Assembly (NCBI GenBank): GCA_016194585.1
Contig: JACQBG010000024.1
Span: 1-64,000 of the forward strand
From: Gemmatimonadota bacterium
GTDB lineage: Bacteria > Gemmatimonadota > Gemmatimonadetes > Gemmatimonadales > Gemmatimonadaceae
Reading direction: 5' to 3'
Length of the DNA: 64,000 nucleotides
The notes under the pieces are model-generated. The model was given only the letters and a program-made list of their open reading frames with translations. It did not search any database and was not told the origin of the DNA. The translations under genes and the position numbers were made by a program. Positions 1-64,000 of this stretch are shown here, piece after piece. How positions within the stretch are numbered: the first letter of the stretch is position 1; each line of letters begins with the position of its first letter.

Positions 1-295
1 CGCCGTCGGGGCCGCGCACGATGCAGGGGTCGCGCATGAGCGCGGCGCGGGTGTCCCACTCCTGCCAACCGCTGCCGGCGCCCTGCACGGCCGGGGTGAC
101 GACGGAGCGGCCGCCGTTCAGCGGGAGCCAGGTGACGCCGTCCTTGCTCCACGCGAGGTGCAGGCCGTCGTCGCCGTTGCGGACGAAGTACGAGAAGAGG
201 AACGCCGGCGGTTCGGCGGGCGCGGCGGCCGGCCGCGGCGGTGCGCATGCCACCGCGCCGGCGACGGCCATCCAGAGGACGATCCGGGCACGCAT
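1..295 (-). CDS. GH43-like exported lipoprotein (N-terminal part, runs off left edge)
   Basis: Only the first 98 or so codons are present; the gene continues past base 1. The protein opens with a short hydrophobic signal ending in the lipobox-like AVAC (Cys17), so it is probably a lipoprotein. It continues with FLFSYFVRNGDDGLHLAWS, a turn rich in Gly and Trp, and MRDPCIVRGPDG, which is the pattern of the first blade of family 43 glycoside hydrolases (five-bladed beta-propeller; Asp of RDP is typically the catalytic base). The likely role is hydrolysis of an arabinose- or xylose-containing polysaccharide outside the cytoplasm. It starts 3 nt after the stop of the upstream hydrolase gene, so the two probably form an operon. 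The family call is by motif only and the substrate is unknown. Confidence 0.7.
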   Translation of the reverse strand, partial: MRARIVLWMAVAGAVACAPPRPAAAPAEPPAFLFSYFVRNGDDGLHLAWSKDGVTWLPLNGGRSVVTPAVQGAGSGWQEWDTRAALMRDPCIVRGPDG

Positions 296-298
296 CGT

Positions 299-2116
299 CT
301 AGCTCCCCGCCCGCTCCCGCGCCTTGCGGATCACGGCGGCCATCGTGTCACGGTGCGCGGTGAAGGTGTCGTCGACGATGTTCAGCGTCGGGATCGCGTT
401 CGGGTTGAGGTTCAGCGTCTCGTTGTCGAAGCGGCCGAAGCCCGCTTCGTGCACGCCGGTGCTCCCGCGCCCGGGCGCGGGGAGGCTGAGGTGCTGGAAG
501 AAGTGGGCGTGCCGCTGCACATGCGCCCGGGCATACGCGCCGCCTCCCCCGGCATGGAACAGCGGGATGAATTCGAGCAGCGCGTCGTAGTGCATCTCGC
601 CGCAGCAGAGCACCTGCGGATGCTTCGCCCGCAGCTCCCCCACCATCGTGCGCAGCCCTTCGTGCATGTCGCCGCGCGTGTCGTTGATGTGGCCGCCGGC
701 GATGTCGAGGAAGTAGGCATCCACGCCGTACGTGCGGATCATCGCGTCGATGCGCCCGGCGAGGTGGTCGCGCCAGCTCTTCACGCCGACGTTCATGTAG
801 CCCAGCCATCCTTCCTGGTGGCGGTCGTTGTCCCAGTCGACCCAGTCGAGCGGGACTTCGTTGCCGTCGACCTTGTGCGTGAGCGCGTCGGCGATGCGCG
901 CCCAGCCGGGGAGCTTCCGGTTGGCGCTGTTGAGCCCGAACATCGGCATGATCCTGAAGCCCATCGCCTGCCCTTCGGTCACGAGCGTCCGGAAGCCGGC
1001 GTCGCCGCCCATCCGCTCGCTGACGTCGTATCTCGGGTAGTCCCAGTAGTAGCGGCCGTCCCACGCCGAGATGAAAGCAAGTACTTGCTTGCCAGGGATC
1101 TGCGTGTTCACCCAGCGCAGCGTGTCGAGCATCTTCGCGTAATCGTTGAAGATGTAGCCCGTGTAGTGCTGCCCGTGGAGCGTGAGGGCGAGCGCCGTCT
1201 GGTGCAGCCACGCCGGGGCGTCGGCGCGGGTCGCGAAGTCGGGCATCGCGTGCGCCGTGCGCACGAACTCGTAGTGCGGCGCCACCGCCGCCTCGGGGGT
1301 CGCGGCGCGCGTGAGCCGCCACGCGGGCACCTGTACCGTCTTCAGGTCGAGCCACCCCTCCACCTCGTGGATCAGCTCCACGCGGTAGCCCGACTCGCCG
1401 GGCTGGAGATAGATCCGCTTGGTGCGCACCTTGGGGTCGCGCGACGACAGCGACACGCAGTGGCCGTCCGCCCCCTGCACCATCGCGAGCGGCGTCGTGA
1501 GTCCCCACGCCGTGTTGCCGCCGAAGAGGTCGCCGCCGCTGAAGGGGTAGCCGAGCAGCACTTCGTTGTCGTGCAGGTCGGCGAAGTCGCCGCCGGCGAA
1601 GGAGAGCTGGCCGCGCGGCACGTCGCGCACGACGAACGCCACGCTCTTGATCGGCTGCTCCATCTCGACGGTGGCGTCCCACTCGACGCCGTCGCTGAGG
1701 TGGCGCAGCAGGGCGACCAGCCGGCCGGTCGCGCGCTCCTGCCCACCCGCCCACGTGAAGCCCGTGCACTCGATGCGCATCCCGCCGTCGGCGGTGGCGG
1801 TCGCCGTCATCTTCGCCGGGTCGAGCGCGTAGGCGTTCTCGCGGGTGAACACGCGGAAGCCGAACCGGTGTCCCGCGAACGCGACCGACGGCTCGGGGAA
1901 GTCGAAGCTGAATTTGTTGAACGCGCGCCCGCGCGGCGGCACGTACACGTCGCTGTTGCAGGTGAGCGGGAGGATGTCGGCGGCGGTGCCATCGGCGTGG
2001 TGCGCCGCCGTTCCGGCGCCACGCGCGGCGGCACGGCCGGAGGCCGGCAGCGCGGCGCCGGCGCCGGCGGCGCCGACGATCGTCAGCCAGTCACGGCGGG
2101 AAAACGAGTCGGACAC
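299..2116 (-). CDS. Tat-exported TIM-barrel glycoside hydrolase-like protein (DUF6259-like)
   Basis: A 605-residue protein starting at a GTG that gives MSDSFSRRDWLTIVGAAGAG, a twin-arginine signal (SRRDWL) followed by a hydrophobic stretch, so it is exported folded. The first third looks like a beta-sandwich; from about residue 280 a TIM-barrel-like region follows (HGQHYTGYIFNDYAKML, ISAWDGRYYWDYPRYD, YFLDIAGGHINDTRGD, VLCCGEMHYDALLEF). Acidic residues at strand ends (the Asp of FLDIAG and the Glu of CGEMHYD) would be the natural catalytic candidates. This arrangement resembles the uncharacterised DUF6259 group of secreted hydrolases; the match is from memory. The frame stays open far upstream of the chosen start, but that part overlaps the inverted repeat and has no signal peptide. 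It precedes the GH43-like gene by 3 nt. Confidence 0.6.
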   Translation of the reverse strand: MSDSFSRRDWLTIVGAAGAGAALPASGRAAARGAGTAAHHADGTAADILPLTCNSDVYVPPRGRAFNKFSFDFPEPSVAFAGHRFGFRVFTRENAYALDPAKMTATATADGGMRIECTGFTWAGGQERATGRLVALLRHLSDGVEWDATVEMEQPIKSVAFVVRDVPRGQLSFAGGDFADLHDNEVLLGYPFSGGDLFGGNTAWGLTTPLAMVQGADGHCVSLSSRDPKVRTKRIYLQPGESGYRVELIHEVEGWLDLKTVQVPAWRLTRAATPEAAVAPHYEFVRTAHAMPDFATRADAPAWLHQTALALTLHGQHYTGYIFNDYAKMLDTLRWVNTQIPGKQVLAFISAWDGRYYWDYPRYDVSERMGGDAGFRTLVTEGQAMGFRIMPMFGLNSANRKLPGWARIADALTHKVDGNEVPLDWVDWDNDRHQEGWLGYMNVGVKSWRDHLAGRIDAMIRTYGVDAYFLDIAGGHINDTRGDMHEGLRTMVGELRAKHPQVLCCGEMHYDALLEFIPLFHAGGGGAYARAHVQRHAHFFQHLSLPAPGRGSTGVHEAGFGRFDNETLNLNPNAIPTLNIVDDTFTAHRDTMAAVIRKARERAGS

Positions 2117-2195
2117 GTACTCCTCGATGGGTTCGGACGCGTCGAATCTCGTGCCGTGACGAGCGATGCGCCAGAACGGAAGGAACGGCGATTCC

Positions 2196-2321
2196 ACCGC
2201 GGAGGACGCAGAGGACGCAGAGGAGGACGATAGCATGAGGCGGGAACACGCCGGTGGAGCGCCTCCCTCGGCGTCCGCCACGCCCTCTACCTCCCTCTGC
2301 GTCCGCTGCGTCCTCTGCGGT
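2196..2321. repeat. Long imperfect inverted repeat of GGACGCAGAG units in a divergent intergenic region
   Basis: The left arm (2196-2226) is built from GAGGACGCAGAGGACGCAGA. The right arm (2290-2321) is its reverse complement with two mismatches and one extra base. The arms are about 31 bp long and 63 bp apart, enough to form a long hairpin. The region lies between the divergent genes starting at 2116 (minus) and 2383 (plus). Similar purine-rich units reading roughly ACCACAGAG...GACACAGAGG occur as dispersed elements in many environmental bacterial genomes and are often mis-annotated as EDAEDAEE-type proteins. I saw no second copy in this window. Confidence 0.8.
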
Positions 2322-2382
2322 AGATATGTAGTTTCCCAGCACACGCGCCAATCTTCCTCCTCCCCACTCTTCGGCGCTCGCC

Positions 2383-4458
2383 ATGGCTCCGCACCGCCGC
2401 CTCCTCGCCCTCGCGCTCCTCGCCTCCGCCTGCGGTGGTGCATGGCGCCCCGACGATTCCATCGCCGCGGCGCGCACCTTCGACGTCCGCATCCTGCGCG
2501 ACACGTTCGGCGTGCCGCACGTGCGCGGCCACACCGACGCCGACGTCGCGTTCGGCGTCGCGTATGCGCAGGCCGAGGACGACTGGCCGACGCTCGAGCA
2601 GGTGTTCGCCGGCACGCGGGCGCGGGCCGCGGCGCTGGTCGGCAAGGACGGCGCCGGCGTCGACTACGTGATGCACCTCCTCCGCGTCCGCGAGGACATC
2701 GCCGCGAAGGCGCGCACCGACATCGACTCGGCCACGTGGAAGCTCGTCGACGGCTACGCCGCCGGCATCAACTACTACGCCGCCCGGCATCCGGCGGAGG
2801 TCTCGGGCGTCGTGCGCGCCCTCCTGCCGATGACAGGGGCCGATGTCGTCGCGGGCTTCGTCCTCAAGTCGCCCTTCTTCTTCGGCTTCGACGCGGTACT
2901 GAACGCGCTCGTCAACAACACGCCCATCCCGCACGCGTACGAGGAGAAGGGGTCGAACGGGTTCGCCGTCGCCCCACGACGCTCGGGCGACGGCGTGACG
3001 CGGCTGCTCAGCAACTCGCACCAGCCGTGGACGGGCGCCGTCGCCTGGTACGAACTCTCCGTGCACAGCGACGAGGGGCTCGACTTCGCCGGCGCCAACT
3101 TCCCGGGCGCGCCGCTTCCGCTCCTCGGGCACAACGCGACCCTTGGCTGGACCAACACCGTCAACAAGCCCGACCTCGTGGACGTGTACCGCCTGCGGAT
3201 CAATCCGGGGGACAAGGATCAATACTGGTTCGACGGCGCGTGGCACGACCTCGAACGCGAGCGCGTCTGGTTGCACGTGAAGTTCGGCCCCATCACCGTG
3301 CCCGTGCCGCGCATGGTGTACCGCTCGGTGCACGGCCCGGTCATCCGGAACGACTCCGGCACTTTCGCGCTGCGCTACGCCGGCATGGACGACGTGCGCC
3401 CGGTGATGCAGTACTACCGCATCACCAAGGCACGCAGCTACGACGAGTGGCGCGCGGCGATGAAGCTGCAGGCCATCCCGGCGACGAACTTCATCTACGC
3501 CGACTCGACGGGGCGCATCGCGTACGTGTACAACGCGGAGTTCCCGCGCCGCCGGCCGGGCTACGACTGGCGCGGGATCCTCCCGGGCGACACGTCCGCG
3601 ACCCTCTGGAACGGCTACGTCCCCTTCGACTCCATCCCGCAGTACGTGAGCCCCAAGTCGGGCTACCTGTTCAACTCGAACAACACGCCGTTCGTGGCGA
3701 CCTCGCCGTCCGACGCGCTCAAGCCGGCGGACTTCCCCGACTGGATGGGGATCGAGCGCGGCATGACCAACCGCGCGCAGCGCGACGTGGAGCTGCTCGA
3801 CTCGGCGCGCGTGATCTCGCGCGACGTGCTGCTCGCCACGAAGTTCGACGTGTCGTACAGCCGGCGGTCGTGGGTGGGACGTTGGCTCGACGCCGTCGCC
3901 AGGGTGGACCCGCGCGGCGACGCACGGCTGGCCGACGGGCAGCGGCTGCTCGCGACGTGGAACCTGACGATGAGCGACAGCCAGCCGGCGAGCGTGCTCG
4001 GCGCGATGACCATCGGGCCGGCGTCGCGCGCCATCAACTTCGGCGGCGACTTCCCCGACGCACGCGAGACGCTGAAGAGCGCCGTCGACTGGCTGATGGC
4101 GACGCACCAACGGCTCGATCCCCCGATGCACGACGTGATCGTCGACGAGCACGGCGCGACGATCGATCCGGTCGTCGGCGCACCCGACCTGCTGCGCGCC
4201 GTGTACTTCACGCGCGACGCGCACGGCCACCTCGCGGGGAATGCCGGCGACTCGTTCATCATGCTCGTCGAGTGGGGGCGCGACGGCGTGGTGCACTCCC
4301 AGAGCATCCACCAGTTCGGAGCGGCGACGTCGCGCCCCGGATCGAAGCACTACGCCGACCAGATCCCGCTCTTCGTCGCGCGCCGGTGGAAATCCGTGCC
4401 CTTCACGGAGGCAGAGCAGCGCTCGATGCTCGAACGCGAGTATCGCGTGGGGCGCTGA
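2383..4458 (+). CDS. Penicillin acylase family N-terminal nucleophile hydrolase (lipoprotein)
   Basis: A 691-residue secreted Ntn-hydrolase of the penicillin amidase family. The signal peptide ends in a lipobox (ASAC, Cys17). The family opening motif RDTFGVPHVRG is at 39-49 and the A-chain contains FGVAYAQAEDDW. The autoprocessing site is EEKGSNGFAVAP: cleavage after Gly190 would expose Ser191 as the N-terminal nucleophile of the B-chain. Downstream NSHQPW and NATLGWTNT are also typical. Length fits the family (about 700-800 aa). Relatives hydrolyse amide bonds in penicillins, cyclic lipopeptides or acyl-homoserine lactones; the natural substrate here cannot be read from sequence. It stands alone, divergent from the hydrolase gene ending at 2116, with a GC-rich hairpin after its stop. 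Confidence 0.93.
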   Translation: MAPHRRLLALALLASACGGAWRPDDSIAAARTFDVRILRDTFGVPHVRGHTDADVAFGVAYAQAEDDWPTLEQVFAGTRARAAALVGKDGAGVDYVMHLLRVREDIAAKARTDIDSATWKLVDGYAAGINYYAARHPAEVSGVVRALLPMTGADVVAGFVLKSPFFFGFDAVLNALVNNTPIPHAYEEKGSNGFAVAPRRSGDGVTRLLSNSHQPWTGAVAWYELSVHSDEGLDFAGANFPGAPLPLLGHNATLGWTNTVNKPDLVDVYRLRINPGDKDQYWFDGAWHDLERERVWLHVKFGPITVPVPRMVYRSVHGPVIRNDSGTFALRYAGMDDVRPVMQYYRITKARSYDEWRAAMKLQAIPATNFIYADSTGRIAYVYNAEFPRRRPGYDWRGILPGDTSATLWNGYVPFDSIPQYVSPKSGYLFNSNNTPFVATSPSDALKPADFPDWMGIERGMTNRAQRDVELLDSARVISRDVLLATKFDVSYSRRSWVGRWLDAVARVDPRGDARLADGQRLLATWNLTMSDSQPASVLGAMTIGPASRAINFGGDFPDARETLKSAVDWLMATHQRLDPPMHDVIVDEHGATIDPVVGAPDLLRAVYFTRDAHGHLAGNAGDSFIMLVEWGRDGVVHSQSIHQFGAATSRPGSKHYADQIPLFVARRWKSVPFTEAEQRSMLEREYRVGR

Positions 4459-4466
4459 GTGGCGCT

Positions 4467-4507
4467 CCGCCCCTGGGGGGCCTTCGGGCCGAGGCGCCTG
4501 GGGGCGG
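4467..4507 (+). terminator. GC-rich hairpin after the penicillin acylase gene
   Basis: Nested dyad: CCGCCCC (4467-4473) pairs with GGGGCGG (4501-4507), and an inner GGCC-TTCG-GGCC stem with a UUCG-type tetraloop lies at 4479-4490. It begins 9 nt after the stop codon. No T-run follows, so it may act as an mRNA 3' end stabiliser rather than a classical terminator. Confidence 0.4.
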
Positions 4508-4511
4508 GGCG

Positions 4512-4520
4512 TGGTAGATT
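4512..4520 (+). promoter_or_regulatory. Extended -10 promoter element upstream of the LanC-like gene
   Basis: TGG followed by TAGATT matches an extended -10 (TGn plus a TATAAT-like hexamer). It would place the transcription start near 4527, about 20 nt before the chosen start codon. No clear -35 is seen, as is usual for extended -10 promoters. Confidence 0.4.
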
Positions 4521-4547
4521 GCCGCTCAACAGCGCCGGAGGATGCCG

Positions 4548-5990
4548 ATGTGCGTCGACCGTGATGAGAGGCAGCCGGGAGATCGCCGCGACTCGATCGA
4601 TCGACGCTCGCTGTTGCGCGCCGCCGCGGCCTCGGTCGCGCTGAGCGCACTCGGCCCGTCGTGGCTCGCCGCGGCGAGCAGCGCGAGGTCACTCGAGGCC
4701 GACGACCGCTACCTCGACGCCGCGCGCAAGGCGGAGCGCTGGATCGCGCGCGCCGCGATCCGCGACGAGCGCGGGATCACCTGGCCCGCCGACCCGCTCG
4801 ATCCCAAGACGGTGCAGAACAACCTGTACTCCGGCAGTCCGGGCGTGCTCCTGTTCTATCTCGAGCTGCATCGTGCCACGGGGGACGCGGCGCTCCTCGA
4901 GACGGCGCGCGGTGCGGCCGACTACCTCATCGCCACGCTGCCGAATCGCGGCGCCCCGCTCCGCGACGAAGACGCCGGCCTCTACACCGGCATCGCCGGC
5001 GTCGCCTACGCGCTCGCGCTCACCGCCGACGCGACGCGCGACGCGAAGTACGAACGCGCCGTGCGCCACATCGGCACGCTGCTGCGCGAAGGACTGGTAG
5101 CGAAGGGCGCCGGCGCGGCGTGGAACGACTCGAACGACATCATCTCGGGGTCGAGCGGCGTGTTGCTGGCCCTGCTCTGGCTCGAGGGGCGCGACCCGGC
5201 GTGGCGCGATTGGCGCGACGCCGAGCCGCGCGTCGTGCGCGCGCTCGTCGATGCCGGCACGGCCGAGCACGGGGGACTCAAGTGGGGCGCCGGGCCGGCG
5301 CTGCCGCGGCGCTATCCGAACTTCTCGCACGGCACAGCGGGCGTCGGCTACGCCCTCGCGACGTTCGCCGAGCGCGACCCGCGGAGCGAGGTGTCCAAGG
5401 ACGCGCTCGCGGCGGCGCTCGCCGGTGCGACCTATCTCGACGCCATCGCCACGGACATGCCGGACGGCGGCCGGAAGATCTTCCACGACGAGCCGGGGGG
5501 CGAACAGCTCTACTATCTGAGCTGGTGCCATGGACCGGCCGGCACGTCGCGGTTCTATCAGCGACTGGCGTAGGCGACGCGCGACCGGAAGTGGGCGGGC
5601 TACGTTCCGCGATTCGCTCAGGGGATCATCGGCAGCGGCGTGCCCGAAGTGCATCCCGACCGCTCCGGTTACTGGAACAACATCTCGCAGTGCTGTGGCA
5701 ACTGTGGCGTCGCCGAGTTCTTCCTCGCGCTGCATGCCGCGCATGGCGATCCCGAACGTCTCGCGTTCGCGCGCCGCGTGATGGACGACGCGCTCGGCCG
5801 CGCGACCGTGGACGGTGACGGGCTCAAGTGGACGCAGGCGGAGAACCGGGTGAGTCCGCTCGACGTGGTCGCGCAGACGGGACTCATGCAGGGAGCGGCG
5901 GGCGTCGGCCTGGCGCTGCTGCACCTCGACGGCGCCATCCGTGGGCGGGCGCCCCTCGTCGCCCTGCCCGACGCGATCTCGTACGCCTGA
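4548..5990 (+). pseudogene. Exported LanC-like (lanthionine synthetase C family) protein interrupted by an in-frame TAG
   Basis: One continuous reading frame of 481 codons broken by a single TAG at 5571-5573 (codon 342). The N-terminus has a Tat-like signal (DRRSLLRAAAASVALSALG), so the protein would be exported, unusual for a LanC fold. GxxG-type repeats of the alpha-toroid are visible (SGSPGVLLF, TGIAGVAYAL, SGSSGVLLAL, SHGTAGVGYAL). The zinc site is split by the stop: SWCHGPAGT (Cys327) lies before it and SQCCGNCG (Cys382-Cys383) after it. Canonical LanC has CHG at the second site; CCG is the variant known from ProcM-type enzymes. The start at 4548 is preferred over the ATG at 4542 because GGAGG lies 6 nt before it. 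Without readthrough the product ends before the second zinc motif. No RiPP precursor or other lanthipeptide gene is adjacent. A sequencing error or GAG-to-TAG mutation would explain the break. Confidence 0.85.
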
Positions 5991-6015
5991 CGCCGCACGC
6001 CGCCGGGACGCACCG

Positions 6016-6021
6016 TAGATT
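6016..6021 (+). promoter_or_regulatory. -10-like element (TAGATT) upstream of kup
   Basis: TAGATT in the short gap between the LanC-like gene and kup, 39 nt before the kup start. It is the same hexamer as at 4515-4520. No obvious -35. Confidence 0.3.
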
Positions 6022-6059
6022 TTCATCGGAGCAGTTGCCCGTCCCTTCCAATCTGCCGC

Positions 6060-8042
6060 ATGGCCAGCGACGCCGCTTCCACCGTCCCGACCGCCCCGCC
6101 TGACGCGGCACAGATCGCGCCGGCGGAGAGCACGCTGCACGGGCACGTCGAGGCGAATCCCACCGGACGCCGGCTCGGGGTGCTCGCGCTGACGGCGCTC
6201 GGCGTCGTGTACGGGGACATCGGCACGAGTCCGCTCTACGCGTTCCGCGAGTGCTTCAAGCCCGAGTACGGCATCTCGCCGACGCCGCGGCACGTCTACG
6301 GCGTGCTCTCGTTGATCGTGTGGGCGCTCACGATGGTCGTGAGCGTGAAGTACATCGTGTACGTGATGCGGGCCGACAACCGGGGCGAAGGCGGGATCCT
6401 CGCGATGCTGGCGCTGATCGTGAACCAGAACACGACGCGTCACCGTCGCCGGCTGATCCTCATCGCGCTCGGGCTGTTCGGGGCGGCGCTCCTCTATGGC
6501 GACGGCGTGATCACCCCCGCGATCACGGTGCTGGGGGCGATGGAAGGGCTCGAGGTGGTCACGCCGCGCTTCGCGACGCTCGTCATCCCGCTCACGCTCG
6601 CCGTGCTCGTGGGGCTGTTCCTGATGCAGCGCCTCGGCACGGCGCGCATCGGCGCGGCGTTCGGTCCGCTCATGCTCGTCTGGTTCGGCGCGATCGCGCT
6701 GCTCGGCGGCACCGAGATCGTCCGCGCGCCCGGGATCCTCACGGCGGTGAACCCGTGGCACGCCGTGCGCTTCTTCCTCGAAGAGCGCACGGCCGCGTTC
6801 ATCCTGCTCGGCGCGGTGGTGCTCGCGGTGACGGGCGCCGAGGCGCTGTACGCCGACATGGGGCACTTCGGCAAGCGCCCCATCCGCCTCGCCTGGTTCT
6901 GGTTCGTGTTCCCCTGCCTCCTGCTGAACTATTTCGGACAAGGCGCGCTCGTGCTGCGCGATGCGACGGCGGTCGCGAACCCGTTCTACCTGCTCGCGCC
7001 GCGCGCCATGCCGTACCCGATGATCGTCATCGCGACGATCGCGGCGATCATCGCGAGCCAGGCGCTCATCTCGGGCGCGTTCTCGCTCACGCAGCAATGC
7101 GTGCAGCTCGGGTACAGCCCGCGGGTCACGATCATCCACACCTCGGCGCGCGAGGCGGGGCAGATCTACATCCCCGAAGTGAGCCACGCGCTGCTCGTGA
7201 GTTGCCTGCTCGTGGTGCTCTTCTTCAAGACGTCGAGCGCGCTCGGCGCGGCGTACGGCATCGCCGTCACCGGCACGATGGCGATCACGACGCTCCTCTT
7301 CGTGGTCGTCGCCGCGCGCCGGTGGCAGTGGCCGCGCTGGAAGGTGTTCGGGCTGGCCGGCGTCTTCCTCGCGATCGACCTGCTCTTCCTCGGCTCCAAC
7401 GCGCTGAAACTCGGGAACGGCGGCTGGGTGCCGCTCGTGGTCGCCATCTCGCTCTTCCTGATGATGACCACCTGGAAGCGCGGTCGCGAGATCCTGCGCG
7501 AGCGCCTGAAGGACATCGCGATGCCGCTCGACGAGTTCCTCGCCACGCTGAGCACGAGTTCGATCCCACGCGTGCCGGGGACGGCGGTGTTCATGACGTC
7601 GGAGCCGAAAGGCGCGCCGGTGGTGCTCCTGCACCACCTCAAGCACAACAAGGTGCTGCACCAGCGGGTGATCCTCATGTCGATCCAGACCGAGGACGTC
7701 CCCGAGGTCGCCGCCGCGTCGCGCGTGTCGGTGGAGCGGCTGCCGCATGACTTCGTGCGCGTCATCGCGCGCTACGGATTCATGGAGTCGCCGAACGTGA
7801 AGGACATCCTGCAGCAGCTCGCCCGAGCGGGCATCCGCACGCGAGCGCTCGACACGAGTTACTACCTGGGCCGCGAGCAGCTCATCCCGCTCCCCGGCCC
7901 GTGGAAGGAAGGCGGCATGACCATGAACATCTGGCGCAAACGACTGTTCGCCGTCATGTCCAAGAACGCGCGCTCGGCCGCCGAATTCTTCCGGCTTCCG
8001 CCGAACCGCGTCGTCGAACTGGGCACGCAGATCGAGTTCTGA
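6060..8042 (+). CDS. kup: Kup-family low-affinity potassium uptake protein
   Basis: A 660-residue inner-membrane K+/H+ symporter of the KUP/HAK/KT family. After a 38-residue hydrophilic N-terminus comes the family signature VVYGDIGTSPLYAFRE, then KYIVYVMRADNRGEGGILAM. About a dozen hydrophobic segments run to residue 490 or so, including GAALLYGDGVITPAITVLGA and GAEALYADMGHFGKRPIRLA. A cytoplasmic C-terminal domain (FMTSEPKGAPVVLLHHLKHN and PNVKDILQQLARAG) completes it. Length and order are typical of full-length Kup. The next gene (MgtC/DUF4010) starts 14 nt downstream with its own GGAG, so the two ion-related membrane proteins are probably co-transcribed. Confidence 0.97.
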   Translation: MASDAASTVPTAPPDAAQIAPAESTLHGHVEANPTGRRLGVLALTALGVVYGDIGTSPLYAFRECFKPEYGISPTPRHVYGVLSLIVWALTMVVSVKYIVYVMRADNRGEGGILAMLALIVNQNTTRHRRRLILIALGLFGAALLYGDGVITPAITVLGAMEGLEVVTPRFATLVIPLTLAVLVGLFLMQRLGTARIGAAFGPLMLVWFGAIALLGGTEIVRAPGILTAVNPWHAVRFFLEERTAAFILLGAVVLAVTGAEALYADMGHFGKRPIRLAWFWFVFPCLLLNYFGQGALVLRDATAVANPFYLLAPRAMPYPMIVIATIAAIIASQALISGAFSLTQQCVQLGYSPRVTIIHTSAREAGQIYIPEVSHALLVSCLLVVLFFKTSSALGAAYGIAVTGTMAITTLLFVVVAARRWQWPRWKVFGLAGVFLAIDLLFLGSNALKLGNGGWVPLVVAISLFLMMTTWKRGREILRERLKDIAMPLDEFLATLSTSSIPRVPGTAVFMTSEPKGAPVVLLHHLKHNKVLHQRVILMSIQTEDVPEVAAASRVSVERLPHDFVRVIARYGFMESPNVKDILQQLARAGIRTRALDTSYYLGREQLIPLPGPWKEGGMTMNIWRKRLFAVMSKNARSAAEFFRLPPNRVVELGTQIEF

Positions 8043-8056
8043 ACGGAGCGCACGGC

Positions 8057-9322
8057 ATGACACCGCTCACCAGCGAATTCGAAGCCGTCGCGCGCCTCGC
8101 GATCGCCGCGCTCGTGGGGATCGGCGTGGGGCTCGAACGCGAATGGTCCGGGCACGCCGCCGGGCCGCACGCCCGTTTCGCCGGTCTCCGCACGTTCCTG
8201 CTGCTCGGCCTGCTCGGCGGCATCGCCGGGTTGCTCATCGCCATCGACGCGCCGACCGCCGGCGCCGTGCTCGCCGGCGCCGCGATGACGTTCGGCGTCG
8301 TCGCGTACGCGATGGCCGTGCGGCAACCCGACGCCGACCTCGACGGCACGACGGAGGCGGCGGCGCTCGCCGTCGTCGCCATCGGCACGCTGGCCGGGGT
8401 CGGCTACCTCGGTCTCGCCGCGGGGATCGGGTCGCTCGTCGTGTTGGCCTTGAGCGAGAAGACGCGACTGCACTGGCTTGTGCAGAAGGTCGGCGAGACC
8501 GAATTGCGCGCTGCGCTGCAATTCTCCGTGCTCGCGCTCGTCGTTCTGCCGCTCCTCCCCGAAGGACCGATCCTCTCGCCGCTCGACGTGCGTCCCCGCG
8601 CGCTCTGGACGATCGTGCTCGTCTTCTCGGGGATCAACTTCGCCGGCTTCCTGGCGCGCCGCGCCGTGGGCGCGGAGCGCGGCTATCCGGTCGTCGGGAT
8701 GGTCGGCGGGATCATCTCGTCGACGCTGGTCACGTTCGATTTCTCGCGCCGGAGCCGCCACAACCCCGCCCACAGCGCGGCGCTCGCGACCGGCGTGATC
8801 GGCGCGTGCACCGTGCTCGTGCCTCGCGTGCTCACTCTGAGCCTGGTGCTCGACCCCGCGGTGGCGAGGGCGCTCGCGCCCATGCTCGCGCTGCCGCTGG
8901 CCGCCGGCGCGGCGCTCGTCGCGCTCGGCCTCCGCGCGTCGTCGGACGGAGCGCCCGCGCCGTCCACGAAGCCGGAGAACCCGCTACATCTGCTCGCGGC
9001 GATCCGGCTCGCCGTGCTGTTCCAGCTGTCCATCAGCATCCTCGCGGCCGTGCGCGGCGCGTGGGGCAGCGCGGGGCTCTACACGACGAGCGTGCTGCTC
9101 GGCCTCACCGACGTCGACGCGCTCACCGCGGCGATGAGCCAGCCCGCCGCCGGTCTCGCCGCCATCGACGCGGCCCGTGCGATCGCGCTTGGCATCCTCG
9201 CCAATACCGCCGTCAAGTTGGCGGTGGCGCTCGTGCTCGGTGCGCCGGCGTTCCGGCGGCGCGCCGGCGTCGGGCTGGCCGCGCTCGGAGCGGCCGGCTC
9301 GCTGGGCCTCTGGCTCGCCTAG
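8057..9322 (+). CDS. MgtC/SapB-type membrane protein with DUF4010 domain
   Basis: A 421-residue polytopic membrane protein. The N-terminal half has the MgtC-like opening (ARLAIAALVGIGVGLEREW, GLRTFLLLGLLGGIAGLL); the C-terminal half corresponds to DUF4010 (FSGINFAGFLARRAVGAERG, GGIISSTLVTFDFSRRSR, LLGLTDVDALTAAMS). MgtC relatives modulate ion homeostasis and P-type ATPases in other bacteria; the function of the DUF4010 fusion is not established. The start at 8057 is chosen because GGAG lies 8 nt upstream and the MTPLTSEFEAVARLAI opening matches the family. It follows kup by 14 nt. Confidence 0.85.
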   Translation: MTPLTSEFEAVARLAIAALVGIGVGLEREWSGHAAGPHARFAGLRTFLLLGLLGGIAGLLIAIDAPTAGAVLAGAAMTFGVVAYAMAVRQPDADLDGTTEAAALAVVAIGTLAGVGYLGLAAGIGSLVVLALSEKTRLHWLVQKVGETELRAALQFSVLALVVLPLLPEGPILSPLDVRPRALWTIVLVFSGINFAGFLARRAVGAERGYPVVGMVGGIISSTLVTFDFSRRSRHNPAHSAALATGVIGACTVLVPRVLTLSLVLDPAVARALAPMLALPLAAGAALVALGLRASSDGAPAPSTKPENPLHLLAAIRLAVLFQLSISILAAVRGAWGSAGLYTTSVLLGLTDVDALTAAMSQPAAGLAAIDAARAIALGILANTAVKLAVALVLGAPAFRRRAGVGLAALGAAGSLGLWLA

Positions 9323-9418
9323 CTCTCTCTCGCGCCTCGCATCATTATTGCTGCGCCCCACGCCGTGCCGTCCGGCGGCGTCGCCCCCGCCCTCCCGCTC
9401 CCCGGAGAATCGATCCCG

Positions 9419-10990
9419 ATGATCGCCCAGCGCGACCACCGCACCTCATCCCGCGTCCGCGTGACGGCGAGCGCCCTGCTGCTCGCGCTCATCGCCGTGC
9501 CCGCCGCGGCCCGCGCCCAAGCGAAGACAACGACGACGCGCGACAGTGCCACGTCGGTGCGCCGGGAGCCGAAGCCGGTGCGGACGTTCCCGCCCGAACT
9601 GCCGACCAAGTGGACGCCGCCCCCCGGGCGCCAGATCGAGCACGAGATCGCCGGCTTCGCCAAGGTCCTCTGCTCGGCGCTCTTCATCACCGGGCGCACG
9701 CTCAAGGACGCGGCGGCCGAGGACGGCTTCTTCATCTCGCCCCTCGCGAGCCGCCGCTTCGCCACCGACACGATCGTCGACCGCGCGCGGCAGTCCGTCA
9801 CCATCCGCATGCAGGACGGCACGGCGCGCACGGCGCGACGCTTCGGCGATCAAGGGTGCGTGACGCTCCCCAAGGGCGACGATTCGGTGCACTTCACGCC
9901 GCACCGGGTCGTGAGCGCGCTCCCCGACGGCGCGAGCGTGCCGTGGCCGATGGGCGATCGCGTGGACGCCGCTCCACTCCCGCCGGAGATCGACGGCGCG
10001 GCGCTGGCCGCCGCCACCGACGCGGCGTTCGCCCCCGACTCCGCACTCACGGCCGCGTGGGTGGTGCTCTACAAGGGGCGCATCATCGCCGAGCGGTACC
10101 GCGCCGGCGTGGACCGGAACACGCGACTCCCCGGATGGTCGATGGGGAAGAGCGTGAGCGCGACCGTGCTCGCCCGGCTCATCCAGGAGAAGTACGTCGC
10201 GCTCTGGGACCGCGCGCCGATCCCCGAGTGGCAGACGCCGGGTGACGGGCGCCGCGACATCCGCGTGGGCGACATCGTCCGCATGTCGAGCGGACTCCGC
10301 TTCCTCTCGTCGTTCGATCCGAACTACGACCCGAAGATGGGATACCCGGACCACCTCTACGTGTACACGGGCGCCATCGATGGCTTCAAGTACGCGGCGA
10401 CGCGGCCGCAGGAGTGGCCGCCCAACACGGTGGGGCTCTACCGCAACGGCGATCCCCTGCTCGTCAACTACATCATCCGCCGCCTCGTCGAAGGCCGCGG
10501 CGAGGACTACTTCTCGAGCTGGCAGCACCACCTGTTCGACAAGATCGGCGTGCGGCGGATGACGATGGAGACGGACCCCTGGGGCAACTTCCTCCTGATG
10601 GGGCTCGACTTCGCGCCGGCGCGCGACTTCGCGCGCATCGCGCAGCTCTACCTGCAGGATGGGATGTGGAACGGCGAGCGGCTGCTCCCCGAGGGATGGC
10701 GTGACTTCACGCGCACGCCGGCGCCGGCCTGGCCAGGCAAGGAGTACGGCGGGATGTGGTGGCTCAACCGCAACCACGAGTTCCCGGTACCGGAGGACGC
10801 GTTCGAGATGCAGGGGGTCGGCGGTCAGACGACGCTGGTGATCCCCACGCACGATCTCGTCGTCGTGCGCATGGGTCATTACAAGGGCGGATCGGTGAGC
10901 GACCGTTCGCTCGCCAACGCGCTGCGCCTTCTCATGAAGGCCATCCCGCAGGTGCGTCCGGCGTGGCAGCCGCCCGAGCGCTCGAGATGA
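9419..10990 (+). CDS. Exported serine hydrolase, class C beta-lactamase fold
   Basis: A 523-residue protein with a signal peptide (ALLLALIAVPAAARAQA, cleavage near residue 35). A domain of about 150 residues with no recognised family follows. The beta-lactamase/esterase domain begins near residue 185, with the SxxK motif in GWSMGKSVSA (Ser241, Lys244), YRNG as the Tyr-containing second motif, and GVGGQTTLVIP near the C-terminus in the position of the KTG-like third motif. This architecture fits the serine hydrolase group related to AmpC, EstB and 6-aminohexanoate-dimer hydrolase rather than a clinical beta-lactamase. The start was chosen at the ATG with GGAG about 10 nt upstream and a signal peptide immediately following. 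Its stop overlaps the MFS gene start as ATGA. Confidence 0.88.
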   Translation: MIAQRDHRTSSRVRVTASALLLALIAVPAAARAQAKTTTTRDSATSVRREPKPVRTFPPELPTKWTPPPGRQIEHEIAGFAKVLCSALFITGRTLKDAAAEDGFFISPLASRRFATDTIVDRARQSVTIRMQDGTARTARRFGDQGCVTLPKGDDSVHFTPHRVVSALPDGASVPWPMGDRVDAAPLPPEIDGAALAAATDAAFAPDSALTAAWVVLYKGRIIAERYRAGVDRNTRLPGWSMGKSVSATVLARLIQEKYVALWDRAPIPEWQTPGDGRRDIRVGDIVRMSSGLRFLSSFDPNYDPKMGYPDHLYVYTGAIDGFKYAATRPQEWPPNTVGLYRNGDPLLVNYIIRRLVEGRGEDYFSSWQHHLFDKIGVRRMTMETDPWGNFLLMGLDFAPARDFARIAQLYLQDGMWNGERLLPEGWRDFTRTPAPAWPGKEYGGMWWLNRNHEFPVPEDAFEMQGVGGQTTLVIPTHDLVVVRMGHYKGGSVSDRSLANALRLLMKAIPQVRPAWQPPERSR

Positions 10991-12171
10991 ACTCGACGGC
11001 CGCTCCAGAACAGCACTCGGCGCGCGAGGCGTCGCTCGCCCTCGCGCTGGCCTGCGCGTCGGGCTTCGCCTTCTCCGCGAACTACACGAACCATGCGCCG
11101 CTCGTCCCCATGCTGCAGGCGCAATTCACCTTCTCCAAGACGCTCGCGGGGTTGCTCACCTCGGGCATCTTCCTCACGCACGCGCTCATGCAGGTGCCGG
11201 GGGGCCACCTCGCCGACCGCTTCGGGGGCCGGCGCGTGCTGCTCGCCGCGCTCGCGCTCGTCGCCGTGGGCAACGCCGGACTCGCGCTCTCGACGAGCTA
11301 CGCCCAGCTCCTCGCCTGGAAGATCGTCGTCGGCTTCGGCACGGGCACGTCGTTCGTGGCCAGTGCGCGCTACCTCACGGCCTCGACGCCCCCCGCGCGG
11401 CTCGCGCGGGCGCAGGGGATGTACGGCGCCTCCATCCTCGCGGGGTCGGGCTTCGTGATCTTCGCGATCCCGCGCATCGCCGCGGTGGTGGGATGGGAGG
11501 GTGCGTTCTGGTCCACCGTCACGGTCGCCGTGCTGGCGTTCACGGCCTGGCTCGCCTTCGCGCCGGCGCAACGGTCGGTGGTCCACCCGCCGAGCCACCT
11601 GCTCGAGATGCTCACGCACGGCCAGCTCTGGCTGCTCGGCCTCGTGCAGATGGCCTCGTTCGGGCTGGTGATCGTCGTCGGCGCGTGGGTGACGCTGCTG
11701 CTGACGACGAACCTCGCCCTCTCCCCGAAGACCGCCGGCGCGCTCGGCTCGCTCGTGCTGCTACTCGGCATCGCCTCGCGTCCGCTCGGCGGCCACCTGG
11801 TCGGGCGCATCGGCGTGCGACAGCTGCTCACCGTGAGCCTCCTCCTCAACGCCGCCGCCTGTTTCGCGATGGCCACCGCGCCGCGGTTGTTCGTCGTCGC
11901 GATCGGCGCGATCCTCGTGCTCGGCGTCGGGTGCGGGCTGCCGTACGCCGCGCTCTTCACTCGCGCTGCGGCGCTCTTTCCCGGCCGGGCCGGCGCGGCG
12001 ATGGGACTCGTGAACATGCTCGGGATCGTGATGATCCTCGTCGGCGCCCCGCTCGTCGGCCGCCTCGCCGACGTCACGCAGACCTACACGTCGAGCTTCG
12101 TGGCGCTGGGGGCGTTCTCGCTCCTCATCCTGTTGACGTCACAGCTCATCGACCACGACGCGCGGGCGTGA
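10987..12171 (+). CDS. MFS transporter
   Basis: A 394-residue inner-membrane protein with about 12 hydrophobic segments, typical for a major facilitator. The cytoplasmic loop 2-3 motif appears as GGHLADRFGGRRVLLA, and the second half carries SRPLGGHLVGRIGVRQLL. The opening SANYTNHAPLVPMLQAQF resembles the nitrate/cyanate-type and general anion MFS groups, but no substrate-specific residues can be assigned. The start codon overlaps the stop of the serine hydrolase (ATGA), indicating translational coupling; the transporter might import the hydrolase's product, which is inference. Confidence 0.9.
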   Translation: MNSTAAPEQHSAREASLALALACASGFAFSANYTNHAPLVPMLQAQFTFSKTLAGLLTSGIFLTHALMQVPGGHLADRFGGRRVLLAALALVAVGNAGLALSTSYAQLLAWKIVVGFGTGTSFVASARYLTASTPPARLARAQGMYGASILAGSGFVIFAIPRIAAVVGWEGAFWSTVTVAVLAFTAWLAFAPAQRSVVHPPSHLLEMLTHGQLWLLGLVQMASFGLVIVVGAWVTLLLTTNLALSPKTAGALGSLVLLLGIASRPLGGHLVGRIGVRQLLTVSLLLNAAACFAMATAPRLFVVAIGAILVLGVGCGLPYAALFTRAAALFPGRAGAAMGLVNMLGIVMILVGAPLVGRLADVTQTYTSSFVALGAFSLLILLTSQLIDHDARA

Positions 12172-12173
12172 AC

Positions 12174-13649
12174 TCACCCCTCCCACTTCGGCAACAGGTG
12201 TTTCTGCACCTTGCCGAGCGCGGTACGTGGCAGCGCGTCGACCCGCACGAAGGCGCGCGGTGACTTGAACGACGCGAGCTGCGACGCGAGCGCGGCGCGC
12301 AGCCGCGCCTCGTCGACCGGCCCGTCGGTGACGAGGTAGGCCACCGGCACCTCCCCTCGCGCCGCGTCGGCGACGCCCACCACCGACGCCTCCCGCACTC
12401 CCGGCTGCTCGAGCAGCAGCTCCTCGATCTCGCGCGGGTAGATGTTGAACCCGCCCGAGATGATCAGGTCGCTCCGCCGGCCGTGCAGCGTCACGTAGCC
12501 GTCCGCGGCACGCACGCCGATGTCGCCGGTACGGAACCAGCCGTCGACGAACGCCGCCGCAGTCGCGTCGGGACGCTTCCAGTAGCCCGCGCACACGTTC
12601 GGCCCGCGCACCCACAACTCGCCCAGCGCGTCGTCAGTCAGGTCGGCGCCCTGCTCGTCGCGCACGCGCAGCTGCACGTGCGGCAGCGCGGGACCCACGC
12701 TCCCGGCGCGGCGCTCTCCCGCGTACGGGTTGCTGCAGTTCATGAGCGTCTCGGTCATGCCGTATCGCTCGAGGATCACATGTCCGAACGCCGCGTGGAA
12801 CGTCTCGAGCACCTGCGCCGGTAACGGCGCCGAGCCGCTCACGAACAGGCGCGTGTGCTGGCCGATGCGGCGCGCCGTGTCCCCGTCGCACTCGAGCAGG
12901 CGATGGTAGATCGTCGGCACGCCGAAGAAGAGCGTCGGCTGGTAGGCGTCGAACTCCCCGACGATCGTCGCGCGGTCGAACCGCTCGCGCAGCCGCATAT
13001 GGCATCCGGAGGCGAGCCACGCATGCACCCCGTTGCCGAGGCCGTGCACATGGAAGAGCGGGAGCACGGCGAGATAGCGGTCGGTGGCCGTGATGCGCCA
13101 CTCGCGCACCAGCGCCTCGGCGTTCGAGGTGAAGTTGCCGTGCGTGAGGATCGCGCCCTTCGCGAGTCCCGTCGTGCCGGAGGTGTACACGAGCGCGGCC
13201 GGCGTGGCCTCGCTCAAGCCGTCCACCGTCGCCGCCCGCGGCGCCGCGTCGGCTTCGGTGTCGAGCGCGTCCACCATCCAGCAGGTGGTCCCCGCCGGGA
13301 ACTCCGCCGCCTGTTCTGCGGTCGTCACCACCGCCTTCGGCTCTGCGTCGCCGAGGATGTGGCGGATCTCCCGGTCGCGGTAGAGCACGTTGATCGGCAC
13401 GACGATCACGCCGAGCTTCGCGCACGCCAGCCACAGGTCGACGATCTCGAGCCGGTTCGCGAGGTAGAATGCGAGCCGGTCGCCCGCCACGAGTCCGCGC
13501 GCCGCGAGCACGTGCGCGAGGCGGTCGCTGCGTGCGTCGATCTCGCCGAAGGTGAACTGGTGCGACTCACCCCGGTGGTCGCACTCGAGCGCCACCGCCG
13601 TCGCGCGGTCACGCAGCGACGCGGCGGCGAGCGTCGGGATCGACGTCAC
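12174..13649 (-). CDS. Acyl-CoA synthetase (AMP-forming), MatB-like
   Basis: A 491-residue member of the ANL adenylating superfamily, cytoplasmic. The P-loop-like A3 motif is LVYTSGTTGLAKGAILTH; others are LPLFHVHGLGNG, ERYGMTETLMN, GWFRTGDIGV, GRRSDLIISGGFNIYP (hinge) and the C-terminal PRTALGKVQK, whose Lys completes adenylation. The stretch SNPYAGERRAGSVGPALP and the HVHGLGNG loop are characteristic of malonyl-CoA synthetase (MatB) and close relatives, so malonate or methylmalonate is the best guess for the acid substrate; a medium-chain acid cannot be excluded. Translation starts at GTG. It ends 2 nt from the convergent MFS gene and lies 64 nt after the outer-membrane protein gene. Confidence 0.9.
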   Translation of the reverse strand: MTSIPTLAAASLRDRATAVALECDHRGESHQFTFGEIDARSDRLAHVLAARGLVAGDRLAFYLANRLEIVDLWLACAKLGVIVVPINVLYRDREIRHILGDAEPKAVVTTAEQAAEFPAGTTCWMVDALDTEADAAPRAATVDGLSEATPAALVYTSGTTGLAKGAILTHGNFTSNAEALVREWRITATDRYLAVLPLFHVHGLGNGVHAWLASGCHMRLRERFDRATIVGEFDAYQPTLFFGVPTIYHRLLECDGDTARRIGQHTRLFVSGSAPLPAQVLETFHAAFGHVILERYGMTETLMNCSNPYAGERRAGSVGPALPHVQLRVRDEQGADLTDDALGELWVRGPNVCAGYWKRPDATAAAFVDGWFRTGDIGVRAADGYVTLHGRRSDLIISGGFNIYPREIEELLLEQPGVREASVVGVADAARGEVPVAYLVTDGPVDEARLRAALASQLASFKSPRAFVRVDALPRTALGKVQKHLLPKWEG

Positions 13650-13713
13650 GGGAGTCCCCGCGTCGACCGCGCGACCGCCGGAACGGCGACCCTCCGAGCG
13701 CGCCGTGACTTCC

Positions 13714-14637
13714 TCATCCGTTCTTCCCGTGCGTCCTCGGCTTGGTGGCCGGTTTGCTCTTGTGGAACGTGCGTCCGGCGCCGAACGCCTTCCCCGCGGT
13801 CCGCAGCGGCGAGAGCAGCACCGACGCCACCCCGGCCGGCGTCGTGCCGATGCCGGCCGAGAAGGCCCAGCTCGGCGCGCCGTTGGTGAGCCCCGACGAG
13901 CCGTTCAGCGAGAGCGACATGTCGCCGCGCAGCGGGATGCTCAGCCCGAGCCCGAGGCTCTGCGCCGACTCGTAGCCGTCCGGCACGCTGCCGACGTCAC
14001 CCGACCACGTCGTGCTCGCCGAGACTTTCCCAAGGTTTACCGTGCCGCCGAGCCCGATCGACGTCGGCGACGAGAACCCGAGGCCCGTGGCGAAGGAATT
14101 GTTGAGGGCGTGGGAGGCGTCGAAGCTCAGCGAGACCTGGTCGCTGGGTGACACGCTCACGTCGAGGTTGAGGCCGTAGCCCGCGCTCGAGCTCCCCACC
14201 CCCGTCGAATCGCCCATCGGCAGCGCGAAACCGACTCCCGCCGAGACCGACGGTGACCAGGGTCCGGCGATGTTGTGCGACACGCCGATCGACACCGGCA
14301 GCGCCGTCAATCCGTTCGCCGTGCGCCCCTTGATCGTCCGTCCGGAGATGACCGTATCGGCGGCCGTCGCCGACGCGTACGTCGGGTTCACCGACACGTC
14401 GATCCAGCCCCAGAGGTGCGCCGAGACTCCGGCGCTCACCGCACGCTCCTGCGCATTGCCGGGAAAGCGCAGAAGGCCGGCGCCGACGCCGGCGCCCCAC
14501 GTTACGCTGGGGGTCGACGAGCTGTCGTTGTTGGCCGTCGCGGGCGAACTCGACGCCGCCGGCTTCGTGGGATCGCCCTGGGCGCCGAGCGGCGCGACGC
14601 ACAGGACGAAGGCGGCCAGGACAAGGAGCGGTCGCAT
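13714..14637 (-). CDS. Predicted exported outer-membrane beta-barrel protein, function unknown
   Basis: A 307-residue protein with a clear signal peptide (MRPLLVLAAFVLCVAPLGAQG). The mature part is rich in Gly, Ser and Thr with alternating hydrophobic residues (VSAGVSAHLWGWIDVSVN, VSLSFDASHALNN, LGLGLSIPLRGDMSLSLNG), as expected of amphipathic beta-strands. The last 25 residues are basic and Lys/Thr/Pro-rich, and there is no terminal aromatic residue, so the barrel assignment is not certain. The start is the ATG preceded by GGAG at 7 nt. It is divergent from the response regulator gene at 14742. I do not recognise the family. Confidence 0.6.
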   Translation of the reverse strand: MRPLLVLAAFVLCVAPLGAQGDPTKPAASSSPATANNDSSSTPSVTWGAGVGAGLLRFPGNAQERAVSAGVSAHLWGWIDVSVNPTYASATAADTVISGRTIKGRTANGLTALPVSIGVSHNIAGPWSPSVSAGVGFALPMGDSTGVGSSSAGYGLNLDVSVSPSDQVSLSFDASHALNNSFATGLGFSSPTSIGLGGTVNLGKVSASTTWSGDVGSVPDGYESAQSLGLGLSIPLRGDMSLSLNGSSGLTNGAPSWAFSAGIGTTPAGVASVLLSPLRTAGKAFGAGRTFHKSKPATKPRTHGKNG

Positions 14638-14728
14638 CGGGGGGACTCCGGAGGGTGGACCATGGAGTATACCACGGTCGCCGAGCCTCGGAGAGCCGCG
14701 GGGGCGTGAAGATTCGCCCACCGTGACG

Positions 14729-14734
14729 TAGCTT
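14729..14734 (+). promoter_or_regulatory. -10-like TAGCTT directly before the response regulator start
   Basis: TAGCTT ends 7 nt before the ATG at 14742, which would make the mRNA leaderless or nearly so. No ribosome binding site is visible between them. Confidence 0.3.
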
Positions 14735-14741
14735 CCATCCC

Positions 14742-15467
<726 letters not shown>

Positions 15468-15470
15468 CGC

Positions 15471-16925
15471 GTGCCCCGCTGGCCCACGTCGCTGCGGGCG
15501 CGACTCACGCTCTGGTACACGCTCCTCCTCGGCCTCCCCCTCGCCGTCTTCGCCGTCGCCTGCTACGTGGTGTTCGCCCAGACGCTGCAGGCCCGCACCG
15601 ATCGCTTCATCGGCGACGCGCTCACCGCGTTCGCGCGTGAACTCGCCGCCGAGCGCCGCGCCGCCAGCTCGGCGACGGCCGCCATGCGCACCACCGTCGA
15701 CGAGGTGCGGTTCCGCGACCTGCACATCGCCATCCTCGACTCGGCCGGCGGCGTCGTCGCGATGTCGTCGCCGAGCGACGCCGACGTCCCCGACCCGCAC
15801 CCCACCGCCGACGTCAGCCGGCGCATCGTCGACTCGCTCCGCGCGCGCGACCTCGCGACCACCCTCGCCCTCACCGTCTCGGGAGGCGACGTCGCGTATC
15901 GGGTGCTGTCGCGCCCTCTCGTCGACGGCGGCGCGCGCTACCGCCTCAGCGGCGCCTACGCGCTCGGCGACATCGAGGCCATGCTCGCCCGCATCCGGGC
16001 GATGTTCCTCGTCGCCATCCCCCTGCTCCTCCTCTCCGCCGCCGGGGGCGGCTACCTCCTCGCCAAGCGCAGCCTCGCCCCCGTGGCGTCGATGACCGCG
16101 CGCGCCGCGGAGATCAGCGCCACGACGCTCCACGAACGACTTCCCGTCGGCGGCGGCGACGAGCTCGTCGCCCTCGCGCGCGTCGTCAACGACCTGCTCG
16201 ACCGCCTCGACCACGCGTTCGCGCAGCAACGGCGGTTCGTCGCCGACGCCTCGCATGAACTGCGGACGCCCACGGCGATCCTCCGCACCGAGGCCGACGT
16301 CACCCTCTCGCGCGAGCACCGCACCGAAGCCGATTACCGCGCCTCAGTGGAGGTCATGCAGGACGCGGCCCGCCGCCTCACCCGCATCGTCGACGACCTC
16401 TTCCTCCTCGCCCGCGCCGACGCCGGCCACCTCGTGGCGCGCCGCGAGCTCGTCTACCTCGATGAGATCGTCGACGACGCCAGTCGCGCCGTGCGCTCCG
16501 TCGCCGAGCAGCGCGGGGTGCGCGTCGCCGCGCGCGAGGCGCTCGAGGCGCCGCTGCACGGTGACGCCGACCTCCTCGGCCGCCTCTTCCTCAACCTCCT
16601 CGACAACGCCATCAAGTATTCGCCCGACGGCGGCACGGTGACGGTGGACCTGACGCGCGACGACGGCCGTTACGTGGTCGCCGTCGCCGACGAGGGAACG
16701 GGCATCCCCGCCGACGCGCAGGAACGCGTCTTCGAGCGGTTCTTCCGCGTCGACACGGCGCGTTCGCGCAGCGAGAACAGCGCCACCAGAGGGGCCGGAC
16801 TCGGCCTCGCCATCGCGCGGCGCATCGCCGAGATGCACGGCGGCCGGCTCGACCTCGCGGAGTCGCGGCCCGGGCGGACCGTCTTCCGCGTGTCGCTGCC
16901 GGCCGTCGTGAGTAGCCCCGCCTGA
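15471..16925 (+). CDS. Sensor histidine kinase partner of the OmpR-type regulator
   Basis: A 484-residue membrane histidine kinase starting at GTG. TM1 is at about 11-36, a periplasmic sensor of roughly 140 residues follows, TM2 is at about 177-197, then a HAMP linker. The dimerisation/phosphoacceptor motif is ADASHELRTPTAIL with His262. The catalytic domain carries the N box (LLDNAIKYSPDGG), DEGTGIP (G1), the F box (VFERFFRVD) and GAGLGLAIARRI (G2). All residues needed for activity are present. The sensor domain has no recognisable ligand motif. It lies 4 nt after the response regulator. Confidence 0.95.
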   Translation: MPRWPTSLRARLTLWYTLLLGLPLAVFAVACYVVFAQTLQARTDRFIGDALTAFARELAAERRAASSATAAMRTTVDEVRFRDLHIAILDSAGGVVAMSSPSDADVPDPHPTADVSRRIVDSLRARDLATTLALTVSGGDVAYRVLSRPLVDGGARYRLSGAYALGDIEAMLARIRAMFLVAIPLLLLSAAGGGYLLAKRSLAPVASMTARAAEISATTLHERLPVGGGDELVALARVVNDLLDRLDHAFAQQRRFVADASHELRTPTAILRTEADVTLSREHRTEADYRASVEVMQDAARRLTRIVDDLFLLARADAGHLVARRELVYLDEIVDDASRAVRSVAEQRGVRVAAREALEAPLHGDADLLGRLFLNLLDNAIKYSPDGGTVTVDLTRDDGRYVVAVADEGTGIPADAQERVFERFFRVDTARSRSENSATRGAGLGLAIARRIAEMHGGRLDLAESRPGRTVFRVSLPAVVSSPA

Positions 16926-16929
16926 GCGC

Positions 16930-18999
16930 TCAGTACTTCAGGGCGATCCCCGCGCGCACCGTGCGCGCCGGCATCCGGTAGTACTGCGCGTCGCCGAACT
17001 CGCTCTCCGACACCACGTCGCGCGCGTCCCCCAGGTTCTTGCCGTCGATGCGCAGCTCCCACCGCGCCGTGCGGTAGCCGACGCCCGCGTCGAACGTCGA
17101 GAACCCGGCGAGCGGCGCGGTGTTGCGCATGTTCATGAACCGGTCGCCGGTGTAGTTGACGCTCGCCGTCGCCGTGAACCCCTCATCCGGAGCGTACGAC
17201 ACGCCGGCCGACGCCAGCGACCTCGCCGACATCTCCACCCGCTTCCCCGCCAGCTGCGTCGGCACGCCGTCGAACGCTTGTACGAAATCCACGAACTTGG
17301 CGTCGTGCGCGCTGTACGTGGCGCGCACGAACATGGCGTTCGCCAGCCGCAGGTCGGCGCCGAGCTCGAATCCCGTGAACCGCGTATGCCCCGTGTTCTG
17401 CAGCGCCGGCTGCCCGTTCACGACCGTCGACGTCACGAGGTTCTCGAAGTCCATGTGGAACATGCTCGCCTCGAAGTCGAGCATCCCGTCCATCAGCCGC
17501 GCCTTCACCCCGCCCTCGTAGCTGCGCGACGTCTCGGGCTTGAGCACGCCGGCGCCGTCCTCGCCGAGGCCGAAGTCGAACGCCGCCGGCTTGAACGTGT
17601 CGCGCGCGTCGGCGAACAGCTTCACGTGGTCGGGCCCGCGCTCCCACGCCGTGAACAGCGCGCCGAGGCTGCCGCTCAGCCGCGTGTTCGTGACCGTCTC
17701 GTCGGCATCCCGCTTCTCGAGCGTCTGATTGAGTCGCACGCCGGCGCTCAGCGTGACGCGCGCGACGGGGCGCCACTCGGTCGACCCGTACGCGCCCAGG
17801 AAGAGACGCTGGTCGAGCACGCCCAGCGGATCGCTCGGCGGCAGGCTCAGGAGCGAGGTCGTCGCGCCGCTCAGCGGCGCCGTGTACGTGAACGTCGCGC
17901 CGTCGGCGTTGCCGTTGGCCCACAGCGCGTCGGCGCCGGCCATCCACCGCACGCCGCCCTTCGCCGGCCAGATGAGGTGCGTGTCGAAGTACCCGTCGCT
18001 GATCGCGATCTTCTCGCGGAACCCCGACGCGTTGTTCGCGCTGTTCGAGAGGTCGGTGAGGAAGCCACGGAGGATGCGCGTCGACGTGTAGGTATACGAG
18101 GCCGAAGTCCCCCACGTCGCGCCGCCGAGGCCGGGCCGCTCGAATCCCGCCGCGAGCGCGAACCGGTCGTCGTTCAGGTAGGCGCCCGCCGGGTTGTGGT
18201 TCGCGTCGAGCGGCACCGCCGCCGACAGCGTCGCCCCGTCGCGCGGGTGCGGGCTCGCCGGATCCTGGCGCAGCACGTTGGCGTCGAACGTGATCCACGA
18301 CTTGCGGTCGGCGCCGATGTCGGCGGCCCGCCAGAGCGCGTGACCGCGCGTGAAGGCCGTGCGCGCGTCGGCGAACCCCTGCTTGTCGTAATCCAGGCTG
18401 AGCCGCGACTTCCAGTCGCCGGAGAGCGGCACCCCGACGTCGGCCGCCGCGCTCCCCGAGCCGAACGTCCCGCCGCTCGCCGAGACGTACTTCGACTCTT
18501 CGGCGGCGGCCTTGTGCACCACGTGGATCACGCCGACGAACGAGGTCGCGCCGTAGGTGACGGGCGCCGGGCCGCGCAGGATCTCGATGCGCTCGATGTC
18601 GCGCAGGCTGAGGCTCGCGATCGCCGGATTGAACGCGCCGCCGAACGGGATGCCGTCGACGACGAGCAGGAAGGCGTCGAACTCGCGCAGCCCCCAGAAC
18701 TCCGGCACGGCGCCCGCCGGCCCCTGATCGCCCCCGGGGGAGATGCTGATCCCCGTCGCGAGGGCGAGCGCGTCGCGGAGCGACGCGACACCGCGGGCGC
18801 GCAGGTCGGCGCCGCTGATGACCTCGATCGAGGCCGGCACGTCGTGCGGCGCCTCGGGGAGCCGCGTCGCGACGACTTCGACCGCCGGGATCGCGGTGGC
18901 GGGCTTCGGCGGCGGCGCGCCCTGGGCGCCGGCGCCCACCGCGAGGGAGATCGAGGCCGCTGAAAATGCGGCGGCGAGCGCGAGACGGCTGACGGGCAT
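16930..18999 (-). CDS. TonB-dependent outer-membrane receptor
   Basis: A 689-residue outer-membrane receptor. A signal peptide (LALAAAFSAASISLAVGAGAQ) precedes a plug domain from about residue 40 (VEVVATRLPEAP, SLRDALALATGIS, IERIEILRGPAPVTYGATSFVGVIHVV). The C-terminal barrel follows and ends in the typical RTVRAGIALKY. The TonB box is probably the VEVVATR segment. Size matches vitamin B12 or siderophore-type receptors, but no riboswitch or iron gene neighbours define the ligand. It ends 4 nt from the convergent histidine kinase. An AT-rich patch 48-78 nt upstream is the likely promoter or operator region. Confidence 0.93.
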   Translation of the reverse strand: MPVSRLALAAAFSAASISLAVGAGAQGAPPPKPATAIPAVEVVATRLPEAPHDVPASIEVISGADLRARGVASLRDALALATGISISPGGDQGPAGAVPEFWGLREFDAFLLVVDGIPFGGAFNPAIASLSLRDIERIEILRGPAPVTYGATSFVGVIHVVHKAAAEESKYVSASGGTFGSGSAAADVGVPLSGDWKSRLSLDYDKQGFADARTAFTRGHALWRAADIGADRKSWITFDANVLRQDPASPHPRDGATLSAAVPLDANHNPAGAYLNDDRFALAAGFERPGLGGATWGTSASYTYTSTRILRGFLTDLSNSANNASGFREKIAISDGYFDTHLIWPAKGGVRWMAGADALWANGNADGATFTYTAPLSGATTSLLSLPPSDPLGVLDQRLFLGAYGSTEWRPVARVTLSAGVRLNQTLEKRDADETVTNTRLSGSLGALFTAWERGPDHVKLFADARDTFKPAAFDFGLGEDGAGVLKPETSRSYEGGVKARLMDGMLDFEASMFHMDFENLVTSTVVNGQPALQNTGHTRFTGFELGADLRLANAMFVRATYSAHDAKFVDFVQAFDGVPTQLAGKRVEMSARSLASAGVSYAPDEGFTATASVNYTGDRFMNMRNTAPLAGFSTFDAGVGYRTARWELRIDGKNLGDARDVVSESEFGDAQYYRMPARTVRAGIALKY

Positions 19000-19047
19000 G
19001 TGGGGTCCTCGGCGTCGAGGGGTGCGGTGCCGCAGGCCTTGCGGCGG

Positions 19048-19077
19048 TCAATTTCGTTCATGACAAATTCATCACAA
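19048..19077 (-). promoter_or_regulatory. AT-rich putative promoter/operator upstream of the TonB receptor
   Basis: A 30-bp AT-rich patch in otherwise GC-rich DNA, containing TTGTGA (a possible -35 on the minus strand) and a weak dyad centred on TCATGA. The dyad arms (AATTT and AAATT) are offset, so this is not a clean Fur box. No good -10 hexamer is seen. Confidence 0.3.
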
Positions 19078-19139
19078 CGGAAACTGACTGCCGAACGCTT
19101 GCGCGGCAAGCGTGAGACGCACCGTCCTGCCGGAGGCCG

Positions 19140-19235
19140 CTACCCCGCCATCGCCTCGCACAACGCCGCCGAGAGCGTCGGCGCCGTCACTCGCGCGTCA
19201 CTCGCCGGCGAACCGTCGTCGCGCACGGGTGTCAC
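19140..19235 (-). CDS. Possible 31-aa ORF coupled to the DUF1800 gene (GTGA overlap)
   Basis: A GTG overlaps the stop of the DUF1800 gene as GTGA and opens 31 codons (MTPVRDDGSPASDARVTAPT and so on, ending ...CEAMAG). DUF1800 genes are normally followed by a DUF1501 gene, which is absent; this could be a residue of one or chance. It matches nothing I recognise. Confidence 0.2.
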   Translation of the reverse strand: MTPVRDDGSPASDARVTAPTLSAALCEAMAG

Positions 19236-20920
19236 CGGCGTTGGAACTCCGGCGAGCCGAGCGCGAGTCCCACGAGATCGCGCAGCGTCGGCCGGCGCTC
19301 CAGCGAACCGACGAGTGGGTTCGCGCCACTCATCAACACGCGCCGCGTCTCGTCCGATGCGTCGCCGCCGAGCAACTCGTCCACGACGCCATCCACTTGG
19401 CGGTTGAGTGACGTGATCTCGAGCGTCGCCCACGGCGGCCACTGTTCGACCGGCGCGCCGAGCAGCCGCCCTTGCGACACTTGGAGGCCGAAGTTGATGC
19501 GGTCGATGAGCGCCCCGGAGTTCATCCATTGATCGCCGGTCTCGGGCCAGCCGTTGGGCGTGAGCTTGCCGAACAGCGGCTCTCCGAGGCGGGCGATCGC
19601 CTGCACGGTGCGCGGCGACGTGTCCGGCGATGCCCGCAAGATGCGGCGCGCGCTCACCACGAGCTCGAACGGCGATTTCACCTTGGCCCGGTACGCCGCC
19701 CGTGCGTAGAACTCCGGGCTCGTGAGGATGGTGCGCAGCACCTCGCGGATGTCGCCGTCGGTGATGCGGAAGGTCTCCGCGGCACGCTCGACGAGCGCGG
19801 CGCTCGGCGTGTCGCTCACGAACCGCCGCGCGAGCTTGGTCGCGATGAAGCGCGCCGTCGAGGGATGGCGCGCGACGATGTCGAGCACCTCCTCGCCGTC
19901 GGACTCGCCGCGACTGCGACCGAGCCGATGGCCGAGCACGACCTTCTCCTCCGCGTCGTGCGCTCCTTCGCGGAAGATGAAGCCACCCCCGTCGCGCGGA
20001 TCCTGGATCGTCCACCCCGTGAGGGCGCGCGCGACCTCGATCACGTCCTGCTGCGTGTAGCCGCCGTCGACGCCGAGCGTGTGCAGCTCGAGCAGTTCGC
20101 GCCCGTAATTCTCGTTCAGTCCGCCGCGGCGCCGGATGGGCGGGCGGCGCCCGCCGGCCTTCTGCATCGCGCGGTACTCGGTGAGCGTCAGGTGCTGCGC
20201 GTCGGCGGCGCTCTGCCAGTTGTCGAGGTAGTACAGCATCGCCGGGCTGTGCGCGACGGCGCCGAGGAGGTCGCGGAACCGTCCGAGCGCCCGCGGGCGG
20301 ATCACGTCGCGGTCCCACTCGAGGAGCGTGAAACGGGTCGGCATCTTCCCGGCGTACACCGAGAAGTGGTTCTCCCAGAAGTCGGTCATCACCTCGAGCA
20401 GCTGCCGCTCGGAGAGCTGGGCGCGCGCCACCTTCGCCGCCTGGAACTGGTTGACGAGCGCGTTCGCGCGGACGTTGATCGTCTTGAACGCGGCGCTGTC
20501 GTCGGCCGTCATCGTGAACGGCGCGTTCGGCGCGATGCCGCGCGCCTTGCGCAGGTCTCGGATGAAGAGATCCTGCGGCGGGTTCCGCTCGGCCAACGCC
20601 CGCGCCGACTCCTTCCATACCGGGAACTCGCCGAACGCCACGTCGAGCGCGTCGTCGCGGATCTCCTCGGGGTGCAGCTGGCGCTCGAGCCAGGCGTCGG
20701 GGCCCGACTGCGCCACCGCGGCGAGGTCGCCCGGGCGAGGGCCGAACGCGGCGCGGCTGAGCAGGTGCATCGCCTGCTGCTCGACGGTGAGCTCGCGATG
20801 CGTCGGCGCGGGTGCGGGTGCCGTGCCACCATGTGTTCCGCCGCACCCGACGAGCGCGAACGCGAACAGCATCGGCAATGATCGGCGACCGCTCGACGAC
20901 CTGCGCTCGGGCCACGACAT
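19232..20920 (-). CDS. DUF1800 family exported lipoprotein
   Basis: A 562-residue protein of the DUF1800 family. The signal sequence ends in the lipobox LVGC (Cys26 from the chosen start). Family hallmarks are AMHLLSRAAFGPRPGDL near the N-terminus, LLEVMTDFWENHFSVYAGK, GGLNENYGRELLELHTLGVDGGYTQQDV (cut here by other residues), and IATKLARRFVSDTP. The C-terminal region carries TSPEFYARAAYRAKVKSPFE. DUF1800 proteins are widespread in environmental bacteria, usually beside a DUF1501 gene; their function is unknown. No DUF1501 gene is present here. The start is the ATG that leaves a 25-residue signal; a later ATG at MLFAFALVGC is an alternative. Confidence 0.88.
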   Translation of the reverse strand: MSWPERRSSSGRRSLPMLFAFALVGCGGTHGGTAPAPAPTHRELTVEQQAMHLLSRAAFGPRPGDLAAVAQSGPDAWLERQLHPEEIRDDALDVAFGEFPVWKESARALAERNPPQDLFIRDLRKARGIAPNAPFTMTADDSAAFKTINVRANALVNQFQAAKVARAQLSERQLLEVMTDFWENHFSVYAGKMPTRFTLLEWDRDVIRPRALGRFRDLLGAVAHSPAMLYYLDNWQSAADAQHLTLTEYRAMQKAGGRRPPIRRRGGLNENYGRELLELHTLGVDGGYTQQDVIEVARALTGWTIQDPRDGGGFIFREGAHDAEEKVVLGHRLGRSRGESDGEEVLDIVARHPSTARFIATKLARRFVSDTPSAALVERAAETFRITDGDIREVLRTILTSPEFYARAAYRAKVKSPFELVVSARRILRASPDTSPRTVQAIARLGEPLFGKLTPNGWPETGDQWMNSGALIDRINFGLQVSQGRLLGAPVEQWPPWATLEITSLNRQVDGVVDELLGGDASDETRRVLMSGANPLVGSLERRPTLRDLVGLALGSPEFQRR

Positions 20921-21066
20921 GACACACCGCCAAGAAATGGAATGACTCGTTTCGGGACGCGGCGGCGCGTCGGCGAAAGCTAAGCAAGTCGTCTGTGGCG
21001 CGCCGGGCGTTGGTGACACGGAGCGCGGCGGCGCCGCCGTCGCGGACGATATGCCGCTGGCGGGGG

Positions 21067-21780
21067 CTAGCTCTTCGATCCGCGCCCGCGTCCGCCGCGG
21101 CGGCGCCGCTTCCGCGCGGGTGCGCTGCCGGCCGCGGTCTCGCGAGGCTTCGCAGCGGACGTCTGGCGCCCTCCACGCGAAGCCGGTGCGTGCGCCGGCC
21201 TCGCGGCGTGCGTCTTGCGATGCGGGGCCGCGTGATCGAGGTAGGGCGACTCCTCCGTCTCACCGCCGTGATACGGCGACTCGTCGCCGAGATCGCCGAG
21301 GATCTCGCGCGCGCTCGGCCGCCGCCGCGCGATGCGCTTGTGGGGCGGCAGCGGCAATGCCGGACGCTCGTCGGGCGGCAGCAGGTCGTCGACCATCTCC
21401 ACGAGCTGATGGCTCAGGTGGCGGCCGTACTTGTACAGTGCCACGACGCGCTTGCGACTGCCGAGCAGGAAGGCGAGGATGGGCTTGTCCATCTTCGCCG
21501 AGTTGCACGGCTTGCAGGCGAGCACGAGGTTGTCGCGCCGGTCGTAGGCCGTCTGGCCGCGGCGTGGCGTGACGTGGTCGAGCGTGATCGAGCGCTCGGC
21601 GACGACCCGCTCACAATAGGCGCATACGGGTCCGTGCTGTGCGAGCAGCCAGACGCGCGTCTCGGCGTACGCGGCGCGGCCGGTGGGCACCGAGGTGAGC
21701 GAGAGTCGCGGCGTGCCTGCCCCTTTTCCGCGACCGCGACGGGGACGGCGGCCGGAACCGCCACGCGAAGTGCCGGTCAT
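21067..21780 (-). CDS. HNH endonuclease family protein with basic tails
   Basis: A 237-residue protein. The HNH/zinc core lies at about 40-100: CAYCERVV, then ITLDHVTPRRGQ (the H of the HNH), then RDNLVLACKPCNSAKMDK (N, second CxxC pair and the final part of the fold). Both CxxC pairs needed for the structural zinc are present. The first 25 and last 40 residues are Arg/Gly/Ser-rich and probably bind nucleic acid non-specifically. It lacks features of restriction enzymes or homing endonucleases, so a general DNA-processing role is likelier. It follows the small basic protein gene by 10 nt. Confidence 0.85.
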   Translation of the reverse strand: MTGTSRGGSGRRPRRGRGKGAGTPRLSLTSVPTGRAAYAETRVWLLAQHGPVCAYCERVVAERSITLDHVTPRRGQTAYDRRDNLVLACKPCNSAKMDKPILAFLLGSRKRVVALYKYGRHLSHQLVEMVDDLLPPDERPALPLPPHKRIARRRPSAREILGDLGDESPYHGGETEESPYLDHAAPHRKTHAARPAHAPASRGGRQTSAAKPRETAAGSAPARKRRRRGGRGRGSKS

Positions 21781-21790
21781 TCCGTCCCGG

Positions 21791-21973
21791 CTACGGCGCG
21801 GGGGTCGAGGGCGGCGCGTCGTCGCCGTCCGCGTTCGACGGGGCCTCGTCGAGCGGCTGCTCGTCGGGTGCCGCGGCCGCGCGTTCGCGCTTCCGGTCCA
21901 TCTTCTCCTGCTTCTTCCGGGCGCGCTCCTGTTCCCGCTGGCGCTTCTGGAAGCTGAAATTCGGTTTGGCCAC
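21791..21973 (-). CDS. Small basic conserved protein (KPNFSFQKRQ family)
   Basis: A 60-residue protein starting at GTG with GGAG about 7 nt upstream. It opens with MAKPNFSFQKRQREQERARK and continues as a strongly charged, probably helical or disordered Lys/Arg/Glu run before an acidic Pro/Ala-rich tail. The F-S-F-Q-K-R-Q signature belongs to a small uncharacterised family that I recall from several proteobacterial and other genomes, usually about 60-70 aa. It lies between the glycoside hydrolase gene and the HNH gene on the same strand, 10 nt before the latter. Confidence 0.7.
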   Translation of the reverse strand: MAKPNFSFQKRQREQERARKKQEKMDRKRERAAAAPDEQPLDEAPSNADGDDAPPSTPAP

Positions 21974-22059
21974 GCCCACGCTCCATGTGTGTCCTGAAAG
22001 ATATCGCAATGTGCCCCGCTCCGCGTCGCCCCGGCGGAGGCCCGGCCACCGGCGGCCGG

Positions 22060-24708
22060 TCAGCGAAAACGCAGCGCGACCGACTCGATCTCCGCGCCGT
22101 ACGGTGCCATGCGCTCTCCCGGCGCGGCGTCCCGGCGCACCGAGAACTGCAGTCGCTCTACGTCGGCGATGCGCACGGCATCGCCCGGCCCGCCGCGCCC
22201 GCTCGCCGGCGACATCCAGTAGTTCCAGATCCCCGGGAAGCCCATGGGCAGCGACACGCCGCGCGCCGGCGCGAACGCCGAGAGCGGAACGACCACGTCG
22301 CTCCACGTGCTGTCGAGCGCGACGGGTGCGCTCCAGCTCGTCCCGTCCGCCTCGACGAGCGTGAGGTGGAGCTGCTGCCGGGGCCCCGTGCCCCGCGCTC
22401 GGATCGCGACCGCGGTCGCGCCTCCGAGGTCCGCCGCGCGCGCCGCCAACCGGTCGCGCACGACGAGCGACGCGGTGTAATCGTCGACCGTCGCGTTGCG
22501 TTCCGTAGGGAGCTCCAGCCGGAATGCCGGCTCGCCGGAGCGCTGCGACGACACGAGCCGGAAGATCCCCGCGCGTCCACCGTCGCCGATGCGCGAGAAC
22601 GCCAGGCGCCGCACGTCCTCGGCCGGCTCGAACAACGGGAGCGGCGTGCCCGGGCGCACGGCGGTGGTGCGCCAGAGCCCAGTGCCATGCCAGTCCCAAT
22701 CCCACGGCGCCTGATGCGTGCCGCCCGGAAAGGTCGTGACCGTCGTGCCCTCCTGCACCGAGATCGCGTACTCGTACACCCCCTCGCGCAGCGAGTCGGG
22801 GACGACGGCGCGATACTCGTAGCCGGCGGTGCGCGTCATCGGCAGGCGCCGGAAGCTGCCCCAGTCCATCGCCCGGAGCGAGAGCGTCACCGTGCCCGGC
22901 GGCTCCGCGGTGACGACGCGCGCGCGCAACTCGAGCGGGTGGCCTGTCGGGTACGCCGTCGCCACGAGCGGCTCGACCACCGGCGGCATGGAGTCGGGCG
23001 GCGCCTCGTGGAACTCGGCCAGCGCGAGATGCCCGACCGTCGCCGGAAGCGTGCTCGCCGCCACCGGCCCCTTGGCGCTCAGCACGTACACGCCTGGCGT
23101 GACGATGAACGCGCCGTCGGCCGCGCGAGCGCCCGCGGGGGTGCGAAGTGGCGTGCCCGCGAGCCGCGTCACGCTGAACGTCGCCCCGAGATCGGGAAGC
23201 GCGATGCGCATCGGCCACGCGCGCGGGATGGCGCGCGTCACGATCTTGTCCTTGCTGGGCATCACGAAGGGATCGGCCACCGGCACGGCGTCGGCATGCA
23301 CCTCGAGCCGCCAGACGCCGTCACGCAGCTTGTCGAGGAAGTAGATCCCCTCCCCTTCGTACGTCACGACGGGCGACGAACCGTACCCCGCCACGCGGCG
23401 CAGCCGCTCGGGGTGTGGCGGCGCGGACTGCGTGGGGCCGGCGTTGAGGAACACGTCGTCGGCGACCAGCTCGCCCAGGTTCTGCTCGTAGCTCACGTGG
23501 AAGTCGCCGAACCGCGTGTTCCCAGGGTACGCGCCGTACTCCTTGAGGCGCGGGAGCCGCCGCATCTCCTCGGCCGCGATCACCGCGCTCATCGCCTTGC
23601 GCGGCGTGTACACCATGTTCAGGTAATGCGTCTGCCAGCCGAGGTTGCGCGAGGCGGTGGCGAGCATGTCGTAGGCGAACATCGTGGCGAACTGCGTGCC
23701 GACGGCGCGGAACGCGCGCGCCATGGCGGGATACATGTACCCCGTCCGCAGGTCGGGCGAGTCGAACTCGTACACGATCCGCGGCTTCGCCGCGAGCGCG
23801 GGGGCCTTCATGCGATCGTAGGCATCCACCGTGCGGAGGTAGTTCCCCTGCAGTTCGTGCCCGGAGTTGAGTCCGGTGGGGTACCAGCCGAACGTCACGC
23901 CGTCGACCTTCGACTTGGTGATCGCCTCGGTGATCGCGAAGTCCTGGCTCACGTTGTGGAACAGCAGCTTGGTGCATCCCGTGCTGCGCACGGCGTCGAC
24001 GAGCGCGTCGATGTATTTCACCGATCCGGCGAGGTCGGCCGGATGGTGCACCGGCTCGTTGATCATCTCGATGAAGAGGATCGCCGGCTCGTCCTTGATC
24101 TTCGTGTGCGTGTACGGGTTGACATGCTCGAGCAGCTGCCGCAGGTAGGTCGCCTGCGCGGCGATCGCCGCCGGGTTGGTGCCGAGCTCTTCCCGCTTGT
24201 AGTGGTTGGAGAATCCGGGCGGCGTCGTGTCGCGGAGCGCGTCGGGCCAGTTCGCGTTGTACGTCTGGATGGGGCTCAGCAGCATGTAGATGCCGCGATC
24301 GCGCGCCTTCGCGATGAGATAGTCGAACAGGTCGAGATGGTCGTTGACGAGCAGGTTGCCCTGACGGTCCGCGTTCTCCCAGTCGCCCCAGAGCGTGAGG
24401 CGCATGCCGTCCCACCCCATCCGCGCGAAGTGGGCCATGTCGTCGTCGATGGCCTTCTTGCGATCGGCCCTCAGGTAGCCGAGGGCGCGGTAATCCGACG
24501 CGGAAGGGACGATGTAGTTCGCGCCGAAGAGCATCACCTCGCCGGAGTCGTCCTTCCAGCGGATCACGCCCTGGCGGTCGAGGAACACGGCGCGCGCCGC
24601 ACGGGCCGCAGCGGGGGCGCGTCCCGCCTGTGCCGCGGCGAGGGACGTGCCCGCGAGGCACAGCGCGCCCGTGCACCGCAGCAGGCGTAGGACACGAGAG
24701 AACGACAC
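22060..24708 (-). CDS. Large secreted glycoside hydrolase (clan A TIM barrel, GH5-like) with C-terminal beta domains
   Basis: An 882-residue exported enzyme. It starts at GTG with GGAGGAG just upstream and a signal peptide (VLRLLRCTGALCLAGTSLAAA). After a short beta-domain (RQGVIRWKDDSGEVMLFGANY) the TIM barrel runs to about residue 430. FIEMINEPVHHP carries the Asn-Glu acid/base pair of clan A, and IVYEFDSPDLRTGYMYP holds the likely nucleophile Glu. The remaining 400 residues look like beta-sandwich modules, the last one resembling a carbohydrate-binding fold (WSDVVVPLSAFAPARG, GIWNYWMSP). The substrate is not predictable, though a beta-glycan is plausible. It follows the NrfJ-like gene by 35 nt. 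Confidence 0.82.
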   Translation of the reverse strand: MSFSRVLRLLRCTGALCLAGTSLAAAQAGRAPAAARAARAVFLDRQGVIRWKDDSGEVMLFGANYIVPSASDYRALGYLRADRKKAIDDDMAHFARMGWDGMRLTLWGDWENADRQGNLLVNDHLDLFDYLIAKARDRGIYMLLSPIQTYNANWPDALRDTTPPGFSNHYKREELGTNPAAIAAQATYLRQLLEHVNPYTHTKIKDEPAILFIEMINEPVHHPADLAGSVKYIDALVDAVRSTGCTKLLFHNVSQDFAITEAITKSKVDGVTFGWYPTGLNSGHELQGNYLRTVDAYDRMKAPALAAKPRIVYEFDSPDLRTGYMYPAMARAFRAVGTQFATMFAYDMLATASRNLGWQTHYLNMVYTPRKAMSAVIAAEEMRRLPRLKEYGAYPGNTRFGDFHVSYEQNLGELVADDVFLNAGPTQSAPPHPERLRRVAGYGSSPVVTYEGEGIYFLDKLRDGVWRLEVHADAVPVADPFVMPSKDKIVTRAIPRAWPMRIALPDLGATFSVTRLAGTPLRTPAGARAADGAFIVTPGVYVLSAKGPVAASTLPATVGHLALAEFHEAPPDSMPPVVEPLVATAYPTGHPLELRARVVTAEPPGTVTLSLRAMDWGSFRRLPMTRTAGYEYRAVVPDSLREGVYEYAISVQEGTTVTTFPGGTHQAPWDWDWHGTGLWRTTAVRPGTPLPLFEPAEDVRRLAFSRIGDGGRAGIFRLVSSQRSGEPAFRLELPTERNATVDDYTASLVVRDRLAARAADLGGATAVAIRARGTGPRQQLHLTLVEADGTSWSAPVALDSTWSDVVVPLSAFAPARGVSLPMGFPGIWNYWMSPASGRGGPGDAVRIADVERLQFSVRRDAAPGERMAPYGAEIESVALRFR

Positions 24709-24743
24709 GGCTCCTCCCAGGGACGCCAGCCCTGAGCGACCGG

Positions 24744-25097
24744 TTAGACCTTCTCCGTGGCCTGCGTGACGCGTCCCACGAAGAGGATGCGCTTGAACGT
24801 CCGCTTGAGCGTGCTGCTCGTGAAGTCGTTCATCTCCATCTGCACGTCGAAGCGGATCAGGTCGCCCTTCTTCACCTTCACCGTCGGGGCGGCGATCCAC
24901 ACCGTCTTCTTGTCGGCCTGCTCGACCTCGATGTACGTGTACTGCGGCACGTCGATGACCGTGACGACCTTGCCCGTGTTCGGCACCTGCGCGCCTGGCG
25001 CGCCCTGGCGCGGCGCGGAGTGCGGCGACTGCGCACGGGCGGCGCCGGCGGCGCCGGCCACCAGCGCGAGGGCGAACAGCGAATGGATGAGCTTCAT
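24744..25097 (-). CDS. Exported NrfJ-like OB-fold protein
   Basis: A 117-residue periplasmic protein with a signal peptide (LIHSLFALALVAGAAGAARA). The mature part has the pattern VVTVIDVPQYTYIEVEQADK, VWIAAPTVKVKKGDLIRFD, MEMNDFTSSTLKRTFKRILFVGR, which matches small periplasmic OB-fold proteins related to NrfJ that often read GxYTY...WxAxP...MxxFxSxTLxRxFxxI.FV. Their biochemical role is unknown. It lies 35 nt upstream of the secreted hydrolase on the same strand. Confidence 0.6.
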   Translation of the reverse strand: MKLIHSLFALALVAGAAGAARAQSPHSAPRQGAPGAQVPNTGKVVTVIDVPQYTYIEVEQADKKTVWIAAPTVKVKKGDLIRFDVQMEMNDFTSSTLKRTFKRILFVGRVTQATEKV

Positions 25098-25249
25098 GGC
25101 GATATCCCTGTCATGTTGGGTTGGAGACGGTCGCGACGACGGTCTGATTCCCGCACCGTGCCGCGGCCGGCACCCCGGAAAGGTAACGACCCTGGCGCTT
25201 CACAAGTTGCCGCGCCGCGAGACCGAGCTGAGAGCAGGGTGAGCGGCGC

Positions 25250-26698
25250 TCAGGCCGACGACTCCGCTTCCTTCTTCAGCGCCCCGATGAGCCCGGGGAA
25301 CACGAAGCGGTGGAACGGGAGCACCGCATACCAATAGAGGTAGCCGAGCAGACCGTCGGGCTCGAAGAACGCGGTCTGCTCCACGCGCGCGCCACCGGGG
25401 TCGGGAAGCACCTCGAACTGCAGCCACGCCCGCCCCGGCAATTTCATCTCGGCGCGGAGGCGCAGCAGATGCGGCTCCTCGAGCGCTTCGACGCGCCAGA
25501 AATCGACCGGATCGCCGACACGCAGCTCGCGCGGGTGCCGGCGCCCGCGCCGCATCCCCACGCCGCCCGCCATGCGGTCCATGATCCCACGGATCTGCCA
25601 GAGGAGGTTGCCGGCCGGCCACCCCCGCTCGCCCCCGAGCCGGCAGATCGCGTCGAACATCCGGGCCGGCGGCGCCTTCACGCGCCGCAGGCGGCGATCG
25701 AGGAGCATCCCCTCGTGGGAGCCGAGCACGTCGGCTTCGGGCTTGTCGTGCGTGAGGCTCGACAGACTCGATGCCCACGTCGTCTCGACGTGATCCTCGG
25801 CGAGGCGGGTGAGCGCCAGCCTCACGGCCTCGTCGTAGCCGGTGGGTTGCGCGCGGAACGTGGTGCGCGCCCGGTCGTCACGCACCACGACCTTCGTGGT
25901 GAGGCTCTCCACCAGCGGCTGCGCGATGCTGTATGGGATCGGCGTGAACAGATCCACCCACCGGCTGCTGAACTCGGGCTTCGGCACGGGGAGCGAGAGG
26001 ATGAAGCGGCGCAGCCCGCGGATGCGCGCGTACCGGAGCATCATCTCGCGATAGCTCAGGATGTCGGCGCCGCCGATCTCGTAGATCCCCTGCGCGGTCG
26101 GATGATCGATCGCCTCGATCAGGTACTCCAGCACCGAGCGCACGCCGATCGGCTGGCACTCGGTGTTGATCCACGTCGGCGCGATGATGATCGGCAACCG
26201 CTCGATCAGGTGGCGGATGATCTCGAAGCTCGCGCTGCCGGAGCCCACGATCACCGCGGCGCGGAACTCGATCACCGGCACGCCACTCGCCGCCAGATAG
26301 CGCCCCACCTCCTGCCGCGAGACCAGATGCGCGCTGCGCACCTTCGCGGGGTCGCCGAGTCCGCCCAGATAGATGATGCGCTTCACACCCGCCGTGGCCG
26401 CGGCCTCGCCGAACACTTGCGCCACGTGGCGGTCGCGCTCGCGGAACGCGTCGCCGGCCGCCATCGAATGCACCAGATAGAACGCGACGTCCACGCCGTA
26501 CATGGCGCGGGTCACGTCGATCGGGTCCTCGAGGTCGCCGAAGACGATCTCCACCCCCGGCCATGGCTGCCCCACGAGCCGGTCCGGATTGCGGGCGACG
26601 CACCGCACGTCGTATCCCTTGCCGAGCAGGCGCGGCACCAGGCGGCCACCGATGTAGCCGGTGGCCCCGGTGACCAGCACCCGCGTGCGCGCCGTCAC
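25250..26698 (-). CDS. NAD(P)-binding SDR-like protein with C-terminal DUF2867 domain
   Basis: A 482-residue cytoplasmic protein. The N-terminal Rossmann domain has LVTGATGYIGGRLVPRLL, followed by IVFGDLEDPIDVTRAM and IIYLGGLGDP, as in atypical SDRs of the YbjT/NmrA type. The C-terminal part (about 320-482) corresponds to DUF2867 (GERGWPAGNLLWQIRGIMD, GDPVDFWRVEALE, FFEPDGLLGYLYWYAVLPFH). The combination is a known domain architecture of unknown substrate. The GTG start overlaps the stop of the alpha/beta hydrolase gene (GTGA), so the pair is translationally coupled. Confidence 0.9.
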   Translation of the reverse strand: MTARTRVLVTGATGYIGGRLVPRLLGKGYDVRCVARNPDRLVGQPWPGVEIVFGDLEDPIDVTRAMYGVDVAFYLVHSMAAGDAFRERDRHVAQVFGEAAATAGVKRIIYLGGLGDPAKVRSAHLVSRQEVGRYLAASGVPVIEFRAAVIVGSGSASFEIIRHLIERLPIIIAPTWINTECQPIGVRSVLEYLIEAIDHPTAQGIYEIGGADILSYREMMLRYARIRGLRRFILSLPVPKPEFSSRWVDLFTPIPYSIAQPLVESLTTKVVVRDDRARTTFRAQPTGYDEAVRLALTRLAEDHVETTWASSLSSLTHDKPEADVLGSHEGMLLDRRLRRVKAPPARMFDAICRLGGERGWPAGNLLWQIRGIMDRMAGGVGMRRGRRHPRELRVGDPVDFWRVEALEEPHLLRLRAEMKLPGRAWLQFEVLPDPGGARVEQTAFFEPDGLLGYLYWYAVLPFHRFVFPGLIGALKKEAESSA

Positions 26699-27636
26699 GG
26701 CGCGCGATGCGCCTCGAAGAACCGCATGAGTTGGGCGTTCACGAGCGCCGCCTGCTCGATGTGCGGCAGGTGCCCCGACGAGTCGACGGGGAAGAACTCG
26801 ATGGACGGGATCGCCGTGCGCGCGACCTTCGACAGCTCGAACGGCACCGTGTGGTCCTGGCGCCCCCAGATGAGCTGCACGGGAACCCCCGTCTTCGCGA
26901 CCGCTCGGTAGAGCGAGTCGAACGACACCTGCGACAGCGTCTGTGCACTCCGCAGCAGCGCGCGTCCGAAACCGTGGTAGCGCATCTGCGTGCGATACTG
27001 GTCGGCCCAGGTAGGATACCGCTCGGGGTGCAGGAAGTCGTCGTACTGGCTCTCCGCCTTGCCCGGCAGCTGTGTGACGTTCCAGAACCACTCCCCGAGC
27101 AGCGGCACGCCGAGCAGCCACGGCAACTTGCCTCCGGCGCTCACCGGGTCGACCAGCGTGAGCGTGCGCACCCGCGCCGCGTGCCCGGCCGTGTAATGCG
27201 CGGTGACGTAACCGCCGAATGAGACGCCGGCGAGGTCGACCGGCCCCGCGACGTGCAGGGAATCGAGGAGTTCGTCGAGCTGGCGGTCGTACATCGCGCC
27301 GTCGTATGCGACATCGGGGCGGTCGGAGAGGCCGCGGCCGAACTGGTCGTACCGGATCACGCGATACCCGGCGCCGCTCAGCGCGCGCGCCGTCGAATCC
27401 CAGATGTACGCCGGCACGGAGAAACCATGCACGAGCACGACCACGCGTCCCGTATCGGGGCCCGCCACGTCGTAGTGCGTCACGCCGTCGGTCAGCGTCA
27501 CGAAGTGCCCGCTCTCCCCCGCGCGCGCCGCCGCACCGATGGTCTCGTGTTCAGGCACCTTCGCGTACGTGTACGCGCCGAGCCCGAAGGCGACGACCGC
27601 GAGGAGCACCACGACCCAACGCACGTTCCGCTGCAT
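26695..27636 (-). CDS. Membrane-anchored alpha/beta hydrolase
   Basis: A 313-residue alpha/beta hydrolase with an N-terminal hydrophobic anchor or signal (WVVVLLAVVAFGLGAY). The oxyanion region is VVVLVHGFSVPAYIW, the nucleophile elbow is GVSFGG with Ser139, the acid is in LIWGRQDHTVP, and the catalytic His is in SSGHLPHIE. All triad residues are present. Sequence resembles the haloperoxidase/lipase-type group, but substrate cannot be assigned. AGGAG lies upstream of the ATG. It is the first gene of a coupled pair with the DUF2867 protein. Confidence 0.9.
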   Translation of the reverse strand: MQRNVRWVVVLLAVVAFGLGAYTYAKVPEHETIGAAARAGESGHFVTLTDGVTHYDVAGPDTGRVVVLVHGFSVPAYIWDSTARALSGAGYRVIRYDQFGRGLSDRPDVAYDGAMYDRQLDELLDSLHVAGPVDLAGVSFGGYVTAHYTAGHAARVRTLTLVDPVSAGGKLPWLLGVPLLGEWFWNVTQLPGKAESQYDDFLHPERYPTWADQYRTQMRYHGFGRALLRSAQTLSQVSFDSLYRAVAKTGVPVQLIWGRQDHTVPFELSKVARTAIPSIEFFPVDSSGHLPHIEQAALVNAQLMRFFEAHRAP

Positions 27637-27788
27637 GCGACTCCTGGGATGAAGGGGCGATCCGCGCCGACGGTCGCCGAGCGCGCGCTGCGACCGACGA
27701 CCGCTCGCTCACGCCGTCGACTTCCCTACGCTATCACATTTCGCGGAGACGGGCCAACTCGGTTGCGAGCGCGGGTGCCGCATGGCAC

Positions 27789-27794
27789 TATCCT
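27789..27794 (+). promoter_or_regulatory. TATCCT -10-like element upstream of the discoidin-domain hydrolase
   Basis: TATCCT, 26 nt before the chosen ATG; the same hexamer lies at 41915-41920 before another lipoprotein gene. No -35 is evident. Confidence 0.25.
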
Positions 27795-27820
27795 CGCACC
27801 TCCACCACTCGGACCCACCG

Positions 27821-30022
27821 ATGTCCCGCCGCCTGCCTTCTTCGAGGGTCATCCGTGTGGCCACCCAGCTACGGGCCCGCAGCTCCCCCCGCGCGCGCGT
27901 GCTCGTCGCCGCCTGTGCGACGGCGCTCGCACCCGCCGTCGCCGCGCGCGCCCAAGCCCCGGTCGTCGACGCGACCATCACCGTGCACACCGACCACGTC
28001 GCGAACCGATTCGACCCGCGCTCCACCTTCGGGGCGGGGATCGACGGCCACGGCGCCGGCGTCGTCGCCAAGTTGTTCACGCCATCGAACATCCGCGCGA
28101 TGAAGTCCGTCGGCTTCTCCATGGCCACCTACCGACTGCGCACCGAACTTGGCGTGCGCGCCTGGCACTGGAACCCGAACGGGCGATGGAGCGATCCGAC
28201 GCATCGACGCGGCTACTGGACGTCGTTCGATACCTCCGCCGCGCCGATCCTCCTCACCCACGGCTACCGGCTCCCCCGCCGCGGCACGACAGACGAGAAC
28301 GACGTCTCGGGCTTTTCCCGCCTCGACGACGGCGACACGTCGACGTTCTGGAAGAGCAACCCCTACCTCGACCACCGCTTCACGGGCACGGCCGACTCGC
28401 TGTTGCCGCAATGGGTGATCGTCGACCTCGCTCGCGCGCAGCCCGTGAACGCCATCCGCATCCATTGGGGGTCGCCATACGCCGCGGCGTTCCGCGTCCA
28501 ATTCTGGGCAGGCGAGAATGTGCACGACATGGACGAGAACCCTCCCGGACGGTGGGTCACCTTCCCCGGTGGCCGCGAGCGCGCCGGCCAGGGCGGCGTC
28601 GAGCTCCGCGCGCTCGACACGACGGTGAGCGCGCGCTTCGTGCGCATCGTCATGACGGCGAGCTCGTACGGCCATGCCCCGGCGTCGGCCGACCCGCGCG
28701 ACTCGGCCGGCTACGTCATACGCGAACTCGAGGTCGGCACGTTCGACGACGGCCGCATGCACGACGCACTGCGACACGGCCCACTCTCGTCGCTGCAGTC
28801 CACGACCTATGCCTCGAGTACCGATCCGTGGCACCGCGCCGAGGACATCGACACCGACCTCGAGCAGCCCGGCTTCGATCGCGTCTTCCGCAGCTCACTC
28901 ACGTTCGGCCGGCCGGCGATGGTGCCGGTGCCCGTGCTCTACGGCATCCCCGACGACGCGGCCGCCGCGGTCCGCTTCCTTCGCCGGCGGCACTACGCGG
29001 TCGGGCGCATCGAGATGGGCGAGGAGCCCGACGGACAGTTCGTCACACCCGAAGACTACGCGACGCTCTATGCGCAAGCGGCGCGCGCCATCCGCGCCGA
29101 CTGGCCCTCGGCGCCACTCGGCGGCCCGGGGTTCCAGGGGCTCGAGAGCCGCGTGATGTTCGCGTGGCCGAGCGACAGCGCGGGTGATACGTGGATCCCG
29201 CGCTTCCTCGCCGCGCTGCGTGCGCGCGGCCGGCCGGGAGACTTCACCTTCTTCTCGTTCGAGTGGTATCCGTTCGACGACATCTGCGCCGCGCCCGCGC
29301 CGCAACTCGCCGCGGCGTCGGCGCTGCTCACCGACCGGCTGGCCCGCATCGCGAACGACGGGCTGCCGGCCGGCATCCCGCGCGTCATCGCCGAGTACGG
29401 GTATTCGGCGTTCGCGGGAAGCGCGCAGGTGGGGATCGAAGGCGCGCTGTTGAACGCCGACATCGTGGGCCGCTTCCTCTCCCTCGGCGGAACTGCCGCG
29501 TTTCTATATGGATGGGAGCCGACGTGGCTCGACAAGTCGCCGAAGTGCGAGGGTTGGGGGAACAACATGGTCTTCCTCGCCGACGCCGAGCGACACATCC
29601 GCGCCCGCGTGGCGACGTATTTCGGCGCACGCATGCTGCTGCACGACTGGGTCTCGCGCGCCGGCATCCATCTGATGTACGCCGCGGAGAGCGATGCACG
29701 CGACGGCGATGGCCACGAGCTGCTCAGCCCTTACGTCGTGCGGCGTCCGGACGGCACCGTCGCCACGCTCCTCGTGAACAAGGATCCGGCGCGCTCGTAT
29801 CGCGTCACGCTCGATCACGGGGGCGGGCGCGGCACGGCGCGGGGCGGCACGCGCATCGTGTTCTCCTACTCCAGCGCGCAGTACGAGTGGGGCTCCGCAG
29901 GCGCCGGCGGCTCGCCGCTGCGTAGCGAGCCGCCGAGCAGGCGCATCGCTCCGGCGACCGGCGCGATCGTCGTGCCCCCGTACTCGCTCACCGTCGTCGA
30001 GGAGTCGCGACACGGGAAGTGA
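27821..30022 (+). CDS. Secreted glycoside hydrolase-like protein with an F5/8C (CBM32-type) module
   Basis: A 733-residue exported protein. A signal region (VLVAACATALAPAVAARAQA) is preceded by an Arg-rich n-region. Residues 158-307 form a discoidin/F5-8C module (DGDTSTFWKSNPYLDHRF, QWVIVDLARAQPVNAIRIHW, RFVRIVMTAS), as found in carbohydrate-binding CBM32. It is inserted after the first part of what appears to be a TIM barrel: IEMGEEPDGQFVTPEDYA supplies the probable acid/base Glu and VIAEYGYSAFAG the probable nucleophile Glu, arranged as in GH39-like enzymes. An ATG 39 nt upstream is an alternative start with no better ribosome site. Divergent from the alpha/beta hydrolase gene. Confidence 0.72.
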   Translation: MSRRLPSSRVIRVATQLRARSSPRARVLVAACATALAPAVAARAQAPVVDATITVHTDHVANRFDPRSTFGAGIDGHGAGVVAKLFTPSNIRAMKSVGFSMATYRLRTELGVRAWHWNPNGRWSDPTHRRGYWTSFDTSAAPILLTHGYRLPRRGTTDENDVSGFSRLDDGDTSTFWKSNPYLDHRFTGTADSLLPQWVIVDLARAQPVNAIRIHWGSPYAAAFRVQFWAGENVHDMDENPPGRWVTFPGGRERAGQGGVELRALDTTVSARFVRIVMTASSYGHAPASADPRDSAGYVIRELEVGTFDDGRMHDALRHGPLSSLQSTTYASSTDPWHRAEDIDTDLEQPGFDRVFRSSLTFGRPAMVPVPVLYGIPDDAAAAVRFLRRRHYAVGRIEMGEEPDGQFVTPEDYATLYAQAARAIRADWPSAPLGGPGFQGLESRVMFAWPSDSAGDTWIPRFLAALRARGRPGDFTFFSFEWYPFDDICAAPAPQLAAASALLTDRLARIANDGLPAGIPRVIAEYGYSAFAGSAQVGIEGALLNADIVGRFLSLGGTAAFLYGWEPTWLDKSPKCEGWGNNMVFLADAERHIRARVATYFGARMLLHDWVSRAGIHLMYAAESDARDGDGHELLSPYVVRRPDGTVATLLVNKDPARSYRVTLDHGGGRGTARGGTRIVFSYSSAQYEWGSAGAGGSPLRSEPPSRRIAPATGAIVVPPYSLTVVEESRHGK

Positions 30023-30080
30023 TCGTCGTTCCTTCCGCCGTGCAGCGTCCGCCGGCTGAGGCCGCATGTGTCCGATCGTC

Positions 30081-30113
30081 ACGGGCCGAAACATTCCAAC
30101 CGTTTCGGCCCGT
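30081..30113. terminator. Perfect 12-bp hairpin between the hydrolase and DUF5916 genes
   Basis: ACGGGCCGAAAC (30081-30092) pairs perfectly with GTTTCGGCCCGT (30102-30113) around a 9-nt loop. It lies 58 nt after the preceding stop. There is no T-run on either side, so it may be a terminator-like or processing hairpin, or part of the 5' leader of the next gene, which starts 50 nt later. Confidence 0.55.
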
Positions 30114-30163
30114 AGTGCATCTAAGGAACGAACGCGACACCTCCCCCCTCTCCCGGACCCCGC

Positions 30164-32734
30164 ATGCTCGGCATCGCCTCGATCGCCCTGGCCCTCGCCA
30201 TGCAGACACCGCAGAACGTGGAGGCCCGCGCCGACTCGGCGGTCGCGAAGCATGGCGCGCTGCCCGCGCCACTGCGCACCGTCGCGACCCGCGCGGCGCA
30301 GGCGCCGGTGATCGACGGCAAGGACGACGACGCGGTGTGGCGCACGGCGACGCCGATCACCGACTTCCTCCAGTGGAACCCCACGGAGGGGAAGGCACCG
30401 ACGTTCCGCACCGAGGCCAAGGTCGCGTACGACGCCGCGAACCTCTATGTGTTCGTGCGCGCGTACGACCCGCACCCCGACAGCATCATCCGCATCCTCG
30501 AGCGGCGCGACACGTTCACGCCGTCCGACATGATCTGGCTCTTCGTCGACTCGTACCACGACCACCGCACGGGCTACGAGTTCGGCGTGAACGCCGCCGG
30601 CGTGAAGATGGACCAGGCGATGTACGACGACGGCCGCGAGGATCGTGCGTGGGACGCCGTCTGGGACGCCGTCACGACCATCGACTCCCTCGGCTGGACC
30701 GCCGAGTACCGCATCCCGCTCTCGCAGCTGCGCTACGTGCCGTCGGGCGACAACGTGTTCGGCTTCACCATCGACCGCGACATCTACCGGCTCTCGGAGC
30801 GCGTGAGCTGGCCGCTCTTCCGCCAGTCGCAGGCCGGCGTCGTCTCGCAATTCGGCGAGCTCCACGGACTCGCCGGCCTCGAGGCGCCGCGACGCTTCGA
30901 GGGGACGCCCTACACCGTCGCCAAGGCGTCGTCGCGCATCATCGACAACCGGTACACGACGTCGACGAACCTCACCGTCGGTGGCGACCTCAAGTACCGC
31001 GTCGCCCCGAACGTCACCATCGACGCCACGGTGAACCCCGACTTCGGCCAGGTCGAGGCCGATCCGGCATTGCTGAATCTCACCGCTTACGAGTCGTTCT
31101 TCGACGAGAGGCGCCCGTTCTTCGTGTCCGGCGCCGGCCTCTTCCGCTTCGACGTGAACTGCAGCCAGGTCAACTGCAACAACGAGGGGCTGTACTACAG
31201 CCGCCGCATCGGCCGCACGCCGCAGCTCGCCGGCCTGTACGGCGACACGGTGCCGCTCCAACCGACGACGATCCTCGGCGCGGCCAAACTGCTCGCGCGC
31301 TTCCAGGACGGTCTCACGGTGAGCGCGCTCGACGCGGTGAGCCAGCGGGCCGCCGGCGTGCGCGACACGACGTACGAGCCGCAGACGAACTATGCCGTCA
31401 TCCGCGCCACGCAGGACCTGCGTAACGGCAACAGCGCGTTCGGCGCCATGCTCACCGCGGTGAACCGCGGCACCGATCAATGGTCGTCGCCATACCTCGC
31501 GAACAGCGCGTACGTGGGCGCCGTCGATTTCCGCCACCGCTTCCTCGCCAACCGGTACGAGATCTCGGGCTCGCTCGACGCGAGCCGACTCGAGGGGAGC
31601 CGGCAGGCGATCCTCGCGACGCAGACCGACGCGGTGCACTACTTCCAGCGTCCCGACGCCGGACTCCCGCTCGACACCACGCGCACCACGCTCGGTGGCG
31701 ACGCCGAGGAGTTCAAGTTCGGCAAGGTCGGCGGCGAACACCTCATGTTCGAGAGCGCGTACCAGCGCCGTTCGGCGGGGTTCGAGATCAACGACCTCGG
31801 TTACCTGCGCCGCGCCGACCAGCAGTCATGGAACACGTGGGTCGGCTGGTTCGACCGCCGCGCGACGAAGTACTACAACCGCCTCCAGTGGAACAACAAC
31901 TGGTGGCAGTACTGGACGACGAACGGCCTCCCGCTCGAGGCCGCGTACAACACGAACATGCACATCACGTTCACGAACAACTGGTCGTGGCACATGGGCG
32001 GCACGATCGGCCAGCTCGGCGAGACGTACGACGACCGGCAGGCGCGCGGCGGTCCCGCCGTGCGGCAGGACAGCTACATCGCGCCGTGGGCCGGCGTCTC
32101 GGGCGACGACCGCAAGGCGGTCGTGCCGTCGCTCTTCTTCAACTATTTCCGCGGCAGCGTCGGCCGGAACTCCTCGGTGAGCCTCAGCCCCGAGCTCGAC
32201 TTCAAGATGAGCGGTCGCTTCAGCTCGTCGATCGGCGTGAACTGGTCGCGCAACATCTCCGACAACCAGTGGTACGGCAACACGACCGACGCCGCGAACA
32301 TCGTCCACTACACGTTCGCGCACCTCGACCAGTACACGACGTCGGTCACGATGCGCTTGAACTACACGTTCACCCCCGACGTCTCACTTCAGGCCTACCT
32401 GCAGCCCTTTGTCTCGAAGGGCACGTTCACCGACCTGCGGCAGCTCTCGGCGACGCCAAGGGCCGTCAATTACACGGATCGCTACGCACCGTACGGCGAC
32501 GCCGCGACGTCGGCGCAGCCGGGCGGCTTCAACTTCAAGGAGTTCCAGTCGAACCTCGTCTTCCGCTGGGAGTACCTCCCCGGATCGACGCTGTTCATCG
32601 TCTGGAACGAGGGACGCCAGGGATCGACGCAGGGGCAAGGGAACAACGACTTCGGTGGCGACGTGCGCGACCTGATGGCGCTCCATCCGGCCAACACGCT
32701 GCTCGTGAAGTCGTCGTACTGGCTGAATTGGTGA
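30164..32734 (+). CDS. DUF5916 outer-membrane protein with N-terminal CBM9-like domain
   Basis: An 856-residue protein. A short signal is followed by a CBM9-like domain (APVIDGKDDDAVWRTATPITDFLQW, VAYDAANLYVFVRAYDP, WTAEYRIPLSQLRY). The rest corresponds to DUF5916 (YRVAPNVTIDATVNPDFGQVEAD abbreviated, ERRPFFVSGAGLFRF, LFYSRRIGR-like segment) with a long C-terminal barrel of alternating strands ending in a Trp (SSYWLNW). Proteins of this type are common in Gemmatimonadota and Bacteroidota and are thought to be outer-membrane channels or assembly factors, but function is unproven. It shares direction with the CBM32-type hydrolase, so polysaccharide uptake is a reasonable but untested idea. Confidence 0.88.
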   Translation: MLGIASIALALAMQTPQNVEARADSAVAKHGALPAPLRTVATRAAQAPVIDGKDDDAVWRTATPITDFLQWNPTEGKAPTFRTEAKVAYDAANLYVFVRAYDPHPDSIIRILERRDTFTPSDMIWLFVDSYHDHRTGYEFGVNAAGVKMDQAMYDDGREDRAWDAVWDAVTTIDSLGWTAEYRIPLSQLRYVPSGDNVFGFTIDRDIYRLSERVSWPLFRQSQAGVVSQFGELHGLAGLEAPRRFEGTPYTVAKASSRIIDNRYTTSTNLTVGGDLKYRVAPNVTIDATVNPDFGQVEADPALLNLTAYESFFDERRPFFVSGAGLFRFDVNCSQVNCNNEGLYYSRRIGRTPQLAGLYGDTVPLQPTTILGAAKLLARFQDGLTVSALDAVSQRAAGVRDTTYEPQTNYAVIRATQDLRNGNSAFGAMLTAVNRGTDQWSSPYLANSAYVGAVDFRHRFLANRYEISGSLDASRLEGSRQAILATQTDAVHYFQRPDAGLPLDTTRTTLGGDAEEFKFGKVGGEHLMFESAYQRRSAGFEINDLGYLRRADQQSWNTWVGWFDRRATKYYNRLQWNNNWWQYWTTNGLPLEAAYNTNMHITFTNNWSWHMGGTIGQLGETYDDRQARGGPAVRQDSYIAPWAGVSGDDRKAVVPSLFFNYFRGSVGRNSSVSLSPELDFKMSGRFSSSIGVNWSRNISDNQWYGNTTDAANIVHYTFAHLDQYTTSVTMRLNYTFTPDVSLQAYLQPFVSKGTFTDLRQLSATPRAVNYTDRYAPYGDAATSAQPGGFNFKEFQSNLVFRWEYLPGSTLFIVWNEGRQGSTQGQGNNDFGGDVRDLMALHPANTLLVKSSYWLNW

Positions 32735-32744
32735 GCGCCAGCGG

Positions 32745-34193
32745 CTAGGCGATCAGCCGCGCCGCCTCCTCCGCCAGGTGCTGCACGCACGTCTCCATCT
32801 CCGCCATCCGCGTGCGGAAGCTCAGCACGCACACGCGAGCGAGATAGCGTCCGTCGACGGTACAGCCCGTGATCATGACCTTCCCGCGCGCCGTCACGCG
32901 CTCGACGAGTTCCGCCGTCGCCGCGTTGCGCGCGGCCTGCGTCGCCAGCGCCGGCGACTCGAGGTGGAACGCGAACAAGGACAGCTGCGGCTGGGCATCC
33001 ATCACGATGCCGGGGATGCGCGCTACTCGTTCTGCCGCCCACACGGCGAGAGATCTCTTCTCGGCGATCGCCGCACGATAACGCGCCGCCCCGAAGATCT
33101 TGAGCGCCATCCACACGCGCAGCCCCGGGAAACCGCGCGACAACTCCGGACCGTACTGCGCCGGATCGTAGAATTCATCCTGATTCTGCGGCAGGTAGCC
33201 GGCCGTCGCCGAATGCACGGCGCGCAACGCCTCGCCGTCGCGCACGAGCAGCGCGCCGGTCCCGTACGGCAGGAACATCCCCTTGTGCGGATCGAGCGTC
33301 AGCGAATCGGCGCGCGGCAGCCCCGCCAGCAACGGGCGCAGCTCCGGGCACGCGTGGAAGAAGGCGCCGTACGCGCCGTCGCAGTGGTGCCAGAGCCGCT
33401 CGCGCTCGCACAGGTCGGCGATCGCATCGAGCGGATCGACCGCGCCCGTGTTGGTCGTGCCCGCCGACGACACGACGAGGAACGGCGTGCGTCCCGCCGC
33501 GCGGTCCTCGGCGATCGCGGCCGCGAGCGCGTCGAGGCGCATCCGGAACTCGCCGTCGACCGGGATGAGGCGCACCCGGTCGGCGAAGATGCCGGCGAGT
33601 TTCGCCGACTTGCTCACGGAGTGATGCGCCTGGTCCGACGCGTAGATCGTGCCCGCCCGAAGCTCCGCACCGAGATGCCGCTCACGGGCGCAGAGGATCG
33701 CGTTGAACGTCGCCATCGAGCCGCCGCTCGTGAGCAGTCCCGCTGTGCCCGCCGGGAACTGCATCCAGTCGCGGAGCCAGTCGAGGACGTTCGCCTCGAG
33801 CTGCACCAGCGCGGGCGCGGCCTGCCACACGCCCGTGTAGCGGTTGGTCGTGTCGGCGATGAAATCGGCGAGCGCGGCGGGATAGACGCCGCCGCCGGGG
33901 ATGTACGCGAGGTATCCGGCGCCCGGCGTCGTGAACGATCGCGGGATGAGGTCACGGAACAGCAGGTCGAGCAGGGGCGCGAGCTCGCTCCCCGCCTCCG
34001 GCGCGCCCTCGCGCAGCGACCGGCACAATGCGGCGACATCCATGTCGCCGCGACTGGGTTGCTGGCCGAGCGTGGCGAGATGCTCCACCGACCGCGCCAG
34101 CACGGCCTCCCCCATCGCCCGCATCGCGGCAGGCGAGAGCTCGAGGTCCGCGGCGTCGGCGGAGGACGTTGGTGACGATGCTGCGGGAGTCAT
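32745..34193 (-). CDS. PLP-dependent group II amino acid decarboxylase
   Basis: A 482-residue cytoplasmic enzyme of the aromatic-L-amino-acid/glutamate decarboxylase superfamily. PLP-binding features: SGGSMATFNAIL (phosphate), the stacking His in SDQAHHSV (190/191), AGTTNTGAVDP, the Asp in HHCDGAYGAFF, and the Schiff-base Lys304 in LDPHKGMFLPYG. Full length for the family. Substrate specificity (tyrosine, DOPA, tryptophan or other) is not resolvable by eye. It lies 72 nt downstream of the kinase gene on the same strand and converges with the DUF5916 gene, leaving only 10 nt between their stops. Confidence 0.93.
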   Translation of the reverse strand: MTPAASSPTSSADAADLELSPAAMRAMGEAVLARSVEHLATLGQQPSRGDMDVAALCRSLREGAPEAGSELAPLLDLLFRDLIPRSFTTPGAGYLAYIPGGGVYPAALADFIADTTNRYTGVWQAAPALVQLEANVLDWLRDWMQFPAGTAGLLTSGGSMATFNAILCARERHLGAELRAGTIYASDQAHHSVSKSAKLAGIFADRVRLIPVDGEFRMRLDALAAAIAEDRAAGRTPFLVVSSAGTTNTGAVDPLDAIADLCERERLWHHCDGAYGAFFHACPELRPLLAGLPRADSLTLDPHKGMFLPYGTGALLVRDGEALRAVHSATAGYLPQNQDEFYDPAQYGPELSRGFPGLRVWMALKIFGAARYRAAIAEKRSLAVWAAERVARIPGIVMDAQPQLSLFAFHLESPALATQAARNAATAELVERVTARGKVMITGCTVDGRYLARVCVLSFRTRMAEMETCVQHLAEEAARLIA

Positions 34194-34265
34194 GGTCGCG
34201 TCGTGGGTGGCGGTGGCGTGGGACGTGAAAGCTACCTACGACCACGGCGGCGGCGCGACGACCGG

Positions 34266-37200
34266 CTACTTCTTCGCCGGCTCCGCGTTGCGCAGCTTCG
34301 CGAGCTTCCCCTGCACGTCCCGCACCGCCGGCTGCAGCTCCGCGTCGGCGTTCTTCCACAGGTCGACGAACTGCGCGTAGTACGTCGCCGCGCGGTCGCG
34401 GTCGCCCTTCGCCTCGTAGAGTTCGCCGAGGCGCTTGAGCGACGGACCGAGGAACTGGGCATCGTTCTGGATCCGCCGGAGATGCTTGTCCTGCACGTAG
34501 CGTTCGTACACGGCGATCGCCGAGTCGGGCTTGCCGCCGAGGTCGTACGCCTGTGCGAGTTGCGGCCAGTCGCACGTCGTGCCGCACTGGAAGTCCATGT
34601 CGATGCTCCGGCCGCGGAACTTGGCGGCCGCCACGTCGAATTTCTTCTCGGCGAGCGCGATCGCACCTTCGATGTGCGCCCGCGTGTTGGTGTCGGGCAC
34701 GCTGCCGAGCGCCGCGTACGTCTTCGTGAAATCGGCGAGCGTCGCCTTGGCGGCGTCCAGGCGACCGACGATGAGCTGCGCGTCGACGAGATCGGTGAAC
34801 GGACGATCGATCGCGCCGATCGCGGCCACCGGATGGGCCTTGAGTACCTCGTCGAGCTGCCGCGCCGCGCCGGCCTTGTCCCCCTCCTTGTACCACGCCG
34901 CACGGACGACCGAGCCGAGCGCCAACGAGAGCGCGATCCCCGGTGCGCCGCCGTCGCGAGCGATCGCCACCGCCGACGCCGTCGCTCGCTCGCCGGCGGC
35001 CAGCCGCCCTCTCGCCAGCTCGACCTGCGCCAGCTCGTTCATCAGCGAGGACTTGTCGAACGGCGTCGCCGCGTCCGTGGCGCGGGCGGCCAACAGCTGC
35101 GCCGCCGAATCCGCCTGGCCGTTCGTCCACAACACGCCGCCAAGGACGAGCGTGAATCCCGGCCGCGACCGCGGAAGGCGGCGCGTGCCGTCGGCGATCA
35201 CCTTCTCCGCCTCGGCGAACTTCCCCTGATTCGCCAGCGATCGCGCCAGCCCCACCTGGCTCTGCCATGTGAGCGTGTCGAGCGCGATCGAGCGTCGGTG
35301 CAGCGCCTCCGCCTTGCTCCACTCGCCGCGCTGCTCGTAGCTGACGGCGAGGTTGATGAGCGCCGTCTGGTTGTCCGGCGCCAGCTCGAGCAACGCCTCG
35401 TATGCCGCGATCCCCTTGTTCACGTCGGGTCTCGGCCCGCTGGTGAAGTAGTAGCCCTCGAGCGACAACCGCTCCTCGTCCGACAGCCGCTCGCGGTGGT
35501 CGTACGCCCGCTGCAGCAGGGCGAACCCCTTCTCCGACTGCCCGCCCTCGTTGAGGTACGAGACCGAGAGCTTCCGGAGGGCCATCGCGAAGCTGGTGTC
35601 GAGCGCGACCGCCTCTTCGAGCAGCGCGCGGCCGCGCGCGACGTCGCCCCCGTCGTACGCGCGCTGCCCTTCCACGAACTTGCGGAGCGCCTCGAGCGAA
35701 CCGGTCGTGACCCGCTCGTACGGCAGCGTCGCGTGGATGTTGCGCAGCGACTCGCCCGCCCGCTCGCGCAGGTCGCGGGCGAGCTGGTCGATCGCCCCGA
35801 CGACGTCGTTCTCCGTCTTCGCCGACTCCTTGAACGAGGCAAGGACCTCGCCCGTCTGCGTCGCCACGAGGTTCGCCTGGATCACGCGGCTCCCCCCGAT
35901 GGCCAGCACTTCGCCGTCGACGATCGCCTTGATCCCCTCGCGCGTCGCCATCTCGCGCGCGCGGTTGAAATCGAGCCGCGTGCTGGCGTCGAGCTTCATC
36001 CGCCCGAGCATCTCGCGCACCTTCGCCGTCGGCACCACGGTCAACGCCTTCGACTGCGCCAGCTCGCCTCGCAGCGCCTCGGTCACCACGCCGCCCAGCC
36101 CCGTGTCGGCGGCCGGGCTCTTGAAGTCGCTCACCAGGATCGGATCGTTCGCCTTCAGCGCCCCCGCCGCGAACAGCGACCCGGCCGGGCCGATGCCGAG
36201 CGCGCGCAGCAACATCCACGCGCCCACGATCACCACGAACGCCCCCACCGACCACGCGCCGCCGATCGCCGTGCGGCGCCACGTCATCCACGGGCTCGCC
36301 TTGAGCGCGATCTGCGCCACCGTGCCATGCTGGGTCGGACGGCCGCCGGGAGTCAGCGTCGCCTGCATCCGCGCCAGCTTCGCCTGGTGATGCACCAGTC
36401 CCGTGAACAGGATCACCGGCAGCCCGAGCGCCATCACGATGAGCGAGCCCGGGAACACCCAGTCGGGCAACCCGATCACGATGATCGCCGCGCGGCTCAG
36501 GATCGCCACCGCGATGAAGCTCACCGCGTAGATGGCGAGCGCCTTGCCCAGGTTGCGCCGCGTCGCCAGCGCGACGACCGGCGTCGCGTCGTGGCCGCCG
36601 CTGCTCGAGACGGCGTCGAGCGCGTGCAGGATCTCGGCCGCACTCTGAGGCCGACGGTCGGGCTCCTTCTCGAGACACTGCATCACCAGCGCCGCGAGCG
36701 CGGGCGGCGTCTCCGGACGATGCTCGGCGATGTGTTCCGGTTTCTCCGACAGGTGGGCGATGAACAGCTTCGCCGGCGGGCGGTCCCCGAACGGCGTGCG
36801 TCCGCTCAGCAGCTCGTACGCCATGCAGCCGAACGCGTAGATGTCGGCCCGATGATCGGTGTTCGCATCGCCCGACGCCTGCTCCGGCGCGATGTACGAC
36901 GGCGTGCCGATGCTCGTCCCCGCCGACGTCAGCGTGCCGCCCGGCACCGACGTCCGAGACGCCGAGATGGCCTTGGCGATGCCGAAGTCGGTGACCGTCG
37001 CCGAACTCCCCGCCATGAGCACGTTGTCGGGCTTGATGTCGCGATGCACCACGCCTTGCCCGTGCGCGTACTCGAGTGCGCGACCGACGTCGCGGAGGAT
37101 CGTCGTGACGTCGCGCAGGGGGAGTGCGCCATCCTTCGCGAGGCGCAGGCGCAGCGACTCCCCCTCGACGAACGGCATGGTGTAATAGGGCAGACCATCC

Positions 37201-37454
37201 ACCGCACCGGCCGAGTGCACCGGCACCACGTGCGGATGCTGCAGCCGCGCCGCGACCTGGATCTCGCGGTTGAAACGCTCGATGCTGATGCCGGCGGCCA
37301 ACTCGGGGGAGAGGACCTTCAGCGCGACCGTACGGCCGAGCGCCGTCTCCCGGGCGACGAACACGCGGGACATCCCCCCGCCGCCGAGTTCTCGCTCGAG
37401 AACGTAGGCGTCGCCCAGGGCGGCCTGGATCCGATCACGCAGACCAGCGTCCAT
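34266..37454 (-). CDS. Transmembrane Ser/Thr protein kinase with C-terminal TPR sensor region
   Basis: A 1062-residue PknB-type kinase. The catalytic domain (about 17-280) has the glycine loop GGGGMSRVFVA, Lys46 in VALKVL, HRDIKPDN (Asp139), DFG (156-158), GTPSYIAPEQ and the conserved Arg in DRRP. Three hydrophobic segments follow (about 305-328, 333-353, 400-423). The C-terminal half resembles the TolB-like/TPR region common in such kinases (ILVSDFKSPAADTGLGGVVTEALR, then helical repeats from about 560 to 1060). The usual reading is a membrane kinase with an extracytoplasmic or cytoplasmic protein-binding TPR array. A TGTACATT extended -10-like element lies upstream near 37515. Targets are unknown. 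Confidence 0.93.
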   Translation of the reverse strand: MDAGLRDRIQAALGDAYVLERELGGGGMSRVFVARETALGRTVALKVLSPELAAGISIERFNREIQVAARLQHPHVVPVHSAGAVDGLPYYTMPFVEGESLRLRLAKDGALPLRDVTTILRDVGRALEYAHGQGVVHRDIKPDNVLMAGSSATVTDFGIAKAISASRTSVPGGTLTSAGTSIGTPSYIAPEQASGDANTDHRADIYAFGCMAYELLSGRTPFGDRPPAKLFIAHLSEKPEHIAEHRPETPPALAALVMQCLEKEPDRRPQSAAEILHALDAVSSSGGHDATPVVALATRRNLGKALAIYAVSFIAVAILSRAAIIVIGLPDWVFPGSLIVMALGLPVILFTGLVHHQAKLARMQATLTPGGRPTQHGTVAQIALKASPWMTWRRTAIGGAWSVGAFVVIVGAWMLLRALGIGPAGSLFAAGALKANDPILVSDFKSPAADTGLGGVVTEALRGELAQSKALTVVPTAKVREMLGRMKLDASTRLDFNRAREMATREGIKAIVDGEVLAIGGSRVIQANLVATQTGEVLASFKESAKTENDVVGAIDQLARDLRERAGESLRNIHATLPYERVTTGSLEALRKFVEGQRAYDGGDVARGRALLEEAVALDTSFAMALRKLSVSYLNEGGQSEKGFALLQRAYDHRERLSDEERLSLEGYYFTSGPRPDVNKGIAAYEALLELAPDNQTALINLAVSYEQRGEWSKAEALHRRSIALDTLTWQSQVGLARSLANQGKFAEAEKVIADGTRRLPRSRPGFTLVLGGVLWTNGQADSAAQLLAARATDAATPFDKSSLMNELAQVELARGRLAAGERATASAVAIARDGGAPGIALSLALGSVVRAAWYKEGDKAGAARQLDEVLKAHPVAAIGAIDRPFTDLVDAQLIVGRLDAAKATLADFTKTYAALGSVPDTNTRAHIEGAIALAEKKFDVAAAKFRGRSIDMDFQCGTTCDWPQLAQAYDLGGKPDSAIAVYERYVQDKHLRRIQNDAQFLGPSLKRLGELYEAKGDRDRAATYYAQFVDLWKNADAELQPAVRDVQGKLAKLRNAEPAKK

Positions 37455-37567
37455 CAGGAGCGCCTCGACTTGCCGTGGGGAAGACGTCGGTGGGACGGGG
37501 GCACGCTCGGAGAATGTACAGACCGCCCCCGAAGGTGGCCACCGTTCAGCCGGTTAGCGCTCCGCCT

Positions 37568-38971
37568 TCAGGGCGCGTCCTTCTCCCCGCCGATCGACGG
37601 CAGCGGCGTCCCCCGGTACACCGAGAGCGCGTTCCCCACGTCGAGATGCCACACCACGGTGCCCGCCGGCGTCACCTCATAGCCACTGATCGGACCGCTC
37701 GCGATCTGGTCGGCGAACGGCCCGTTCGCCGTGCCGAAGAAGAGCACGGTATTGCCGTTCGCGAGACGCTGCGCGGTGCCGAGATACGGGGCGAAGATCG
37801 CCGCCGCGGGCCGGAACTCCCACGCCGTCGTCGCCCGGTGCGCGACCGTGTCGAGCTGCAGCTCGAGCCCGCGCGTGTACTTCGCGCCGTCCTGCCGGGC
37901 ACGCCCGTTGTCGAACATCAGCACGTGTCCCTCGGCCGGCTCCGTCACCGAGTGCTGGCCGCTGAACACCGTGCCCGTGTCCAGCGCGAAGTCGCTCCGC
38001 GCGCCGCCGAGGCGCCATTCGACTCGCGAGAAGTCCGGGGCGATCGAGACGACCTGACTGAGGAAGTTGAACGAGATGAGGACGTTGCCGTGCGGCCCCA
38101 TCGACAGCGAGTTCCCGTGCAGCCAGTCGCCGTCGTAGCTCAGGTCCCCCCAGTCGGTGGACGGGTCGAGCCAGTCCCAGGCGCTCCAGCGTTTCTGGAG
38201 CGCACCGCTCTCCGGCGCCCACTCCCAGATCGCCTCGCCGGCGATCGACGCGCCGTTCGACGCGACCCGCTCGTCGTGTGCGATGAACAGCAGCGTGTTC
38301 GACGGCGTCGCGATCACGTCATGGTGCGGGATGATCCCCGTCGCGTCGCTCTCCATCGTGTGCACCACGTCGCCGTTCGGCGTGACCTCGCGGAGTCCGT
38401 GGCCGAGGTCGTTGAGGATGAAGTTCCCATTCGCGCGGCGGGTGCTGCCCTGCGGCACCCCCTCCGTGCGGTAGTACCACACGACCTCGCCGCGCGTATC
38501 GATGGCGACGAAGCCGTTGAATCCATCGGTGCCGCGCACCTCGAGCATCAGCAGCGGGTCGGTCGCGCTCCCGGTCGCGTCGAAGCGCATGTTCGCGAGG
38601 TCGGCCGGGAGCGCGGGCGTTGTGAACTGGCCGGCGGTCGCCGGCCCGGCCCGGCCGTCGGCCGTGAGCGCGCTCGCCGCGAACTGGTAGGTCCGGCCGT
38701 GGGCGAGGCGCGTGAGGACCACCTCGCTGTCGGACGGCGACAGCGACGCCACGACCTCGAGCGGAGCGTCCCCTTCGTTGGTCCAGTAACGCACCTGCAC
38801 GCGCGTCGCCGCGGAGACCCCGATATCAAGGCGCGCCCCGATCGCGACACTGTCCACCACCACGTGGTCGAGCGCGCTCGGCAGCGGAAGTGCGGTCGGT
38901 TCCTTGAGCCGGCCGCAGGCGGCGAGCCAGAGGAGCGGAACGATCGAACGACGGGCGATGGCGCGCACGGT
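37568..38971 (-). CDS. Arylsulfotransferase (ASST) family lipoprotein
   Basis: A 467-residue exported protein. Starting at the GTG at 38971 gives an ideal lipoprotein signal, MRAIARRSIVPLLWLAAC (Cys18/19), so that start was preferred over longer ones. A fibronectin-III-like domain follows (VQVRYWTNEGDAPLEVV, GRTYQFAASALTADG). The beta-propeller ASST domain contains FNGFVAIDTRGEVVWYYRT, GNFILNDLGHGLREVTPNG, IPHHDVIATPSNTLLF and FSGQHSVTEPAEGHVLMFDNG. The HHD and QHS histidines correspond to the active-site His cluster of bacterial AssT, which moves sulfate between phenolic compounds without PAPS. No dsbL/dsbI partner is adjacent. It lies upstream of the kinase gene. Confidence 0.85.
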   Translation of the reverse strand, partial: TVRAIARRSIVPLLWLAACGRLKEPTALPLPSALDHVVVDSVAIGARLDIGVSAATRVQVRYWTNEGDAPLEVVASLSPSDSEVVLTRLAHGRTYQFAASALTADGRAGPATAGQFTTPALPADLANMRFDATGSATDPLLMLEVRGTDGFNGFVAIDTRGEVVWYYRTEGVPQGSTRRANGNFILNDLGHGLREVTPNGDVVHTMESDATGIIPHHDVIATPSNTLLFIAHDERVASNGASIAGEAIWEWAPESGALQKRWSAWDWLDPSTDWGDLSYDGDWLHGNSLSMGPHGNVLISFNFLSQVVSIAPDFSRVEWRLGGARSDFALDTGTVFSGQHSVTEPAEGHVLMFDNGRARQDGAKYTRGLELQLDTVAHRATTAWEFRPAAAIFAPYLGTAQRLANGNTVLFFGTANGPFADQIASGPISGYEVTPAGTVVWHLDVGNALSVYRGTPLPSIGGEKDAP

Positions 38972-39143
38972 TTGGATCAGGGGGATGTGACGGAACACGC
39001 GCCACGGGACGGTCCGCGTCGTCGCACGGAGGGTCCTTCCGAACGTCTCGGCACGTCCTCCGGTAGACGCCCCGCTGCCACGCGCGTTAAGGCGCGGCGA
39101 TCGCGCGCGAAGCCGTCCGGATTTGGGTGCGCAGAAGCGGCGA

Positions 39144-39177
39144 ACGCCGCCCGGGAGCGGATGCTCTCGGGCGGCGT
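39144..39177 (-). terminator. Strong hairpin downstream of the 39212-39775 lipoprotein gene
   Basis: A 15-bp stem (39144-39158 with 39163-39177) with one G-T wobble, a GGAT loop and a GGGCGG core. On the minus strand it begins about 35 nt after the stop at 39212. A modest pyrimidine stretch (TTCGCC, GCTTCT) follows but no clear T-run. Confidence 0.55.
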
Positions 39178-39211
39178 GTCGTCGACCTCGAACTTCCAAA
39201 CGGCGCGGGCG

Positions 39212-39775
39212 CTAGTTGCCGTAGCCGGCCGGGGTGAGCTTGGTCCACCAGACGTGCGCGCCCGCCTCGGTCCCCTGGTCCATGAGCACCTCGAACGCGC
39301 CCCAGATGCAGGAGCCACCGTTCGTGGAAACGACGCCGCCGGACGCGACGCACCCGGCATCCCACCGCGTCTTGAAGTGCTCGCTGAACGCGGTGCCGTC
39401 CAGATAGTGGCCGCGAGTCTCGTTGTCGAGGTACGCGTCGTACGGGCCGTCGTTCCACGAGGTCGCGTTACCGCGGTCCCACTCCTCGTTCCACTTCATG
39501 ATGAGCGTCGTCGAGCCGTCCACGCCGCCGCAGTCCGGCGCCGCGCCGCGTGCCGCGCAGTAGCCGGCGAACGTCCCGTTGAACAGGTGCGCGCAGCGAT
39601 TGTAGCCGTACTGATCGAAGCCCTGATTCGCCGAGTTGCCGTTCGCGAGCTGGCAGCTTCCACCGCCTTTCGCACTCGCGCTCGATGCGAGCGGAACCAG
39701 CTGTTCGCGAGACTCGGTCGGCGCGGTGCCGCACGCCGCGAGGACGATCGGAATGACGAAGAGCAGACGTTTCAT
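39212..39775 (-). CDS. Conserved exported lipoprotein, function unknown
   Basis: A 187-residue protein with a lipobox signal (LLFVIPIVLAACG, Cys15). The mature part has a characteristic stretch GFDQYGYNRCAHLFNGTFAG, then LIMKWNEEWDRGN and CIWGAFEVLMDQGT, and ends HVWWTKLTPAGYGN. I recall similar DQYGYNxxAxxFNGT proteins from other environmental bacteria, always annotated as hypothetical. Six Cys in the mature part could form disulfides, consistent with an extracytoplasmic location. No enzymatic motif is evident. It has its own downstream hairpin and no operon partner. Confidence 0.75.
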   Translation of the reverse strand: MKRLLFVIPIVLAACGTAPTESREQLVPLASSASAKGGGSCQLANGNSANQGFDQYGYNRCAHLFNGTFAGYCAARGAAPDCGGVDGSTTLIMKWNEEWDRGNATSWNDGPYDAYLDNETRGHYLDGTAFSEHFKTRWDAGCVASGGVVSTNGGSCIWGAFEVLMDQGTEAGAHVWWTKLTPAGYGN

Positions 39776-39936
39776 GGTGACTTCCGAGCGAAAGGTGAGA
39801 ACGATCGCTGCTGCCGGGGCGGGAAGCCGCGCGGATGCGCGCGGGCCCGCTTCGGCGAGTCCAATGCTGTGGCCGGCGCGTCAGAGTTGCGTCTATTTGG
39901 CGCGCGACGCCGGGCGTAACCCGTGCAAGCTGCGGC

Positions 39937-40506
39937 TCAGCCTGCCTTGACGAACCGCAGCGCCGCCGAGTCGATGCAGTAGCGGAGCCCCGTCGGCGCC
40001 GGCCCGTCATCGAAGAGGTCGCCAAGGTGCGCATCGCAACGATGGCATGTCACCTCGGTGGCCTCGGCACCGGGGTTGAGCGCGCGCGGACCGACCACGT
40101 TCTCCTTCGCGATCGGCTCCGTGAAGCTCGGCCAGCCCGTGCCCGAGTCGAACTTGTGCGCCGAGCGGAACAGCGCGGTACCACAGCACACGCAACGGAA
40201 GATCCCCGTCGCATGGAGGTTCCAGTAGGCGCCGGTGAAAGGACGCTCCGTGTCGGCGAGGCGCGTCACGGCGAAGGCGAGCGGCGTGAGTGTCCGACGC
40301 CACTCGGCCTCCGTCTTCACGACCTTCGGGACGTGGACCCGGCCAACACGCTCCCCCATGTCGTTGAAGTCGATGATGTATACGTCCCAGCCGTCTGCCG
40401 CGCGGTGCGGGACCGGGAACAGGTTGGGAAATCCCGTCGCGATCGTCACCGCGGCGAGGAACTCCCGCCGGCTGAACTGCGTCGTGCGCCCACGCTCGCT
40501 CATCAT
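39937..40506 (-). CDS. msrB: Tat-exported methionine-R-sulfoxide reductase (MsrB)
   Basis: A 189-residue MsrB with an N-terminal twin-arginine signal (FSRREFLAAVTIATG), so it acts outside the cytoplasm, repairing methionine-R-sulfoxide in exported proteins. The two zinc-binding CxxC pairs are present (Cys105/108 in CVCCG and Cys154/157 in CHRCD), as are FDSGTGWPSF and the catalytic Cys177 in RYCIDSAALRF (most MsrBs have RYCxNSA; here Asp replaces Asn). Starting at the first of two adjacent ATGs retains the Tat signal. The gene is divergent from the FMN dehydrogenase gene. An electron donor such as a membrane thiol carrier is not encoded nearby. Confidence 0.93.
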   Translation of the reverse strand: MMSERGRTTQFSRREFLAAVTIATGFPNLFPVPHRAADGWDVYIIDFNDMGERVGRVHVPKVVKTEAEWRRTLTPLAFAVTRLADTERPFTGAYWNLHATGIFRCVCCGTALFRSAHKFDSGTGWPSFTEPIAKENVVGPRALNPGAEATEVTCHRCDAHLGDLFDDGPAPTGLRYCIDSAALRFVKAG

Positions 40507-40670
40507 GACAGCGCATACCCGGTCGTTCGCTCGGTTGTGACGCGCGTGACGTGCATCACACCTTGACCCCACCCCTGCAGGGCCGCGAGCCGCCGGCGGC
40601 CACTGATTGACATCGCCCTCCATCCAGCGGAGACTCCCTGCGCCACCCACGCCTGCGCCGGACGCCATCC

Positions 40671-41822
40671 ATGACCGTCATCACCGACATCGAAGACCTC
40701 CGCCGTCTCGCGCAGAAGCGCGTGCCGCGCATGTTCTACGATTACGCCGACTCGGGGAGCTGGACCGAGTCCACCTACCGCGCCAATCAGAGCGACTTCG
40801 CGTCCATCAAGCTCCGCCAGCGCGTGCTGGTCGACATCGAGCACCGCACCACCGCGACGCGCATGGTCGCCGTCGACGTCGCGATGCCCGTCGCCCTCGC
40901 CCCCACCGGACTCACCGGCATGCTGCACGCCGACGGCGAGATCCTCGCCGCGCGCGCCGCCGAGAAGTTCGGCGTGCCGTTCACGCTGAGCACGATGAGC
41001 ATCTGCTCCATCGAGGACGTCGCGGCGCACACGAAGGCGCCCTTCTGGTTCCAGCTCTACGTGATGCGCGACCGCGGCTTCATCGAGCGCCTCATCGAGC
41101 GCGCCAAGGCCGCCCGCTGCGGCGCGCTCGTGCTCACCGTCGACCTGCAGATCCTCGGCCAGCGGCACAAGGACCTCCGGAACGGACTGTCCACCCCTCC
41201 GAAGCCCACGCTCCGCAACATCGTCGACATGCTGACGAAGCCACGGTGGGGCCTCGGCATGCTCGGCACGAAGCGCCGGCGGTTCGGTAACATCGTCGGC
41301 CACGTCGCCGGCGTCGGAGACATGACGTCGCTCGCCGAATGGTCGTCGAGCCAGCTCGACCCGCGGCTCAGCTGGGCCGACGTCGAGTGGATCAAGCGGC
41401 GCTGGGGCGGCAAGCTCATCCTCAAGGGGATCCAGGACGTCGAGGACGCGCGGCTGGCCGTCGAGTCGGGCGCCGACGCGCTGATCGTGAGCAATCACGG
41501 CGGCCGTCAGCTCGACGGCGCGGAGTCGAGCATCCGCGCCCTGCCGGCGATCGTCGACGCCGTCGGGTCGCGCATCGAAGTGCACATGGATGGCGGCATC
41601 CGTTCGGGACAGGACGTCCTCAAGGCGTGGGCGCTCGGCGCGCGCGGCACGTACATCGGCCGGGCGTTCAACTACGGCGTCGGCGCGATGGGCGAGGCCG
41701 GCGTGACGAAGGCCCTGGAGATCATCCACCGCGAACTCGATCTGACCATGGCCTTTTGTGGGCGCACCGCCATCGAGCAGGTCGACCGGTCGGTACTCGT
41801 TCCCGGGACCTATCACGGGTGA
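40671..41822 (+). CDS. lldD: FMN-dependent alpha-hydroxy-acid dehydrogenase (LldD-type)
   Basis: A 383-residue TIM-barrel flavoenzyme that oxidises an alpha-hydroxy acid, most likely L-lactate, to the keto acid and passes electrons to the respiratory chain. Family motifs: RMFYDYADSGSWTE near the N-terminus, PVALAPTGLTGMLHADGE, FWFQLYVMRDRG, TVDLQILGQRHKDLRNG, Lys252 in LILKGI, the catalytic His276 in SNHGGRQLDGA, and GGIRSGQDVLKAWALGA for FMN phosphate binding. Full length for LldD. No lactate permease or lutABC genes are beside it. The intergenic space to msrB is about 165 nt. Confidence 0.93.
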   Translation: MTVITDIEDLRRLAQKRVPRMFYDYADSGSWTESTYRANQSDFASIKLRQRVLVDIEHRTTATRMVAVDVAMPVALAPTGLTGMLHADGEILAARAAEKFGVPFTLSTMSICSIEDVAAHTKAPFWFQLYVMRDRGFIERLIERAKAARCGALVLTVDLQILGQRHKDLRNGLSTPPKPTLRNIVDMLTKPRWGLGMLGTKRRRFGNIVGHVAGVGDMTSLAEWSSSQLDPRLSWADVEWIKRRWGGKLILKGIQDVEDARLAVESGADALIVSNHGGRQLDGAESSIRALPAIVDAVGSRIEVHMDGGIRSGQDVLKAWALGARGTYIGRAFNYGVGAMGEAGVTKALEIIHRELDLTMAFCGRTAIEQVDRSVLVPGTYHG

Positions 41823-41914
41823 AGATGCCCGATCGCTGTAACGAGTCAGTACACCGTCAGACCTTGCTTGGAATCACGTAACGCAGCGCACATCGAGGAG
41901 TGTTACGTTGGGGG

Positions 41915-41920
41915 TATCCT
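41915..41920 (+). promoter_or_regulatory. TATCCT -10-like element upstream of the Ig-like lipoprotein gene
   Basis: TATCCT, 28 nt before the ATG at 41948, followed by a clear GGAGG. No -35 consensus is seen. Confidence 0.3.
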
Positions 41921-41947
41921 GTGTGCGACTCTTCCCCCGGAGGCGGC

Positions 41948-42475
41948 ATGCGCAGTTCGATGAACCGTAACCTTCTCGTAGTCGCTGGCACCGCCTTGTT
42001 GCTGGCGGCTTGTGGCGAGCGCCCCACTGCACCGAATGCTCAGGTGGCGACGGTCGGCGGCAAGCTCTCGCACGTGACGGTCGCACCGCTCACTTCGCTG
42101 TCACCGGCCACGGCCACGGTGGCGTCGGGCGGCACGCAGCAGTACACGGCGCTCAACTCGAACGCGGCCGCGATGGACCCGACCGCGCTCACGTGGGCAG
42201 TGAGCGGGGGCGGCACGATCGACGGCAACGGCCTGTTCACCGCGGGTTCGTCGGCCGGCACCTTTACGGTGTCCGCGACTGACGTTGTCGCCTCCATCAC
42301 CGTCACCGCGTCCGTCACCGTGACGGTCTCCACGCCGACGACGTGCAAGTCGGACGACGACAAGAAGGAGTGCGAGAAGGAACGTGACCACGAAGGTAAG
42401 GGTCACGGCGACAAGCACGGCAAGGGCGATAAGCACGACAAGGGCGACAAGCACGACTCGGGCCACGACGGCTGA
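41948..42475 (+). CDS. Lipoprotein with BIG2-like Ig domain and His/Asp/Lys-rich tail
   Basis: A 175-residue protein. The start at 41948 has GGAGG 5 nt upstream. The signal ends in a lipobox (LLLAAC). A single bacterial Ig-like domain follows (SPATATVASGGTQQYTA, ALTWAVSGGGTIDGNGLFTAG, GTFTVSATDVVASIT), as in BIG2 repeats. The last 40 residues are extremely charged, with KGDKHDKGDKHD repeats and two Cys just before them. Such a tail could bind divalent metals or polyanions. It has its own promoter-like element and a strong terminator, so it is a single-gene unit. The function of the tail is inference. Confidence 0.8.
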   Translation: MRSSMNRNLLVVAGTALLLAACGERPTAPNAQVATVGGKLSHVTVAPLTSLSPATATVASGGTQQYTALNSNAAAMDPTALTWAVSGGGTIDGNGLFTAGSSAGTFTVSATDVVASITVTASVTVTVSTPTTCKSDDDKKECEKERDHEGKGHGDKHGKGDKHDKGDKHDSGHDG

Positions 42476-42511
42476 TCCGCCGCCCGCCTCCTCGCCTCAG
42501 CACTGAACACA

Positions 42512-42541
42512 AGAACGCCACCGCAGTTGCGGTGGCGTTCT
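42512..42541 (+). terminator. Rho-independent terminator of the Ig-like lipoprotein gene
   Basis: AGAACGCCACCGCA pairs perfectly with TGCGGTGGCGTTCT (14 bp, tight loop), followed by CTTTTCCTC. It begins 36 nt after the stop codon and could also terminate the convergent gene ending at 42579. Confidence 0.85.
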
Positions 42542-42578
42542 CTTTTCCTCTGTCCTCGCCACTGTCGAGCCCCACCGC

Positions 42579-44687
42579 TCAAGGCGGCACCACCGCCGCA
42601 CGCGCCCGCAACACCGGCGCGTAATACGCGGCATTGGCCGGCATCCCCTTGTAATACCGCATCTGCGTCGCCCACCACACGCCGATCGTGCTCAGGAGCG
42701 CGTGCTGCTGCACCGGATGCTCGGCGCTCACATCGCGCGTCTCGAACGGGTCGTGCCGCACGTCGAACAGCTGCATGTCGGAGTGGAACAGGTTGAACCG
42801 GAGCTTCCATCCGTCCTGCTCCACCGCCACTTCCGTCGCCAGTCCGGTCTCGGCGAGCGTGTACTGCGGCCGATGGCGGCGCGCCGTGGAATCGCCGAGG
42901 TCGATCCCCTGGAAGCCGGGATGCGCGGGCAGCCCCAGCAGACCGAGCACGGTCGGCAAGACGTCGATCGACGCGGCCGGCAGCGAATCGACGCGAGGCG
43001 CCAACCCCGGCGCATGGATCACGACCGGGACGTGCGTGACCTCGTGGTACAGCGACCCCCCGTGCGCACCGAAGCCATGCTCGTAGAAGCCCTCGCCGTG
43101 GTCGCCGAGGACGACCATCACCGTCGAGTCCCACCGTCCGCTTTGCTTGAGCGCGTCGACGAGCCGCCCGAGCTGCGCATCGGCGTACGCCAGCGTGTTG
43201 TCGTACAGGTCGCGCACCGCTCCCGCCGAATCGGCGGGGTATTTGCCGAACACGATGCGGAACGAGACGCGCCCCGATCCGAACCGCGGAGGAACGTCGA
43301 GCGGCTGGCGATACGGTGTATGGCTCGACTGCAGATTGACGTACGCCACGAAGGGCGCGCCCGGCGCGATGCTGTCCGTCCATGCGATCGCCTCGTCGAT
43401 CGTGTCGCTGTCGTCGATCTTGCCGGCATGCCGGTTCTCCTTCAGCCACTTGAAGAAGCCGAAGTCCAGCGAGTCGACATACGTGTCGCCCTGGTACGTC
43501 TCCGCGTGCAGGAAGTGCTCGACGTTCCCGGTGTTGAGGAAGTCGTACATCCCCTGCCAGTGCTCGTTCTGCGAACTGAACACGGCGGTGCGGTAGCCGA
43601 GCGGGCGGAGCAGGTCCCACGGCAGGACGCGCGGATACGGCGGTCGCGCCGGGAAGGGCGCGAACGTCGGCGTGCGCAACGGATACTGGCTCGAGAGCAC
43701 GGACGTCGTCGCGTAGTCGGAGTGTGACGCCGGCGTCACGGCGTCAGCGTACACGACGCCGTCGCGCGCGATCGCCTCCACCGTGGGCATCACGACGCGC
43801 CGGCCGCCAAGCACCGTCAGCACGTCGGCCCGCATCGACTCGACCATCACCACGATCACGTTCCATCGGTGAGCCTTCGCCGCGTCGATGCCGCGCGCCC
43901 ACGCGGCGGCGTCGATCACCGGCCGCGGCGTCGTCACGGAGGCCGGCCACGACGACAGGCGGTCCTCCGCGTTCGACACCACGTGCAGCAGGTCGGCGAG
44001 GATGCGCGCCGTCGGCCCGCTCTGCGCGGCGGCCACGCTCAGGAAGAGGTCGTGCGACGCCTCGGCGTCCTCGCTACGGCTGCGCGCCGGCTCGGCGACC
44101 ATGGCGACCACCATCGAGAGCGCGATCGTCGCGCCCACCGACAGCACCAGCGCTCTCGTCCGGCGCGCCGGCCACGTGTCGACCCATCGGCGGAGGTACC
44201 ATGTGAGGGCGAGCACCGCGCCGGCGACGACCGGCACCACCACGAGGGCCACCGGCGCGATCTGCGCGACGTGGTCGAACACCTGTGTCGGACTCCGGAC
44301 GAACAGCGCCAGCAGATCGGCGTTCAGGAATTCCCGCGTGCTGTAGTACGTGCCCCAACTCAGGAAGATGAACAGCTCCACCGAGTACGCGAGCGCGAAT
44401 CCGCACCAGCGGACGGCGGCGGCGAGGATCGGTGTAAGCCGCGGCCTGGCCATGAGCAGCCGCATGCCGATCGCGATGAGCACGACCCCGGGCACCCCGC
44501 CGATGAACCCGAACGCGATGAGCCCCAGCCGCTCGAACCAGGGCATCGGCGGGAACGGCCAGAGCGAGCCGGCGATGGCGGCGAACAGCGTGCGCCGCAG
44601 CACTCCACCCACGCACCACGCGACCGCGAAATCGAGCAGCAGCGCCGGAGGCGCCGCGCTCCCGTCACGCCGCCATCTCAGCTCCAC
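42579..44687 (-). CDS. LTA-synthase-like membrane phosphatase/sulfatase superfamily protein
   Basis: A 702-residue protein with five predicted TM helices in the first 200 residues and a large extracytoplasmic alkaline-phosphatase-superfamily domain, the architecture of lipoteichoic acid synthase and related phosphoglycerol transferases. Metal-binding landmarks are VVMVESMRAD (Glu283), VVLGDHGEGFYEHG and HVPVVIHAPG. At the nucleophile position the sequence reads PASHSDYATTSVLSSQYPLR: Ser323 occupies the place of the LtaS Thr, and the CxPxR motif of formylglycine sulfatases is absent. The start at GTG 44687 overlaps the upstream gene by 10 nt. A lipid-linked phospho-transfer role at the cell envelope is likely; the acceptor is unknown. 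Confidence 0.82.
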   Translation of the reverse strand: MELRWRRDGSAAPPALLLDFAVAWCVGGVLRRTLFAAIAGSLWPFPPMPWFERLGLIAFGFIGGVPGVVLIAIGMRLLMARPRLTPILAAAVRWCGFALAYSVELFIFLSWGTYYSTREFLNADLLALFVRSPTQVFDHVAQIAPVALVVVPVVAGAVLALTWYLRRWVDTWPARRTRALVLSVGATIALSMVVAMVAEPARSRSEDAEASHDLFLSVAAAQSGPTARILADLLHVVSNAEDRLSSWPASVTTPRPVIDAAAWARGIDAAKAHRWNVIVVMVESMRADVLTVLGGRRVVMPTVEAIARDGVVYADAVTPASHSDYATTSVLSSQYPLRTPTFAPFPARPPYPRVLPWDLLRPLGYRTAVFSSQNEHWQGMYDFLNTGNVEHFLHAETYQGDTYVDSLDFGFFKWLKENRHAGKIDDSDTIDEAIAWTDSIAPGAPFVAYVNLQSSHTPYRQPLDVPPRFGSGRVSFRIVFGKYPADSAGAVRDLYDNTLAYADAQLGRLVDALKQSGRWDSTVMVVLGDHGEGFYEHGFGAHGGSLYHEVTHVPVVIHAPGLAPRVDSLPAASIDVLPTVLGLLGLPAHPGFQGIDLGDSTARRHRPQYTLAETGLATEVAVEQDGWKLRFNLFHSDMQLFDVRHDPFETRDVSAEHPVQQHALLSTIGVWWATQMRYYKGMPANAAYYAPVLRARAAVVPP

Positions 44688-46594
44688 GTGCGCCAGCCGA
44701 TGTATCCCCCGAGCGTGAGGTACACGGCGGCGACGCCATTGAGCACCCAGACCGCGCGCGCGGTCACCAGCGACATCTTGTCCCACCTCGACGACGCCGC
44801 CTTCGAGCGGAACGCCGCCACAAGGCCGATCAATGCCAGCACCGCGAACGCGACGCCCGACGCCCACAGCGTGGCGCTCAACGCCGTCAGATTCCCGAGG
44901 AACCGCACCTCCCCCGAGCCGGCGCCGAGCAGCACGACGTTTACGCACACGAGCAGCGTCGACGCGAACGCCAGACGCCACGGCGTCGCGACCGCCGCGC
45001 GGACCTGGGCCCTGCCTCGCACGCGCCGCACGATCCAGCGCAACGCGCCGAACAGCGTGACGATCGCCGACAGCGCCACGCCGGCGAGCCAGAGCGCCGC
45101 CACGCCGAGACTGCCTAACGCGTCGAGCGCGGACACCCGCTGCGTCGATCCGCCGAGCCGGCTGCCGAACGATTCCGTGCCTTCGGCGCGGCCGTTCGCG
45201 GAGTCGGTCACCAAAGCCAACGTCGCGACGGGCTCGCCGCGGCGCCGGAACAGCCGCTCACCGACCGGCACGAACTCGCTCCCCTTCCCCATCAGCGGCG
45301 CGAGCCGGAGCGTGGAGTCGGTGAACGTGATGTGACTCAGGTCGAGCAACCGCTCCGAGAAGTACAGGTGCTGCGTGCGCGGCGACACGCCCCGGTACCA
45401 GCCGCCGAAGCGCGCCGCGGTCGCGGCCGCGAGCGCCACTCGCGGCTGCCGCGGAGGCGGGGTGATCCCCTGCGTGAGGAAGCCGCGCACCGCCTTTGCG
45501 ATCTCGCGCACCGCGCCGGCATCGCCCGTGTTGATCTGGAACGCGTAGCCGAGGTGCTGGTCGGGGAGGTAGCTCAGGTCGGAGAGCCCGCCTTCGACCG
45601 CGCCGCCGTGCCCCGTCCACACGAACCCCGTCGTGTCGGCCGCGCGATACATGTGCAGCCCGTAGCCGACGGTGAGCCCGGCACGCGACATGATCGAGCT
45701 CTCCGACCGCTCGAGTCGCGCGATCGCCTCGGGCGGCAGCAACGTCTTGCCGTCGATCGTGCCGCGCCCGAGCAGGAAGCGCACGTAGGCCGCCATGTCG
45801 TGCGCCGACGCGCTGATCGCCCCGGCCGGACGCACGAACACGTACCAGTAGGGCACGGGGGTGATCCCGTCCGCGTGATAGAGCGTCGCCACCGGCACCT
45901 TGGTCGTGTCGGGGCGCATGTACGTCGCCGTCGCCATGCCGATGGGGGTGAACCACCGCTCCTGCACCACCTGCTCGAACGGCTTCCCCTCGATCACCTC
46001 GATGATGCGCGCGACGATGGCCGGGCCGGTGTTGCAGTACGAGAAGCGCGTGCCCGGGCGCCAGCGCGAGACGCGCGTCGCCGAGTCGAGCGCCAGGCCG
46101 CGCTCGAGCGTCAGCGGCGTGGGGTCGTTGTTCGCGTACGACATCAGCGAGTTGTCGTCGAATCCGCTCGTGTGCTCGAGCAGGTTGACGATGCGCACCG
46201 GGTCCGTCGCCTCCCATGGATTGCGGAAGTAGAACCCGGGCAGGTACTTCTTGATCGGATCCTGCAGCGAGAGCTTGCCCTCGCGCTCGAGCGCGAGCGC
46301 GGTGATGGCGACGAGCGACTTGGACGTCGAGCCGATGCGGAACAGCGTCGCCGCCGTCGCCGCGGCGGGCGGCGCGACCCGCGCCCGGCCGATGCCGCCA
46401 GTGTAGATGACGCTGTCGTTGCGCACGATGGCGAGCCCCATCCCCGGCGTCTTCGTGCTGTCGAGCACGCGCGCGATGCGTGCCTCGAGCTCGGCGATCG
46501 TGCGCGGCGGCGCGGCGGGCGTCGGGGCCCGTACGCTGTCGGAGCTGGCGAGCGCCGCGGCGAGGAGGGCGGACGTCAACCGGATGGGCGTCAT
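44678..46594 (-). CDS. Serine hydrolase (beta-lactamase fold) with C-terminal membrane domain
   Basis: A 638-residue exported protein. A signal sequence (LTSALLAAALASSDSVRA) precedes the hydrolase domain: SxxK in RIGSTSKSLVA (Ser89, Lys92), YCN in RFSYCNTG, and HGG in TGHGGAVEGG as third motif. Beyond about residue 400 there is a linker domain, then four or five hydrophobic segments from 480 onward (GVAALWLAGVALSAIVTLF, LAFASTLLVCVNVVLLGAG, WASGVAFAVLALIGLVAAF). The fusion of an AmpC-type domain with a membrane anchor is seen in peptidoglycan- or D-amino-peptide-acting enzymes of the Pbp4-like group. It overlaps the methyltransferase gene by ATGA upstream and the LtaS-like gene downstream. 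Confidence 0.87.
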   Translation of the reverse strand: MTPIRLTSALLAAALASSDSVRAPTPAAPPRTIAELEARIARVLDSTKTPGMGLAIVRNDSVIYTGGIGRARVAPPAAATAATLFRIGSTSKSLVAITALALEREGKLSLQDPIKKYLPGFYFRNPWEATDPVRIVNLLEHTSGFDDNSLMSYANNDPTPLTLERGLALDSATRVSRWRPGTRFSYCNTGPAIVARIIEVIEGKPFEQVVQERWFTPIGMATATYMRPDTTKVPVATLYHADGITPVPYWYVFVRPAGAISASAHDMAAYVRFLLGRGTIDGKTLLPPEAIARLERSESSIMSRAGLTVGYGLHMYRAADTTGFVWTGHGGAVEGGLSDLSYLPDQHLGYAFQINTGDAGAVREIAKAVRGFLTQGITPPPRQPRVALAAATAARFGGWYRGVSPRTQHLYFSERLLDLSHITFTDSTLRLAPLMGKGSEFVPVGERLFRRRGEPVATLALVTDSANGRAEGTESFGSRLGGSTQRVSALDALGSLGVAALWLAGVALSAIVTLFGALRWIVRRVRGRAQVRAAVATPWRLAFASTLLVCVNVVLLGAGSGEVRFLGNLTALSATLWASGVAFAVLALIGLVAAFRSKAASSRWDKMSLVTARAVWVLNGVAAVYLTLGGYIGWRTWS

Positions 46595-47232
46595 GGGTGT
46601 GTTCGCAGGGGTGAAGGATCGGCCAGCCGGCACAGGCAATAGGTGAACGACTGCGGCGCCCCCCACGGGGTGCGATGCTGCTCACGCTCGCTCTCCACGA
46701 GGCGGAACGCCTCGCCGAATTCGGCGTGCAGCGATTCCGGCGAGTAGCGCGCGACGTCCAGCCCGCTGCACCGCTGCGGTCCATCCTCGGCGAACGTCGC
46801 GACCAGCACGAACCCGCCCGGCCGCACCGCATGGCGCACCTGCATCACGTACCGCTCGCGATCGGCGCGCGCCGTGAGGAAATGGAACACCGCACGGTCA
46901 TGCCACACGTCCACGCACCCCTCGGCGAAGGGCACCGTCAGCACGTCGCCCTCGATCCAGGTGACCGCATCGGCCGCCGCCCCCAGGCGTGTCCGCGCCA
47001 TCTCGAGCGACGCCGACGAGAGGTCGAGCACCGAGATGTGCCGGTGCCCCGCCGCCAAGAGTCCATCGACGAGCGTCGAGGCACCGGCGCCGACGTCGAC
47101 GATGCGCGCCTCACGCGACGGCGCGACACGTTCGATGAGTTCGCGGGAGAGTCGCGCCTCGGGCTGGAACCAACTCATCTGGTCCGGGCCCTTCGTGTGG
47201 TAGACCGTCTCCCAGTGCGACTTGAGATCCAT
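46591..47232 (-). CDS. Class I SAM-dependent methyltransferase
   Basis: A 213-residue cytoplasmic methyltransferase. It opens with DLKSHWETVYHTKGPDQMSWFQ, a start typical of a group annotated as methyltransferase domain 11 or 25. Motif I is IVDVGAGASTLVDGLL, motif II is HISVLDLSSASLEMAR, and WIEGDVLTVPFAEGCVDVWHDRAVFHFL covers the adenine-binding acidic loop and post-I region. The substrate is unknown; WFQPEARLS near the N-terminus is a conserved family feature. It is first of three overlapping genes and is divergent from the HTH-TOBE gene. Confidence 0.9.
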   Translation of the reverse strand: MDLKSHWETVYHTKGPDQMSWFQPEARLSRELIERVAPSREARIVDVGAGASTLVDGLLAAGHRHISVLDLSSASLEMARTRLGAAADAVTWIEGDVLTVPFAEGCVDVWHDRAVFHFLTARADRERYVMQVRHAVRPGGFVLVATFAEDGPQRCSGLDVARYSPESLHAEFGEAFRLVESEREQHRTPWGAPQSFTYCLCRLADPSPLRTHP

Positions 47233-47365
47233 GGAGTCCCGGTGCGATTGGCAGCACTCGAAACTTACGACGCGCGGTCCACGCCACCAGCGCAGGCGCG
47301 CGCCGTTCGGCGGCGCCCTGGAACGTTCGTGTCGCATCGCCCCCGCTCCGGTCGCGCCATGGTTG

Positions 47366-47374
47366 TGGTAGAAT
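47366..47374 (+). promoter_or_regulatory. Extended -10 element with near-leaderless spacing, HTH-TOBE gene
   Basis: TGG plus TAGAAT (5 of 6 matches to TATAAT). The predicted transcription start near 47381 is 3 nt before the ATG at 47384, and no ribosome binding site is seen, so the mRNA is probably leaderless. Confidence 0.45.
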
Positions 47375-47383
47375 GCAGTCCGT

Positions 47384-47791
47384 ATGGATGACCTCATCAC
47401 CGCCGCCGAAGCGGCCAAGCTGCTCCACCTGCACGTCAAGCGCGTGCAGCATCTCGCGCGCTCTGGGCAGCTCCCCGCGACGCGCTTCGGGCACAAGTGG
47501 CTCTTCTCGCGCTCCAAGCTGCTGGCTTCGCGCGTGCCCTCCGCCGACCTCGACGACCCGATGGGCGCGCTCGAGATCAGCGCTCGCAACCGGCTGCGCG
47601 GGCGGGTCTCGTCCATCGTCGTCGACGGCGTGATGGCGGAAGTGCGCATCCAGGTCGGCGATCAGGAGATCGTCTCCATCATCACGCGCTCCTCGGCTGA
47701 ACGCCTCGCACTCGGCGTCGGTGACGAGGTGTTCGCCGTGGTGAAGTCCACGGAGGTGATGATCGCGAAGGGAGGCCGAGCGGCCCCGTGA
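47384..47791 (+). CDS. Helix-turn-helix protein with TOBE (molybdate-binding) domain
   Basis: A 135-residue two-domain protein. Residues 1-50 form an excisionase/MerR-like HTH_17 domain (LITAAEAAKLLHLHVKRVQH, LPATRFGHKWLFSRSKL). Residues 66-132 form a Mop/TOBE fold (ISARNRLRGRVSSIVVDGVM, EIVSIITRSSAERLALGVGDEVFAVVKSTEVMIAK), the domain that binds molybdate or tungstate oxyanions in ModE, ModC and molbindins. The natural reading is a minimal oxyanion-responsive regulator that differs from ModE by its small HTH. No molybdate transporter lies within the window. It is divergent from the methyltransferase operon. Confidence 0.88.
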   Translation: MDDLITAAEAAKLLHLHVKRVQHLARSGQLPATRFGHKWLFSRSKLLASRVPSADLDDPMGALEISARNRLRGRVSSIVVDGVMAEVRIQVGDQEIVSIITRSSAERLALGVGDEVFAVVKSTEVMIAKGGRAAP

Positions 47792-47922
47792 TTCCGCTGA
47801 TCTACCTGATATTCCCTAAACGTCCCTAACGCGCTAATATTCGTCGTTCGCAGGTCGATCGCCCGCGCGCGCCGCCGCAGCGACCGGCCACGCCCAGTTT
47901 CGACCGACAGGGGCCGCACGAC

Positions 47923-48786
47923 GTGTTCCTCCCTCTCCGACGTCTCATTCTCCGCGCCGCGCTGCTGCTGGCCGCACCCGGCACTGTCTTCGCGCAGGGC
48001 GACCACGCCGCCGCTTCCGACAACAGCAGCTTCTGGACGCGCTGGATCCGGCGCTCCGAGCGCAACAAGGCCGAGCAGCCGCACTGGCTGACGCCCATCG
48101 CCACCACCACGCCGCGACTCGAACAGGAACTCCGCTACGACATCGACTGGTCGCAGGCGAGACCCGGCATGCCGTACACGACGACGTTCGGCAACACGAA
48201 GGGGCTCGAGCTCATCCCGTTCGACGACGTCGAGATCATCTTCGGCATCCCCTCGTACGTGGCGCACGGCGATCCCGCCGTGAGCGACGGCTGGGGCGAC
48301 GCGCAACTGCTCGTGAAGTACCGGCTCCTCGCGGCCGACCAGGCGCACGGCGATTACATCCTCACGGTGTTCCTGAGTTCGAGCTTCCCCACCGCGACCG
48401 AGGGGAACGGCCAGCCTCGCGCCATCGTCACGCCCACCGTCGCGTACGGCAAGGGATGGGGAGACTTCGACATCCAAGGGACGCTGGGCGTGACGGAGCC
48501 CGTGGGCAGCACCTCCGCCATCGGACGCACGTACATCTGGAACCACACGTTCCAGTTCCATGCGCTCGAGAAGGTCTGGCCCGAACTGGAAGTGAACCAG
48601 GCCTGGTTCTCCGGCGGGCGCAACGATGGCAAGTCGCAAACCTTCCTGACTCCGGGGGTCGTGATCGGCCGGCTGCCGGTCACCGAGGCCGTCGGCCTCA
48701 CCGTCGGTGTCGGCGTGCAGATCGCCGTGTCGGCGTTCCATACGGCGAACCACAACTACATCCTCTCGCTGCGCGCGCCGTTCTGA
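47923..48786 (+). CDS. Exported beta-barrel outer-membrane protein, function unknown
   Basis: A 287-residue protein starting at GTG with a signal peptide (LRRLILRAALLLAAPGTVFA). The mature protein has repeated amphipathic strands (YILTVFLSSSFPTAT, GDFDIQGTLGVTEPVGS, GLTVGVGVQIAVSAF) and ends NHNYILSLRAPF, with the terminal Phe typical of BAM-inserted barrels. It resembles transporter-like barrels of the phenol MetA-pathway group in general layout, but I cannot assign it firmly. An AT-rich stretch with TAATAT at about 47835-47840 upstream may be its promoter. Confidence 0.7.
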   Translation: MFLPLRRLILRAALLLAAPGTVFAQGDHAAASDNSSFWTRWIRRSERNKAEQPHWLTPIATTTPRLEQELRYDIDWSQARPGMPYTTTFGNTKGLELIPFDDVEIIFGIPSYVAHGDPAVSDGWGDAQLLVKYRLLAADQAHGDYILTVFLSSSFPTATEGNGQPRAIVTPTVAYGKGWGDFDIQGTLGVTEPVGSTSAIGRTYIWNHTFQFHALEKVWPELEVNQAWFSGGRNDGKSQTFLTPGVVIGRLPVTEAVGLTVGVGVQIAVSAFHTANHNYILSLRAPF

Positions 48787-48862
48787 GCGCGCGTCCGCCG
48801 GGCGGGAGCCGCCGGCGGCGCCTCGCATTGCTCCGCGCGCGGGGAGGTGCGAGACTTCGAGA

Positions 48863-50650
48863 GTGAACAAGCGCCGCCTGCTTGGAGCCGTGCACGTGCT
48901 CGCCGCCCTCGCGGCGGTGGCCGTGCATGCCGCTCGGGCCGGTGCGCAGGAGTTCGTGCGCCAATCGCTGCTCATCGCACCGCTCCGATCCGACAGCACG
49001 CCGCGCGCGGCGCGCGACGCACGGCAGGTCGCCGACGTCGCGCACGAACGGCTGGCGAGGCTGATCGACGCGAAGGCGGTCGACCTCGTCGAGCGCTACC
49101 GGCTCGAGAACTTCCTCGTCACCTCGTCGTATCGCCGCGACGCCATCCTGACCGAGGGTGAGCTGCACATCATCGCGCGGCAGATGCGCCTCGACGAGGT
49201 CGTCTTCGGGCGGGTGAGCGTCGAGCGCGGCACGATCACCGTCGCGACGCGCCTCTCGCTGCTCCGCAAGCGGGGGCTGCAGCAGCCGCTCCCGGTCATC
49301 CATGCGTCGACCGCCGCGCAGGCGGGGGAGGCACTGGCGCGCGAGATCGCCGCCGCCCGAGCCCAGCTCACCGGACTCCGCCGCTGCGAGAACGCGCTCA
49401 CCGTCGCCGACCGCGCGACCGCGATCCGTGAGGCGGAACGCGCGATCCGCGCCTACCCGCGCGCCGTGCCCGCGCGCGGCTGCCTGATGGCCGCCCTCAT
49501 CGAAGTGAAGACGCCGGCCGATTCCGTGCGCCGCGTCGCCGACGGCGCGCTGGCGATCGACACCGCGTCCGTCTACGCATCCACGGTGCGCGCCCAGGCG
49601 CTGGAGGCGGAGAAGCGGACGGCCGAGGCCGTCGCGCAGTGGACGCGGGTGTTCCCGATGGATCCGGAGAACGTCGAACTGGAGGTCGCCGTCGTCGACG
49701 CGATGCTCCGCCTGCAGCGGCCCGCCGCCGCGCTCGCCGACGTGCGTGAACTGCAGCAGCGCTTTCCCGAGGAGCCGCGGCTGCCGCGCCTCGCGTTCCG
49801 CGCCCACGCCGCGCTCGCGCGGTGGAAGGACGCGGCCGCGCTCGGCGATTCGCTCGAGCGCACCGACGCGCCGTTCCGCGCCGACTCCAACTACACGGCG
49901 CGCCACATCGAGGCCCTCCGGCAGGTGGGCGACACGCTTGGCGCGCTCGAGTTGACGCTCCGCGGCATGCGCCGGCATCCCGACGACTCGCGCATCTACC
50001 TGCAGTATCTGCAGCTCCTCGGCGGCGAGAGCCAGGTGGCGCTGCCGAGGGGATTGACGCGATTCCCCGACGTGCCGGAGCTCTACGTGCTCGCCGCCGC
50101 GACGGCGCGCAAGGCGGGCAACCGCGCGGTGGCGATCCGGGCGGCCCACGAGGCGCTCAAGCGCGACTCGACGCTCACCACGCAGTACCTGCAGCTCGCC
50201 GAGCTGTTGCTGGAGGAGGGGCGTGCCGACAGCGCGGAGCACGTCATCGCGCGCGCGCCGCGCGCCGGTGACGGCGTGGAACTCGTGCGCAGCTACGCGA
50301 TCGGCCGCGGGGTGACGCTGCTCCGCGCCGCCGGCGACACCGCCGCCGCGAAGCAGCGCAGCGCCGTCACGTTCCTGATGCTGGCCGACAGTCTCGCCTC
50401 GCACGAGGACTCACGGGCGTACGTCGCGGCCGCGACGCTCCAGCTCGCTCGCAACCAGCTGGTACTGGCGAGCAAATCGAAGGGGTGCGCCGACTCGCGG
50501 AGCGCCGACTCCACGCTGGGCATCTCCGCGAGCGCGATCGAGCGCGGGCTCGGTGAGACGAGCGGCGGCGCCGAGATCCGGCAGGCGTTCGACGCGATGC
50601 GCGCCGCCGTCGATCAGGCGACGAAGGTGTGGTGCAAGGACAAGGGGTGA
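48863..50650 (+). CDS. Exported TPR-repeat protein
   Basis: A 595-residue protein starting at GTG that gives a signal peptide (LLGAVHVLAALAAVAVHAARA). A roughly 150-residue N-terminal region (RQSLLIAPLRSDSTP, VDLVERYRLENFLVTSSYRR, VVFGRVSVERGTITVATRL) looks like the TolB-type/CsgG-like sensor fold seen beside TPR arrays. The rest is TPR-like helices (AIREAERAIRAYPRAVPARG, TAEAVAQWTRVFPMDPENVE, GDTLGALELTLRGMRRHPDD, AIRAAHEALKRDSTLTTQYL). Probably a periplasmic scaffold; no partner is defined. No strong ribosome site precedes the start, so the exact N-terminus is uncertain. Confidence 0.78.
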   Translation: MNKRRLLGAVHVLAALAAVAVHAARAGAQEFVRQSLLIAPLRSDSTPRAARDARQVADVAHERLARLIDAKAVDLVERYRLENFLVTSSYRRDAILTEGELHIIARQMRLDEVVFGRVSVERGTITVATRLSLLRKRGLQQPLPVIHASTAAQAGEALAREIAAARAQLTGLRRCENALTVADRATAIREAERAIRAYPRAVPARGCLMAALIEVKTPADSVRRVADGALAIDTASVYASTVRAQALEAEKRTAEAVAQWTRVFPMDPENVELEVAVVDAMLRLQRPAAALADVRELQQRFPEEPRLPRLAFRAHAALARWKDAAALGDSLERTDAPFRADSNYTARHIEALRQVGDTLGALELTLRGMRRHPDDSRIYLQYLQLLGGESQVALPRGLTRFPDVPELYVLAAATARKAGNRAVAIRAAHEALKRDSTLTTQYLQLAELLLEEGRADSAEHVIARAPRAGDGVELVRSYAIGRGVTLLRAAGDTAAAKQRSAVTFLMLADSLASHEDSRAYVAAATLQLARNQLVLASKSKGCADSRSADSTLGISASAIERGLGETSGGAEIRQAFDAMRAAVDQATKVWCKDKG

Positions 50651-50711
50651 GCGCGGGACTCACCGTTCCGCGACGTCGCGCCGCGGCGGACGGTCGAACC
50701 GCGCGTCCCGC

Positions 50712-50930
50712 TCAGTTCCCGCTGAGCCGGTGACGCCAGAGGTACTCGGCGCTCATCCGCTTGTCGGCGCTGCAGACGCGCCGCTCGTCGGTGGACATCA
50801 TGTTCCACACCGGGCACTTCTCGTAGAGGCCGCAGTAGCAGACGACATCGTCGTCCGCGGCGCTCGCGTCGAGCGTCGGGTTGCCGCTACCGACCGCGCC
50901 TCCGTGTTGCAGCCGATCGCTTTCCGTCAT
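50712..50930 (-). CDS. Small Cys-containing protein, function unknown
   Basis: A 72-residue protein with GGAGG 8 nt before the ATG. It contains CYCGLYEKCPVWNMM and RRVCSADKRMS, so four Cys (31, 33, 39, 53) could hold a zinc ion or iron-sulfur cluster. The C-terminus is basic. No signal peptide. I do not recognise a family; the well-placed ribosome site and the conserved-looking Cys cluster argue that it is a real gene. A perfect 10-bp palindrome TGTAGCTACA (50951-50960) lies 20 nt upstream, possibly an operator. Confidence 0.65.
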   Translation of the reverse strand: MTESDRLQHGGAVGSGNPTLDASAADDDVVCYCGLYEKCPVWNMMSTDERRVCSADKRMSAEYLWRHRLSGN

Positions 50931-51208
50931 CGGAAAACCCTCCGTGGCTGTGTAGCTACATCCATCCGCAACTGATCGGCGGACGGCGGTGCAATCGTAT
51001 CCGGTGGATCAGGACCTCGGCGCCACCATCTACGTGAACTCGGAGGGGCGCGATCGGCGCGCGGTGCGCTGCTCGCCGAGACGCACGTTCGAGATTGCGC
51101 CTACGAACTAACGTATAGGTTGCGCGATGCGGCGCCAGCTAACCGACGGTGGTGGTGGTTGCGTCTTGATGCGCATTGCGCGGCGGTGCGAACCACTCAC
51201 ACGGTTAA
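50931..51208. other. Intergenic region without a convincing gene
   Basis: Contains the palindrome TGTAGCTACA at 50951-50960 and, near 51105-51120, an AT-richer stretch (ACTAACGTATAGGTTGC). A 36-codon open frame from GTG 51004 has no ribosome site and is not supported. Nothing else is recognisable up to the hairpin at 51209. Confidence 0.6.
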
Positions 51209-51244
51209 ATGCAGACGGGCCGCCACTCGGCGACCCGTCTGCAT
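51209..51244 (-). terminator. Hairpin next to the tRNA-Pro fragment, probably its original terminator
   Basis: ATGCAGACGGG pairs with CCCGTCTGCAT, extended by an inner CGCC/GGCG stem after one mismatch, around an ACTC loop. It ends 19 nt before the tRNA-Pro 3' fragment (51263). Read on the minus strand it would lie immediately downstream of a tRNA ending there, followed by AACCGTGTG rather than a T-run. Confidence 0.6.
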
Positions 51245-51262
51245 GCTGGACTGACGTGAACA

Positions 51263-51308
51263 TCGGGACGGCGGGATTCGAACCCGCGACCCCCTGAACC
51301 CCATTCAG
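51263..51308 (-). repeat. att-like direct repeat: 46-bp 3' fragment of tRNA-Pro
   Basis: Exact 46-bp copy of 54759-54804, the 3' portion of the tRNA-Pro gene from the anticodon stem through the discriminator base. Identity stops abruptly on both sides: position 51262 differs from 54758, and 51309 differs from 54805. Both copies have the same orientation. This is the typical footprint of site-specific integration into a tRNA gene, where the element carries the 3' end that restores the intact tRNA. Confidence 0.9.
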
Positions 51309-51401
51309 AAAATACAGGAGGTCGCAAGTGCGCTGGAGCTTGCTCTTACTCTTGTGTCAGAGAGCACTTCGAGGATTGCGGTTTCCCCAGATTCCCCTAG
51401 A

Positions 51402-52385
51402 TGGAGTTCCCAGCATTTAGTGGACAGGCGTTAGCATCCGGGACTTTCACGGAGAGCGAGACCGATGTCCACACGACGGGGTGCCGGGCGCGTCCGCTCG
51501 GCGTACGGGTTCATCAAAGCGCATCGTGATCAGTTCCCGGTGCAGCTCATGTGTCGTATGCTTGAGGTGGCGCCGAGCGGGTACTCTGAGTGGTGCCAGC
51601 ACCCGCTCTCGACGCGCGCCCAGGAAGATGCGAGGCTGCTGCGGTTGATTCGCGCGTCCTTCACGGCGAGTCACGGCATCTACGGCGCGCCTCGCGTCTT
51701 CCTGGACCTGCGCGAGGCCGGTGAGACCTGCAGCAAGCATCGCGTGGCTCGGCTGATGCGAGCGAACGATCTCCGCGCGCTCCACGGCTATCGCGTGCGG
51801 CGGTGGGCGGTCGGCAAGCCGGCCGTCCTGATTCCCAACCTGCTCCAGCGACAATTCACCACGACACGCCCGAACGTCGCCTGGGTCACGGACATCACGT
51901 ACATCCGGACGTGGCAGGGCTGGCTGTATCTCGCCGTCGTCCTCGACCTCTTCTCGCGCCGAATTGTCGGATGGGCTACCGCGCCGACGATTCATCGTGA
52001 GCTTGTCCTCAACGCCGTGCTGAGGGCGGTGCGCGAGCGCCGGCCGCGCGGCACTTTAATTCACTCGGACCAAGGGACCCAGTTTGGGAGCGACGCGTGG
52101 CGGCGATTCTGTCGCTCCCACCGGCTGGAACCAAGCATGAGCCGGAAGGGCAACTGCTGGGACAATGCCGTCGCGGAGTCGTTCTTCAGTAGTTTGAAGA
52201 AGGAGCGCATCAAGAAGCACATCTACAAGAACCGCGAGCTGGCGCTCACGGACTTGGCTGCGTACATCGAGGGCTTCTACAATCCGACACGACGTCACAG
52301 TCACCTCGGCGGAGTGAGCCCTGTAGAATTCGAGGCGGCGCACAAAAGGCGGGGGCAGCGTCTCCACTAAATGCTGGCAACTCCA
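51402..52385 (+). mobile_element. IS3-family insertion sequence, single-ORF form
   Basis: Terminal inverted repeats of about 25 bp: 51402-51426 (TGGAGTTCCCAGCATTTAG...) and 52361-52385, matching at all but two positions, with TG...CA ends. A possible 3-bp target duplication AGA lies at 51399-51401 and 52385-52387 (the first A overlaps the IS end, so 2-3 bp). The element is 984 bp, shorter than usual IS3 members, because only orfB is present; 38 bp separate the left repeat from its start. It splits a minus-strand lipoprotein gene. Confidence 0.88.
51465..52370 (+). CDS. IS3-family transposase OrfB (DDE, complete catalytic triad)
   Basis: A 301-residue rve-type integrase core. The N-terminal segment SAYGFIKAHRDQFPVQLMCR and the HTH_21 region (HGIYGAPRVFLDLREAG) are typical of OrfB. 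Catalytic residues: Asp in WVTDITYIRTWQGWLYLAVV, Asp in LIHSDQGTQFGS and Glu in GNCWDNAVAESFFSSLKKE. The C-terminus ends FYNPTRRHSHLGGVSPVEFE, also standard. A GGAGAG lies upstream of the ATG. OrfA (the DNA-binding HTH partner, normally joined by -1 frameshift) is missing, so autonomous transposition is doubtful. Confidence 0.93.
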   Translation: MSTRRGAGRVRSAYGFIKAHRDQFPVQLMCRMLEVAPSGYSEWCQHPLSTRAQEDARLLRLIRASFTASHGIYGAPRVFLDLREAGETCSKHRVARLMRANDLRALHGYRVRRWAVGKPAVLIPNLLQRQFTTTRPNVAWVTDITYIRTWQGWLYLAVVLDLFSRRIVGWATAPTIHRELVLNAVLRAVRERRPRGTLIHSDQGTQFGSDAWRRFCRSHRLEPSMSRKGNCWDNAVAESFFSSLKKERIKKHIYKNRELALTDLAAYIEGFYNPTRRHSHLGGVSPVEFEAAHKRRGQRLH

Positions 52386-52569
52386 GAAAGACGAAATGTC
52401 CTTGAGCGTCGAGCGCCTGTGCGACGCTTGGCCCTACCCATCGCGTCACGTCTGACGGTGCGAGCCGCGTGACGCGTGGTGCGCCGGGTTCCGTGCATGA
52501 GACGGCAGCCCACGCCAGCAGCAGACTCACACGAATCGCATGACGAGCAGCCAACATCGATGGCTTCAT

Positions 52570-53222
52570 TACGGTTGGATTCCGATGGAAGCGTGATCTT
52601 GCTGCCGCCTCAGCCTCGCGTCTGATCGAAGGCTCGATCAGCGACCCGCGACGCGCCGCACTCGGCGACGTGACTGTCGTCGCATGTTGCGCGGGCCGCT
52701 CAGAAGTAACAAGTCCACGCCCTTTTTCGGACACGCCGCACACACTTCGGCGCCGGTGTGATTATCGTGCGGCGAGCGACTGGATGGGCCTCGCAACGTC
52801 GGCGCGAGCACGACTCGGCCCTGCTGACGCAAGTGCCGTCGACCCACCAAAGGAGGGGATTGTGCAGCCGACCAATTGCGGGCTGTGCGCAGGCTCGAGT
52901 TCGCTCGCAGCAGCCTGCACGTCTTCGACCTCGACGTCGACCGGCGCCAAAGCCTCCAGCAGCGGCGCGCGCTCGCTGTCGATCACGCCGCCCGTCGCGG
53001 CACGTATGGTCGGAGACGCGGTCCGCTCCACGGCGACCGCGAAGGACGATGCCGGACTGAAGGGCTGCGCGGCGGCCAAGGTAGTGACACGGTGACAGAG
53101 AGTTGCGTGCGATTCTCTCAAGCGCCCACCATGCTCCGCCTGGCGCCGCGCGCGGCCTATCTCGGGAGTCCGACAAGCTTCGGGAGCGGCCTCGTGCGGG
53201 CGAAAACTGCGCTAACCGTGAC
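52570..53222. other. Island segment without a confident gene
   Basis: About 650 bp. Open frames exist on both strands (for example plus 52670-53095 and minus 52762-53121), but neither has a ribosome site, signal peptide or family motif, and they overlap each other. AT content is slightly higher than in flanking genes. It probably contains the promoter regions of the RCC1 gene (plus) and the split lipoprotein (minus), or decayed cargo. Confidence 0.5.
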
Positions 53223-54557
53223 GTGCTAGCTTGGCGTACTTTGGCCCTGGCGTGGGCCGCCACGCGTGCTGCGTGGCGGCCCACGGCGCTCGTGGGTATC
53301 CTGGCGCTCGCGGGCTGGATCGCCGCGTGTCGGGACGCATCGCCGACGCGCGTCGTTACGGTCGTGGACACAGTGCCTTCTCCGGCAGACACGTCGAAGA
53401 TCCCCCCGGTCGACACCGGGCCGCCGTTGGACACCGTTCAGCTCGCGGCACCATCACGCCCGCAACTCGCGTCCGGCGCGTTCGGAACCTGCCTGCTCCA
53501 CGAAGATGGCGAGATCGCGTGCTGGGGCGACTGGTGGGGCGGCTTCGTTCCGGCTCCTCCGACCCGCGTACCGCCGACGCTCGATGCGCACGGCGTCCCC
53601 GTCCGGTTCGTCGCGATCTCGTTGGGTCCCAGACTGTGCGCGCTCAGCACCCAGGGCGAGGCCTACTGTCAGACGCAGGGCAACGTGGTCGACCCCAGCA
53701 GTCCGCCGCCTCCGCTGCTCCTCGAACGCGTGAACACGCGCCACCGCTTTCGGTCCGTGACGGCGGGCTACGGCACGTCGTGTGCCCTCACGCCCTCGGG
53801 CCAAGCGTTCTGTTGGGGGCACGGTGACTTCGGACGACTGGGTGACGGTTCGCACGAATCCGGGTACGTCGCGGCGCAGCCAGTCCCCGCACAGACGTCG
53901 CTGCGATTCAGTGCTCTCGCCGAGGGCGGCGGGGACATCCAGTGCGCGATCGCGCAGACGGGAAAGCCGTACTGCTGGGGGCATGATGAAGGGACGGTCG
54001 ATGCGATTCCTGAACTTCCCGGCGACTGCAGCACGTTCTACTGGCAGTGGTTCATAGGGCGTGGTTGCGTCGTGCCGACGCCCGTCGCCGACTCGCCGGC
54101 GTTCACGCTGATCAGTTCAACGGCAGAGTCGACGTGCGGACTTGACGCCGGAGGTGCTGCGTACTGCTGGGGGTACGGAGGATACGGACAGTTAGGCAAC
54201 GACACGAGCGTCGTCGCCTTCGCTCCGATCCCGGTGGCCGGTGGCCTGCATTTCACATCGCTGACGACCGGCGCCTTTCATGTCTGTGCCCTCATTGCGG
54301 CAGGCGCGGCCTACTGTTGGGGAAACAACTTCCGCGGCTACCTCGGGACGGGAGGCCAACGCGGGCGTGCCATCCCAACGCCGGTCGCCGGAGGGTTGAG
54401 CTTCACGACGCTCGCCTCAGGCGAGTTTCACACTTGCGGTCTCTCGACGGCCGGCGACATGTGGTGCTGGGGATCCGGCGCATACGGCGCACTCGGTCGT
54501 GACGCCAGCCTCGGCGACGCGAGCGTGCCGGTGCGCGTGACCGCGCCGATACCATAG
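53223..54557 (+). CDS. RCC1-repeat exported lipoprotein
   Basis: A 444-residue protein from the GTG at 53223. The signal region ends in WIAAC (lipobox), followed by a Pro/Thr/Asp-rich linker. The mature part contains six or so RCC1/ATS1 propeller repeats of about 50 residues, each with the form CxLxxxGxxYCWGxxxxGxLG (for example CALTPSGQAFCWGHGDFGRL, AAYCWGYGGYGQLGNDT, AAYCWGNNFRGYLGTGG, MWCWGSGAYGALGRD). Paired Cys in each repeat would form disulfides. Such secreted RCC1 proteins are numerous in Gemmatimonadota and Myxococcota; function unknown, probably ligand or surface binding. The start codon is uncertain. It is the only intact cargo gene of the tRNA-Pro island besides the transposase. 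Confidence 0.82.
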   Translation: MLAWRTLALAWAATRAAWRPTALVGILALAGWIAACRDASPTRVVTVVDTVPSPADTSKIPPVDTGPPLDTVQLAAPSRPQLASGAFGTCLLHEDGEIACWGDWWGGFVPAPPTRVPPTLDAHGVPVRFVAISLGPRLCALSTQGEAYCQTQGNVVDPSSPPPPLLLERVNTRHRFRSVTAGYGTSCALTPSGQAFCWGHGDFGRLGDGSHESGYVAAQPVPAQTSLRFSALAEGGGDIQCAIAQTGKPYCWGHDEGTVDAIPELPGDCSTFYWQWFIGRGCVVPTPVADSPAFTLISSTAESTCGLDAGGAAYCWGYGGYGQLGNDTSVVAFAPIPVAGGLHFTSLTTGAFHVCALIAAGAAYCWGNNFRGYLGTGGQRGRAIPTPVAGGLSFTTLASGEFHTCGLSTAGDMWCWGSGAYGALGRDASLGDASVPVRVTAPIP

Positions 54558-54682
54558 CGCGCCATCATTCGGTGTACGTCGGGCGCGGGCGCGGCGAAAG
54601 CGGCGGCCATGCGTGCCGGGAGCGCCGACGCCGATCACGGATAGGCGCCCATCCTCCACCGACGATTCGTCTCCCAAAACGT

Positions 54683-54720
54683 CCCCAGCCTCGCGCCGGG
54701 GACCGGTCGCGAGGCTGGGG
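54683..54720 (-). terminator. 13-bp hairpin between the RCC1 gene and tRNA-Pro
   Basis: CCCCAGCCTCGCG (54683-54695) pairs perfectly with CGCGAGGCTGGGG (54708-54720). On the minus strand the stem is followed by ACGTTTTGGG, a terminator-like T-run, about 38 nt downstream of the tRNA 3' end. It can also stop transcription of the RCC1 gene arriving on the plus strand. Confidence 0.75.
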
Positions 54721-54758
54721 CAGTTCACAAGTCGTTGTGAAACAATCGTCTGGCAAAG

Positions 54759-54832
54759 TCGGGACGGCGGGATTCGAACCCGCGACCCCCTGAACCCCAT
54801 TCAGGTGCGCTACCGGACTGCGCTACGTCCCG
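54759..54832 (-). tRNA. tRNA-Pro (anticodon GGG)
   Basis: A 74-nt cloverleaf on the minus strand: acceptor CGGGACG/CGTCCCG with discriminator A, D-stem GCGC/GCGC, anticodon stem CCTGA/TCAGG with loop ATGGGGT (anticodon GGG, reading CCC/CCU), five-base variable loop, and T-arm GCGGG-TTCGAAT-CCCGC. CCA is not encoded. The gene is intact, although it is the integration target whose 3' 46 bp are duplicated at 51263. Confidence 0.95.
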
Positions 54833-54909
54833 TCCGCCGCTTTCGCGGACAGACTATGAAACCTAGCGACCGCACCGCACCTCTACAACCTCTCGCTGAA
54901 CGGGACGCC

Positions 54910-55461
54910 CTACTGCCGCGCCGCCGCCGCGGCCGCCGCCCGCGCCGCCGCCCGGGCCTGCCGCTCCCGCGTCAGGTGCGGCACCACCCCCACCATCCGC
55001 TGCAACAGCATCAGCTGCGCCCGGTGGTGCATCTCGTGCTCCTTCGCCCCGAGCAGGTTCTCGAACCGCGTCTTGGGGTGCTGCCCCATCCCGTCCGTGA
55101 ACGTCTCGTTCAGGAACGCCGGCGTCAGCCCCTCGACCCACGCCGCGAAGGCCTCCCCCTCGCTCTTCAGCAGCGCGATCAGCTCCGCCTTCGTCCGCGC
55201 CTTCCCCTCGTACGCGGCCGCGCTCGCCATCAGCGCGCCGAAATCGTAGCCCTGGAACGTCGAGAGGTGCTTGTCGCGATGCACGTCATAGTACAGGGCC
55301 GGGCCCCACGCGATGTGCGCGAGCTGCGAGCGCACCGACCGCGTGCCGGCCGCCGCGACGAAATCGTACTGCTCCTCCGGGATGTCCTCGGCCACCTGCA
55401 CGGTGTTCTTCCGCACCGTCCGCATGGCGTCCGCCAATTCCTTCGCGCCGTACACGATCAT
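54910..55461 (-). CDS. DinB-like metal-binding protein
   Basis: A 183-residue four-helix-bundle protein of the DinB/YfiT superfamily. The metal triad is visible as His49 in SQLAHIAWGP and the HxxxH pair in KEHEMHHRAQL (His142 and His146). FENLLGAKEHEMHHR is the usual final helix. DinB-type proteins include thiol-dependent metalloenzymes of mostly unknown substrate. The C-terminus is Ala/Arg-rich. It lies 92 nt downstream of the RND pump gene on the same strand, so it may be on the efflux operon's transcript. Confidence 0.88.
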   Translation of the reverse strand: MIVYGAKELADAMRTVRKNTVQVAEDIPEEQYDFVAAAGTRSVRSQLAHIAWGPALYYDVHRDKHLSTFQGYDFGALMASAAAYEGKARTKAELIALLKSEGEAFAAWVEGLTPAFLNETFTDGMGQHPKTRFENLLGAKEHEMHHRAQLMLLQRMVGVVPHLTRERQARAAARAAAAAAARQ

Positions 55462-55553
55462 CCGTCGACTCCTCGATGGGGGGAAAGGACTGCTCGAGTG
55501 GTGGATCCGGGGCACGGCGCGCGACTCGCGCGCCGGGCCGTGCCGCGAAGGGC

Positions 55554-58500
55554 TCAGCCCTGCGGCGCGCCCGCCGGTACGGGGGCGATCGCGGCGACCT
55601 CGGCCTGGCGGCGGCGCCGGTGCACAAGGTCGTCGAAATAGGTGTAGATCACCGGCGTCACGTACAGCGTGATGAGCTGCGAGAAGGCGAGCCCACCGAC
55701 CACCGTGATGCCGAGCGGCCGGCGGCTCTCGGCGCCCGCGCCGGCGCCGAGCGCGATCGGGAGCGTGCCGACGAGCGCGGCCATCGTCGTCATCGTGATC
55801 GGACGGAACCGCACGAGGCACGCCTCGAGGATCGCGTCGCGCGCGTTCTTCCCCTGCTTCTCGGCCTCGGTCGCGAAGTCGATCATCATGATCGCGTTCT
55901 TCTTCACGAGGCCGACGAGCATGATCACGCCCACCCACGCGTACACCGTCAGCTCCGTGTGCGTGAGCAGCAGCGCGAGCAGCGCGCCGAACGCGGCGAA
56001 CGGGATGCCGGAGAGGATCGTGAGCGGGTGGATGAAGCTCTCGTACAGCACGCCGAGCACGATGTAGATGACGAAGATCGCGATGATGAAGAGGGCGAGC
56101 AGCCCCTTCTGCGTGTCCTGGAACACCTGCGCCGCGCCGTAGAACCCCGCCGAGACACCCTCGGGGAGCTGGCCGCGCATCGTGCGCTCGATGGCCGCCT
56201 CGGCGTCGCCGAGAGCGGTGCCGGCGCGGAGGTTGAACGAGATCGTCACGCTCGGCTGCTGCGCCGTGTGGTTCACGAGCATCGGGCCGAGCGACTGCGC
56301 TTTGCGCGTCACCGACGAGAGCGGGACGAGCTTCCCCGTCTTCGCGCGCACGTAGAGCAGGTCGAGCGCCGAGAGGTCCTGCTGGAACTCGGGGAGCAGC
56401 TCGAGGATCACCCAGTACTCGTCGTTCGCCGTGTAGATCGTCGAGACCTGACGCGACCCGTAGGCGTTGTAGAGCGCGCTCTCGATCTGCTCCGGGGTCA
56501 CGCCGTAGAGGGCGGCCCGGTCGCGGTCGAGTTCGATGGAGGCCTGCGGATTGGCGATCTGCAGGTCGGTCGTGACGTCGGTGAGCTCGGGCACCGTGCG
56601 CAGCTTCGTCTCCGCCTCGGCGCCCGCCTTGTACAGCACCTGCAGGTCGGCGCCGGTGAGCGTGTACTGGTAGAGCCCCTTGCCGGCGCGCCCGCCGATC
56701 TGGATGACGGGGTCGTTGCGCGGGTAGGTCGCGATCCCCGGCACCTGGCGCAGCTTGCGCGCCATCACGGGGATGATCTCGTCGACCGACATGTGCCGCT
56801 GCTTCCGCGGCTTGGCGCGGATCGTGAACCGCCCCTGGTTCGGTGTCGCGGAAGTACCGCCGTACGCCGACCCGACGTTCGAGATGAGGGCGTCGACGTT
56901 CTCGGTGTCCTGCACGACGAGGGCGATCACGGCCTTCTGGTGGCGCACCATCTCGTCGAAGCTCGTCCCCTGCGCGGCCTCCGTGGTGACCGAGATGCGG
57001 TCCTGGTCCTCCGAGGGGAAGAACCCCTTCGGCACGAACTGGAACGCCACCCCGGTGAGCACGAGCGTCACGAAGCTCGCGACGATCGCCACCGGACGGT
57101 GCCGCATGACCCAGCGCAGCGAGGTGCCGTAGGCGTGGTAGGCCCACTGGTACAGCCGCTCGAACGCGTCGAGGATGAAGTTGTGCGACCCGTGCAGCCG
57201 CGACTCGTTGAGGAAGCGCGAGGCGAGCATCGGCGTGAGCGTGAGCGACACCACGCCCGAGACGAGGATCGCCACGGCGATCGTCACGGCGAACTCGCGG
57301 AACAGCCGGCCGACGATGCCGCTCATGAAGAGGAGCGGGATGAACACCGCCACGAGCGACAGCGTCATCGACAGGATGGTGAAGCCGATCTCGGCGGCGC
57401 CGTCGAGCGCCGCCTGCATCGGTTTCTTCCCCATCTCCATGTGGCGCACGATGTTCTCGAGCATCACGATGGCGTCGTCGACGACGAACCCCACGGCGAG
57501 CGTGAGCGCCATGAGCGACAGGTTGTCGAGGCTGAAGTCGAGCATGTACATCACGGCGAACGTGCCGACGAGCGACATCGGCAGCGCGAGGCTCGGGATG
57601 ACCGTGGCCGAGACGTTGCGCAGGAACAGGAAGATGACGAGGATCACGAGCCCGATCGTGAGGGCGAGCGTGACCTTCACGTCGTGCACCGAGTCGCGGA
57701 TGCCGGCCGAGCGGTCGAAGAAGATCTCGAACACCACGGAGGGTGGCAGCGTGGCGCGCAGCTTCGGGATGAGCGCGTGCACGGCGTCGGCGACGGCGAC
57801 CGTGTTCGTCCCCGGCTGCTTCTGCACCGAGATCGAGATGGCGCGGGCGCCCGCGGCATACTCGTGGGTGTCGTAGTACCACCCCGCGAGGTGGTTGTTC
57901 TGCACGTCGTCGATGGCGTGCCCGACGTCCTTCAGCCGCACGGGCGCGCCGTTGCGGTAGGCGACGATGAGCTCGTTGAACTGCGCCGCATTCATGAGCT
58001 GCCCGTTCGCATTCACTGTGTAGGCCTTGTTCGGCCCCCACAGCACGCCGGTCGGCAGGTTCACGTTCTGCGACGAGATGGCGTTGGCGACCTCGTCGAT
58101 GCCGATGCTGCGCGCGGCGAGCTTGCGCGGGTCGACCTGCATGCGGGCCGCGTATTTCTGCGTGCCGAGGATCGACACCTGCGCCACGCCGTTCACCGTC
58201 GAGATCCGCTGCGCGACGTCGTTCTGGATCAACCCGTCCAGCTGCGACAACGGCATCGTCTTCGAACGGAAGTTGATGTACATGATCGGCTGGTCGGCCG
58301 GGTTCTGCTTGCTCAGCGACGGCGGCACGATCCCCGGCGGCAGGTTGCGCAGCGTCGTGCTGATCGCGCTCTGCACATCCTGCGCCGCGCCGTCGAGGTT
58401 GCGGTCGAGCGTGAACTGGAGCGTGATGCTCGTCGCGCCGAGCGCGCTCGTGCTCGTCATGTTGTCGAGCCCGGCGATCGTCGTGAACTGCTTCTCGAGC

Positions 58501-58697
58501 GGCGTCGCGACGCTGGCCGCCATCGTCTCGGGGCTCGCCCCGGGGAGCGACGCGCTCACGACGATCGTCGGATAGTCCACCGCGGGCAGGTCGCTCACCG
58601 ACAGCGACTGGTAGGCCAGCGTGCCGAACACGAGCACGGCGACCATGACGAGCGTCGTCATGACCGGCCGGCGGATGAACAGCGCGGTGAAGTTCAT
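55554..58697 (-). CDS. RND efflux pump inner-membrane subunit (HAE1/MdtBC type)
   Basis: A 1047-residue RND transporter, full length. It opens MNFTALFIRRPVMTTLVMVA and shows GASPETMAASVATPLE and AGLDNMTSTSALGATSITLQF in the first porter domain. The proton relay GFVVDDAIVMLENIVRHMEMG in TM4 contains the Asp-Asp pair, and GLVKKNAIMMIDFA in TM10 contains the Lys. These mark drug or small-molecule efflux (HAE1) rather than heavy-metal RND. It couples to the adaptor gene by an ATGA overlap and works with the TolC-type channel in a tripartite pump spanning both membranes. Confidence 0.97.
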   Translation of the reverse strand: MNFTALFIRRPVMTTLVMVAVLVFGTLAYQSLSVSDLPAVDYPTIVVSASLPGASPETMAASVATPLEKQFTTIAGLDNMTSTSALGATSITLQFTLDRNLDGAAQDVQSAISTTLRNLPPGIVPPSLSKQNPADQPIMYINFRSKTMPLSQLDGLIQNDVAQRISTVNGVAQVSILGTQKYAARMQVDPRKLAARSIGIDEVANAISSQNVNLPTGVLWGPNKAYTVNANGQLMNAAQFNELIVAYRNGAPVRLKDVGHAIDDVQNNHLAGWYYDTHEYAAGARAISISVQKQPGTNTVAVADAVHALIPKLRATLPPSVVFEIFFDRSAGIRDSVHDVKVTLALTIGLVILVIFLFLRNVSATVIPSLALPMSLVGTFAVMYMLDFSLDNLSLMALTLAVGFVVDDAIVMLENIVRHMEMGKKPMQAALDGAAEIGFTILSMTLSLVAVFIPLLFMSGIVGRLFREFAVTIAVAILVSGVVSLTLTPMLASRFLNESRLHGSHNFILDAFERLYQWAYHAYGTSLRWVMRHRPVAIVASFVTLVLTGVAFQFVPKGFFPSEDQDRISVTTEAAQGTSFDEMVRHQKAVIALVVQDTENVDALISNVGSAYGGTSATPNQGRFTIRAKPRKQRHMSVDEIIPVMARKLRQVPGIATYPRNDPVIQIGGRAGKGLYQYTLTGADLQVLYKAGAEAETKLRTVPELTDVTTDLQIANPQASIELDRDRAALYGVTPEQIESALYNAYGSRQVSTIYTANDEYWVILELLPEFQQDLSALDLLYVRAKTGKLVPLSSVTRKAQSLGPMLVNHTAQQPSVTISFNLRAGTALGDAEAAIERTMRGQLPEGVSAGFYGAAQVFQDTQKGLLALFIIAIFVIYIVLGVLYESFIHPLTILSGIPFAAFGALLALLLTHTELTVYAWVGVIMLVGLVKKNAIMMIDFATEAEKQGKNARDAILEACLVRFRPITMTTMAALVGTLPIALGAGAGAESRRPLGITVVGGLAFSQLITLYVTPVIYTYFDDLVHRRRRQAEVAAIAPVPAGAPQG

Positions 58698-59857
58698 CCC
58701 TTCTTCGCCTTCACCGCGCCCTTGGGCGCCCCCGGCGCGACGGCCGCCTCGGCCGTCGGCGCGCCGATCGTCTTCACCTCGACCTTCGCGCCCACCGTGA
58801 GGCGCGATTGTCCATCGACGACCACCTGCTCACCGCCCGAGAGCCCCTTCTCGATCACCGTCCGGTCGTCGATCTGTCGCCCCGCCGTGACGGGCTGCAT
58901 CTGCGCCTTCCCTTCCTTGTCGACGACGAAGACGAAGGTGCCGTCCTGTCCCGTCTGCACCGCGGGGGTCGGCACGAGCACGGCGTCCTGCTGCACGAAC
59001 AGCTCCAGTTGCGCCGGCACGAACTGCCCCGGCCAGAGCAGGTTCTCCTCGTTCTGGAAGCGCGCCTTGAGCGTGACCGTGCCCGTCGTCGTGTCGACGC
59101 CGTTGTCGACGAAGCTCAGCGTGCCTTCGATGCGGCGCGGCGTGGCCGCGCCGCCGGCGAGCGCGTACGCCTTCAGGTCGCCCTTCTTGGCGTACAGCTG
59201 CACCTGCGCGAGCTGCGACTCCGGCACGGCGAACCGCACGAGGATCGGATGGATCTGGTTGATGACGACGAGCGGCGTCACCGAGCCGGGGCGCACGACG
59301 TTCCCCTGTCGCACGAGCAGGCTCCCGGTCTTCCCGGCGACGGGGGCGCGGATCGTCGCCTGGTCGAGACTGAACTGCGCGCCCTCCACCGTCGCCTTGT
59401 CGGCGTCGACGACGGCCTTGAGCGCGGCCGCGTTCGACGACGCCTGGTCGGCCTGCGAGCGGGTCACATAATCCTTCGTCGCCAGCGAGGCGTAGCGGTC
59501 GGCATCGCGCTTCGCGTTCTCGTACTGCGCGCGGTCGCGTTCGAGCACGGCCTTCGACTGCGCGAGCGCCGCGCGGTAAGGCACGGGGTCGATCTCGAAC
59601 AGGATCTGCCCGGCCTTCACGTCGTCGCCTTCCTTGAACCGCACCGACGTGAGCACGCCGGCGACCTGCGACTGCACGGCCACCGTCTGCATCGGTTCGA
59701 CGATGCCGTTCGCGGTGATCAGGAAAGGCGCGACGTTCCGCTCCGCGGTCGCGACCGTGACGGGCACGGGGGGACGCGGTGGCGCGGACGGCTTCTTGCA
59801 GCCGGCCGCGCCGAGCAGCGCGCCGAAAAGCAGGATGGGGCGGATGGACGTCGTCAT
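58694..59857 (-). CDS. RND efflux periplasmic adaptor (membrane fusion protein)
   Basis: A 387-residue adaptor with a lipoprotein signal (LFGALLGAAGC, Cys20). It contains the lipoyl halves (VEPMQTVAVQSQVAGVLTSV and TIRAPVAGKTGSLLVRQGN), a coiled-coil hairpin between them (about 100-165), a beta-barrel domain and a C-terminal MP domain (VPTPAVQTGQDGTFVFVVD, GLSGGEQVVVDGQSRLTVG). The Lys/Ala-rich tail is short. ATGA overlaps join it to the tolC-like gene upstream and to the RND gene downstream, so all three are translated in step. Confidence 0.96.
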   Translation of the reverse strand: MTTSIRPILLFGALLGAAGCKKPSAPPRPPVPVTVATAERNVAPFLITANGIVEPMQTVAVQSQVAGVLTSVRFKEGDDVKAGQILFEIDPVPYRAALAQSKAVLERDRAQYENAKRDADRYASLATKDYVTRSQADQASSNAAALKAVVDADKATVEGAQFSLDQATIRAPVAGKTGSLLVRQGNVVRPGSVTPLVVINQIHPILVRFAVPESQLAQVQLYAKKGDLKAYALAGGAATPRRIEGTLSFVDNGVDTTTGTVTLKARFQNEENLLWPGQFVPAQLELFVQQDAVLVPTPAVQTGQDGTFVFVVDKEGKAQMQPVTAGRQIDDRTVIEKGLSGGEQVVVDGQSRLTVGAKVEVKTIGAPTAEAAVAPGAPKGAVKAKKG

Positions 59858-61362
59858 CGATCGTTTCTCCCCGCGGTATCGGGGCGCATGGCCAGGTTCG
59901 GATCGCCGCGCGGACTGAGCACGCCGACATCCCGGGCGAGTTGGGCAAGGGCGAGATACCAGGTCCAGCGCGACTGCACGTGCTGCGCGCGGGCGTCGGC
60001 GAGCGCGCTCTGGGCGGTCAGCAGGTCGAGGATGCTCCCGACGCCCTCGGCGTACCGGCCCCGCGCCACTTCCTCCGACTGCGTCGCGCTCGCGAGCAGC
60101 TTCGCCGCCGTGGTGACGCGCTGCGTGGACGTGCGCAGCGTGTGGTACGAGGTGTAGACCTGCGACGCCGCCAGCAGCTGCGCCTGCTCGGCGCGCGCGA
60201 TCGCCGCCGCGGCGTTCTCCTTCGCGGCCGCGAGGTCGTAGTCGCGCGACGTGCCCGTGAACAGCGGCACCGACACGCCGAGGCTCAGCGCGTACGTCTT
60301 GCCCTGCAGCGCGTTGATGTTCGAGAACGATTGGCCATTGGCGCCCCCCAGCGTGAGCGTGGGGAGGGTGAGCGACCGCGAGACGCGCACCTGCGCCTCG
60401 CTCTGGCGGGCGAGCGCTCGCGCCGCGACGACGTCGGGGCGGTCGCGCATCGCGCGCTCGATGAGCGAGTCGACGTTCTCGGCGAGCGAGAGCAGCGGCG
60501 CGCTGCCGGTGTCGGTGACGACCTCGAACGGCGCGTTCGCCTTGAGCCCCGCGGCGAGGGCTAGCTGGGCGCGCGCCGCCTCGAGGTTCCCCTCCGCCGT
60601 CTGCGCGGCGAGTTCCGACTGCGCCAGCGCGGTGCGCGCCTGCAACACGTCGGCGATCGTCGCGAGACCGACGTCATGGCGCCGTTCGGCGGCGGCCAGG
60701 TTCGTCTGCGCCGTCTTGACGGTCGCCCGCGCCGCGTCGAGCAGGCCGCGGCTCGCCTGGAAGTTGAAGTAGGCGCCCTCGGCGGCCAGCACGACCGCCT
60801 GTACCGTGCTGTTGTGCGTGAAGTCGGCCACGTACAGCGCCTCATGCGCCGCCTGCTGCGTGCCGCCCCGCGCGCCGAAGTCCCAGAGCAGGTACTGCAC
60901 GGAGAGTGTCGCCGTGGTGAGCGTGCGATCCGTGGGGAGGAACGCGGGATTCGCGGAGATGGCGCGAGCGGGGCCGCCGCTCGCGTCGAGCGACACGTTC
61001 GGCAGCCACTTGCCGCTCGCCGATGCGTACCCCGCCGCCGCCGCGCGCGCCGACGCCCACGTGTTGCGCGTCAGCGGGCTCCGGTCGAGCGCGACCGACA
61101 CGAGGTCGGCCAGCGACATGCCGTCGCGGGCCGACGCCGGGAGCGGCACCGGGCCGGTGACCGACGGCGCTGACGCGGCGCCCTCGGGCGCGCGTCCCGC
61201 GTCGGCGGGGGCATGCCACACCGTGGACGCGGTGCGGGCGACCGACGGCGCGCCCCCGATCGTCGACGGCGGGGCGCAGCCGAGCGCGCCCGCCACGACG
61301 ACGGTGGCAGAGACAGCAGCGGCCCGACGGAACGGGCCGCGAGAGGCACGGATCAGGGTCAT
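59854..61362 (-). CDS. TolC-family outer-membrane efflux factor (lipoprotein)
   Basis: A 502-residue outer-membrane factor. The start at 61362 gives a signal peptide ending in GALGC (Cys29), so it is acylated like OprM/NodT members. Two OEP repeats are visible: NTWASARAAAAGYASASGKW and VLAAEGAYFNFQASRGLLDA, LADVLQ-like segments, then AAAIARAEQAQLLAASQVYT and GRYAEGVGSILDLLTAQSAL. It forms the exit duct for the RND pump. It is first in the operon; the promoter is expected in the 206-nt gap to the divergent hybrid kinase. Confidence 0.94.
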   Translation of the reverse strand: MTLIRASRGPFRRAAAVSATVVVAGALGCAPPSTIGGAPSVARTASTVWHAPADAGRAPEGAASAPSVTGPVPLPASARDGMSLADLVSVALDRSPLTRNTWASARAAAAGYASASGKWLPNVSLDASGGPARAISANPAFLPTDRTLTTATLSVQYLLWDFGARGGTQQAAHEALYVADFTHNSTVQAVVLAAEGAYFNFQASRGLLDAARATVKTAQTNLAAAERRHDVGLATIADVLQARTALAQSELAAQTAEGNLEAARAQLALAAGLKANAPFEVVTDTGSAPLLSLAENVDSLIERAMRDRPDVVAARALARQSEAQVRVSRSLTLPTLTLGGANGQSFSNINALQGKTYALSLGVSVPLFTGTSRDYDLAAAKENAAAAIARAEQAQLLAASQVYTSYHTLRTSTQRVTTAAKLLASATQSEEVARGRYAEGVGSILDLLTAQSALADARAQHVQSRWTWYLALAQLARDVGVLSPRGDPNLAMRPDTAGRNDR

Positions 61363-61455
61363 CCCGGAGACGAACGAGGGTCGAACCAGAGGCCGGAGCT
61401 TCGTCGCACCGCCAATCGTGAAAAGTAACTGCCTGTGGGACTGATACGCAGCCGA

Positions 61456-61464
61456 TGCTATATT
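61456..61464 (+). promoter_or_regulatory. Extended -10 element upstream of the hybrid kinase gene
   Basis: TGC plus TATATT (5 of 6 to consensus) in an AT-rich patch within the divergent tolC/kinase gap, giving a start about 98 nt before the kinase GTG. A second TGTAGAG-like motif follows. Confidence 0.4.
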
Positions 61465-61568
61465 TGTTGTAGAGCGGGCACGAGAGTGTGTCCCCAGCGT
61501 GGCCGCCGTTCGCGACGTTCCGTTGATCCTCTGGTACCCATCGTCCGAGTCACCGCCGCCGCGCACCC

Positions 61569-64000
61569 GTGAGTCCGTTCTCCCGTCCCTCGCCCATCGC
61601 TGCGCTGTCGCACGCGCGCCTCGTCGTCCCACGGGGGGTGTTGCTCGGGCTGACGCTGGCCTACCTGCTGCTCGGGCTCTACTTCGTGAACCAGACGCAG
61701 GAGCGCGCGCGGAACGTCGCGGCCGACCTGCTCGAGTCCCGGCTGGCGACCGTCCGGCACGCGATCGACCGACTGTCCGACCGTGAGCGACGTGGCGTCA
61801 TGGCCACGGCGGCCCTGCCGGAGGCGCGCGCCGTCGCCGAAGCGCCCGCCGGGCGAGCCGCCGAGGCGCTGAAGGCGCTCGCCTTCCGCCTCGTGCCGCT
61901 CACGGCCTCGGGCCGCTACGACGGACTCGTGGTGCTCGACGCGAAGGGACGCATCGTCGCCACCGACGACAGCGCGGCCGCGCGCACGCTCGCCGCCGAC
62001 ACCGCGTTCGTGCGGCGCGTGCTGCAGGGCGAGACGGCGCTCTCGACACCCACGCTCGTGGCGGGGAGCACCGGGCGGGCCGCTTTCTTCTCGGCCAGCC
62101 CCATCCGCGACGCGTCCGCCACGACCCATGGCGTGGTCGCCTTCGTGCTCGACCCCGCCCTGCGCTTGAACAAGGTGCTCGCCGACCAGCGCACGGGGCG
62201 CAGCGCCGATGCGTTCGCGTTCGACCGCACGGGGCGCGCCGTCACCGACACGCGATGGGACGTCGACCTCGTCCGGCGCGGGCTCATCCCCGCGGGGAAG
62301 TCGGCCGCCCTCCGGATGCGGTTCGTCACCCCGCAAGGCGCACTCATCACGTCGGTCGCCGACGCGGTGCGGGGCGGGAGCAGCGTCAACGTGGACGGCT
62401 ACACGGACGCCCGCGGCGTCGCGGTGGTCGGTGCCTGGGCCTGGCTCGACCCGCTGGAGATCGGCGTCTCGTTCGAGATGCAGCGCGACGAGGCGCTCGA
62501 ACTCTACAGCATCGTGCGCGACATCTACTGGACGCTCGCGATCGGCATCATCCTGGCGAATCTCGCCGCGTGGCGCGGCATCCGCTCGGCACGGCGCCTG
62601 CGGGAGCAGCGCCGGCGCGCCGAGGAGGAACTGCGCCTGCGCGACGAGACGCTCGCCGCGCTCATCCAGTCGTCCCCCAACGGCGTGCTGCTGCTCGACG
62701 AGGCCGGCTCGATCACGCGGACGAACACGGCCAGCGAGCGCATCTTCGCGCGGCCGGCGGCGTCGCTGCTCGGCACGCCGGCGAGCGCGCTCTTCGAGGA
62801 CGGGCGCGACTTCATCGCCCAGCCGCCAGAACTCCGCCCCGACGGCAGCCTCGGCGAGGCCGTGGGCCGGCGTGGCGACGGCACGGCGGTGCCCGTCGAA
62901 GTGCGCCGGTCGGAATTCGACGTGCAGGGGCGGCGCTACTTCACGCTCATCGTCGTCGACATCACGCGACGCAAGGCGGAGGAAGCGGCGCTCATCTCCG
63001 CCAAGGAGCAGGCGGAGACCGCGGCGCGCGCGAAGAGCGAATTCCTCGCGATGATGTCGCACGAGATCCGCACGCCGATGAACGGTGTGCTCGGCATGAC
63101 GAGCCTCCTCGCCGACACCGCCCTCACCACCGAGCAGCGGCAGTACGTCGAGGCGACGAAGAGGTCGGCGCAGCTCCTGATGAGCGTCATCAACGACATC
63201 CTCGACTTCTCCAAGGTCGAAGCGGGGAAGCTCAGCATCGAGCCGATCCCGTTCGACCTGCAGGTGGCGGTGTCGGAGGTCGCGGAGCTGCTCGTGCCGC
63301 GGTCGATGGAGAAGCACCTGGAGCTGGTGGTGAACTTCTCCCCGGCGGCGCCGCGCCGCGTGATCGGCGACTCGGGACGCATCCGGCAGGTGCTCCTCAA
63401 CCTCGCCGGCAACGCCATCAAGTTCACGGAGGACGGGCACGTCGTCCTCGCCGTCGACGGCGCCGTCGTTGATGGCATCGCGCGCCTGACGTTCCAGGTG
63501 ACCGACACCGGCATCGGCATCGGCGCCGACAAGCTGCCGAACCTGTTCCAGCCGTTCATGCAGGCCGACCTCTCGACGACGCGGCGTTTCGGCGGCACCG
63601 GCCTCGGCCTCTCGATCAGCCGCCGCCTCGTCGAGCTGATGGGCGGTGAGATCGGCGCCCGCTCCGTGGAGGGTGAGGGCTCGACGTTCTGGTTCACCCT
63701 CCCGCTGCCCATCGACACGAGCCCGCCCCCCGACCTCCTCCCCACCGCATCGCTGCACGGCGTGCGCGCGCTCGTCGTCGACGACTTCCCCATCAACGTG
63801 CAGCTCATGCGCGAATGGCTGCGCGCGTGGGGGATGCGCGTCGACACGGCCGCGGACGGCGACGCCGCCCTCGCGCTGATGCGCACCGCGGTGCGCGACG
63901 GCGACCCGGTGCGCGTCGCGATCGTCGACTTCCTGATGCCGGGGATGGATGGCGAAGGACTGGGCCGCGCGATCCGCGCCGACGAGCCGCTGCGCACCAC
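61569..64000 (+). CDS. Hybrid sensor histidine kinase (Cache-like, PAS, HisKA, HATPase, REC), runs off right edge
   Basis: At least 810 residues, truncated by the window end. It starts at GTG (MSPFSRPSPIAALSHARLVV). TM1 is at about 24-42, a double-Cache-like periplasmic sensor runs to about 315, and TM2 (YWTLAIGIILANLAAW) is near 320. A PAS domain follows (about 355-470: AALIQSSPNGVLLLDEAG). The phosphoacceptor is His498 in MMSHEIRTPMNGVLGM, then LLNLAGNAIKFTEDG (N box), TDTGIGIG, LFQPFMQAD and GGTGLGLSISRRL. A receiver domain begins near 735 (ALVVDDFPIN) with Asp787 in IVDFLMPGMDGEG. More domains, such as a second receiver or Hpt, may lie beyond the window. It is divergent from the efflux operon, which it might influence; that is inference from position only. 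Confidence 0.93.
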   Translation, partial: MSPFSRPSPIAALSHARLVVPRGVLLGLTLAYLLLGLYFVNQTQERARNVAADLLESRLATVRHAIDRLSDRERRGVMATAALPEARAVAEAPAGRAAEALKALAFRLVPLTASGRYDGLVVLDAKGRIVATDDSAAARTLAADTAFVRRVLQGETALSTPTLVAGSTGRAAFFSASPIRDASATTHGVVAFVLDPALRLNKVLADQRTGRSADAFAFDRTGRAVTDTRWDVDLVRRGLIPAGKSAALRMRFVTPQGALITSVADAVRGGSSVNVDGYTDARGVAVVGAWAWLDPLEIGVSFEMQRDEALELYSIVRDIYWTLAIGIILANLAAWRGIRSARRLREQRRRAEEELRLRDETLAALIQSSPNGVLLLDEAGSITRTNTASERIFARPAASLLGTPASALFEDGRDFIAQPPELRPDGSLGEAVGRRGDGTAVPVEVRRSEFDVQGRRYFTLIVVDITRRKAEEAALISAKEQAETAARAKSEFLAMMSHEIRTPMNGVLGMTSLLADTALTTEQRQYVEATKRSAQLLMSVINDILDFSKVEAGKLSIEPIPFDLQVAVSEVAELLVPRSMEKHLELVVNFSPAAPRRVIGDSGRIRQVLLNLAGNAIKFTEDGHVVLAVDGAVVDGIARLTFQVTDTGIGIGADKLPNLFQPFMQADLSTTRRFGGTGLGLSISRRLVELMGGEIGARSVEGEGSTFWFTLPLPIDTSPPPDLLPTASLHGVRALVVDDFPINVQLMREWLRAWGMRVDTAADGDAALALMRTAVRDGDPVRVAIVDFLMPGMDGEGLGRAIRADEPLRT

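Follow-up and report, generated by a model that had tools for sequence, protein, structure and literature searches.

A single in-frame TAG in the gene of a predicted Tat-exported LanC-like protein of Gemmatimonadota: a probable fresh lesion or misreading rather than a recoding site

The gene at positions 4548–5990 of the forward strand is best read as a recently disrupted, or misread, version of a gene for a Tat-exported, three-cysteine LanC-like zinc protein. With good confidence, it is an accessory, stand-alone member of a Gemmatimonadota family of such proteins, interrupted by one TAG that is not a programmed recoding site. The gene is found in the window (the whole 64,000-nucleotide stretch of DNA that was analysed), which lies in a 98.6-kb contig of an assembly of 3.34 Mb in 50 contigs that is 98% complete. 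The TAG itself is ordinary. The more interesting part is the exported LanC-like family with its CCG motif, which is open to study in the intact relatives, and these suggest an exported enzyme family that has received little study.

Translation of 4548–5990 gives exactly one internal stop, the TAG at 5571–5573 (+), which is codon 342 counted from 4548. The LanC-like frame is open on either side of this codon and ends with the TGA at 5988–5990. Upstream, the truncated ORF (4548–5573, +) encodes a Tat-type signal and the N-terminal part of the LanC-like domain, and it matches PF05147 (LANC_like) over profile positions 3–234 (E=1.7e-25, 89.8 bits). Downstream, the remaining frame (5574–5990, +) is still conserved and matches profile positions 261–337 (E=8.9e-6, 25 bits). 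Each half separately exceeds the curated cut-off of 23.2 bits, and the score reaches 115.3 bits when the TAG is bridged. Because the matches on either side are consecutive parts of the profile, the continuity of the frame across the TAG is not a matter of chance, and the gene product belongs to the LanC-like superfamily. The sequence-only reading was thus right in describing a continuous frame with a single TAG at 5571, and also in stating that this stop parts WCHG from CCG: the Cys codon of the former is at 5526–5528 (+), before the TAG, and the Cys codons of the latter are at 5691–5696 (+), after it.

The start of the gene can also be placed. A GGAGG resembling a ribosome-binding site, at 4537–4541 (+), is 6 nt from the ATG at 4548 and 0 nt from 4542, the mechanical start of the ORF. 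This spacing, in addition to the Met-Cys beginning of several relatives, makes 4548 preferable to 4542. Such a beginning, in which Met-Cys stands a few residues before the twin arginine (MC...RR), is observed in the window protein read from 4548 and in L079, L081, L092 and L141–L147. Re-initiation after the TAG, at the GTG at 5640, was considered and rejected, as this codon is devoid of a well-placed ribosome-binding site.

With the TAG read as Glu, the AF2 model of the protein (mean pLDDT 71.9, built on three sequences) is an (alpha/alpha) toroid. It matches the structures of CuvL (Z 33.5), NisC (31.9) and LanCL2 (31.5), while the best match outside the LanC superfamily is a GH47 mannosidase (Z 21.8). 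These matches and the PF05147 scores bear out the LanC fold proposed for the product. In addition, a profile of 14 family members matches the structures of CuvL, NisC, LanCL2, LanCL1 and LicM2. The His of NFSHG (5328–5330, +; H263 when numbered from 4542) is invariant and aligned with the catalytic acid, His212 in NisC and His219 in LanCL1. The WCHG motif, which provides the first predicted zinc ligand, is likewise invariant, and in the alignment it coincides with the first of the zinc cysteines and with His277 of LanCL1; the roles of the catalytic acid His, the zinc Cys and His277 in LanCL1 are taken from PMC9934072. The third zinc ligand of the family is predicted to be a Cys, which differs from the canonical Cys-Cys-His set of LanC and LanCL proteins, and both cysteines of CCG, the second and third ligands, are invariant in alignment A1. 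A product ending at the TAG would lack the second and third zinc ligands as well as the final portion of the toroid. It is therefore expected to be inactive, and the interruption would amount to a loss of function.

The closest known systems share only some of these features. Like the present protein, LanC and LanCL enzymes (NisC 2g02, LanCL1 8czk and LanCL2 6wq1) are stand-alone toroids (Z 29–32) with the aligned acid His and WCHG. In contrast to them, the present family has Cys instead of His as third zinc ligand and a conserved Tat-type signal, and no adjoining lanthipeptide genes were seen. The best fold match, the class IV-type synthetase CuvL (8car, 8cav), carries a TQCCG that is aligned with the QCCG found here, but it is multi-domain and much longer (about 860 aa in the solved chains), whereas the protein studied here is a single, apparently exported domain. 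As the sequence-only reading had stated, the CCG variant is known in ProcM-like LanM enzymes, where it is associated with zinc-binding sites (PMC10783134). Nevertheless, ProcM is a multi-domain lanthipeptide synthetase with a dehydratase domain and modifies prochlorosins, whereas the present protein is stand-alone, bears an export signal and has none of these. An exported LanC-like protein need not share the chemistry of ProcM.

The intact family could alternatively consist of other alpha/alpha-toroid enzymes, for instance GH127-like cysteine glycosidases, rather than thiol-addition enzymes. The toroid is common to many glycosidases, and there is a sub-threshold Pfam match to GH127 (E=2.3e-4). 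However, LanC, LanCL and LanM structures outscore all the glycosidases listed, and neither the acid His typical of LanC nor WCHG varies within the family, which makes a glycosidase family unlikely. In GH127 enzymes, a Glu located two positions ahead of the first Cys takes part in the zinc site; in the present family, the position that would correspond is Ser or Gly.

The twin-arginine signal region, RRSLLRAAAASVALSALGPSWLAAAS, extends over 4602–4680 (+). The combination of a twin-arginine motif and a hydrophobic stretch recurs in 31 of 32 family members, so that the Tat-type signal noticed earlier is upheld and export looks inherited. In L021, which is the same gene as L086, the motif first picked was false, and the true one is SRREVL. 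TatC is encoded in the genome. Judging from these signals, the product would be periplasmic or located at the cell surface. The LanC and LanCL enzymes known so far are cytoplasmic, and nothing relevant about an exported LanC was found in the literature searched. The Gemmatimonadota relatives form a real family, as they have in common the toroid, the WCHG...CCG arrangement and, with the one exception, the twin-arginine signal.

A working scheme can be proposed for the intact protein. It would fold and load zinc on its three cysteines in the cytoplasm, and the folded, zinc-loaded protein would then be exported by Tat. The thiol activated by zinc may then add to an electrophile, either in the periplasm or on the cell surface, in a thia-Michael reaction such as those of LanC and LanCL enzymes. 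Zinc binding is a prediction here, and thiol addition is proposed by analogy with the cytoplasmic enzymes. As Tat exports folded proteins, a thiol-rich zinc site could receive its metal ahead of any exposure to the oxidising periplasm. No genes for lanthipeptide precursor peptides or dehydratases were seen in the inspected flanks, and no LanM, LanL or LanKC was found, since this is the only LANC_like protein found in the genome. Tentatively, there may be in Gemmatimonadota a lineage of LanC-like enzymes with three cysteines that are exported by Tat and perform zinc-thiol chemistry outside the cytoplasm without a lanthipeptide pathway. If this is true, it would be a compartment for LanC proteins that was not found reported in the literature searched, and the substrate of the family would tell whether dehydroamino-acid or other electrophile chemistry occurs beyond the cell membrane.

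Regarding the TAG, three explanations had been offered at the outset: a recent null mutation, a sequencing error and programmed readthrough. The first two still stand and, taken jointly, are very likely indeed to include the right one; either would be an ordinary event. Among 21 aligned relatives, all have a sense codon at this place (GAG, GAT, CAG, CGC and others), encoding E in five, R in four, Q in four, D, A and V in two each, and N and T in one each. The interrupted column is therefore variable. In the four nearest relatives, the codon is GAG (Glu) in L079 and L081, from another genus, and GAT (Asp) in L078 and L080, from the same genus. Glu is a plausible original residue at codon 342; the earlier expectation of GAG holds for L079 and L081, although the column is not fixed and also admits D, R, N, A, V, T and Q. 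None of the relatives examined, at 41–61% identity, has an internal stop, and the inspected frames run uninterrupted to their ends. In about ten relatives, all of genus g74, an apparently conserved in-frame TGA had suggested a selenoprotein, but this idea was rejected. The TGA is the normal C-terminal stop, right after LPDDPW, and it appeared internal as the profile match ran on past it.

The sequence after the TAG is as well conserved as that before it. The window gene keeps 26 of 27 invariant residues after the TAG and 41 of 42 before it. Identity to the three nearest lineages is 67–75% after the TAG versus 57–60% before, while in pairwise comparisons of L078, L079 and L081 the two sides of this position differ little. 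GC3 is also similar (0.87 after, 0.90 before), and the tree branch of the window gene (0.43) is not unusually long relative to the median end branch (0.39). With one of 27 invariant codons changed, any neutral drift that followed inactivation is limited to about 0.08 changes per site; the lack of additional stops after the TAG provides a weaker bound. Consequently, given the conservation after the TAG, the bound on drift and the ordinary branch, the interruption is either very young or not real.

A genuine nonsense mutation, in which GAG or another one-step codon became TAG in this population while an accessory gene is being lost, has about an even chance of being the explanation. The column is variable and the codon can be reached in a single step. 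Moreover, the gene is patchily distributed in the genus, with a homologue in 4 of 18 genomes. In the window, it is flanked by a penicillin-amidase-type gene (2383–4458) and the potassium transporter gene kup (6060–8042). Both flanking genes have their closest copies in the close relative G017 (80% identity for the amidase; 84 and 91% for pieces of kup), where about 140 bp separate them and neither a LanC gene nor a trace of one intervenes; this genome is only 78% complete, but the amidase–kup site is covered. In G006 and G008, the LanC-like copy is elsewhere and not beside kup. From this distribution, the empty site and the displaced copies, the LanC-like gene is accessory. On the other hand, the zero decay signal after the TAG means that such a mutation must be very recent, with fewer than about 0.08 neutral changes per site since it arose, and no feature sets it apart from an error.

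An error of assembly or base calling, or a minority variant taken as the consensus, would imply that the actual gene is intact. This is a realistic explanation, at somewhat less than an even chance. The assembly, in 50 contigs, is probably a metagenome assembly, conservation after the TAG is complete, and TAG is a single base away from the GAG of L079 and L081, which are among the nearest relatives. Against it, there is no sign of poor assembly nearby, and a coding-potential scan of the window yielded no other clear stop-cut gene: of the sites that scored higher, those at 15465 and 299 seem to be places where adjacent genes meet, and the one at 7166 lies antisense to kup.

Programmed readthrough or recoding of the UAG to produce the full-length enzyme is, by comparison with both, highly improbable. 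Efficient readthrough would also leave the downstream frame preserved, and this frame does look constrained; in addition, the TAG column tolerates many residues. Nevertheless, TAG is a normal terminator that ends 11 of the 38 called genes of the window, no relative examined has a stop at this place, and the RNA around and after the TAG folds no better than shuffled sequences (z=0.4 to 0.8). The amber suppressor tRNA or genomic recoding that had been raised alongside readthrough did not come to light either. No tRNA with a CTA anticodon was found among the tRNA genes detected in the assembly, evidence that is strong but not absolute, since this set lacks a few expected tRNAs (e.g., Cys and Phe) and a suppressor gene could in principle sit in a gap of the assembly. 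The match to PylS scores only 22.8 bits, where the cut-off is 178, and sub-threshold matches are observed in most control genomes too. Literature searches returned nothing relevant on readthrough in Gemmatimonadota.

Among the named relatives of the protein in the GTDB collection, the closest comes from a Gemmatimonadetes MAG. No gene neighbourhood common to the window and the relatives was found. In some relatives (L079, L081, L085, L086, L089 and L090), a HerA-like helicase and/or short PQQ-propeller-like neighbours are located near the LanC-like gene; these are absent from the window. Elsewhere in the window, 302–2443 (−) encodes a large protein without a Pfam match that contains a twin-arginine-like stretch, SRRDWLTIVGAAGAGAALPASG, and whose translation probably begins at a more internal codon than the first one of the ORF. 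Finally, short inverted repeats of the CCGCAGAGGACGCAGAGG type lie between two genes, at 2197–2223 (+) and 2294–2320 (−). There are four matches versus 0.25 expected by chance, and the repeats look like a dispersed intergenic element.
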